Shown here: positions 1 to 36,438 of the stretch, in pieces
Layout of the letters: each line of letters starts with the position of its first letter
Position numbering within the stretch: position 1 is the first letter of the stretch
Origin: Bdellovibrio sp. ArHS
GTDB lineage: Bacteria; Bdellovibrionota; Bdellovibrionia; Bdellovibrionales; Bdellovibrionaceae
Direction: 5' to 3'
Length of the DNA stretch: 36,438 nucleotides
Assembly: GCF_000786105.1 (NCBI RefSeq)
Contig: NZ_JTEV01000036.1
Location: forward strand, 1-36,438
Made by a program: the position numbers and the translations under genes
The notes under the pieces: generated by a model
The model's input: only the letters and a program-made list of their open reading frames with translations
The model's database searches: none
What the model was told of the DNA's origin: nothing

Positions 1-2
1 GG

Positions 3-326
3 GTGGTTGTGGCGAATTACAGTGTTATTTTTTCTAAAACGATTGTCGGCGAGATCACCGCGGTTGAGCGTGTAGAGTTGCCAGTTGCTTTGGTCACCAG
101 AGCAGAAGGTGATATTACTTCCAAAGTTTTTTCTTTCGCAATTGGTATTAAAGATCAGAAAACCGGAGAAATCTTCACCGCGTCTTCAGAAGATCGTCAA
201 TGGGCTGTTGCGCAGAAAGGACAGTGTGCTCAGGCAGAGTTCCTGCCTTATCCGCCTTGGCAATTCACGAAGAAAGATACTTATTTCGGCGCTCGACTGG
301 TGAAACTCTATGAGTGTCCGAAGTAA
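3..326 (+). CDS. Hypothetical protein, 5' end cut off by window edge
   Basis: This open frame runs from the first bases of the window to a TAA at 324-326. A GTG at position 3 can serve as a start, but only two bases lie before it, so no ribosome binding site can be judged and the true start may be outside the window. The visible 107 residues hold no motif I recognise. They look like a compact mixed alpha/beta or beta-rich domain with two cysteines (one in GQCAQ, one in the last few residues), without a hydrophobic segment. The next gene starts 12 bases after the stop, so the two may be co-transcribed. No function is assigned. Confidence 0.55.
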   Translation: MVVANYSVIFSKTIVGEITAVERVELPVALVTRAEGDITSKVFSFAIGIKDQKTGEIFTASSEDRQWAVAQKGQCAQAEFLPYPPWQFTKKDTYFGARLVKLYECPK

Positions 327-338
327 GGTTTTGCGCCC

Positions 339-1154
339 ATGTTAGAGCTTTTGCTGCTTGTCACAGCCATCGGTGCGGGATTTCTTGGGGCTTTATTAGG
401 GCTTGGCGGCGGTCTAATTATCGTTCCGGTTTTGACTTTGGTTTATCATGTCGACATTCGTTACGCTATCGCCGCAAGTCTGATTTCGATCGTGGCGACA
501 AGTTCAGGGGCAGCCGCCAGTTATCTGAAGGATTCTTTGACCAATCTTCGTTTGGCCGTTTTTCTAGAGATCGGAACCGTGGCCGGAGCCATTGTCGGAT
601 TTTTCATTTCGGCCTACATTCAAGCCAAGTCTTTATTTCTTCTCTTCGGTCTTTTGCTACTGTTTTCAGCTCTTATGATGTTGCGAAAAAGAGCCGAGCA
701 TTTGACGGCGGAAAATCACCCTTGGGCTGAGTCTTTGAAGTTGAATGGATCTTATCCTGAAGGGGACGGTCATTGGGTGGACTACAAAGTGCAGAATGTG
801 CCCTGGGGACTTTTTGCGATGTTTGGTGCGGGAATTCTTTCCGCGCTTCTCGGAATTGGTAGCGGCATTTTTAAAGTTCTGGCGATGGATGGGGCGATGA
901 AGTTGCCCATCAAAGTGTCTTCGGCGACCTCAAACTTTATGATTGGTGTGACAGCTTCTGCCAGCGCGGGGGCGTATCTTTTGCGAGGGGATGTGCATCC
1001 CGAAATCGCGGCACCAGTGGCGGTGGGGATTATTGTGGGGTCTTTTGTTGGGGCAAAAGTCATGACGAAAATGCCAGCCAAGCGCATTCGCCAAATTTTC
1101 GTGGTGGTTTTGGCCATAGTTTCTATTCAGATGATCGTGAAGGGGCTGTCATGA
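339..1154 (+). CDS. TauE/SafE family sulfite/organosulfonate-type exporter
   Basis: This is a 271-residue polytopic inner-membrane protein. It shows the duplicated glycine-rich signature of the TauE/SafE family: GALLGLGGGLIIVPVL near residue 20 and SALLGIGSGIFKVLAMD near residue 170, each at the head of a bundle of hydrophobic helices. Family members export or take up small sulfur anions such as sulfite, sulfoacetate or taurine-related compounds, but the substrate here cannot be read from sequence. The ATG at 339 follows an AAGG about ten bases upstream. The stop overlaps the start of the DUF1634 gene (ATGA), a pairing often seen for this family and suggestive of a two-component membrane system. 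Confidence 0.88.
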   Translation: MLELLLLVTAIGAGFLGALLGLGGGLIIVPVLTLVYHVDIRYAIAASLISIVATSSGAAASYLKDSLTNLRLAVFLEIGTVAGAIVGFFISAYIQAKSLFLLFGLLLLFSALMMLRKRAEHLTAENHPWAESLKLNGSYPEGDGHWVDYKVQNVPWGLFAMFGAGILSALLGIGSGIFKVLAMDGAMKLPIKVSSATSNFMIGVTASASAGAYLLRGDVHPEIAAPVAVGIIVGSFVGAKVMTKMPAKRIRQIFVVVLAIVSIQMIVKGLS

Positions 1155-1546
1155 CCGTCAAAGCTGTTGGTTCCGAAGCGGAAAAGAACTTGAATCGTCT
1201 TGAGTATCGTATCAGTCAGCTTTTGCGAAGCGGGGTGCTTTTTGCGGGGATCTTTCTTCTGGTGGGCTGGTTGTGGCTGCGTTGGAACGGGGCAAACAAC
1301 TTGTCTTCTTTGACAGAATACCGGCCGACATCTTTGTGGGAAAGCTTGCAATGGGCGTTTCTGATGAAAGACCGGGGACTCCTTATTTCGTATGCGGGGC
1401 TAATTATTCTGGTTTTGCTCCCGGTGGTGCGTGTTTTTCTCACAGGAATTTTGTTTTTGAAGCAGCGAGAGAATAAGCTCGCGATCATGGCTTTCGCCGT
1501 CTTCATAGCTCTTGTCGGTAGTTTCTTCTTGGGGATTGACCTCTAA
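1151..1546 (+). CDS. DUF1634 family membrane protein
   Basis: This 131-residue protein has three predicted membrane helices, at roughly residues 25-45, 75-97 and 105-128. The first follows a short charged cytoplasmic N-terminus with the phrase RLEYRISQLLRSGVL, which is typical of DUF1634 proteins. Its start overlaps the stop of the upstream TauE/SafE gene by four bases, so translation is probably coupled. DUF1634 proteins are commonly encoded next to TauE/SafE exporters, and a role as accessory subunit is inferred from that. The biochemical function is unknown. Confidence 0.8.
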   Translation: MTVKAVGSEAEKNLNRLEYRISQLLRSGVLFAGIFLLVGWLWLRWNGANNLSSLTEYRPTSLWESLQWAFLMKDRGLLISYAGLIILVLLPVVRVFLTGILFLKQRENKLAIMAFAVFIALVGSFFLGIDL

Positions 1547-1566
1547 AGATTCCACGCGAGGCTGTT

Positions 1567-1776
1567 CTAGAATATTTTGTTCGCTAGATATAATGGCAAC
1601 AAAATATACAGGGTCACATCACGAATTAAGTAGTACGCAAAAAAAACCGCGAAGAATTTCCAACCATAACGTTTAATAACGCCCTTGAGGCCTGTGTCTC
1701 GAAAAACTTGCTTGGCTTCGCGGACCACTTGCGGAGTGATGCGATCGAGCAGTTTGATTTTTTTTGAATTCGCCAT
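1567..1776 (-). CDS. Small hypothetical membrane protein
   Basis: This 69-residue reading frame on the minus strand has a lysine- and arginine-rich first half and one long hydrophobic stretch (about residues 42-65, with FFAVFFAYYLIRD and ILLPLYLANK). It is therefore probably a single-pass or hairpin inner-membrane protein. Ribosome binding is not obvious: an AAGGGG lies about eleven bases before the ATG. It converges on the DUF1634 gene with only 20 bases between stops. I do not recognise a family. The clean composition and amphipathic N-terminus make it more likely real than chance. Confidence 0.55.
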   Translation of the reverse strand: MANSKKIKLLDRITPQVVREAKQVFRDTGLKGVIKRYGWKFFAVFFAYYLIRDVTLYILLPLYLANKIF

Positions 1777-1959
1777 ATACAGAAGGCCCCTTAACTGAAG
1801 TCACCTTTCCTTTACAAGGGCTTAGTTCAAGGGGTCAAGTAAAAGGGCAGGACCGCAAAAGAGGGGCTTCGCGGGAGCCTGCTTCTGCTTTTATTTCATT
1901 CTCTATGGTGCGTTTTGTCAATACTAGTAGGTCCTCGGGCGTGGCTCTAGAATTTAAAT

Positions 1960-2445
1960 ATGAATATGAAAAATTTAAAACTGACTGCTTTCGTTAATTT
2001 GTACGGGCTTTTAAAAATTCCTTTGGTTTTATTTGTCAATCCACGTGTGGTGGAATCGACAGAGAAACGCTTTGTTTTGAAAATCCCATTGAATTATCGT
2101 ACCAAAAATCATTTGAACTCTATGTATTTCGGAGCTTTGGGGATTGGTGCTGAACTTTCCATTGCTGCGGCCGCCGTTGTGGCGATTTCCGAAAGTAAGC
2201 AAAAAATTGATTTTATTTTTAAAGATTTTTCGGGTCAGTACATCAAACGCGCTGACGGAGATGTGCATTTTATTTGCGACGAAATCGAAGCTGTGCGCAG
2301 TTTGATTGAAGAGGCCAAGACCAATCCCGCGCGCCTAGAAAGAAAGATGAAGGGTTATGCGGTGGTTCCTAAAACCAACCCGACAGAACCCGTGATGACT
2401 TATGAGCTGACGTTGTCTGTGCGCAATCGATCACTCAAGTCCTAA
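1960..2445 (+). CDS. DUF4442 family hotdog-fold protein (putative thioesterase)
   Basis: This 161-residue protein resembles the DUF4442/PaaI-like hotdog family. The central phrase LNYRTKNHLNSMYFGALGIGAELS matches the family pattern, in which an asparagine-histidine-x-asparagine segment leads into the long hotdog helix. Hotdog proteins of this group are usually acyl-CoA or acyl-ACP thioesterases, but DUF4442 members are largely uncharacterised and the substrate is unknown. Start choice is uncertain: ATG codons occur at 1960 and 1966 with no strong Shine-Dalgarno sequence before either. Its 3' end overlaps the convergent nitronate monooxygenase gene by 15 bases, so each gene's tail is antisense to the other. 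Confidence 0.72.
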   Translation: MNMKNLKLTAFVNLYGLLKIPLVLFVNPRVVESTEKRFVLKIPLNYRTKNHLNSMYFGALGIGAELSIAAAAVVAISESKQKIDFIFKDFSGQYIKRADGDVHFICDEIEAVRSLIEEAKTNPARLERKMKGYAVVPKTNPTEPVMTYELTLSVRNRSLKS

Positions 2446-3429
2446 ACTGGAAAGCTGTTTCACGCTTTGATCATATTCGGTGACGAGTTTGTTATAAATC
2501 TCTTTCACCGAAAGAATATCTTCGACCAAGCCCACGGACTGACCGGCGGTCCATACCGTTTTCCAAGTGGGTTTGCTGGCTGCTTCTTCCAGGGATTTCA
2601 TTCCCATGAGATGAATCAAGGGCACCATGTATTTTTTGGTCAATTTGTGGTCTTTGAGAACTTTCATTGCCCAGGGAAGATCTGTTCCGATTTTTTGCAC
2701 ATAGGGAGTATTAATCACAGCGGCCGGCGTGCCAGAGACTCGCGTGGTCATCACGATATCCTCGGGTGTGGATTTGATAATGGCTTCCTTGTAAGCGGGG
2801 TCTACCTGGGCTTCCTGGCTTGCGATGAAACGAGTGCCGACGCTGACGCCAGATGCTCCCAATGCCAAGCAGGCCGAGATCATCGAACCATGAGAAATTC
2901 CTCCGGCTGCAATAATCGGAATTTGCAGACGAGTTTTAAGCCACGGAATGAGCACCAAAGGGGAAATGGGTCCGGCATGTCCTCCGGCGCCGCTAGAGAC
3001 CGCAATCACGCCATCAGCACCCATATCTTGAACTTTAAGAGCATGTTCTAAATTAGTGACATCACAAAGAACTTTCGCGCCATTTTTGTGCGCCTCTTTA
3101 ATGACTTCCTTGGGGCTTCCTAAAGAGGTGATGAAAAGATCCACGCCATTATCAAGGGCGTACTTCAGATCTTCGGATTGGCGGGTATTGCTTTTATTAA
3201 CGATGATGTTCACGCCAACGGGTTTCTTGGTGCGACTTTTGATGTCTTTGAGTGCTTCGACATACTTTTCGATAGGTCGATAATTCAAAGCCGGGAAGGT
3301 GCCAATGCCACCACTTTCGCTGGCTTCCACGACAAGGTCGGTGTTGCTGACTAAGAACATAGGGGCGGCGATGATGGGATAATCAATGTTCATCATCTCG
3401 GTGAAAGGCGTCTTGATTTTTTTAAGCAT
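2431..3429 (-). CDS. Nitronate monooxygenase (2-nitropropane dioxygenase family)
   Basis: This is a 332-residue FMN-dependent TIM-barrel enzyme. Family members oxidise alkyl nitronates such as propionate-3-nitronate, detoxifying them. Visible family marks are YPIIAAPM near the N-terminus, the GGHAGP segment with the likely catalytic histidine at about residue 151, and the phosphate-binding stretch IIAAGGISHG followed by ALGASGVSVGTRFIAS. An in-frame start exists upstream at 3483, but I chose the ATG at 3429 because a perfect AGGAGGG sits seven bases before it and the enzyme family begins at this point. That Shine-Dalgarno lies inside a strong hairpin (see separate entry). The gene follows a TetR regulator on the same strand, which probably controls it. 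Members can also be enoyl-ACP reductase II-like, so the substrate is inferred. Confidence 0.87.
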   Translation of the reverse strand: MLKKIKTPFTEMMNIDYPIIAAPMFLVSNTDLVVEASESGGIGTFPALNYRPIEKYVEALKDIKSRTKKPVGVNIIVNKSNTRQSEDLKYALDNGVDLFITSLGSPKEVIKEAHKNGAKVLCDVTNLEHALKVQDMGADGVIAVSSGAGGHAGPISPLVLIPWLKTRLQIPIIAAGGISHGSMISACLALGASGVSVGTRFIASQEAQVDPAYKEAIIKSTPEDIVMTTRVSGTPAAVINTPYVQKIGTDLPWAMKVLKDHKLTKKYMVPLIHLMGMKSLEEAASKPTWKTVWTAGQSVGLVEDILSVKEIYNKLVTEYDQSVKQLSSLGLE

Positions 3430-3474
3430 AAAAAAACCCTCCTGAAGTCCTTTTAAGGATACGAGGAGGGTTTT
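3430..3474 (-). promoter_or_regulatory. Terminator-like hairpin that contains the nmo ribosome binding site
   Basis: The plus-strand arms 3433-3443 and 3464-3474 are perfect 11-base complements (AAAACCCTCCT / AGGAGGGTTTT). An inner stem TCCTT/AAGGA lies at 3448-3459. Read on the minus strand, the second arm is AGGAGGG followed by seven Ts and the ATG of the nitronate monooxygenase. The element has the shape of an intrinsic terminator, yet its 3' arm is also the gene's Shine-Dalgarno sequence. If folded, it would stop transcription coming from tetR or hide the ribosome site. The structure is seen directly; the regulatory role is inferred. Confidence 0.7.
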
Positions 3475-3490
3475 AAGACGCAAGGGAATT

Positions 3491-3509
3491 CTTAAGACCG
3501 GGTCTTAAG
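3491..3509. promoter_or_regulatory. Perfect 19-base palindrome over the tetR stop codon
   Basis: CTTAAGACC-G-GGTCTTAAG reads the same on both strands, with nine-base arms and a single central base. It covers the TAA stop of the TetR gene and lies about 60 bases upstream of the nitronate monooxygenase start. It could be an operator for the TetR protein or a short hairpin in the tetR-nmo transcript. No T-tract follows, so it is not a classical terminator. Confidence 0.5.
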
Positions 3510-4131
3510 GATTCAAGTAGCGACGGATCAACAGGAAGACTTCCTTCTTGATCGCATCTTCACGTTCTTGCGACTGAGGGCCTAATAAAGCCAGGTGCAA
3601 AATGTTATTAAAGCAACTGACGATAAATAGCGCCATCATTTCGCGATCGCGACCTGGGATTGGTGGCATATGCGCCAAGACCGCTTTTTGATAGTGTTCA
3701 AAGAACACGCGGCGGGTATCCCAATAGTCCAGCATCCCTTGGACGCCTTGCAGGGCGGTTCTTAGGGGACGGTTGTCGTGGAAACGTGTAAAGCCAATAT
3801 CAATAAAGGCATGGACTTTAGAATCCAAGTCTGTCGCTTGAAGTTTTGCCAGATTTTCTTCGATATAGGCGAGGTCTTTTTGCAAAAGATCGTCGATAAC
3901 CGCAGCGACAATGGCTTCCTTGTTGGCGAAGAATTGATAAAGGGATCCGATACTCACTCCGGCCATTTCAGCAATCTTGTCTGTCGTGATTGCATGATAG
4001 GGCTCTTGAACGAGAAGTCGGGCACAAGATTCCACAATGCTCGCGACCGTTTCTTTGGACCGTTTTTGCACCGGAATTTTGAGCATATATTTCTTTTCGG
4101 GATTTGTGTGGCTGATTGGAGCAGCACCCAT
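3505..4131 (-). CDS. TetR/AcrR family transcriptional regulator
   Basis: This is a 208-residue one-component repressor. The N-terminal helix-turn-helix spans about residues 22-75, with the typical TetR wording ITTDKIAEMAGVSIGSLYQFFANKEAI. The rest is an all-helical ligand and dimerisation domain. I chose the ATG at 4131 over an in-frame ATG 42 bases upstream because AAAGGAGGAAG sits directly before it. The nitronate monooxygenase gene lies 75 bases downstream on the same strand, so this regulator probably responds to a compound handled by that enzyme and may also autoregulate. The ligand is unknown. Confidence 0.9.
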   Translation of the reverse strand: MGAAPISHTNPEKKYMLKIPVQKRSKETVASIVESCARLLVQEPYHAITTDKIAEMAGVSIGSLYQFFANKEAIVAAVIDDLLQKDLAYIEENLAKLQATDLDSKVHAFIDIGFTRFHDNRPLRTALQGVQGMLDYWDTRRVFFEHYQKAVLAHMPPIPGRDREMMALFIVSCFNNILHLALLGPQSQEREDAIKKEVFLLIRRYLNP

Positions 4132-4198
4132 AACTTCCTCCTTTCGAGGCTTATAAACTTTGCTCGTATTCATATTCGGTCTTTAGGGTTTAATATTC

Positions 4199-4219
4199 AA
4201 TACTAGTACGCAAAGTATT
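4199..4219. promoter_or_regulatory. Candidate operator upstream of tetR
   Basis: AATACT and AGTATT form an inverted repeat with a nine-base spacer, about 70 bases before the TetR start. TetR proteins often bind such repeats in their own promoter region. The arms are short and the region is AT-rich, so this is only a candidate. Confidence 0.25.
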
Positions 4220-4528
4220 AACATACAGTACCAGAGTGCCGGCGGGGAGTACGATTTGACCGAATCTTAACAAAAATAACGAACGTTAGTCTCATTTTAG
4301 TCTAGAATACTTGAAGTCTAGACAATATTGCCAATTAGCAATCAAGAATTAAATGAAAAATGAATTATTAAACACATTTTTCCTTGGGACGCTAAAAATA
4401 TGTTACTCGGATTTCAGATTATTAATAAATATCAGTATAAAATTCATCGGATTTTATCAGATAACTATGCTGAAAATCGCCTGTATTACGCTTTTTTGGG
4501 GTTTTTAAGCCCAGGTATGAAATGTCGT

Positions 4529-4556
4529 ATAGCGCATTGCGCATGCGCTATTTTTC
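4529..4556 (+). terminator. Intrinsic terminator with no assigned gene upstream
   Basis: ATAGCGCA (4529-4536) pairs with TGCGCTAT (4544-4551), and a run of Ts follows directly. On the other strand no T-tract follows, so it acts on plus-strand transcripts. The only sequence it could terminate starts within the tetR-luxR gap. Confidence 0.6.
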
Positions 4557-4669
4557 TTATCACCTCACATTTTAAAAACCCGTCTTTAGGGGCGAAAATA
4601 AATTTAAATCATGATCTGCGTCATCGATTCTTGGGCCAAAGCGAACGAATATAGTCCTCAGGAGGTCGC

Positions 4670-5185
4670 GTGAACTTAAATGAAGTCCTCAATAACGAAT
4701 TAAGTTTGGGCAAGAAGCTAGGCATGTGTATCAAGAATCAGGAAGAGAAAGTTCTTTTCCAGAACGACACATCCATAAAAACCTGTGGACCCATGGTGGG
4801 CCAGGTCTGTAATAAAACCTGCAATGCCCTTTGCAAAAAAATCAGTGAATACTCCGCAGTTTCTCCAGGAATGCATGTATTTAAAGACAGTGAGCTTGAA
4901 GGACAGAAAGTGGACATTATGATCGTCAACGATGGCGATCGCATCACAACTCTTTTGTATCTTCTCGAGGGTCAAGAAGAACAAAAGCAAAAACAAGAAG
5001 CTTTTTTCCGAGAAAAAGGTTTAACGAAGAGTGAACTGCGCATCATGAATATGGTGTTAGAGGGACACACGAATGCGGTGATCGCCGAAAAACTCTTTAT
5101 CTCGAAAGCCACCTTGAAAACGCATCTTAACAACATCTACAAAAAACTTCCCGATTCCATGCGTCCTTCTCAGGGACGCGCTTAA
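4670..5185 (+). CDS. LuxR-type helix-turn-helix regulator with cysteine-rich sensor half
   Basis: This 171-residue protein ends in a LuxR/FixJ-type DNA-binding domain (about residues 118-161, with LTKSELRIMNMVLEGHTN and IAEKLFISKATLKTHLNNIY). The N-terminal half is small and holds five cysteines: C20, then C39, C47, C51 and C55 in a C-x7-C-x3-C-x3-C arrangement. That spacing suggests metal, iron-sulfur or redox sensing, but this is inference. A run rich in Gln, Glu and Lys at 101-111 looks like a helical linker. The GTG start at 4670 is supported by AGGAGGT just upstream. The stop overlaps the convergent universal stress protein gene by three bases. Its targets are unknown; the neighbouring stress gene is a reasonable candidate. 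Confidence 0.82.
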   Translation: MNLNEVLNNELSLGKKLGMCIKNQEEKVLFQNDTSIKTCGPMVGQVCNKTCNALCKKISEYSAVSPGMHVFKDSELEGQKVDIMIVNDGDRITTLLYLLEGQEEQKQKQEAFFREKGLTKSELRIMNMVLEGHTNAVIAEKLFISKATLKTHLNNIYKKLPDSMRPSQGRA

Positions 5186-6156
5186 GGAGCCGGTGTATCG
5201 ATAAAGCGATCTTCCTGCTTGTCATAAAAATGGCGAGTGAGCACATAAACGGGACAGATCGCTTTACGAACCACGTTGCGTGTATAACTTCCTAAAAGGG
5301 CGGCACTCATCGGGCCGCTTTGCGCTTCCATCACGATCAAGTCAGATTGGTGAGTTTCGACCGTAGCCAAAATTAATTCGTCTATGGGCTTAAAGGTGTT
5401 GTCGATATGGAAATGCGCGATTACACCTTCTTTCGCAGCCCAATCCACCCATTGTTGGGCGCGATGTGATTGGGATTCAATTTGGCTTGCGACGATTTGT
5501 TCCAACGTCATCATTTTTCCCTCGTAGTTGTAGACACGGGGACGGGTGTCTAAGTCAAAAAGACTTTCAATCGGGCGAGCAATAGCGTGAAGTAAAAAGA
5601 CTTCCGCATTAAAGTGACGCGCTAAATTCAAGACATGACGGAAGTTGTCTTTAGAATGCTCGCCAAATTCTGTTGGGAAAAGAATGCTGCGACTGCTTTT
5701 TGTTTTTAAAGCGTGACTGCCGACAACACAGACCGGGACTTCGGATTGCAAGAGCAGGCTTTCCGCGAAGCTTCCTAGAAGGAATCTTTGCAGTCCCTGT
5801 CGACCATGGCTGCCGACGATAATAAGGTCGGTGTGGCTTTTGAGTGCATAATTAGAAAGCGTTTCCGCCGCGCCAGCGTGGGACTGGGAAGCGTGCGGGA
5901 TGACTTTAGGATCTTTTAAAAATGGCAGATTGTAGTCGGAAAGCACTTCGCGAAAAAGTGATTCTGCGGTTTTCGAATGATCGGTCACCCATGCCGGGAC
6001 TTCATAGGTGGGAAGCACGATCTCATTCTCTCTGAGAAGATAAAGAGGTTCAATCTCGGCCTGAGATGTTTCATGGAGATGGGTGATGTAGTCAGCCATC
6101 TTTTGATTTAATTCCTTGTTATCCTCAAACGCATCGATCGCCCAGATGATTCTCAT
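5182..6156 (-). CDS. Tandem universal stress protein (UspA family)
   Basis: This 324-residue cytoplasmic protein consists of two UspA domains in tandem. The first (about residues 1-150) ends with the ATP-binding signature GSHGRQGLQRFLLGS followed by AESLLLQSEVPVCVVG. The second (about 155-310) has a degenerate version, AQSGPMSAALLGS then VRKAICPVYVL, in which the first glycines are altered, so it may not bind ATP. Tandem Usp proteins help cells survive stress and growth arrest; the exact role is unknown. The ATG at 6156 follows GGGAGG, but that site lies in an inverted repeat (separate entry). The LtaS-like gene lies upstream on the same strand, 84 bases away, so co-transcription is possible. 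Confidence 0.9.
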   Translation of the reverse strand: MRIIWAIDAFEDNKELNQKMADYITHLHETSQAEIEPLYLLRENEIVLPTYEVPAWVTDHSKTAESLFREVLSDYNLPFLKDPKVIPHASQSHAGAAETLSNYALKSHTDLIIVGSHGRQGLQRFLLGSFAESLLLQSEVPVCVVGSHALKTKSSRSILFPTEFGEHSKDNFRHVLNLARHFNAEVFLLHAIARPIESLFDLDTRPRVYNYEGKMMTLEQIVASQIESQSHRAQQWVDWAAKEGVIAHFHIDNTFKPIDELILATVETHQSDLIVMEAQSGPMSAALLGSYTRNVVRKAICPVYVLTRHFYDKQEDRFIDTPAP

Positions 6157-6158
6157 AC

Positions 6159-6193
6159 GAACCTCCCACGTCTTTATTTTGCGCGGAAGGTTC
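6159..6193 (-). promoter_or_regulatory. Inverted repeat enclosing the usp ribosome binding site
   Basis: Plus-strand 6159-6167 (GAACCTCCC) and 6185-6193 (GGAAGGTTC) are complementary over nine positions with one G-U pair and a 17-base loop. On the minus strand the 3' arm is GGGAGGTTC, which is the Shine-Dalgarno of the universal stress gene. Folding would hide it. The pairing is seen; regulation is inferred. Confidence 0.45.
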
Positions 6194-6240
6194 GGGGTTG
6201 TAAAAGAATGGCAGGTCTCCTCTGTCAGGAAACAAGGGGC

Positions 6241-8094
6241 TTATTTAAACAGCAGTTCCTGGGATTCTTTCAGATAACTAAGGCCGCGCAGATACATGGC
6301 TTCGCCATCAGCAGGGCAGGGCAGCGGATAGTGGAAAAGCATGTCGTTTTGCCAATGATAGCACTTATAATTATTGAAATCCCGAATGTTAAATACCACG
6401 GCCCATTCACCTTCAAACCACACAGAAGTTCCTAGATGAAAAAGACTGGCTCCGGTGGAAAACTCTTGCGGACGAAGCAAGGATCTTCCCAGGAATTCGG
6501 GGGCCGAGTTGCCCGTAAGATCTGCGATAGTTGCGCCCACATCGTTTTGTGAAAACGCCCCGGAAATGAGTTTGTGCTCGAAGGGGGCTTTTTTCTTCCC
6601 TGTCACCGTGTGATATTTCATCAAAAAGGGGATGGAGTAATGCTCAAAGATGCCATCGGCGGCAAAACTCGTGTGATCAGACACGAGCACCAGCAGCCAA
6701 TCCTTTTTCCAAGGACGTTTTTTTAGAGCTTCATAAAAACCGCGAAGTTCTTTATCCGCATGATGGGTCACGCTTAAGTGCAAAGACATATTGCTTTCAT
6801 CGCCGAACGCGGGACGCACCCCTTTGGGCAGAGCCAAGTCATGGGTCGTATTGGTGTTGATCCCAATAAGCATAGGCTCTGTCATCGTGTCCATTTTCTG
6901 TGTCGCGAATTTATAGATATCGTGATCAAAGACGCCCCAGGCGTTTTGTTCGATCTGAGTCCAGTCCGGAATTTCACGTTTCCCATAAGAGTTTTGAAAG
7001 CCGGTTTTCAAAACCAAAAGTCCAACACCGCTGGTGTACTGATCAGATCCTTGGAAAAAGGCGGAACTATATCCTTGTTTTTCTAAGAACTGCGGGAAGC
7101 ATTTGAAATCCTTATTTTCAATTTCGGTGAACATGATGCTTTTGCCGGGGGGATTGGGCAAACTGCAAAGAGTGGCAAAAAGTCCTTCCGTCGTGCGATG
7201 GCCTCCGGCAAGCATCAAATCCACGCGCAAGGATTCGGCGCGAAGCGAGTTGAAGAAAGGCAGAACTTCTTCAGTACCGACTTTCTTGTTCACGTAGACT
7301 CCGGGCCAACCCTCCATAAACACGATAACAATATTACCGTCGAAATGGCCCACGGCTTTTTCGATTCCCCGACGTGCGCGCCATTCTGCAAAGATGTCGG
7401 CACTTTTAACATGCAGCGGAACTTCAATATTTTCTTTGCTGGATTTTTTTCCCGCAAACGCAGCCCACACGATTCCGTAAGCGCCGTTTAAGGCTAATGT
7501 CGCCCCTTTGCTGCCGCCGCCAGCGCGGTAGGCCCAGGACGGATCCTGAGGGATGCCCTCAAAGCCGCGAGCAAAGACAACACTGATGATCAGGACGAAA
7601 AGCAAGGCTACGGATCTTTTGAACCACCCCTGAACAGGCTTGTAGCGAGGGGTGAAGAAGCGACCGACAAAAGAAGCGCCTAAAAATGCAAACAGCAATT
7701 GCAGCCAATACAGTTTTAGAAGGCTGCCGATGGATCCTTGAATGGTAAAAAGATTGTAGACCTCATAAGAAATGTGGCGCCCGGATTCTTTCGCGTAAAT
7801 CGCGTCGACAGTGATGAAAACCGTGTAGCAAAGAAGTAACAGGCTGTTTAAGCGCGCAAAAGTTTTTTCTGAAAATGAAAAAAGCAGGGAACTTCCGTAC
7901 AGCAAAAGATAAAGAAAACTGGCGATGGCCAAATCAAAGTGCCAGCCATACAAAAACGGGCCCAAGGTGTTTTGAAAGCTTTCCGGAGAGGCGAAATCCC
8001 AGAGGTTCAAATAAAGCGCGACAACGGCGCGCAGAACCATTCCAAAAATCACCAGACGAAGAATGTAACGGGCTGAAGAAATTAAGAAAGACAT
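6241..8094 (-). CDS. LtaS-like membrane sulfatase / phosphoglycerol transferase family protein
   Basis: This 617-residue protein has about five N-terminal membrane helices (within residues 1-190) followed by a large periplasmic sulfatase-fold domain. Metal and nucleophile motifs are visible: IVIVFMEGWPG near residue 255, GGHRTTEGLF with the likely nucleophile threonine at 301, and VSDHTSFA further on. LtaS/OpgB-type enzymes move phosphoglycerol or phosphoethanolamine groups onto envelope glycans or lipids. A Gram-negative predator has no lipoteichoic acid, so the acceptor here is more likely a periplasmic glucan, lipid A or other glycan. The ATG at 8094 follows AAGGTGG. A bidirectional terminator lies just upstream, so this gene starts its own transcript and may continue into the universal stress gene. 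Confidence 0.85.
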   Translation of the reverse strand: MSFLISSARYILRLVIFGMVLRAVVALYLNLWDFASPESFQNTLGPFLYGWHFDLAIASFLYLLLYGSSLLFSFSEKTFARLNSLLLLCYTVFITVDAIYAKESGRHISYEVYNLFTIQGSIGSLLKLYWLQLLFAFLGASFVGRFFTPRYKPVQGWFKRSVALLFVLIISVVFARGFEGIPQDPSWAYRAGGGSKGATLALNGAYGIVWAAFAGKKSSKENIEVPLHVKSADIFAEWRARRGIEKAVGHFDGNIVIVFMEGWPGVYVNKKVGTEEVLPFFNSLRAESLRVDLMLAGGHRTTEGLFATLCSLPNPPGKSIMFTEIENKDFKCFPQFLEKQGYSSAFFQGSDQYTSGVGLLVLKTGFQNSYGKREIPDWTQIEQNAWGVFDHDIYKFATQKMDTMTEPMLIGINTNTTHDLALPKGVRPAFGDESNMSLHLSVTHHADKELRGFYEALKKRPWKKDWLLVLVSDHTSFAADGIFEHYSIPFLMKYHTVTGKKKAPFEHKLISGAFSQNDVGATIADLTGNSAPEFLGRSLLRPQEFSTGASLFHLGTSVWFEGEWAVVFNIRDFNNYKCYHWQNDMLFHYPLPCPADGEAMYLRGLSYLKESQELLFK

Positions 8095-8118
8095 GAAGCC
8101 ACCTTAATCGAGAAAAAT

Positions 8119-8149
8119 AAAAAAGCCCACTCGGAAGTGGGCTTTTTTT
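8119..8149 (-). terminator. Intrinsic terminator after the MFS transporter gene
   Basis: A six-A run followed by GCCCACT (to 8131) pairs with AGTGGGC plus a T run (8136-8149) around the loop CGGA. It is symmetric and could act both ways, but its position after the minus-strand MFS gene indicates that transcript. Confidence 0.88.
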
Positions 8150-8172
8150 AAGATTTCGTTAAGAGATCTGTT

Positions 8173-9723
8173 TTAGTTCGGAACTCCAGCAGGGTCTGTG
8201 GAAGTCTGTCCACGGGCCTGTTGCTGCTGTTGCTTTTCCTCTTTCTTTTCCACTTCCAGGATGTACTTTTTTGTCGCCGCTGGAAGTTCGTTCCACATTC
8301 TCAGGGCAAGGAAAAGACCCATGATCGCAAAAGGAATCAGGAACAGAGGCCAGTAAATCCAGTTCTTGTGTGACAGATATCCGATGGCCAAAGACTGAAT
8401 ACCACTTCCCAAGTACACGCAACCGTCAACGATACCTGATGCTGTGGCAGTCATTTTCTTACCACCGAAGTCTGCGGCTGCGGTTCCCGACATCAAAGAG
8501 TGAACGCCGATGACTGTCAAAGTGATCATCACTGCAGAAATACCTAGCATGGTCGGATGATTTACTAACGAGAACACCATGATAATCAAAAGAATGATCA
8601 TGATGGCATTGTTAATCGCTGCTGGAGGGCCGCGACGAGATTGGAAGACGCGGTCAGAAATGATGCCCGCAGCAAAGCCTCCGAAGATCCCGGTTAAACA
8701 AAGCAGAAGCCCCCAGTTTTTAATAAAGAACTGTGATCCTTCAAAGAAGACCGGGTTGGTTTCTTTTGTTTCGTGAGCATAGACCAGATACCACTGCATA
8801 ATCCCGTTACGCAAAACTCCCGATGTAAAGTCCACCAGAGCGATCGTGATCATCACCGGATTCGTGAAGATTTTTTTAAGCATGAATCCGATGGAGATTT
8901 TCAATTTATCATCATCTTCGCCTGGAGATGAAGAAGCGTCCGCCGTATCGAAGTCGTCAAAGTTGGCTTCTTTCGGAGAATCTTTCAAAAGAATGAAGTC
9001 GACCAGGGCCCAGCAGATCAGTAGGAATGCCGGGATGGTGAAGACAAGCCAGGTGGCATTTGTGGTGCCGGTGTCGATCGCGAAGATGTGTTGAATGAAT
9101 CGTTGGAAAGCTGTTTTCTGACCTTCGATATGAAGTTTAGAAGCTTCGACGATCGCCTGTCCCCAGTCGAAAGCGAAGTAGACACCGAAAGAAATCAAAG
9201 TTCCGAAGATGGCGCCAAAGACACCGCGTTCGCGAACGTGGAACCAATAAGCTTTCACTTTGATAATGGAAACGGCCCCATAACTTTGGAAGAACATATT
9301 CAAGGCAAAAAGAACTGAGAACGCCACCACCATGTTGGTTTTTAGGCGGCCCATCAAATAAAGATATGTGACGCCACCCATGAGTAAGTTCATCAATGCA
9401 GAACCCAGAGCCGCGATGATGATACCTTTTTTGCCACCGATTCTGTCGACAATAGGACCATTAAGAAGGAACGATAAACCGTAGGTGATGGTGCCGGCGG
9501 CGAAGATCAAACCGAATTGTTCTTTCGTCATCATATCGCCAAGGGCATTTTTAGAAACGTTCAGATTGTAACGTCCCATGTACAAGAATGCGTAAGTCAT
9601 GCCTAGAGGGAACCAATTCACGAAACGACGGATCATGAATTTGCGCGTGTGGCCAAGCGGATTGTTTTTAAAGTAGAGTGCGATCACCGCTGCAAGACAT
9701 AAGCTTACAAGCAAAAGAGCCAT
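8173..9723 (-). CDS. MFS transporter, organophosphate:phosphate antiporter (GlpT/UhpT-like)
   Basis: This is a 516-residue inner-membrane carrier with twelve hydrophobic segments. The first cytoplasmic half carries MTYAFLYMGRYNLNVSKNAL, matching the conserved segment of the GlpT/UhpT/PgtP group with its substrate arginine, and GPIVDRIGGKKG is the MFS loop 2-3 motif. The group swaps inorganic phosphate for glycerol-3-phosphate, hexose phosphates or phosphoglycerates; which one applies here cannot be told. It is longer than the usual 430-460 residues because of an extra loop with helix near residues 170-200, an acidic central loop (DADASSSPGEDDD-like) and a polyglutamine tail. I chose the ATG at 9723, preceded by GGAGGA, over an upstream TTG at 9777. 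For a predator it could import prey-derived sugar phosphates, which is inference. Confidence 0.85.
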   Translation of the reverse strand: MALLLVSLCLAAVIALYFKNNPLGHTRKFMIRRFVNWFPLGMTYAFLYMGRYNLNVSKNALGDMMTKEQFGLIFAAGTITYGLSFLLNGPIVDRIGGKKGIIIAALGSALMNLLMGGVTYLYLMGRLKTNMVVAFSVLFALNMFFQSYGAVSIIKVKAYWFHVRERGVFGAIFGTLISFGVYFAFDWGQAIVEASKLHIEGQKTAFQRFIQHIFAIDTGTTNATWLVFTIPAFLLICWALVDFILLKDSPKEANFDDFDTADASSSPGEDDDKLKISIGFMLKKIFTNPVMITIALVDFTSGVLRNGIMQWYLVYAHETKETNPVFFEGSQFFIKNWGLLLCLTGIFGGFAAGIISDRVFQSRRGPPAAINNAIMIILLIIMVFSLVNHPTMLGISAVMITLTVIGVHSLMSGTAAADFGGKKMTATASGIVDGCVYLGSGIQSLAIGYLSHKNWIYWPLFLIPFAIMGLFLALRMWNELPAATKKYILEVEKKEEKQQQQQARGQTSTDPAGVPN

Positions 9724-10190
9724 GGGTCCTCCAGTAAAAATTTCCGAGAAGCTAATAGATAAATGATCAATTGGCAATCTAAAGAGCCTCTAAATCCTCC
9801 TCGCAATTTCAGGATTTCGTCAAGGCAACGCGGGAGTTGCTTACAGAGTGAGCTTCTCTCGAAAAAAACCCGCTGATACGATGCAAAAACTTCATTTGTT
9901 AGTGCCCTAAAAGGTTTCTCTTAAGGTGAAAACATCCATAAGTAAAACTTATGGAAAGTCTAAAAATTATGAGTTTGTGCTTATAGGTCCAGGGCGATAA
10001 GTTTGTTTCAGAAGGAGACATTAGAAATCTTCTTCGACCCTCGGTAAGGTCCCTGACCACCTCTCAAGCAAGAGAGGACCCGGTCCCCAAAATCGCCGTA
10101 TTCACGGCTCCACAGATCCCACCATCAAAGCCCACCTAAAAGCCGCACCGAGGCTTGCGCGTGCTTAAGACGCAATGCTACATTTACGCC
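9724..10190. other. Gap between the MFS and fumarase genes, with RNA-like structure
   Basis: About 465 bases have no convincing coding frame. The left part should hold the promoter of the minus-strand MFS gene and the right part the leader of the fumarase gene. A perfect seven-base hairpin, CCATAAG-TAAAA-CTTATGG, lies at 9936-9954. A larger set of nested inverted repeats lies at 10039-10153 and is listed separately. No tRNA, SRP, tmRNA or RNase P signature was recognised. Confidence 0.5.
10039..10153 (+). ncRNA. Candidate structured RNA or leader element before fumarase
   Basis: CCTCGGT (10039-10045) is a perfect complement of ACCGAGG (10147-10153), closing a 115-base domain. Inside are a two-part hairpin (GACC/GGTC at 10055-10058 and 10082-10085 outside CCTCTC/GAGAGG at 10060-10065 and 10072-10077, loop AAGCAA) and a hairpin GCCGT-ATTC-ACGGC at 10095-10108. 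The domain ends 37 bases before the fumarase ATG, so it could be a 5' leader or a separate RNA on either strand. Strand and function are uncertain; it matches no family I know. Confidence 0.35.
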
Positions 10191-11807
10191 ATGTCATTTA
10201 AATATTTTCCTCTCTACGAAAAACAAAAAGATTCCGCTCAATATAAAAAGCTTTCCTCTGATCATGTGCAGGTCCAAAAATGGGGCGACAAAGAAGTCCT
10301 GGTGATCGCACCTGAAGCTTTGGAACTTCTTGCGCAAGAAGCCCTCAGTGATGTGTCTCATCTTTTACGAGCAAGCCATCTGGAAAAACTTGAAAGAATT
10401 TTGCAAGACCCCGAGGCTTCTCCGAACGATCGTTTTGTGGCGGTTGATCTTTTGAAAAACGCCATTATTGCCGCGCAAATGGAGTTTCCGTCTTGTCAGG
10501 ATACGGGCACCGCCATTGTCGTTGGTAAAAAAGGGGAGCGTGTCTTCACCGGTGCGGATGACAAAGAATTTCTCTCTAAAGGTATTTTCAATACTTATCA
10601 GAAAAGAAATCTGCGCTTTTCACAAATGGCGCCAGTGTCCTTCTTTGAAGAGAAAAATACGGGCTCTAATCTTCCCGCACAGATTGATATCTATGCTGAG
10701 CAAGGGGATGAGTATCATTTCTTGTTCATGGCCAAAGGCGGCGGAAGTGCGAATAAGTCCTATCTTTATCAAAAGACCAAAGCGGTTCTAAATCCCGAGG
10801 GGTTTGAAAAGTTCGTGCGTGAAACTTTGAATTCTTTAGGGACGGCGGCTTGTCCGCCCTACCACTTGGCGTTTTGTGTGGGTGGGACTTCGGCGGAAGA
10901 AACCCTGAAAATTGTCAAGTACGCATCAGCGGGTTACCTGGATGGCCTTCCTACTTCCGGAAGTGAAGGTGGCAGAGCTTATCGCGATCTAGAGATGGAA
11001 AAGCAGATTGAACAATGGGCGCGTGACACGGGGATCGGCGCGCAATTCGGGGGTAAGTATTTCGTTCATGACGTGCGCGTGATTCGTTTACCTCGCCATG
11101 GAGCTAGTTGCCCGATTGGCGTGGGTGTGAGTTGTTCGGCCGATCGTAATATCAAAGGCAAAATCACACGCGAGGGGATCTTTTTGGAGCAGCTTGAGTT
11201 GCATCCAGAACAATATCTTCCCAACCATTTGAAGGAAGCCGGTGCAGAAGCCATTCAAATTGATTTGAATAAACCGATTCAGGAAACACTGAAAATCTTG
11301 TCACAGCAAAAAGTAGCGACGCGTGTGATGCTGAATGGTCCTATGATCGTGGCTCGCGACATCGCGCACGCAAAACTTAAAGAAAAAGTCGATCGCGGTG
11401 AGGGTGTGCCAGAGTATTTTAAAAACTATGCGGTTTATTATGCGGGACCTGCGAAAACTCCGAAAGGATACGCTTCAGGCTCGTTTGGTCCGACCACCAG
11501 TGAGCGTATGGACCCCTATGTAGGAACATTCCAAAGCCTGGGTGGCTCTATGATTATGCTGGGCAAGGGAAACCGCAGCCCTCAAGTGACTGAAGCTTGT
11601 AAGACCTACGGGGGATTCTATTTGGGATCCATCGGTGGCCCGGCCGCGCGTTTGGGAAAAGAGTGCATCACCAAAGTGGAAGTTCTGGATTTTCCAGAAC
11701 TAGGCATGGAGTCCGTCTGGAAAATTGAAGTAAAAGATTTCCCGGCCTTTATCATCGTGGATGACAAAGGAAATGACTTCTTTAAGTCGGTGATTCGCAA
11801 ATTATAG
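10191..11807 (+). CDS. Class I (iron-sulfur) fumarate hydratase
   Basis: This 538-residue enzyme interconverts fumarate and malate in the citric acid cycle, using an oxygen-sensitive [4Fe-4S] cluster. It is a single-chain FumA-type protein with both halves fused. The three expected cluster cysteines are C102 (in [10 protein letters not shown]), C221 (in [11 protein letters not shown]) and C315 (in VGVSCSADR); their spacings of 119 and 94 residues equal those of E. coli FumA (recalled positions 105, 224, 318). The C-terminal half has [11 protein letters not shown] and GKGNRSPQV, typical of the beta domain. I chose the ATG at 10191 because the family begins near it; an in-frame TTG at 10155 is the alternative. 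Neither has a strong Shine-Dalgarno at normal distance. A strong terminator follows. Confidence 0.94.
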
Positions 11808-11811
11808 TGAT

Positions 11812-11842
11812 AAAAAAAGCGTCTTCTTAGACGCTTTTTTTT
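11812..11842. terminator. Bidirectional intrinsic terminator between fumarase and the AI-2E permease gene
   Basis: A seven-A run and GCGTCT pair with AGACGC and a T run around the loop TCTT. It lies between two converging genes and overlaps the last bases of the permease frame, so it can serve both transcripts. Confidence 0.88.
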
Positions 11843-12893
11843 ATATTAACTCGGGATCTTCTCGTTTTAATAACAAGGGGCTGAGTCCCGCAAACAGATT
11901 CATGACCACCGGGCCGATCAACAGTCCAGGCAGGCCAATCATGATGATGGCCCCGACCACGCAGGTGAAGCCAATCACGGCGGAAATCTTATTCTCCTTA
12001 CCAACCATAAAGGGTTTGAGAACATTGTCGATACTGCCAGCGATGGTCGCAATAACAACAAGTCCGATCCCATTCCCGGTCCGACCGCCGATAAAGGCTA
12101 AAATCGCCAGAAGGTAGCCAATCGGAGCCGCCCCAATCACCGGAATGAACGAGACGAAGAAGGTGAGGGTTAACACCAGCCAGAAGTCGCCTTCACCAAA
12201 GATCAGACTGCCCAGACCGATGATGCCGGCTTGAATCAGGCCGATGACCAAAGTGGAAAACAAGGTCACGGAACAGCTTCGCTTCGCGACATCAATCAGC
12301 GAGTCTGTCAACTCGGGCTTGACGAGACTGTATTTAAAAACAAATTCCTTAATGGCCTGAGCTTTAGATAAAAGTAAAGCCAACGTGATCACAAAAACAA
12401 AACTCGCCAGAAAAATACTTGGGAGCTGGGCGAGAATGTCTGTTGAGTATTGAAAAACAATTTCTCCGGATTTGCGGATCAGGCTGTTGGCCATGTCCCG
12501 GGCGGGGGTGGCAATGTCAGTCCCTGTCCAGTTCGAGATTTTCTGCAAGTAGCCTAAGATCAGATCTTTTAGGTCGTGAATCTGATTGACTAGTTTGTCG
12601 GTTTTGATGACTTCAGGTTGGCTGATGTAGGAAATCAGACGATAGATGGCTAAGGATATCGGAATCCAGAAAATGGCAAAGCCTGCGAATAAAGTAATGG
12701 CGATGGACGGCTTTCTTTTTATTTTCAACTTTTTGCCAAGGCGTTCTACGAAATCATGAAGACCTAACGCAAAAACACCCGCGATCAAAAACGGCATCAA
12801 GAAAGGAAAATTAATAAATAAAAACGCCGCCAGCAGGATCAGAAAAAATCCCCAGCGAACAGCGGCATCCTTGGATTTCAGGAAGTCAATCAT
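11841..12893 (-). CDS. AI-2E family transporter (PerM/YdiK type permease)
   Basis: This 350-residue polytopic membrane protein has the AI-2E/PerM layout: two helices at the N-terminus, a central amphipathic region (about 80-150), then a cluster of helices with the family phrases FVSFIPVIGAAPIGYLLA and the late GSIDNVLKPFMVG. Members have been linked to autoinducer-2 export, ion antiport or general efflux, and the substrate here is unknown. I chose the ATG at 12893 because it overlaps the stop of the upstream cysteine-rich gene as ATGA; the start at 12917 has no ribosome site. The overlap means its translation likely depends on that of the small exported protein. Confidence 0.87.
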   Translation of the reverse strand: MIDFLKSKDAAVRWGFFLILLAAFLFINFPFLMPFLIAGVFALGLHDFVERLGKKLKIKRKPSIAITLFAGFAIFWIPISLAIYRLISYISQPEVIKTDKLVNQIHDLKDLILGYLQKISNWTGTDIATPARDMANSLIRKSGEIVFQYSTDILAQLPSIFLASFVFVITLALLLSKAQAIKEFVFKYSLVKPELTDSLIDVAKRSCSVTLFSTLVIGLIQAGIIGLGSLIFGEGDFWLVLTLTFFVSFIPVIGAAPIGYLLAILAFIGGRTGNGIGLVVIATIAGSIDNVLKPFMVGKENKISAVIGFTCVVGAIIMIGLPGLLIGPVVMNLFAGLSPLLLKREDPELI

Positions 12894-13225
12894 TGCACTT
12901 CGCAATCCATGCGGCATTCAGAACGGCAGTACACCCAAGTTCCGTCATGATTCGGCGGCAGATAGTTTGGATTGCAGTTCGTACTGCAGTAAGAAGTGTA
13001 GCTTAATGCGCGCCCGCGATGGCTCATTTCGCAGGTCCAACGCGCATCTCTTTCACCATCTTGTTGGGCGCGGTTTTTGGCATTTGTAAGGCAGAAAAAA
13101 CCGCTGTTGGCATTGCAGAAGGAGTTCTCAGTTCCTCGACCGGTGACGGTAATCTGTCGAGTGGCTTCCGCCGTGAAAGAAAAAAGTTGCAAAAAAAGTA
13201 CGCCGATGAAGAGTGTTGTTTTCAT
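12890..13225 (-). CDS. Small exported cysteine-rich protein
   Basis: This 111-residue protein has a clear signal peptide (MKTTLFIGVLFLQLFSFTAEA, with cleavage probably after residue 21). The mature part has eight cysteines, at about 37, 45, 65, 80, 84, 100, 104 and 108, in an even number that suits four disulfide bonds in the periplasm or outside the cell. A stretch NAKNRAQQDGERDARWTC looks helical. I do not recognise the family. The ATG at 13225 follows a GGGGTGGGAG ribosome site that is part of an inverted repeat. Its stop overlaps the start of the AI-2E permease, so the two form a coupled pair; whether they work together is unknown. Confidence 0.72.
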   Translation of the reverse strand: MKTTLFIGVLFLQLFSFTAEATRQITVTGRGTENSFCNANSGFFCLTNAKNRAQQDGERDARWTCEMSHRGRALSYTSYCSTNCNPNYLPPNHDGTWVYCRSECRMDCEVQ

Positions 13226-13230
13226 AATGT

Positions 13231-13268
13231 CTCCCACCCCTCAATGAACGCACAGATTGAAGTGGGAG
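13231..13268 (-). promoter_or_regulatory. Inverted repeat enclosing the ribosome site of the cysteine-rich gene
   Basis: Plus-strand CTCCCAC (13231-13237) and TCAAT (13241-13245) pair with GTGGGAG (13262-13268) and ATTGA (13256-13260) around a ten-base loop. On the minus strand the 3' arm is the GGGGTGGGAG ribosome site, six bases before the ATG. A TTGACA at 13274-13279 (minus strand reading) could be a -35 box, but I see no good -10 at the right distance. Confidence 0.5.
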
Positions 13269-13305
13269 GCAATATGTAGCTTTGTCAAAGCAGGGCGTCG
13301 AGAGG

Positions 13306-13968
13306 TCAGGCCTGGGTCAGAAACTGCACGCCCAGTTCCTGGCTTTGGGCATTTTCATCCCACTTGGCCCAGCGGACCTGACCCTCTACGGTGACATATT
13401 CGCCTTCTTTCGTTTGATACGACAAAGTTACGAAATCCTTTTTTTGATAAAAGGGCGCTTTGATTTTCAGACACGAGCCATTCAAGGAAATATTCTCGAA
13501 GTCACCGCCTAAGATAGGTTGGAAGCTTCGGTTCTCAGCCCCCAAAGGAAGTTGCGAGGGGCTGAGCATGGCGCGCCTTGGATGGGCTTCGCGTTTGTCT
13601 TGGCGCAGTTCTAAATTCTTCCCGTCAAGATATGCCAGAATGTCCTTGGTCAAATGAGCCTCTTCGGTTTTCCAAAGAACAATAAAATCTTTAAAGGATT
13701 TTAGTTTCATCTTCATCGGGGCGGAAAGTTCACTGACCACAAAAAAGGTCTTCACGTTTGCAATGGTTCGTTGCAGGAACGAGTAAATGTCGAAGTGACG
13801 GACCTCTAGAAAGGGCAGAAAAACGACAACAATTTTTTCCCCCTCGGTCATCTGCAGCGCGGATCTGAGTGCGTATGGATTTTCGATGATGTGGCAGGCG
13901 AAGCGATTTTCTTTTTTGAGCACCTGGGGAACGGTCGATGTTCCCGTAATAAAGATCTGTGTATTCAT
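13306..13968 (-). CDS. PilZ domain protein with receiver-like N-terminal domain
   Basis: This 220-residue cytoplasmic protein has a PilZ domain in its C-terminal half (about 120-215). The [DN]xSxxG motif is present as NISLNG at 159-164. The usual RxxxR arginine pair is spaced as R126-x4-R131, one residue more than standard, so cyclic-di-GMP binding may be altered. Residues 1-115 have alternating strands and helices like a response-regulator receiver domain but no phosphorylatable aspartate in the expected place (VVVFLPFLEV instead), which suggests a pseudo-receiver. I chose the ATG at 13968, preceded by GGGAGG, rather than the upstream start at 14034. It probably links cyclic-di-GMP to motility or surface behaviour. 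Confidence 0.78.
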   Translation of the reverse strand: MNTQIFITGTSTVPQVLKKENRFACHIIENPYALRSALQMTEGEKIVVVFLPFLEVRHFDIYSFLQRTIANVKTFFVVSELSAPMKMKLKSFKDFIVLWKTEEAHLTKDILAYLDGKNLELRQDKREAHPRRAMLSPSQLPLGAENRSFQPILGGDFENISLNGSCLKIKAPFYQKKDFVTLSYQTKEGEYVTVEGQVRWAKWDENAQSQELGVQFLTQA

Positions 13969-14034
13969 GAATTTCCTCCCGTTGTTCAGTCCTAAAGCAA
14001 AGGGAAAGCCAACTGGAAGCTCGCTGAAAGCCAT

Positions 14035-14334
14035 TTAAAATAGAAATTCTTCGACAGGTGTCTAAGAAATCTTAACAGTGTTAAAGAGCGTTTGGGTCGT
14101 TCTTAAGCCTCGCGCTGGGGTCAGTTTTGGTGGGCAAAATAGTGAAAGCACAAGGTCATTTCTGTCATGTAATGGTCCTATTCCAACTGACAAATGGACT
14201 CTGAAATCAAATATATTGCGCATAAACAATAAAATGTTCGAAAAAAGGGAAAGACCCCCATTGTGAGGGAAATTTTCCTAGTTGCGAGGCTTCCCTAATT
14301 CCCCTAAAAATACGAACAGATGTAGGAACACGAT
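14035..14334. other. Intergenic region between the PilZ and hybrid kinase genes
   Basis: These 300 bases separate two divergent genes and should hold both promoters. A 13-base inverted repeat TTAAC-AGT-GTTAA lies at 14072-14084, and AGGGAA/TTCCCT arms lie at 14266-14296. A 62-codon frame at 14078-14266 has no ribosome site and is not called. I see no convincing promoter boxes. Confidence 0.4.
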
Positions 14335-17127
14335 GTGAAGCGACTGAAAAGAGTTTTTGTTTTATCGCATGAGTGGAATGTGTTTTTAGTTCTTCTCATT
14401 ATTATATCTGTCAGCGTGCTAAGTTGGTGGACCGTCAAGGTGCATCTTGAGAAGGAATGGAACGCCCGCTTAGAATCTGAAATCGGCAAGGTTAGTTCGA
14501 TCATCCACCGCGAGTTTTCGGCCTACAGTCAGGCCTTATTTGATACACGTGCCTTCGTGCAGTTGCATGGTATTCCCACAGCCCGTCAGTTTCAGGAGTA
14601 CATTGAGTCCACCGAAATTTTGAAGCGTTCGCCGGGATTGCAGGGGATTGGTTTTGCGCAAAAACTGGAGCGTTCAGAAATCCCCGATTTGGAACGCAAG
14701 ATGCGCGAGCAGGGGATTGCGGATTTTAAATTTTGGCCGAACTCAGAGCGTTCCCTTTATACGTCCGTGGTGATGGTCGAACCTCACGATTGGCGCAACA
14801 AACGCGCGTTGGGTTTTGATGCCTATTCAGATCTCACCCGTCGTTCGGCCATGGATAAAGCACTGCTGTCGAATGGCCTGGCGCTGTCGGATCCTGTTAT
14901 TTTTGTCTCGGATGAAAGCGAAGGCGAAAAGAGTCAACAAGGTGTCCTGATGTATTTGCCGGTGACAAAAGTCATTAGTGTTACCGGCGAACTTGAACCG
15001 AAAAAAGATTTGTTGGGATTTGCGTATTCGGTCATTCGTATCGGTCGTTTTTTCAACGGCGCCTTTGGTGTTCCCCAGTTCTATGCTGAAAAGGTCAACT
15101 ATAAGATCGCAGTCTTCGACCGTAAGTTAGGTCGATCTTTGCCTTTATATGAACGGTTTCCAGCAAAGGACGAAGAACTTCTGCCCGCCGTAGGGATGAC
15201 GACAGAGAGAGAAATTCAGGTTTTAGATAAAACGTGGACATTGAGTTTTGCACCGTTGCCGCATTTTTTTAACTGGTATGAACGATATGTTCCGATTCTT
15301 TTTGCCTTTGTCACACTGATTATGTTGTCGGTGATTTTTCTGGCCTTGTGGTCGACCCAGCAGTTTTTGAAATTCAGCGAGAAGCATCAGGACTCTTTGG
15401 CACTGCTTTCGAAAAGTAAATCCGAAGAGCTGGCGTTGTTTCGTCGTCTGAATAGTACTATCGCAGATCTTTCCTCTTCTATTGAGGGAAGCGATTTGTT
15501 TGAAAAGTTCTGTCATCACTTGGAAGATGTTTTTAAGATTGAAGACTGCGTCGTTTTTGTTCGCGAAAGTCGGGGACCTTACGAAAAAAGATTTCAGAAA
15601 GTGATCGATAGCTTTCCAGAGTTTTTGGATCTATCCGGAGAGTTCGACAACCACCTTAAAGACGGGGTCTTCGCATTGACGTCAACATCGGAGTTTTCGC
15701 GTAAGGTCGTGTCTTTTTTCAGCTCGGAAATGCAAGATCGCCTTACCCAGGATTCATACTTTTTGATGCGCTCGGTTCTCCACGAATCCGGCAAAAGCAA
15801 CTCGATTCTAATTATAGTCAAAGGACCGCAAGCCCTTGTCGACTCCAAAGTGATGGAATATGCCTTGGCAAGTATCGTCGGGCAGTTTGCCATGTCCTAC
15901 GATAAAGCGATTTTGCTAAGAAGAGCCGAAGATGCGAACTTTATGAAAAGCTCGTTCCTGGCAAATATGAGTCATGAAATCCGGACTCCTTTGGGGGTGA
16001 TCGTTGGCTATTCCGAGATTCTGGCTGATGACGAACTTGATGGTGAAGAAAAAAAACAGATCGTAAAAAGTGTTAAGCGCAATGGGAAGGAACTGGCTCG
16101 ATTGATTGACGACATTTTGGATATCTCTAAGGTGGAGGCGGGAAAATTGCAGTTTGAAATGGCACAAGTGAATCTGGAAAATCTGATTCATGAAGTGAAA
16201 TCCATCATGGAGGTGCGCGCCTCCGATAAGAAGATTCAATTCAATGTCGCCAAACTGAGTAATGTCCCCGCGTATCTTTTTACTGACGATATTCGTTTGA
16301 AACAAATTCTGGTCAATGTCGTCGGGAACGCCATCAAGTTCACGGAAAACGGCAGTGTAAAGCTGTTGTATAAGACCTACGTAAATGATCTGCAGGAAGA
16401 GTTTCTGGAGTTCCAGATTCAAGATAGTGGAATTGGGATCAGCGAAAAGAACCGGGAAAACTTATTTAAGCCCTTTTCACAAGGAGATGTTTCCACGACT
16501 CGTAAGTACGGAGGAACGGGATTGGGCTTGGCTCTGTCGCGACGATTGGCCGAGCTTTTGGGGGGAGAGTTATTTCTCTTGGCTTCTTCGGTCGGCAAGG
16601 GCTCGACATTTTGTCTGCGCATTCCTTTGCGTGGAGTTCCTAAGGAATTCCTAAATATCCACTCGGCCCCGGTTAAAGCGGTGTCGGCGGGGGTGGAAAT
16701 GGGACCGGTTCGGCCCATCGACTGGACGGGATTGGATCTGCGCAATCTTCTTAAAGATGTACGAATTCTTTTGGTGGAAGATTCCGAAGATAATCAGGAA
16801 ATCTTTCAACATTTTCTTAAAGCGGCCGGGGCCGACGTCGTCGTCGCTGATGACGGCGAAAAAGCTGTGGAAAGTGCGTTTAAAATTGAACCCGACATCG
16901 TGCTGATGGATATTCAGATTCCAAAAATGGACGGCAAGGAAGCGACAAAACGAATTCGCCAACGCGGTTTTACAAAACCCGTGATTGCGCTGACCGCTCA
17001 CGCTCTTAATGAAGAGGTGCAAAGCTGTTTGGCTGCCGGTTGCAACGGACAGATCACCAAGCCCGTTTCTGGGGAACTTTTGGTTCAAGAAGTTTATTTT
17101 TATTTGAATCATACGGCGGAGGTGTAA
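14335..17127 (+). CDS. CHASE-domain hybrid sensor histidine kinase with receiver domain
   Basis: This is a 930-residue membrane sensor. The order is: membrane helix near 14-35; a periplasmic CHASE sensor domain (about 70-250, with IGFAQKLERSE and EPHDWRNKRALGFD); a second helix near 318-342; a GAF-like stretch (about 365-525); a HisKA dimerisation domain with the phospho-accepting H547 in ANMSHEIRTPLG; an ATPase domain with N665 in GNAIKFTENG and the G box GGTGLGLALS near 727; and a C-terminal receiver with phospho-accepting D859 in VLMDIQIPKMDG. The GTG start at 14335 follows AGGA by seven bases. The stop overlaps the HPt gene by one base. The kinase should pass phosphate from H547 to D859, then to the HPt protein. 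CHASE ligands are small extracellular molecules; this one is unknown. Confidence 0.94.
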   Translation: MKRLKRVFVLSHEWNVFLVLLIIISVSVLSWWTVKVHLEKEWNARLESEIGKVSSIIHREFSAYSQALFDTRAFVQLHGIPTARQFQEYIESTEILKRSPGLQGIGFAQKLERSEIPDLERKMREQGIADFKFWPNSERSLYTSVVMVEPHDWRNKRALGFDAYSDLTRRSAMDKALLSNGLALSDPVIFVSDESEGEKSQQGVLMYLPVTKVISVTGELEPKKDLLGFAYSVIRIGRFFNGAFGVPQFYAEKVNYKIAVFDRKLGRSLPLYERFPAKDEELLPAVGMTTEREIQVLDKTWTLSFAPLPHFFNWYERYVPILFAFVTLIMLSVIFLALWSTQQFLKFSEKHQDSLALLSKSKSEELALFRRLNSTIADLSSSIEGSDLFEKFCHHLEDVFKIEDCVVFVRESRGPYEKRFQKVIDSFPEFLDLSGEFDNHLKDGVFALTSTSEFSRKVVSFFSSEMQDRLTQDSYFLMRSVLHESGKSNSILIIVKGPQALVDSKVMEYALASIVGQFAMSYDKAILLRRAEDANFMKSSFLANMSHEIRTPLGVIVGYSEILADDELDGEEKKQIVKSVKRNGKELARLIDDILDISKVEAGKLQFEMAQVNLENLIHEVKSIMEVRASDKKIQFNVAKLSNVPAYLFTDDIRLKQILVNVVGNAIKFTENGSVKLLYKTYVNDLQEEFLEFQIQDSGIGISEKNRENLFKPFSQGDVSTTRKYGGTGLGLALSRRLAELLGGELFLLASSVGKGSTFCLRIPLRGVPKEFLNIHSAPVKAVSAGVEMGPVRPIDWTGLDLRNLLKDVRILLVEDSEDNQEIFQHFLKAAGADVVVADDGEKAVESAFKIEPDIVLMDIQIPKMDGKEATKRIRQRGFTKPVIALTAHALNEEVQSCLAAGCNGQITKPVSGELLVQEVYFYLNHTAEV

Positions 17128-17426
17128 TGGAAAGTGCGATAAAGCTTCCTTTGGAAGCCAAAAAGAAGTATCTGCTTCGTCGTAAAGAAGAGCTTGTGCA
17201 GATCGAAAGAATGAAAGCGCAGATTGATTGGGATTTCGTGGTGCAGGTGGGCCATCAAATCAAGGGCAACGCGAAGACGTTTGAATTTCCGTCGCTGGTT
17301 CCTTTGGCGGTTTCTCTTGAAGAGGCCGGGCGGAATCAAGATGCTTCCTCATTGGCCCAAATATGTACTGAATTGCAAAACTTGATGGGGGCGTTAGAGC
17401 CGTCGCTCACGTCGTCTTTCGAATAA
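17127..17426 (+). CDS. Histidine-containing phosphotransfer (HPt) protein
   Basis: This 99-residue cytoplasmic protein is helical and carries the HPt signature GHQIKGNAKTFEFPSL, with H43 as the phospho-carrying histidine and the following K46-G47 typical of the family. The second half (VPLAVSLEEAGRNQD and the final helix) completes the four-helix bundle. The ATG at 17127 shares one base with the kinase stop and follows GGCGGAGGT, so the two are translated together. In a phosphorelay it would take phosphate from D859 of the hybrid kinase and hand it to a response regulator; the NtrC-type gene 194 bases downstream is the obvious candidate. Confidence 0.85.
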   Translation: MESAIKLPLEAKKKYLLRRKEELVQIERMKAQIDWDFVVQVGHQIKGNAKTFEFPSLVPLAVSLEEAGRNQDASSLAQICTELQNLMGALEPSLTSSFE

Positions 17427-17620
17427 GAAAACGAAACAGTACCAGAATATAAAATGCCCCGATGCTTTCATGCTATGCAGACGCGATTCCTTACAAAGTG
17501 TTCATCAAGTGTAATATGTTTAACATAGGAGTGAATTAATGTCTTAAATGTGGCAAAAAGCCATAAAACAATTGTGGATATATGCCCCATTAGAAAAGTA
17601 TTTTTTGTCGGAGGTTGTCT

Positions 17621-19018
17621 ATGGACAAGCAAAAAACAATTCTTCTGATCGAAGACGATTTGGATTTGGCGGAACTGGCAACAGCTTATTTTCGTCAAAA
17701 GAGCATCACTGTTATTCACGAAGACAATCCACTTTCAGCCTTACAGCAAGTGATTTCTCGAAAAATCACGCCGGATGCGATCATCACTGATTTGAATCTT
17801 CCCGCGATCAACGGTGTGGAATTTATCAAACGTATGCGCGCAGAAGGCGTTCATACGCCGATAATTTTGATCACCGTTTCTAATGATGTGGATGTCGCAG
17901 TCCAGGCCATCGAGGCGGGAGCTTATGATTTTGTTGTAAAGCCTTTGCACTTTCCCCAGCTGTTAATTTCCGCGCAACGGGCTTTTAAATTCAATCACTT
18001 AAGTGCCGAAAATAAAACTCTCAAAGAAACTTTGGATATAAGTAAAGGAATGCATCCTGAAGGTATTATCGGGAAAAGCGAAAGCATTCATCGGATTCTG
18101 GATCTGGCCCGTCGTGTATCCAAAAGTTCTTCCACTGTTTCGATTACGGGTGAAAGCGGCACCGGGAAAGAAGTATTTGCAAAGGCGATTCATCGCTGGA
18201 GTCCACGCAGCAACAACCCCTTTGTCGCGATCAATTGTTCTGCCATTCCAGAAAATCTTTTAGAGTCGGAGCTCTTTGGTCACGCCAAAGGCGCCTTCAC
18301 GGGAGCTGTGGAAAAAAAGACAGGACTTTTTGAAGAGGCGGACGGTGGGACGTTGTTTTTGGACGAAATCGGCGATTTGAATCTCACATTGCAAGCAAAG
18401 CTTTTAAGGGTGCTGCAAGAAAAAGAAATCAAAAGGGTGGGTGAAAATCAGGCGCGACCGGTGGATGTGCGTGTGATTGCGGCGACCCACAAAGATCTCC
18501 GCAACGAAGTTCAGGAAAAACGTTTTCGGGAAGACTTGTTTTTCCGCCTGAATGTCATCCCGATAAAAATTCCTCCCTTGCGGGAGCGGCGAGAAGATAT
18601 CATTCCTTTGGCGGAACACTTTTTGAAGAAGTTTAATACTTTAAATGGCACTCATATCGCCGGATTTAAAAAAAGCGCCAAGGAATTTTTATTAACGCAT
18701 CCTTGGCGTGGCAATGTGCGCGAACTGGAAAACACCATCGAACGCGCCGTGGTTCTAGCAACCGGGTCTGAGATTGACATGGGCGCGCTCACTTTGTTTG
18801 ATGACGAGACAGGAAGTGGCCCCCAGATGGAAGATGACAAAAAAAATGCTTTTATATTCCGTTTTGGTGATGAAGTGTCTTCATTGCATGAATTGGAGAA
18901 AAAGTATGTGCAATTCGTCTATGAAAGAAACAATCGCGCCAAAGAGGTGACGGCGAAAGCTCTAGGGATTGATCGAAAGACTTTATATCGAAAGCTTCAG
19001 GACATCGAAATGATATAA
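17621..19018 (+). CDS. NtrC-type sigma-54-dependent response regulator
   Basis: This 465-residue transcription activator has a receiver domain (about 5-120) with phospho-accepting D57 in IITDLNLPAING. An AAA+ sigma-54 interaction domain follows (about 140-370), with Walker A GESGTGKE (K183), the GAFTGA loop at 224-229 that contacts sigma-54, and Walker B GGTLFLDEIGDL. A Fis-type helix-turn-helix closes the protein (VTAKALGIDRKTLYRKLQ). All key residues for ATP-driven opening of sigma-54 promoters are present. I chose the ATG at 17621 with GGAGG eleven bases upstream; a TTG two codons earlier is less likely. It lies downstream of the hybrid kinase and HPt genes and is probably the output of that relay. 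Targets cannot be read from this window. Confidence 0.95.
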   Translation: MDKQKTILLIEDDLDLAELATAYFRQKSITVIHEDNPLSALQQVISRKITPDAIITDLNLPAINGVEFIKRMRAEGVHTPIILITVSNDVDVAVQAIEAGAYDFVVKPLHFPQLLISAQRAFKFNHLSAENKTLKETLDISKGMHPEGIIGKSESIHRILDLARRVSKSSSTVSITGESGTGKEVFAKAIHRWSPRSNNPFVAINCSAIPENLLESELFGHAKGAFTGAVEKKTGLFEEADGGTLFLDEIGDLNLTLQAKLLRVLQEKEIKRVGENQARPVDVRVIAATHKDLRNEVQEKRFREDLFFRLNVIPIKIPPLRERREDIIPLAEHFLKKFNTLNGTHIAGFKKSAKEFLLTHPWRGNVRELENTIERAVVLATGSEIDMGALTLFDDETGSGPQMEDDKKNAFIFRFGDEVSSLHELEKKYVQFVYERNNRAKEVTAKALGIDRKTLYRKLQDIEMI

Positions 19019-19021
19019 ATC

Positions 19022-19049
19022 AGAATGCCCCTTCGCCTGGGGGCATTCT
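19022..19049. terminator. Ten-base stem-loop between the converging ntrC-type and lon genes
   Basis: AGAATGCCCC (19022-19031) pairs with GGGGCATTCT (19040-19049). It begins four bases after the regulator's stop and lies 34 bases beyond the lon stop. No T-run follows on either strand, so it may stabilise RNA ends or act as a weak terminator. Confidence 0.55.
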
Positions 19050-19082
19050 ACCTCAAAGCCATCCTTCTGCCTATTTAGGAAC

Positions 19083-21458
19083 TCACCCTGCTGGGAGCAG
19101 GGGAGTTCCTGAAGGAGTGATATCAATTTTATTCCAGCGTGGCAGATCAACACCCAGAGCTACTTTCAGCACATCGTTCACATCATCGACAAAGTGGAAC
19201 TGAATACTGCGACGGATTTCCTCGGGAATTTCGCGCAGATCCTTTTCATTTCTTGTACACATGATGATTTCCCGGACGCCTGCCCGATGGGCGGCAATGA
19301 CTTTTTCCTTAATACCTCCCACTGGCATGACACTTCCACGCAGGGAGATTTCGCCGGTCATCGCTAATTTTGGATCCACCGGTTTATTTAAAAGCAGGGA
19401 CGCAATTGAAGTCAGCATGGTAACGCCGGAGGAAGGTCCATCCTTTGGAATCGCCCCAGCGGGGACGTGCACATGCACATCTTTTTTACTAAAATCCATC
19501 AAAGGGTCCATCAAGACCAGACGTGATTTCAGAAGACTCAATGCAATCTTTGCGGACTCTTGCATCACTTCGCCCAGTTGTCCGGTCAGAAGCAATTGAC
19601 CTGTGCCCGGCATCGAAGCGGATTCGACAAAAAGAATGTCTCCGCCCACAGGTGTCCACGCAAGCCCTGTGACGACTCCGGGAGGCAAAAGGCTTTCGAT
19701 CATGTCGGACGAAAATCTTTCAGCGCCTAGAATCTCTTCCAGGTCTTTCTCAGTCACCGTCAATGTGTGCTCAGAGGCTTTCACCAGTTTCAGACTCATG
19801 AATTTGCAGATTGTCGCGATCTTTCTTTGAAGATCACGAACCCCTGCCTCGCGAGTGTAGTGGGTTAAAAGCTTCACCATCGCATCATCGGTGATCTTCA
19901 GTGAATCTTCGTTTAAACCATGCTCGCGAAGTTGTTTCGGCCACAAATATTTCAGAGCGATCTGCTTTTTTTCATCCAAAGTGTATCCTGTTAAGTCCAC
20001 GACCTCCATGCGATCTAAAAGCGGCAAGGGGATGCCTTCTAACGAGTTCGCAGTGGCAATGAAAAACACCTTGGATAAATCAAACGGCGTGTCCAGATAG
20101 TGATCCTGGAAAGTGTTGTTCTGCTCGGGGTCCAGGACTTCCAACATAGCTGCCGCCGGGTCTCCACCGAAACCGCGAGTCAGCTTGTCGATCTCATCCA
20201 GAATAAAAACAGGATCGTTTTCTCCGGCTTTTTTTATACCGGCAAGGATTCGTCCTGGCAAAGCGCCAATATAGGTGCGGCGATGACCACGGATTTCTGC
20301 GTCGTCGCGCACGCCGCCCAGGCTGACGCGCACATATTTTTTGCCCAAGGCGCGCGCAATGCTTTTACCTAAAGAAGTTTTGCCGACGCCGGGAGGGCCG
20401 ATGAAAAGAAGGATCGAACCCTGATGGGATTTACGAAGCTTCATGACGGCCAAATGTTGTAAAATACGATTTTTAATCTTCTCTAAGCCATAGTGATCTT
20501 CGTTTAAGATTCTCTCGGCTTCTGCCAGATCAATTTCTTTTTCCGGAGACGATTTACTCCACGGCAAATCCAACATCAATTCCAGGTGAGTGCGAATCAT
20601 CTGATGTTCGGGCGAAGCCGAGTTGATGGATTCCAGACGCTTTAGTTGGCTGCGAGCCAGTTCCAGGGCTTCCGCGGTCATGCCTGCTTTTTCGATACGT
20701 TCTTTGAACTTTGCATAAAGGTCTTCGCCTTCACCTTCGCCCAGCTCTTCACGAATGACGCGCATTTGCTCGCGCAAAATCGTTTCTTTTTGGGTCTGTT
20801 GAAAGTTTTCATTTAATTTGTCGCGAATGCCTCTTTGAATCTTAAGACGCTCTTTCAGCTCTTGGAGACGATCTAAAAGCTTAAGTGTTCGGTCGCGCAA
20901 CACAGTGATTTGCAGAATTTCTTGTTTTTCCGTCACGGCGATGTCGGCGTAAGCGGCGCACATATTTGTGAGTGTTGTCAGATCTTCAATTTCAGCCAAC
21001 ATGTCTTTCACTTGACGGGTGTTGCCGGGAAGAAGATCTAAAAGCTCGTCACTAAGAAGACGAAGGCTGGATAACAAAGCCTCTTCGGTTTTTTTGTCCA
21101 TACTGCCAACATCTTCGACGCTTTCAGTCTGCACTTCAAAAAAACCTTCCTGATCACGGCTTTGCACCACTCGCACGCGTTGGTGGGCTTTGACGAAGAT
21201 ATTGTAACTGCCATCTTCGTCCATACGGAAAGATTCAATTTTCGCAAGCGTACCGACGGAATAGACATCTTCCATTTTTTCCACATTATCGTGGGGATTT
21301 TTTTGGGTAAGTAAAACAACCCACTGATTTTCACGAAGAGCTTTTTGCAAAGCAGAAATACTTTTTTCACGACCTACTCGAAGCGGCATGCTGATGTCGG
21401 GAAATAAAACTGAATTCTTCAGTGGGATCACGGGGATAAAACCTGAGACGTAAGACAT
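19083..21458 (-). CDS. lon: ATP-dependent Lon protease
   Basis: This 791-residue cytoplasmic AAA+ serine protease degrades misfolded and regulatory proteins. The N-terminal substrate domain (about 1-200, FIPVIPLKNSVLFPD onwards) and coiled-coil are followed by the ATPase with Walker A GPPGVGKTS (K360) and Walker B PVFILDEIDK. The C-terminal protease domain carries the catalytic dyad: S676 in PKDGPSSGVT and K717 in GGIKEKVIAAHR. Length and order are standard for bacterial LonA. I chose the ATG at 21458, preceded by AAGAGG, rather than the upstream TTG at 21476. A good sigma-70 promoter candidate lies just upstream (21491-21518). Confidence 0.97.
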   Translation of the reverse strand: MSYVSGFIPVIPLKNSVLFPDISMPLRVGREKSISALQKALRENQWVVLLTQKNPHDNVEKMEDVYSVGTLAKIESFRMDEDGSYNIFVKAHQRVRVVQSRDQEGFFEVQTESVEDVGSMDKKTEEALLSSLRLLSDELLDLLPGNTRQVKDMLAEIEDLTTLTNMCAAYADIAVTEKQEILQITVLRDRTLKLLDRLQELKERLKIQRGIRDKLNENFQQTQKETILREQMRVIREELGEGEGEDLYAKFKERIEKAGMTAEALELARSQLKRLESINSASPEHQMIRTHLELMLDLPWSKSSPEKEIDLAEAERILNEDHYGLEKIKNRILQHLAVMKLRKSHQGSILLFIGPPGVGKTSLGKSIARALGKKYVRVSLGGVRDDAEIRGHRRTYIGALPGRILAGIKKAGENDPVFILDEIDKLTRGFGGDPAAAMLEVLDPEQNNTFQDHYLDTPFDLSKVFFIATANSLEGIPLPLLDRMEVVDLTGYTLDEKKQIALKYLWPKQLREHGLNEDSLKITDDAMVKLLTHYTREAGVRDLQRKIATICKFMSLKLVKASEHTLTVTEKDLEEILGAERFSSDMIESLLPPGVVTGLAWTPVGGDILFVESASMPGTGQLLLTGQLGEVMQESAKIALSLLKSRLVLMDPLMDFSKKDVHVHVPAGAIPKDGPSSGVTMLTSIASLLLNKPVDPKLAMTGEISLRGSVMPVGGIKEKVIAAHRAGVREIIMCTRNEKDLREIPEEIRRSIQFHFVDDVNDVLKVALGVDLPRWNKIDITPSGTPLLPAG

Positions 21459-21490
21459 CGAGGACCTCTTTTCCAACCCCTAAAGGGTTA

Positions 21491-21518
21491 ATTGTAACAA
21501 ACATGAGCACGATATCAA
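21491..21518 (-). promoter_or_regulatory. Sigma-70-type promoter candidate for lon
   Basis: On the minus strand TTGATA (plus 21513-21518) and TACAAT (plus 21491-21496) are separated by 16 bases. Both match the consensus in five of six positions or close to it. The expected transcript start would leave a leader of about 27 bases before the lon ATG. No heat-shock inverted repeat was recognised here. Confidence 0.5.
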
Positions 21519-21621
21519 CTTCGTCAAGGCGGAGGCTTTATTTCTTGTAAATCTGAAACATCCGCGTTTTAGCCCAGAATGTTCTCGACTCTTTTAGTTT
21601 AGCATTATGGGAGGGGAATAA

Positions 21622-21641
21622 AGGGCCGTTTTGTCGGCCCT
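21622..21641 (-). terminator. Hairpin terminator after the exonuclease gene
   Basis: AGGGCCG and CGGCCCT form a seven-base GC-rich stem around TTTTGT. It lies 17 bases beyond the stop of the minus-strand exonuclease, and a short TTTATT tract follows on that strand. Confidence 0.6.
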
Positions 21642-21658
21642 GCTATAAAACAAAGGGA

Positions 21659-22546
21659 CTAGGCCTTAAAGCCGTCCACAAGTGCGATGTCGCGTGTTAA
21701 GCCTGCAAAAGGACCGCAGTAGACGGCTTCTTCAAGCCACAGGGTTTCTGCGGCAACCTCGTCTTTAAAAATTATTTTCGACCAGAAGCGGTTGGTACTA
21801 TCCCAGCTATAACCTCGACCTTTCAAATGATCTTTGGATTCAAAAGGAGCCGAACTCGCAATCACGTGAGTCATAGGACGGCGGGCATTGGCCAACAGTT
21901 CTGCCAAATAGGGCTTGTGGCTTTGCGGGTCCGAAAGGCTGAGCAAGTATAACAAGGCGTCAACATCGTTAATAGCGCGGTGTGAATCGGTGAAAAAGCC
22001 GTGATAGATATTAAGAAGTTCTAATTTAGAACTCGTAAAGCCCTTTGTGCTCCAATCGATCTGCTTCAGAGAACAGGCCCACACGCGCTCTGTAGAGACC
22101 TTGGACTTCCGATCAATAAAAGGCCGATCAAAGCGAGCGTTGTGTGCGATAATGACCGAAGCTTCTTCCAAAAGGGCATTGACCTGCGACCAATCGATAC
22201 TTTGTCCTGCAACCATTGCATCAGTAATACCTGTAAGTTCAATGATCTCAGGTGTCAGAGGTCTTCCGGGGTCCTGAAAACTGGAATAGGATTTTCCTAA
22301 GGTCAAAATGTCGCCCGAATTTCTGTTGAATAAAAACTGACGCAAGCCGATTTCGATGATGCTGTCTTCAGCCTGGTTTAAACCGGTAGTTTCGACATCA
22401 AGAACGACACCGACACGCACAATATCACTGTTGTTCTTTGCCCACTCAGGTGTGGCATAGGCGGGGGTGTGGGCGGGGCAGCCCTCCAATTTTTTTAGAG
22501 TGACTGTATTTCCATCCTCTGACTTACCGATCCAGCGAAACGCCAC
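21659..22546 (-). CDS. DEDDh 3'-5' exonuclease (DnaQ/RNase T-like)
   Basis: This 295-residue nuclease has all three exonuclease motifs: D50 and E52 in VVLDVETTGL, D140 in VIIAHNARFDRPF, and H189 with D194 in DSHRAINDVDALL. This is the two-metal DEDDh active site of DnaQ, RNase T and related enzymes that trim DNA or RNA from the 3' end. About 45 residues precede the catalytic domain and about 85 follow it; the tail (RGYSWDSTNRFWSK onward) resembles the small domain appended to some DnaQ-like exonucleases. It is not fused to a polymerase, so its substrate is open. The start is GTG at 22546, with GAGGAG six bases before it. Confidence 0.88.
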   Translation of the reverse strand: MAFRWIGKSEDGNTVTLKKLEGCPAHTPAYATPEWAKNNSDIVRVGVVLDVETTGLNQAEDSIIEIGLRQFLFNRNSGDILTLGKSYSSFQDPGRPLTPEIIELTGITDAMVAGQSIDWSQVNALLEEASVIIAHNARFDRPFIDRKSKVSTERVWACSLKQIDWSTKGFTSSKLELLNIYHGFFTDSHRAINDVDALLYLLSLSDPQSHKPYLAELLANARRPMTHVIASSAPFESKDHLKGRGYSWDSTNRFWSKIIFKDEVAAETLWLEEAVYCGPFAGLTRDIALVDGFKA

Positions 22547-22630
22547 AAAAGCTCCTCAATAATATGAGCTTCGAGTCTGACACACTTTTTAGCTGTTCTC
22601 AATATTCGCTGCGGAAGACGGGAAGGAATT

Positions 22631-22813
22631 TTAGAACTTATCCATGGGGTGAGTTTTCGCCTCGGCACCTTCGTTATGACTTTGCTCGGCATCCAGCGCG
22701 ACTTTGCCCGTAATGCCAACCCATTCAGGGAAAAACACAGCCAAAATAGCGTAAACCAGAACGCTGATAACGACGATGGCGATACTTCCCACAATGACGA
22801 CTGCTGTACTCAT
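22631..22813 (-). CDS. Small single-pass membrane protein
   Basis: This 60-residue frame starts with a hydrophobic helix (about residues 3-30, with VVIVGSIAIVVISVLVYAILAVFF) and ends with a charged hydrophilic tail. The ATG at 22813 follows GAGG by eight bases, which supports it being a gene; a longer frame from 22834 has no ribosome site. It lies between the exonuclease and the Smr gene, 84 bases from the former. I recognise no family. It resembles the many short membrane proteins that modulate larger partners, but nothing shows which. Confidence 0.6.
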   Translation of the reverse strand: MSTAVVIVGSIAIVVISVLVYAILAVFFPEWVGITGKVALDAEQSHNEGAEAKTHPMDKF

Positions 22814-22959
22814 AAAAACCTCAACCCTTATCATACCCAGGTCAGGCCATTTTGGCTATGGATAAATCTCAGTGTCATCGCGACTTTCCCCTTGGTAACA
22901 GAAATTTTACTTCTATCTTTTAGCGTCAATTCTTGATTCAATAAGGTCGAGGTCGAAAA

Positions 22960-23205
22960 ATGGCGAAAGATTTATTAGATCTGCACGGATTTAAATCAGA
23001 CGAGGTGGAAGCCGCACTGGATGCCTTTTTGATGAAGATGTCGCATGCGAATTTAAAGAGAGCTCGGATTATGACTGGAAAAGGGTCGGGGGTCGTCAAA
23101 TCGATCGTCATCAAATATCTGAAACTAGCAGGTTACCCTTGGGAGTACGAACGCCTCTCTAACGGCAAACAAAATGAGGGTTGTCTTGTTATCTTCCTCC
23201 AGTAA
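22960..23205 (+). CDS. Stand-alone Smr domain protein
   Basis: This 81-residue protein is a single Smr (small MutS-related) domain. It has the conserved LDLHG at residues 6-10 and GKGSG at 40-44, followed by the last strand in CLVIFL. Smr domains are nucleases or nucleic-acid binders that act on DNA recombination intermediates or on mRNA in stalled ribosomes. The short stand-alone form gives no further hint. The ATG follows CGAGGT by seven bases. The gene starts a tight three-gene run: 16 bases separate it from the next start. Confidence 0.88.
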   Translation: MAKDLLDLHGFKSDEVEAALDAFLMKMSHANLKRARIMTGKGSGVVKSIVIKYLKLAGYPWEYERLSNGKQNEGCLVIFLQ

Positions 23206-23221
23206 ATTTTGCAAAGGTCGC

Positions 23222-24160
23222 ATGAAGAAGAAATCAACTGGCAAAAGAAAAACCACTCAGGAAGTGCAAAACTTTCTCAAAGATGTCGAATTGCTTCTCG
23301 GTATAGATGTAAATCGAAAATTAAGTCGAGACGCGATTCTGGAATATCCTTTTGATGAGCAGCTTCTGTCTCTCAGCTCAGTGTATCGCACCAGTCGCAA
23401 ACTCTTTTTGCAACAAGGGGGGCGCTTTTCGCCGCAGGTGATCTCCACGATGCGTTCGTTAAGCTCTCCGGATCTTTTTAGTTGGGAACTGCAGTACACG
23501 CCGCTTTTTTCCGAGATAAAATGGTGCAAGGATCACTGGCAAGAGGTGTATGATCCCGAAGTCCTTGTCACTTCGTTATCCACCTTCCAGCAAATTTCTC
23601 TTTTTCATGAGCAGAATCATCGCATTTTGTGGGCTCTTCTTCCGAAAGCTCCCGCCGAGCAAAAAGACTTCTGCCGTTACCTGAATTTTGCCGAAAGCCT
23701 GGTGATCACACTGGATTTGGTTTTAGGTGACGAAGTGGGCTCGCGCTATTCACCTTCCCTAGAGCGAATGAAGAGCCTTTATCGACCCGCGGGCGAGGAT
23801 TCGTGGTTTAAAAAATCGCCGCAGCAGTATCGCCAATATTTATTGGCGGCAATGTACGTCAGCTACCTCGCACTGGAATTGGTGCATCACGAAGATATTC
23901 CCAAAGCCTTGGACTATGTTTTGCCGGGACAGAAAAAAATCAATAAAGATGCTGTCCAGCGGGGGCTTGAGCTGAGTGAACTTTTCACCTTAAATACGAA
24001 CCTGCAATGGCAAAAACGCTACTGGCGACAAGCGCAAAAGAGTCTTTCCGCGTATCATAAGACTTCGCCAGAGGACGTTCATTATCTACCGGAAGATCCT
24101 TTGGATTTTGAAGAAGAGTTTATTATCGCCAACCGAATGTTGGATCAGTTTCTGGGGTGA
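23222..24160 (+). CDS. Hypothetical protein with an HEQNH motif
   Basis: This 312-residue protein has no family I recognise. It begins with a lysine-rich tail and is otherwise mostly helical and soluble. Residues 129-133 read HEQNH, which fits the HExxH zinc-peptidase pattern, and a NFAES segment at 155-159 places a glutamate 25 residues after the second histidine, similar to gluzincins. The match may be coincidental because flanking hydrophobic context is weak. I chose the ATG at 23222, preceded by AAAGGT, over the frame start at 23174, which would overlap the Smr gene. The stop overlaps the next gene by four bases, so the three genes from the Smr gene onward appear to be an operon. Confidence 0.65.
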   Translation: MKKKSTGKRKTTQEVQNFLKDVELLLGIDVNRKLSRDAILEYPFDEQLLSLSSVYRTSRKLFLQQGGRFSPQVISTMRSLSSPDLFSWELQYTPLFSEIKWCKDHWQEVYDPEVLVTSLSTFQQISLFHEQNHRILWALLPKAPAEQKDFCRYLNFAESLVITLDLVLGDEVGSRYSPSLERMKSLYRPAGEDSWFKKSPQQYRQYLLAAMYVSYLALELVHHEDIPKALDYVLPGQKKINKDAVQRGLELSELFTLNTNLQWQKRYWRQAQKSLSAYHKTSPEDVHYLPEDPLDFEEEFIIANRMLDQFLG

Positions 24161-24474
24161 GCAGGATGCGAATAAGACAAGTGGGATTTTCTTCCCGATT
24201 AAAAGCCCATCGTAAAATTTTGACCTTAGAAACACTGAAGTTCATTGTCGAGTTCTTAAAAGACCGCGACGCTCGTATGGCGGCATTACGTTCGGGAGTT
24301 CCGGAAAACTATGCCTCGCGCCAGGGGGCTTGGCTGAAAAAGCACGCCATCGTCCTGGCTGCTCTCGAAGCGGATGTCGACGAGCGCGAGCAGTTGAAGC
24401 TTGAGAAGGCTTTGGCAGAGATCGAAAAGCAAATGGACATTTGTAAAGAGATCTTAAATCTTCAGGATTTTTAA
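24157..24474 (+). CDS. Small protein resembling a phage terminase small-subunit DNA-binding domain
   Basis: This 105-residue protein has a helix-turn-helix stretch at about 22-70 (LTLETLKFIVEFL, then MAALRSGVPENYASRQGAWL and KKHAIVLAALEA). The pattern resembles the N-terminal domain of small terminases, where a helix is followed by a AAxxAG-like turn and a final helix. A charged coiled-coil-like tail follows (about 75-105), which in terminases supports oligomer formation. No large terminase, portal or capsid gene is nearby, so it is probably a repurposed DNA-binding protein. The GTG at 24157 overlaps the previous stop; an ATG at 24166 is an alternative start. It belongs to the Smr-led operon. 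Confidence 0.6.
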   Translation: MSRMRIRQVGFSSRLKAHRKILTLETLKFIVEFLKDRDARMAALRSGVPENYASRQGAWLKKHAIVLAALEADVDEREQLKLEKALAEIEKQMDICKEILNLQDF

Positions 24475-24495
24475 TTCTGGAAACGAGGCGGGGGG

Positions 24496-24523
24496 ATTCC
24501 AGAGTACTTGCGTACCCTGGAAT
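24496..24523. terminator. Stem-loop between the terminase-like and chemotaxis genes
   Basis: ATTCCAG (24496-24502) and CTGGAAT (24517-24523) enclose a second stem GTAC-TTGC-GTAC. It lies between two converging genes and could end both transcripts. There is no T-run, so it is a weak or factor-dependent terminator at best. Confidence 0.5.
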
Positions 24524-24532
24524 AAATCAGAT

Positions 24533-26188
24533 CTAGAAGCCCTCTGTCGTGCCGACCTTGGCACGGACTTCCTGATCCTCGTCGAAGGGAATTGTTGCCG
24601 CAGCACGGGTGGCTTTGGCAGGCGTTTTAAGTTTCACAACATTTTGGGGAAGAGCGTCCTTTTTCTGAATAGAAGCAACGCTTTTCTTTTTGGGAACTTC
24701 CATTTGCACCGACTCTGCTTTGACGGATCTGCCGAGAATAAATCGTTGCAGATCACTCAGCAAGACTTGCGTCGTCTGCGCAAGCCCATTGATTTCCACC
24801 GTCGTGGCGGCAATTTCTTCTGCGGAGGCGGCATTGCCTTGGGACGACTGATCCAGTTGATTCATGGCTTTGCTGATTTGTTGGATACCGGTGGTCTGCT
24901 CGCTACTGGCTACAGAAATTTCGTTGTTCAAATCAGACACCTTTTTAACGGAACTTGTGATATTGCTCAAAACAGTTCCACTATTGTCGGCGATACGGCG
25001 GCCTTCTTCGACCTGAGTGACAGAGTCTTGAATCAAAGATGTGATGTCTTTGGCTGCCGCGGCACTTCTTTGTGCTAACGAACGGACGGCTTCGGCAACG
25101 ACGGCAAAACCTTTGCCTTGTTCGCCGGCTCGGGCCGCCTCGACTGCCGCATTTAGCGCCAGAAGATTGGTTTGAAAGGCGATATCATCAATGACGGAGA
25201 TAATTTCTTCGATTTTTTTAGAAGATTGCGAAATATTTTGCATCGAGCGGATGAGTGATTGAATTTCGTGCTCGCCTTTTTCCGCGGTTTCTCGTGATGA
25301 AACGGAAAGCGATGCTGCTTGTTTCGCGTTATCGGAATTCATGCGCACCATCGAGGTTAATTCCTCTAAAGATGCGACGGTCTCTTCGAGTGAAGCCGCC
25401 GAAGAGGTGGAAGATTGTGACAGACTGTTTCCGGCGAGGCTTAATTGTTCCACGGCTGAAACCACGCTTTTGTTGGCCTCGTCGATCTTGTCGGAAATAC
25501 CTCCCACGGAATTTGCGATGCGAGCCCCGATAAAAATCATCAAACCAAAAATGGCCAATCCGGCGACAGTTGTGATGCGGATAATTGTCTGAACGGCTTG
25601 GGCTTTTGAAGCGTTGGCTGCCGCATTGGAGGCTTCCGCCGTCTTGCGCAGCTGTTTTGCTAAGTCGCGGTTCCAGGCGCGTATTTCCGTACCGATCTTA
25701 GACAGAGGCCCTTGCATGACAAGCTTGGCTTCGGCGTATTGTTTCGGATCGCCGCTTTCTAAAAGGGTGATCACCTGTTTTGTGTTTTTATAGTAATCAG
25801 GAAGAAGGTCTTTAACTGTGGCGTAAAGTTTTACTTCCTCTTGCGACATCTTGAATTGCGAGTACTGTTTTTCGGCGGACTCAAATTCCTCAATCGCTTC
25901 GTGCGCCCCTTTAATGAATTTCGCTCTCTGTTCGGGAGCTTCCGTCGCGAAAGACGCCCACACATTGTAAAGAAATTTGTTGCGAGCTTGTCTCATCTCA
26001 CCCAGAGCATCGAAGGATGGCACGATGGAGTCTGTATTTTGATCCAGGAGCTTTACCACATCATCAAGATTTCTATAGGTGAGGCCCCCCAAAACGATGA
26101 ATCCTAATAGGGGGAAGACCGCTGCCAGCAGCAAGCGTCCCTTTATGCCTCTCAGCCAAGACTTCCAAAATCCATTTTGAGCGCCCAT
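24533..26188 (-). CDS. Methyl-accepting chemotaxis protein
   Basis: This 551-residue membrane receptor has an N-terminal helix (about 17-36), a periplasmic four-helix-bundle sensor (about 40-190, with an [16 protein letters not shown] segment and a repeated glutamine/lysine-rich helical pattern), and a second membrane helix near 200-222. The long cytoplasmic signalling coil has the hairpin tip [20 protein letters not shown] that binds CheA and CheW. No clear HAMP domain is visible between the membrane and the signalling coil. The C-terminal tail (about 485-551) is basic and lacks a CheR-binding pentapeptide. The ATG at 26188 follows AAAGGAA. It should steer swimming in response to an unknown ligand. 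Confidence 0.93.
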
Positions 26189-26233
26189 ACAAACGTTCCT
26201 TTCGGGTTCTAAATATTTCCTTGGACATCAATA

Positions 26234-26261
26234 AATTCGGAGGAGTTGCGTGAATGCTTGA
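26234..26261 (-). promoter_or_regulatory. Weak sigma-28-like promoter candidate for the chemotaxis gene
   Basis: On the minus strand TCAAG is followed, about 15 bases on, by TCCGAATT, which resembles the sigma-28 -10 GCCGATAA in its core CCGA. The match is partial and spacing is one base long. The rest of the 300 base gap (26189-26492) holds nothing else I can identify. Confidence 0.25.
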
Positions 26262-26492
26262 GTTTTTTTGACAAGAACTTAACCAGCCTGATTTCGCTAT
26301 GTCTCAGTCTGAAACAGTCAGATGAAAGAACTGTGAGGTTATCTCTTGAAAATCGTATTTCTTTGTGGCGAATTCTCGATTTGCGACAGTGTCGTAATAA
26401 GAATGTGTTAAGAACGCCACAAAGTCATTTCGATCTGATTCATTTCATGGTGCTCTTTGATTTTTTTGTAATAGTTAAAAGATACGTCTCGC

Positions 26493-27449
26493 CTAATTTT
26501 GTGTAGGGGCCTGATGTGCTTTTTCAATGTCTGCGGCAAAAAGCCTTAAGACCCAGGCATCGTTCAAAGTAACTTGGGAATTCGTTAGATTCATTTTAAC
26601 ATGAGAGCGATAGTTCGCATCATACCCCAACTCTTTGGCGTCGACTCCCACAGAACTTAAAAAAGTCTGCATTTCTTTCGCCGCTTCATCAGCATCGTAA
26701 GGGCCTCTGTGATTGACATTCTTTTCCATCTGTTCGCAAAAATTGAGGGTTGCAGGATCCCGCGCGAGCTCTGGCTTCAGGGCCACCGCTCTGGCCAAAT
26801 AGTGCATGTTATAGGTTTTTTGCAGCAGTTCATCCATTGCCCGAGTGTTCTCTTTAAGAAAAGCGCCTGCACGGTAAATTTCATAATAGAATTCCGCTTT
26901 TTTTAAAATAGAAGGGTCTTTTTGCTCTTCAGATTTCATCACCATGTCGACCAGTGCCGGCATTCCAGGGGATCTGAAAATATATCGAAGGATGGGGGCT
27001 GCGGTTTCCACCAGCGGATCTTTTTGGTCTTGCGCCAGGCTGTGAAAGAAAAACTTTGCATTGGCATTTTTGTGGTCTCGGAGCAAGTGACTGTCGGCCG
27101 CTTTTTCTAAATGTCGGCATGATTCAATTAAGGGCTTGCGAGGGTCCGTAAAGTCTTCAAGCAGAACTTTGGATGTATCCTCCACAATCGCCGCCTGTTC
27201 ATTCTTGATCTCGGTCACAGATTCCGGCGTAGAGGTGGGGAGGGGTGTTTGCGACTTCTTTTCTGCCTCAACTGTTGGTGACGTGCTTGTTTTTGTAGCA
27301 CGATTCGCCATGGCTGGAGGAGTGAGTCCTTGTCGAATCTCAAACGCCGACGGAAGCTTTGAAAGCCCCCAGAATGCCAAGCCCCCGATAAGCACAACAA
27401 TGACAACAAGGATGACGGCGACAAGTTGAAACAGTTTTCCGAGTTTCAT
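26493..27449 (-). CDS. Hypothetical membrane-anchored periplasmic protein
   Basis: This 318-residue protein has one N-terminal membrane helix (about residues 6-32, with AVILVVIVVLIGGLAFWGL), then a proline-, serine- and threonine-rich linker (about 40-85), then a mostly helical soluble domain. The topology is that of a periplasmic protein tethered to the inner membrane. Two cysteines in the soluble part (in ESCRHLE and NFCEQME) could form a disulfide. The ATG at 27449 follows AGAGGAG. I recognise no family. It precedes nothing on its strand within 300 bases, and its neighbour is the chemotaxis receptor gene. Confidence 0.7.
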   Translation of the reverse strand: MKLGKLFQLVAVILVVIVVLIGGLAFWGLSKLPSAFEIRQGLTPPAMANRATKTSTSPTVEAEKKSQTPLPTSTPESVTEIKNEQAAIVEDTSKVLLEDFTDPRKPLIESCRHLEKAADSHLLRDHKNANAKFFFHSLAQDQKDPLVETAAPILRYIFRSPGMPALVDMVMKSEEQKDPSILKKAEFYYEIYRAGAFLKENTRAMDELLQKTYNMHYLARAVALKPELARDPATLNFCEQMEKNVNHRGPYDADEAAKEMQTFLSSVGVDAKELGYDANYRSHVKMNLTNSQVTLNDAWVLRLFAADIEKAHQAPTQN

Positions 27450-27551
27450 CAAAATCTCCTCTGAAAAGTGAGTTCAACCATGTTTTTCCTGGTCGTTCAA
27501 CGAGGCTTAAATGATACAGGCTGTTATATTCATTCTTTTAATAATGAGGGG

Positions 27552-27580
27552 TTGACCCCCAAGCTCTTTCCACCTATACC
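27552..27580 (+). promoter_or_regulatory. Sigma-70 promoter of the initiator tRNA
   Basis: TTGACC (27552-27557) and TATACC (27575-27580) are 17 bases apart, the ideal spacing. The tRNA begins 14 bases after the -10 box, allowing a short processed leader. Confidence 0.7.
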
Positions 27581-27593
27581 TAAACTTCCTTGT

Positions 27594-27670
<77 letters not shown>

Positions 27671-27672
27671 AT

Positions 27673-27705
27673 AAAGGCTCGATGGTAAACCATCGGGCCT
27701 TTTCC
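27673..27705 (+). terminator. Terminator of the initiator tRNA gene
   Basis: AAAGGCTCGATGG (27673-27685) pairs with CCATCGGGCCTTTT (27690-27703) around TAAA, with one G-U or mismatch step. It starts three bases after the tRNA CCA end and runs into Ts. Confidence 0.85.
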
Positions 27706-27712
27706 ATTTCTA

Positions 27713-27786
27713 GGTATATTCGGTTCTACGGTTCTACAATCAGGATGATTCGCTGTCGGTCGGTATATTCGGTTCTACGGTTCTAC
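27713..27786 (+). repeat. Two 25-base direct repeats after the tRNA
   Basis: Identical 25-base units lie at 27713-27737 and 27762-27786, a period of 49 bases. Each begins GGTATATTC and ends with GGTTCTAC written twice. They are in an AT-rich gap of about 220 bases before the pseudopilin gene's end. No function is known to me for this repeat. Confidence 0.85.
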
Positions 27787-27890
27787 TCACTTGATGGTGG
27801 AGTTCCATCCAAATCTGCTCATAAATATATTTTAAAGCCCTTCTTTGATAATAAACACTGGTTGCCTATCTGAAGGTTACTCAATCGGAT

Positions 27891-28769
27891 TTAGTGACCA
27901 CTTTGACAGCAACTAGCGCCAGTGGGTCCGCTTCCACCGACTCCACAAGTTCCGACCCATGAGCATCCTTTGGTGTCTATCCATGTATACTGTCCGATCT
28001 GAGAGTAGGCGTAGGTCGTGCATGCTCTAAAAGCGCCAGGGGCTGAACAACCACTACCTGACGAAGAAGATGCGGCAACACAAATTTTCGTACCATCCGC
28101 GTTCACGCCAGCCATCGCTTGACCACTTTCACATTGGCCGAGAATTTTTAATGCGCACTTTCCCGAACTGCTATTCCATGTGCCCTCAAGAGATTCGCAA
28201 AGCTGTTGGGCCATAAGATCATAATCAGCAGAATTAGTTATTGTCGTCGCCGCACAGGATTTAATTGTCGCGACTGAACTATTTTCTTCCACCTTCATCA
28301 TTATCGGCACACGCCGAACCAGTTCACTGGCCCCGAGACTGTTAAGAGCGTTTGCTTTGGAAAAAGGTAAAACAAGTTTACCCAAATAAAGGTTTGTCCC
28401 TAAACTCTTAATCTCCATCACCTTGATTGATTTTAGATTCAGTGAGTTCGTGGTAACTCCTGATCGAATGATGACCTCACTCGAATCAGAATTGATGATT
28501 CGATCGGGAATTTTTGGTGCTATCGAAGCCGTTGTTAGATCTTTGGGATTAAAAGTCTGACCGACGAAATTTATATTGCATGTACTGGCCGAACTCAATG
28601 ACATGCGCACCAGTTCACTTTGAATATTTGACTCGTTCACCGCCGAGTAATTGTTTTGAAACTTTGAAAAGATGTCGGTGATACTTAGTAAAGCCATAGT
28701 GATAATACCCATGATGCCCAGCCCTACCAAGACCTCGACCAGCCCAACGCCTCTATTATTTAAGTTCAT
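27891..28769 (-). CDS. Prepilin-like protein with cysteine-rich C-terminal half
   Basis: This 292-residue protein starts with a type IV prepilin signal: a short charged leader, then G7 followed by VGLVEVLVGLGIMGI, with the conserved glutamate at position 5 of the mature form. Prepilin peptidase would cut after G7. The middle part is a typical pseudopilin-like soluble domain. The last third is rich in cysteine and serine and contains a CESGQAMAGVNADGTKIC segment, a wording also common in phage-like tail fibres, and ends GASCCQSGH. I chose the ATG at 28769 because the prepilin leader requires it; the ribosome site GGGAAAA is weak. It is divergent from the fibre gene block and may be a surface-displayed minor pilin. 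Confidence 0.8.
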   Translation of the reverse strand: MNLNNRGVGLVEVLVGLGIMGIITMALLSITDIFSKFQNNYSAVNESNIQSELVRMSLSSASTCNINFVGQTFNPKDLTTASIAPKIPDRIINSDSSEVIIRSGVTTNSLNLKSIKVMEIKSLGTNLYLGKLVLPFSKANALNSLGASELVRRVPIMMKVEENSSVATIKSCAATTITNSADYDLMAQQLCESLEGTWNSSSGKCALKILGQCESGQAMAGVNADGTKICVAASSSSGSGCSAPGAFRACTTYAYSQIGQYTWIDTKGCSWVGTCGVGGSGPTGASCCQSGH

Positions 28770-29187
28770 GGATTTTTCCCGTCTGCAGAAACTCACTTCG
28801 CATCTCACTCATGACACTGTGAATGAGTCGGTGATCTTAAGTAGAGTATGCCACTGTTTGGAGTTTTAATGCTGTGCTAATGTTTATTTCTAGGTCTATA
28901 CAGTGCTGAATGTTGTCAGCAAATATAAGCCCCTGGCTCATTATGAGCGTTGCAGAATGAGTCCCTCTAAATCTTGGGTTGAAAGACGAAGGAGAAAAGC
29001 GCAAATATTTGTTGTTTCCTGAGTGAACGTTTGCAAGCGATACAAGCGAGTCTTTCTCTGGCGTCGATGCTCAATAAGAGGTTTTTTGACCCAAAGTTGA
29101 AGAAAAGTTAAGGCCTCAGACTAGAAGCTGAAAAGATCAGGAAAATGAGATATAGAGCTTCTGTTTTTCGACGAAAGGAATTTATTT
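28770..29187. other. Intergenic region between the pseudopilin and secreted protein genes
   Basis: About 420 bases hold the promoters of two divergent genes. A 13-base inverted repeat GCTCA-TTA-TGAGC lies at 28936-28948 and may be an operator. A sigma-28-like promoter is seen at 29108-29134. No small open frame with a ribosome site was found. Confidence 0.45.
29108..29134 (+). promoter_or_regulatory. Sigma-28 (FliA)-like promoter candidate for the small secreted gene
   Basis: TTAA (29108-29111) and GCTGAAAA (29127-29134) are 15 bases apart, the spacing of sigma-28 promoters (TAAA-N15-GCCGATAA). The -10 matches six of eight positions. The gene starts 54 bases later. Confidence 0.4.
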
Positions 29188-29472
29188 ATGATGAAACAAA
29201 AGTTTTCCAAAATATTCGCGAGCATTTCATTTTTTGCTCTTTTAGGTCTTTCAGTTACGACTTCTGCACAAACGTTGGCGGCGACTCCAGAATTCTGCGA
29301 AGCGATTAAGCCGACGAGCTCTGTTTACTTCAATGCCAGCAGCTACATCGGTCCTGACGTTGTTCAACTATGCCAAAAGAGTCTGCAAGGCCAAGAAGTT
29401 CAAAACTGCCTACGCGAAGCCTTCGAGTGGAAAAACTGGGCGCGCCTTTGCAAGATGCCGATGCCGCAGTAA
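29188..29472 (+). CDS. Small secreted protein with four cysteines
   Basis: This 94-residue protein has a signal peptide (basic start, then ASISFFALLGLSVTTSAQ, with cleavage probably after the SAQ or TLA region). The mature part is about 60 residues with four cysteines (37, 62, 74, 88), enough for two disulfides, and ends MPMPQ. I recognise no family. The start at 29188 follows AAAGGAA by seven bases; a second ATG directly after is possible. It is followed by a strong terminator, so it is its own transcript, and it lies 260 bases before the giant fibre gene. A link to the fibre is inferred only from position and the similar promoter type. Confidence 0.75.
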   Translation: MMKQKFSKIFASISFFALLGLSVTTSAQTLAATPEFCEAIKPTSSVYFNASSYIGPDVVQLCQKSLQGQEVQNCLREAFEWKNWARLCKMPMPQ

Positions 29473-29544
29473 TTTCTCCGTGAAAGAAGTGAAAATTGTT
29501 TAGTCGAGGAATTCATCTTTAAAAACAATGTATTCCTCATATAT

Positions 29545-29580
29545 AGAGGCTGAAAGCTCATGCAGATTCAGCCTCTTTTT
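29545..29580 (+). terminator. Intrinsic terminator after the small secreted gene
   Basis: AGAGGCTGAA (29545-29554) pairs with TTCAGCCTCT (29567-29576) and a T run follows. A second, smaller hairpin AAAGATC/GATCTTT with Ts follows at 29608-29628. Confidence 0.85.
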
Positions 29581-29672
29581 AATGCGTGCCCATGTAGTTC
29601 CATTTTGAAAGATCGCCCGGTGATCTTTTAATTCTCAGATTGCGTATATCCTCAGCGAAACGGGACGTCTCT

Positions 29673-29699
29673 TGTAGAATGTCTCTGAGCGACCGATAA
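29673..29699 (+). promoter_or_regulatory. Sigma-28 (FliA)-like promoter candidate for the fibre gene
   Basis: ACCGATAA at 29692-29699 matches the sigma-28 -10 consensus GCCGATAA in seven of eight positions. The -35 position, 15 bases upstream, reads TGTA and is weak. The predicted transcript would begin about 27 bases before the fibre ATG. Confidence 0.45.
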
Positions 29700-29732
29700 G
29701 AACTTGAATTATTTGTTCTTCGGGGAGCGTCT

Positions 29733-32700
29733 ATGGTTCAGCAATGTAGAGATCTTTCATTGAATATTCTTCGGCATATCATTTTGATTCTTGTTGCATC
29801 TTTTGTTGTGCTGGCTGCCCAGGCTCAAACTCATAAAGGTATTTCATTTCAAGGGGTCATTAAACTTCCGGATGGAGAATACCCAAATAAATCGGGCCTC
29901 ACCGTAGATGCTTATATTCTGTCACCTAATAACTGTATTCTTCGTCAGGAGCAGTTCAGTGGTGTGAGTATCGTGAATGGCTATATTAACTTAGTCGTTG
30001 GGACGGGGCTTGTCGGGGGGGATGATCCGGGTTTAAGCCTTAAGAAGGTCATGGATAACTCAGCGGTGATTGCTAATGGGCCGACTCAACCGGCTGGACT
30101 GATTTGCTTGAATCCTGACGGTTCTATCAATGGCGCCGTCACCAGCTTTAACCCGGCCTCAGGCAATGGAGCGAGAAAATTCAGGTTGAGTCTTTCTATC
30201 GATGCCTTGCCTGTTGTGGCTGACTTCAATATGCGATCTGTGGCTTACGCACTCAATGCTGAAACTTTAAATGGTCGAACCGAAGATAGTTTTGTCAAAA
30301 CCAGTACAAACATCACGCAAATCGGCGTCGAAGCCTGGTTTGCAAGTACCGTCATCGGCGAATTGCTGGCAAACACCTACAACGCGCCAACGGCGACAAC
30401 GATCACCGGCACGATTGCATCCAATAAGGTGACTGGTCTCGCGACGGTAGCAACCAGCGGCAGCTATAATGATCTTAGCAATAAGCCTTCTATTCCCAAT
30501 ATCCCAAGTCAGACTGGCCACGCTGGAAAATATCTGACGACCGACGGAAGTATTTTGTCTTGGTCGACAGTCACGAGTGGTGGCTCTGGCACTATCACGG
30601 AAGTTGTTGCGGGAACAGGATTAAGTGGTGGCGGTACTTCTGGCGCGGTCACAGTGAATTTGGCAAATGTCGGGACCTCTGGCACCTATACAAAAGTGAC
30701 GACGGACGCGCAGGGCAGAGTGACGGCAGGAACGACACTGAGTGCCGCCGATATTCCTGCATTGGATGCGGCGAAGATTACCAGTGGAACTTTTGCCGAC
30801 AGTCTTCTTGCGGGATTGTCTATCGATAAGCTGCTTAATGGCGCTGGGAAATATTTGAATTACAAACCAAACAACGTGGCTTGTGGTAATAATGAAGTGT
30901 TGAAATACGACACCTCTTTGAACTCCGGTGGCGGAGGTTGGAAGTGTGCAGTGGACGACAATAGTGGTGTCGGATCAGAGAGCGATCCGACGGTGCAGGC
31001 TTTCGCGAAAAATGCGCCGGGTTCGGGTCTTATAGTGAATGGCTCCAATCAATTGGTTATTGATGCGGGATCGACTGCGAATAAAGTGGTCAAACTGGAT
31101 GGCTCAGCCCGCTTGCCAGCAGTAGATGGATCCCAGTTGACCGGCTTGCCTACGCCGTCAAGTTTTTCGGGTTCTCTTTCTGGTGATGTCAGTGGTGGAC
31201 AAGGTAGTACCAAGGTTGACAAAATTAACGGTGTTTCTGTCGCTGCGGCAGTCGCAGCGGATGACGGAAAATATTTGAAGTATGTTCATGGCTCGACGGC
31301 GTGGCAGGCACAGTATATTAAATTATCGGATCTAAAAAACGTGACGGGCACGGCGTCTGCGTTTCATACAAACATTGGAAGCTGTACCGCAGGTCAAACC
31401 ATGGTGTGGTCGTCAATCACTGACCAATTCAATTGCCAAGACGTTTCAATTACGAAGTCGCAAATCAGTGACTTTCCAACTTTGGGCTCATTGGCAGGCA
31501 AAAGCACCATAGGAACAAGTGACATCAGTGACGGCGCCGTCACGGCAGCGAAACTTGGTACGGATGTGGGTGCTTGGACCACCGACGGAACAGACATTTG
31601 GCGAAATACTGGCAATGTCGGTATTGGTGTGAGTTCGCCTTTATCAAAACTGCATATTGAGTCGGCTTCCGCTCCAGTACTCACTTTGGGTAACTCTTCT
31701 CTGGTGAGTGAGGGTAGTCCGATCGGCGTACTTAAATTTGCAAACCATGCGGCAAATTGGAACTACTGGGCCGGGATTAGAGCTGTTCGTGGTGCTGCCG
31801 AAAATAATATTGGTCTGTACTTTGATGTTCAAAAGGGTGGTGCCGCCGGAGCCGCCCTCGGTCTTAATGCCCTAGCGATTGATTCAAATGGTAATGTCGG
31901 TATCGGGACCGCAAATCCAGTTGCTACGTTGGAAGTCTCTGCGCCAATGAATACTGATGCTTTCAAAATTAATTCGGCCTTTACAGTCAGGCCCTTTGAT
32001 AGCGGAATTTCAGGACTACCGGGTAGTCAGTTCGGAACGCTCGTTACGGGCTCCCCAAGTGGGCACTTTGTTTTTGATTTGGCTGCAAATAATTCAACAG
32101 ACGGATTTTATATTCGAGTACCCAGTGTGCTTACTACACCGCCATCTGCTGTTGATACGGTGGCTTTTTCAGTTACGGGAAATGGCAATGTCGGTATTGG
32201 AACGACCTCACCCTCAAGACCACTCCACGTGAAAGCTGATCAACCATGGGGGCAAGTATTTATCGAAAGCCCAGCCCCCGCCTCAAGCCCATCTTTCAAA
32301 GAGGCCAGTATTGGGTTCAATGCTTACGGAACAGGTATCGGTGGTAATGGAATGTGGAATATCGGAGCTGGAATTCCCCAAGGCTCAATAAATCCAGAGG
32401 ATTTAGGCTTTTACCATGTCGATACCTCTGGGACAGGGATCACCCCGCTTGTCATTAAAAACTCTGGCAATGTCGGAATAGGGACGGTCTCCCCTACGTC
32501 ACATTTTCATGTTTCGAGCTCTCCAACAGCCATTTCAGCCTCTGGTGAAACGATGGCCTCGGTCGATGCGACTCCCACACTTTCTTCGAACGCCCAGGCC
32601 TGGATGAAAAATCTCAATGTGGGCACATTAGTGGCGAACAGCGAAACTCATAACTATGGTCCGATCTACAATTTGTTTAATTCCTTGGCCTATCAAGGCT

Positions 32701-33761
32701 CTGGAACTTACCAAACCCTAATGGGGGTCCACTCAATAGTTAAACAATCATCCAGTGCCACGACCGCGACAGGAAGTGGGATCACGGGAGTTTCAGGTTC
32801 CGCCACGCTGGCTTCAAACTCCGATACTGTCGTCTTATGGGGCGGGAGTTTCCTTGGAGTAGTGAGCGAGTCAAAAACAGGTGTACCGACAAATGGTTTT
32901 GGTGGGATTAAGGCAGAAGCCCATCACTACAACTCAAGTACAATCTCAGGGGGTGTAGGAGCTAATGCATCCGCGCAAAACGATGGCGCGGGGGTCCTCA
33001 CACGAGCCTCGGGGGTTTCAGCATCTTCACTTAACAACTCAAGCGGGTCCATCGAAACAGCGTATGGCGTATCTTCCAATGTTACCAATAATGGGGCAGG
33101 CGATATTACAACTGCCTACGGCCTCTCAACGGAGGTCAGAGATTACGGAGCCGGTTCTATCGGTACTGGTTATGGCCTTTTTATTGGTCCGATCTCGGCT
33201 TCAACAAAATATTCGATTTACGTAAGTGATTCAACGGCGCCCTCTTATTTTGCAGGTAAGGTTGGGATTGGTACGGCAAGTCCGAATTATCAGTTAGAGC
33301 TATCCACGGACTCGGCGGCTAAGCCTGGAACGAGCACTTGGACAATCGCGTCTGATGAAAGACTCAAGGATATTCGAGCTCCTTTCAATCGGGGAGTTGC
33401 GTCGCTTCTTGGTCTGAATACAATTTATTTTAGGTATAAAAAGGACAATCCCTTGGGACTGCCTTCGGATAAAGAGTACGTGGGGATTCGTGCCCAGGAT
33501 GTGCAGAAAGTGATCCCGGAAGCTGTCGCTCAGGATAAGGACGGTTATTTGCATGTCACCAACGACGCTGTCATTTGGACCGTTGTGAATTCCGTCAAAG
33601 AGCTTTATTTTAAAATTCTAAAACAGGATGAACAATTGGCTTCAAAAGTCGGACAAGCAGAGTTCGACGCACTTAAGGCCGAAAATGAAATTCTGAAGAA
33701 AGAAAATGTCGAGATAAAAAAACGCTTAGAGAGAATTGAGAGGGCTCTTGAAAGCAAGTAG
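29733..33761 (+). CDS. Giant trimeric fibre protein with S74 chaperone domain (Mosaic Adhesive Trimer type)
   Basis: This 1342-residue exported protein has a signal peptide (about 1-32, ending AAQAQ) and an N-terminal domain with GISFQGVIKLPDG and NCILRQEQFSG, like the conserved head of Bdellovibrio fibre proteins. Phage-tail-fibre repeats follow (YNDLSNKPSIP, TTDAQGRVTAGTTLSAADIP). Five GNVGIG-type repeats start near residues 627, 720, 818, 912 and 1175, and eight 18-residue repeats lie at 1013-1156. The C-terminus is an S74 intramolecular chaperone starting at the S1207-D1208 pair (SDERLKD), where related proteins cut themselves, then a coiled coil. Fibres of this type are known to recognise prey or host surfaces in Bdellovibrio. 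The ATG follows GGGGAG. The stop overlaps the lipoprotein gene frame. Confidence 0.9.
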   Translation: MVQQCRDLSLNILRHIILILVASFVVLAAQAQTHKGISFQGVIKLPDGEYPNKSGLTVDAYILSPNNCILRQEQFSGVSIVNGYINLVVGTGLVGGDDPGLSLKKVMDNSAVIANGPTQPAGLICLNPDGSINGAVTSFNPASGNGARKFRLSLSIDALPVVADFNMRSVAYALNAETLNGRTEDSFVKTSTNITQIGVEAWFASTVIGELLANTYNAPTATTITGTIASNKVTGLATVATSGSYNDLSNKPSIPNIPSQTGHAGKYLTTDGSILSWSTVTSGGSGTITEVVAGTGLSGGGTSGAVTVNLANVGTSGTYTKVTTDAQGRVTAGTTLSAADIPALDAAKITSGTFADSLLAGLSIDKLLNGAGKYLNYKPNNVACGNNEVLKYDTSLNSGGGGWKCAVDDNSGVGSESDPTVQAFAKNAPGSGLIVNGSNQLVIDAGSTANKVVKLDGSARLPAVDGSQLTGLPTPSSFSGSLSGDVSGGQGSTKVDKINGVSVAAAVAADDGKYLKYVHGSTAWQAQYIKLSDLKNVTGTASAFHTNIGSCTAGQTMVWSSITDQFNCQDVSITKSQISDFPTLGSLAGKSTIGTSDISDGAVTAAKLGTDVGAWTTDGTDIWRNTGNVGIGVSSPLSKLHIESASAPVLTLGNSSLVSEGSPIGVLKFANHAANWNYWAGIRAVRGAAENNIGLYFDVQKGGAAGAALGLNALAIDSNGNVGIGTANPVATLEVSAPMNTDAFKINSAFTVRPFDSGISGLPGSQFGTLVTGSPSGHFVFDLAANNSTDGFYIRVPSVLTTPPSAVDTVAFSVTGNGNVGIGTTSPSRPLHVKADQPWGQVFIESPAPASSPSFKEASIGFNAYGTGIGGNGMWNIGAGIPQGSINPEDLGFYHVDTSGTGITPLVIKNSGNVGIGTVSPTSHFHVSSSPTAISASGETMASVDATPTLSSNAQAWMKNLNVGTLVANSETHNYGPIYNLFNSLAYQGSGTYQTLMGVHSIVKQSSSATTATGSGITGVSGSATLASNSDTVVLWGGSFLGVVSESKTGVPTNGFGGIKAEAHHYNSSTISGGVGANASAQNDGAGVLTRASGVSASSLNNSSGSIETAYGVSSNVTNNGAGDITTAYGLSTEVRDYGAGSIGTGYGLFIGPISASTKYSIYVSDSTAPSYFAGKVGIGTASPNYQLELSTDSAAKPGTSTWTIASDERLKDIRAPFNRGVASLLGLNTIYFRYKKDNPLGLPSDKEYVGIRAQDVQKVIPEAVAQDKDGYLHVTNDAVIWTVVNSVKELYFKILKQDEQLASKVGQAEFDALKAENEILKKENVEIKKRLERIERALESK
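32769..33200 (+). repeat. Eight diverged 54-base (18-residue) repeats in the fibre gene
   Basis: In the fibre frame, residues 1013-1156 align as eight units of exactly 18 residues with no gaps. Position 5 is hydrophobic in most units (Ile or Leu), position 10 is almost always Gly, and the best-conserved units read GAGxITxAYG. The DNA has diverged, so the repeat is clearest in protein. It fits a triple-stranded beta-helix or beta-prism shaft. Confidence 0.7.
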
Positions 33762-34053
33762 TTCTAGGGCCATTTTTAAACGAACGATAAACCTGGTGAA
33801 AGCTCGATTTGCCGCCCTTGTGCTTAGTGGGCTGGCTGTCTTCTTAAGTGCATGCTCTATGGATGTGAGTCTTACGCGTCCCACAACACTTGCGAATCCC
33901 GAGTTGTCTTCGCAAGATAGCGGTCCTGATTTTATGTCGGCAGAGGTTGTGGAAACGGTAAATGGAGTTGTTGTTCGAGGGGCTTTTGGCGAGATATCTG
34001 AGCGTCAAGTTCTTTCCAATGGAGTCACTATCCAAGGCCGTTTTTATGAATGA
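33736..34053 (+). CDS. Small lipoprotein downstream of the fibre gene
   Basis: This frame encodes a lipoprotein: a hydrophobic signal (FAALVLSGLAVFLSAC) ends in the lipobox LSAC, with lipid-modified C40 if counted from the TTG at 33736. About 65 residues follow, ending in a repeated beta-like pattern (TVNGVVVRGAFGE and SNGVTIQGRFYE). The start is uncertain: TTG at 33736 or 33748 would overlap the fibre stop (33761), while GTG at 33796 would not, and none has a strong ribosome site. The overlap with the fibre suggests shared transcription. A role in anchoring or assembling the fibre at the outer membrane is inferred from position only. Confidence 0.68.
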   Translation: MRGLLKASSSRAIFKRTINLVKARFAALVLSGLAVFLSACSMDVSLTRPTTLANPELSSQDSGPDFMSAEVVETVNGVVVRGAFGEISERQVLSNGVTIQGRFYE

Positions 34054-34231
34054 TTCAAATCTTTCTCTGCGTCAGCGAAGATCTTGCCAAGCATAAACAT
34101 TCAAATATTTCCTGCTCTGGGGTCTGAAGGCCTGACGCGCAGGTTATTTCTTCTATTAAATTCTGCTCGCCGTATCAAAATGCGTGCAACGATCGGGGAT
34201 TTTCGCTAAATTAGATCCTTTAGAGGTTCAT

Positions 34232-36181
34232 ATGCAGCCAGGATCTAAGCCAGAAAATAAATTTTCACCTCCCACCGATGTCAAATCAGTTCTTGCGATG
34301 TACAAGCGACCCAAAAAGGTCGTGGTTACCGCTGGTATGCCGTATGCCAACGGACCTTTGCATTTAGGGCATTTGGCGGGCGCCCATGTTCCTGCGGATA
34401 TTTATGCCCGCTGGATGCGCATGTTAATCGGTGCGGAAAATGTTCTTTTCGTCAATGGCAACGATGACCACGGGTCCACAAGTGAAGTGGCGGCGCTCAA
34501 AGCTGGCAAAACCATTCGCGAATTTATCGACACCATTCATGAACAACAAAAAGACACGTTAAAAAAATATTCGGTGCAAACAGATGTTTTTACCGGCACT
34601 TCTCGTCCGGAAACATACCCTTTGCATGAGCAGTTTTCGCAGGATTTCCTGCGTCGGCTTTTCAAGAATGGTCTTCTTGAAAAGCGAGTGACGAAGCAGT
34701 GGTACGACCCAAAGATGAATCGCTTCTTGCAGGATCGTTTCGTGCGTGGGACTTGCCCAAACTGTGGCAATACCGAAGCCTATTCAGATGAATGCGATGT
34801 ATGCGCAGCGACTTTTGATCCCAGTCAGTTGCAGGATCCGCGAAGTCAGCTGAGTGATGCTAAACCGGAACTGAAGGACACGGCCCACTGGTGGTTAGAC
34901 ATGTGGAAAGTGGCGGACCCTTTAAAGGCGTGGATTGAGACCAAACAAAAAACGTGGCGTTCCGCCGTCGTTCAGGAAGTCATCAACACGGTTCTAATCG
35001 GTTGTCGTTTTGAAAACGTACATGAGGCCAAATACAAAGAAATCAAAGAAACTTTGCCCAAACATAAATCTCGGTACGTGCCGGGTAAAAAAGTTGAGTG
35101 CTTATTTGACTCGAAAGCGGATTTAAAGACGGCCCAAGAGGTTTTACAGGCAGCAGGAATTCCTTCGGTCGTTACTGACAAGTGGGGCTACCGCCCGATC
35201 ACGCGCGATGTTTCCTGGGGGATTCCAGTTCCGGCTGAGCTGGATCCGGATATGCAGGGCAAAACATTATATGTGTGGCCGGATTCGTTGATTGCGCCGA
35301 TTGTATTTACTCAGGTTGCTTTGGAAAAAGCAGGCCGTAGTAAGGATCTCTACAAAGAATTTTGGTGTGATCCCGAAGCGACAGTTGTGCAGTTCCTGGG
35401 ACAGGACAATGTCTTTTTCTATGTCATTATGCAAGGGTCGATGTGGTTGGGACATAAAGACAATCCTCAGCAGTTGCCGCAAAAAGGCGACTTGCAGATG
35501 ACTGAAATTATGAGCGTTTACCATTTGATGGTGAATGGTGAAAAAATGAGTAAGTCCAAAGGAAATTTCTATACCGGCGATCAACTTTTAGAGATGGGTT
35601 ATTCCGCAGACCAAATTCGTTATTTCTTAGCGATGCTAAGCCTTCCCGTGAAAGCATCGAATTTTGATTTCGAGCATTTTGCAGAAAGAAATAAATTCCT
35701 GGCCGGCCCGATGAATGCGGCTTTTGAAAAACCGATCTCTGCATGTAATTCGAAATTTAATGGCAAAGTTCCGGAAGGAAAGCTGATCGGAAAGGCGGAA
35801 GCTGAAACCATCAAGCTCGTACAGATGTACTTGCGTTCAATGCAAAAAGGGGATTATGCCATTTTGCTTGGACAGGTTGAAAACTACGCGCGTCTGATCA
35901 ATTCGTTGTTCTCTCAATACAAACCGCATGATGATCGTGCGGATGAAACGGGTCGGAAAGATGCCCTTTTCACTTGTTTTTATGTATTGAAAAATTTGAT
36001 GATTATGCTGGCACCTTTCGTTCCTGATACAGTGAATGAGCTGCGCAAGTCTTTGAATTTGCCGGAATCAGTTCTGCGCGCTGACGAGCTCGGAACTGGA
36101 ATTCCAGCAGGTCATGAGATCCATGCTAAAGGAGTTTACTTCCCCTCTGTTGCGGAAGAGTCTGAGACCTCAGAGTCTTAG
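34232..36181 (+). CDS. metG: Methionyl-tRNA synthetase
   Basis: This 649-residue class I synthetase charges tRNA-Met, including the initiator tRNA encoded 6.5 kb upstream. The HIGH motif is HLGH at 44-47, the KMSKS motif is KMSKS at 438-442, and a zinc knuckle has C175, C178, C188 and C191. Residues about 250-320 form an extra segment (KSRYVPGKKVECLFDSKADL, then LQAAGIPSVVTDKW) between the catalytic core and the conserved RDVSWGIPVP, not present in typical MetRS. The C-terminal tRNA-binding domain found in E. coli MetRS appears to be missing, since the chain ends soon after the helical anticodon-binding domain. I chose the ATG at 34232, which follows AGAGG. A strong terminator follows. Confidence 0.93.
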   Translation: MQPGSKPENKFSPPTDVKSVLAMYKRPKKVVVTAGMPYANGPLHLGHLAGAHVPADIYARWMRMLIGAENVLFVNGNDDHGSTSEVAALKAGKTIREFIDTIHEQQKDTLKKYSVQTDVFTGTSRPETYPLHEQFSQDFLRRLFKNGLLEKRVTKQWYDPKMNRFLQDRFVRGTCPNCGNTEAYSDECDVCAATFDPSQLQDPRSQLSDAKPELKDTAHWWLDMWKVADPLKAWIETKQKTWRSAVVQEVINTVLIGCRFENVHEAKYKEIKETLPKHKSRYVPGKKVECLFDSKADLKTAQEVLQAAGIPSVVTDKWGYRPITRDVSWGIPVPAELDPDMQGKTLYVWPDSLIAPIVFTQVALEKAGRSKDLYKEFWCDPEATVVQFLGQDNVFFYVIMQGSMWLGHKDNPQQLPQKGDLQMTEIMSVYHLMVNGEKMSKSKGNFYTGDQLLEMGYSADQIRYFLAMLSLPVKASNFDFEHFAERNKFLAGPMNAAFEKPISACNSKFNGKVPEGKLIGKAEAETIKLVQMYLRSMQKGDYAILLGQVENYARLINSLFSQYKPHDDRADETGRKDALFTCFYVLKNLMIMLAPFVPDTVNELRKSLNLPESVLRADELGTGIPAGHEIHAKGVYFPSVAEESETSES

Positions 36182-36185
36182 AAAG

Positions 36186-36216
36186 AAAAAAGACCCGCAG
36201 CTTGCGGGTCTTTTTT
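36186..36216. terminator. Bidirectional intrinsic terminator after metG
   Basis: An A run and GACCCGCA pair with TGCGGGTC and a T run around GCT. It lies between metG and the converging last gene and overlaps the stop of the latter. Confidence 0.9.
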
Positions 36217-36409
36217 AGTGTTTGCCGTCGGCATCCTTCATCTTTTTTAGCACCAAAGATATTGTCTCTGCATCAAGCTGCGCCTTTTTCATCAAGCGAA
36301 GAGCCGCCTGCATATCATCTGAATCAATAGCCTCGAAAAACTCGTCGAGCTTGTTAATAGACACCATTTGTTCAAGGACCAAAGTTCCTTCAAAGTCACT
36401 TTCATCCAT
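36215..36409 (-). CDS. Small helical hypothetical protein
   Basis: This 64-residue acidic protein is predicted to be almost all helix, with no cysteine and no hydrophobic membrane stretch. The pattern LDEFFEAIDSDDMQAALRLMKKAQLD and ISLVLKKMKDADG looks like two or three amphipathic helices, as in small protein-binding or regulatory proteins. I chose the ATG at 36409, with a G-rich ribosome site (GGGGGGTGG) before it; an in-frame GTG two codons earlier is too close to that site. Its promoter would be at the window edge. No family is recognised. Confidence 0.6.
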   Translation of the reverse strand: MDESDFEGTLVLEQMVSINKLDEFFEAIDSDDMQAALRLMKKAQLDAETISLVLKKMKDADGKH

Positions 36410-36438
36410 GTCCACCCCCCATCTCTCAATGATCTCTG

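Follow-up and report, generated by a model that had tools for sequence, protein, structure and literature searches.

The closest described relatives of the fiber studied here are the mosaic adhesive trimers (MATs) of Bdellovibrio bacteriovorus HD100 (Caulton et al. 2024, PMC10769870). MATs are displayed on the surface, and one of them binds prey glycans; the MAT N-domain presumably binds an element of the predator surface that is still awaiting identification (PMC10769870). The family's capping loops follow the consensus V-G-G/N-pi-X-X-P-X-X-X-L, and its S74 domains carry an SDxxxK motif (PMC10769870). Most single MAT deletions in HD100 cause little or no predation defect (PMC10769870), which we attribute to the redundancy of MATs. 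A bd2734 deletion strain preyed on E. coli more slowly (PMC10769870), and Bd2872 was listed as required for predation in a transposon screen (PMC6561027). We analyzed a stretch of 36,438 nucleotides from Bdellovibrio sp. ArHS (hereafter, the window), in which a MAT gene is paired with a small lipoprotein gene. With a probability of roughly 0.6, we read this locus as a two-gene unit consisting of a MAT fiber and a cognate lipoprotein that would hold the fiber's N-domain at the predator surface.

The fiber encoded in the window has the complete MAT domain order (see the table). Behind the putative signal peptide, which was recognized by eye, the MAT_N domain follows directly; it matched NF053851 with 101 bits (E 5.8e-29; NCBIfam cut-off, 60 bits) and the subclass profile A2 with 274 bits, and its MAT_N score is the lowest among the 19 MATs of the genome. 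The stalk is matched by PHROG tail-fiber families at residues 290-363 and 649-837. The motif VGIGxxxPxxxx occurs five times (residues 629, 722, 820, 914, and 1177), in agreement with the capping-loop consensus of the MAT beta-helix. At the C-terminal end, Pfam Peptidase_S74 matched residues 1207-1265 with 32.8 bits (gathering score, 22 bits), and the motif SDERLK at residues 1207-1212 is intact and agrees with SDxxxK; self-cleavage is predicted to occur before Ser1207. These are precisely the features described for MATs (PMC10769870), and the window fiber is confirmed as an additional member of this published family. The initial annotation, which had proposed a signal peptide, a Bdellovibrio-type head domain, phage-fiber repeats, a beta-repeat shaft, and a self-cleaving S74 chaperone in one chain, had both the family and the architecture right. 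A search of PDB sequences with the fiber gave no match, and an AlphaFold model of residues 905-1342 (monomer, single sequence) reached a pLDDT of 36, with the C-terminal coiled coil as its sole confident part. Upstream of the MAT gene, we also observed a 94-aa small secreted protein without family assignment (29188-29472, + strand) and a gene at 27891-28808 (- strand) with a prepilin-type N-methylation motif (PF07963, 20.7 bits, just below the cut-off of 21.2).

Table. Features of the MAT-lipoprotein locus; coordinates refer to the window and residues to the fiber.
Feature	Coordinates	Strand	Basis and remarks
MAT fiber gene, S74-terminated	29733..33761	+	ATG start, 1342 aa; Pfam, NCBIfam, and PHROG matches
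Predicted Sec signal peptide, residues 1-31, ...LAAQA/Q	29733..29825	+	By eye on the translation
Bdello_MAT_N domain, residues 24-191, subclass 'B' (KGISFQGVIKLPDG...)	29802..30305	+	NCBIfam NF053851
Beta-helix segments with capping loops 1-4 (residues 629, 722, 820, 914)	31617..32507	+	Motif scan; consensus from PMC10769870
Spacer between capping loops 4 and 5, residues 926-1176	32508..33260	+	Distal part common to other MATs, 18-residue repeats
Peptidase_S74 domain; predicted self-cleavage before Ser1207	33351..33527	+	Pfam match, SDERLK motif
C-terminal coiled-coil helix, residues 1308-1341	33654..33755	+	AlphaFold model; weak HALZ match
Putative MAT-associated lipoprotein, type I	33748..34053	+	Start TTG 33748 or GTG 33796; lipobox LSAC; mature from Cys at 33853, 66 aa

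Residues 912-1175 had been flagged as the longest non-standard insert, a description that for the most part does not hold. This stretch corresponds to the spacer that separates capping loop 4 from capping loop 5, and residues ~1058-1190 have relatives in other MATs (about 35-41% identity among the loci compared), so the distal spacer is not a special insert. Its distal half holds an 18-residue TAYG repeat (TAYGVSS.., TAYGLST.., TGYGLFI..). Residues ~926-1057 had no good relatives among the loci compared; they are the best candidate for fiber-specific binding.

The window fiber is one of many. We found 19 MAT genes in the ArHS genome, and all of the genus genomes searched (24/24) hold MATs. The family's tips are most likely exchanged: a MAT encoded on contig 11 shares 71% identity with the window MAT over residues 17-480 and then continues into a different, non-S74 tip, and a MAT of the metagenome-assembled genome Oligoflexia bacterium BroJett040 has the N-domain class of the window MAT and an FGE-sulfatase-like tip. 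The latter tip (locus L035, MAT gene at 1668-4634) differs in type from the six tips that the 2024 paper solved for HD100. Contact with prey, the function first suggested for the window gene, is best supported as the general role of MATs, given their exposure on the predator surface and the binding of prey glycans by one of them (PMC10769870); for this particular fiber, one of about 19, we infer that it is most likely used to touch prey. The further suggestion that it may set a new host specificity is speculative.

Just outside the coordinates covered by the initial annotation, a second open reading frame overlaps the stop of the MAT gene and encodes a putative small lipoprotein. Its relatives (n = 59) have short mature chains of 64-82 aa and share a conserved C-terminal module of two repeats. 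Serine follows the lipobox cysteine in 55 of the 59, and by the E. coli +2 rule, under which serine at this position means the outer membrane, the protein is likely lipid-attached to that membrane. No Pfam or NCBIfam family covers these proteins. A search of journal literature, mainly open access, found no paper describing the family or a lipoprotein partner of MATs, and the 2024 MAT paper (PMC10769870) makes no mention of such a partner. Judged by these searches, the family is undescribed, and we propose it here as the MAT-associated lipoprotein family. Among PDB sequences, the lipoproteins had only weak matches at the lipobox; an AlphaFold model made with two sequences (pLDDT 48, five short strands) was too poor for claims about the fold.

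Homologs of the lipoprotein were found by sequence alone, after which a profile (A1) was built from relatives within the genus. Of 119 order genomes, 28 were matched by this profile, and these belong to a single taxonomic family; outside that family, there are MATs for which no lipoprotein could be detected. Within the genus, MATs and lipoproteins are both present in all 24 genomes. We examined 74 lipoprotein genes. For 58 of them, a same-strand MAT is found within 200 bp; in most cases the lipoprotein gene comes directly before the MAT, and the two often overlap. A rough estimate puts the chance expectation for such adjacency below 1%. Another 13 have no same-strand MAT nearby, and most of these are type II genes (see below) at conserved loci. 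The BroJett040 genome has an overlapping pair like that of the window, but with the different, FGE-sulfatase-like tip. Three side observations concern sequences at such loci: four tandem LSTQHSA heptads lie in the reading frame just ahead of the BroJett040 lipoprotein signal peptide (L035, 1256-1705); a pseudopilin-like 318-aa ORF lies between MAT and lipoprotein on contig 27 (L152, 5595-6551); and the contig-11 MAT is separated from its lipoprotein by a protein of 856 aa that has a DUF7483 domain (253 bits) and a Tat-like signal (L204, 4145-6715).

The lipoproteins fall into types, named I-IV in this analysis, that go with N-domain classes: type I with class B (that of the window), type II with class A1, type III with the YHGRLLD class, and type IV with Bd2734-like MATs. 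In ArHS, every one of the nine MATs outside class A1 has a lipoprotein nearby. The five class-B MATs are matched by five type-I genes, three of which overlap their MAT; the other two are found on the same strand as the MAT and downstream of it, at distances of 0.9 and 2.6 kb. Both YHGRLLD MATs have a type-III gene directly upstream, one MAT is overlapped upstream by a gene for a 198-aa lipoprotein, and a 604-aa MAT has a divergent gene for a 238-aa lipoprotein. The remaining ten MATs all belong to class A1 and correspond to one type-II gene. Judged by MAT_N scores, 21 genus genomes have class-A1 MATs; 20 of these gave strong type-II matches, as against none of the 3 genomes that lack the class. 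The exception (G017) has class-A1 MATs, no strong type-II lipoprotein, and no candidate beside its arrays. Several type-II genes are orphans at conserved loci distant from MATs, as expected of a shared component. The 198-aa and ~230-aa lipoproteins are placed in the family by their position and by a C-terminal module that looks similar by eye; an HMM of the module gave no significant match to them (E ~1 at best). Lipoproteins of 208-238 aa are divergent from short Bd2872-like MATs at four loci (L197, 4627-5316; L198, 7236-7931; L199, 7104-7730; L236, 3063-3779); these have an extra middle domain and a C-terminal module that is similar by eye.

Lipoprotein and N-domain covary. Across 62 pairs, distances between lipoproteins correlated with distances between MAT N-domains (Spearman 0.81); when partners were permuted within genomes, none of 2000 trials reached this value (mean, 0.09; maximum, 0.43). 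The correlation with the last 170 MAT residues was 0.20, and along the fiber it decayed within a few hundred residues (0.81, 0.45, 0.19, 0.09). The partial correlation with the N-domain given the stalk was 0.76-0.81. Restricting the comparison to S74 fibers (n = 26) gave 0.90 with the N-domain versus 0.21 with the C-terminus. On a two-class split of the N-domains, the closest lipoprotein from another genome accompanied the same N-domain class in 62 of 62 pairs. The window lipoprotein is encoded downstream, beside the S74 tip, yet its ranking of class-B relatives agrees with the one given by the N-domain (rho 0.92). By these distances, the lipoprotein is matched to the fiber base and not to the tip.

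Similar pairs are found in genome G006, which is presumably that of B. bacteriovorus HD100, given ORFs that match Bd3182 (922 aa), Bd2740, and Bd2734 in length. In this genome, the Bd2734-like gene has a type-IV lipoprotein gene at its start, either overlapping or adjoining, and a divergent gene for a lipoprotein of ~229 aa lies beside a 627-aa MAT that fits Bd2872 in length.

The best reading of these sequence patterns is that the lipoprotein acts as a class-specific outer-membrane partner of the MAT base, and probably as its anchor. The fiber would be exported and trimerized with the help of the S74 chaperone, which would then cut itself off before Ser1207 and expose the beta-helical tip. 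The conserved N-domain would remain at the predator surface, held by a lipoprotein that is inserted in the outer membrane through its lipid and, with its C-terminal two-repeat module, fits one class of N-domain. Tips could be swapped freely under this arrangement, while base and lipoprotein would remain matched. The likely outer-membrane lipid, the class-specific covariation with the N-domain only, and the near-fixed genetic pairing all fit the awaited surface element, and the lipoprotein family is a strong candidate for the component that would keep the fibers attached to the predator surface. The more general idea that the small lipoproteins are class-specific sockets, one common to class A1 and private ones for the other classes, has in our judgment an even chance of being correct.

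The main rival to such an anchor is a pilotin- or chaperone-like factor for assembly or export, which would help the fiber across the outer membrane without serving as a lasting anchor. MATs have a signal peptide and no recognized outer-membrane export domain, one type-II gene for up to ten class-A1 MATs would suit a reusable factor, and class-specific covariation with the N-domain would be predicted here too. The 1:1 pairing in the non-A1 classes of ArHS, in contrast, better suits a dedicated partner, and we regard the assembly factor as a real but less probable explanation. Less likely again is that the pairing reflects genetic linkage only, with two genes coexpressed and inherited as a block and products that never touch. 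Most lipoprotein genes lie directly 5′ of the end that encodes the N-domain, and neighboring genes inherited together covary, so linkage can account for part of the covariation. However, downstream lipoproteins, including that of the window, follow the N-domain and not the adjoining tip; the distribution of type-II genes, which include some not linked to any MAT, agrees with that of class-A1 MATs in 23 of the 24 genomes; and the correlation fades within a few hundred residues of the fiber.

That the window ORF is the tail fiber of a prophage or phage remnant and not a predator adhesin is very improbable, and we rejected it. PHROG families and phage S74 domains do match its stalk and C-terminus, but phage similarity is confined to a stalk fragment (~residues 309-374) and the S74 end. 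The MAT N-domain had no match in 50,697 phage records, and the viral contigs searched gave none. The genome, moreover, holds 19 MAT copies, and the gene's neighbor is metG, with no other phage gene seen beside the MAT.

If the socket idea is true, it would explain how prey-recognition fibers are attached. With a defined gene family and pairs in an HD100-like genome, the surface element for the MAT N-domain becomes directly testable. Because redundancy masks the effect of fiber deletions, loss of the single type-II lipoprotein might disable a whole fiber class and so expose its role in prey recognition.

Among known systems, the small outer-membrane lipoproteins LptM and YifL have a lipobox and small size in common with the MAT-associated lipoproteins, with a weak profile match over signal and lipobox only; past the lipobox there is no significant similarity, and the C-terminal two-repeat module is different. 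Phage S74 fibers, such as the T5 L-shaped fiber and the K1F endosialidase, resemble the window fiber in having an S74 intramolecular chaperone preceded by a beta-helix, whereas the MAT carries a predator N-domain and a signal peptide in place of a virion-attachment domain. Closest are the MATs of HD100 (PMC10769870; NF053851), which have the same signal peptide, MAT_N domain, capping-loop beta-helix, and SDxxxK S74 terminus (as in Bd3182); compared with these, the window fiber has a divergent N-domain subclass and a tip sequence of its own.
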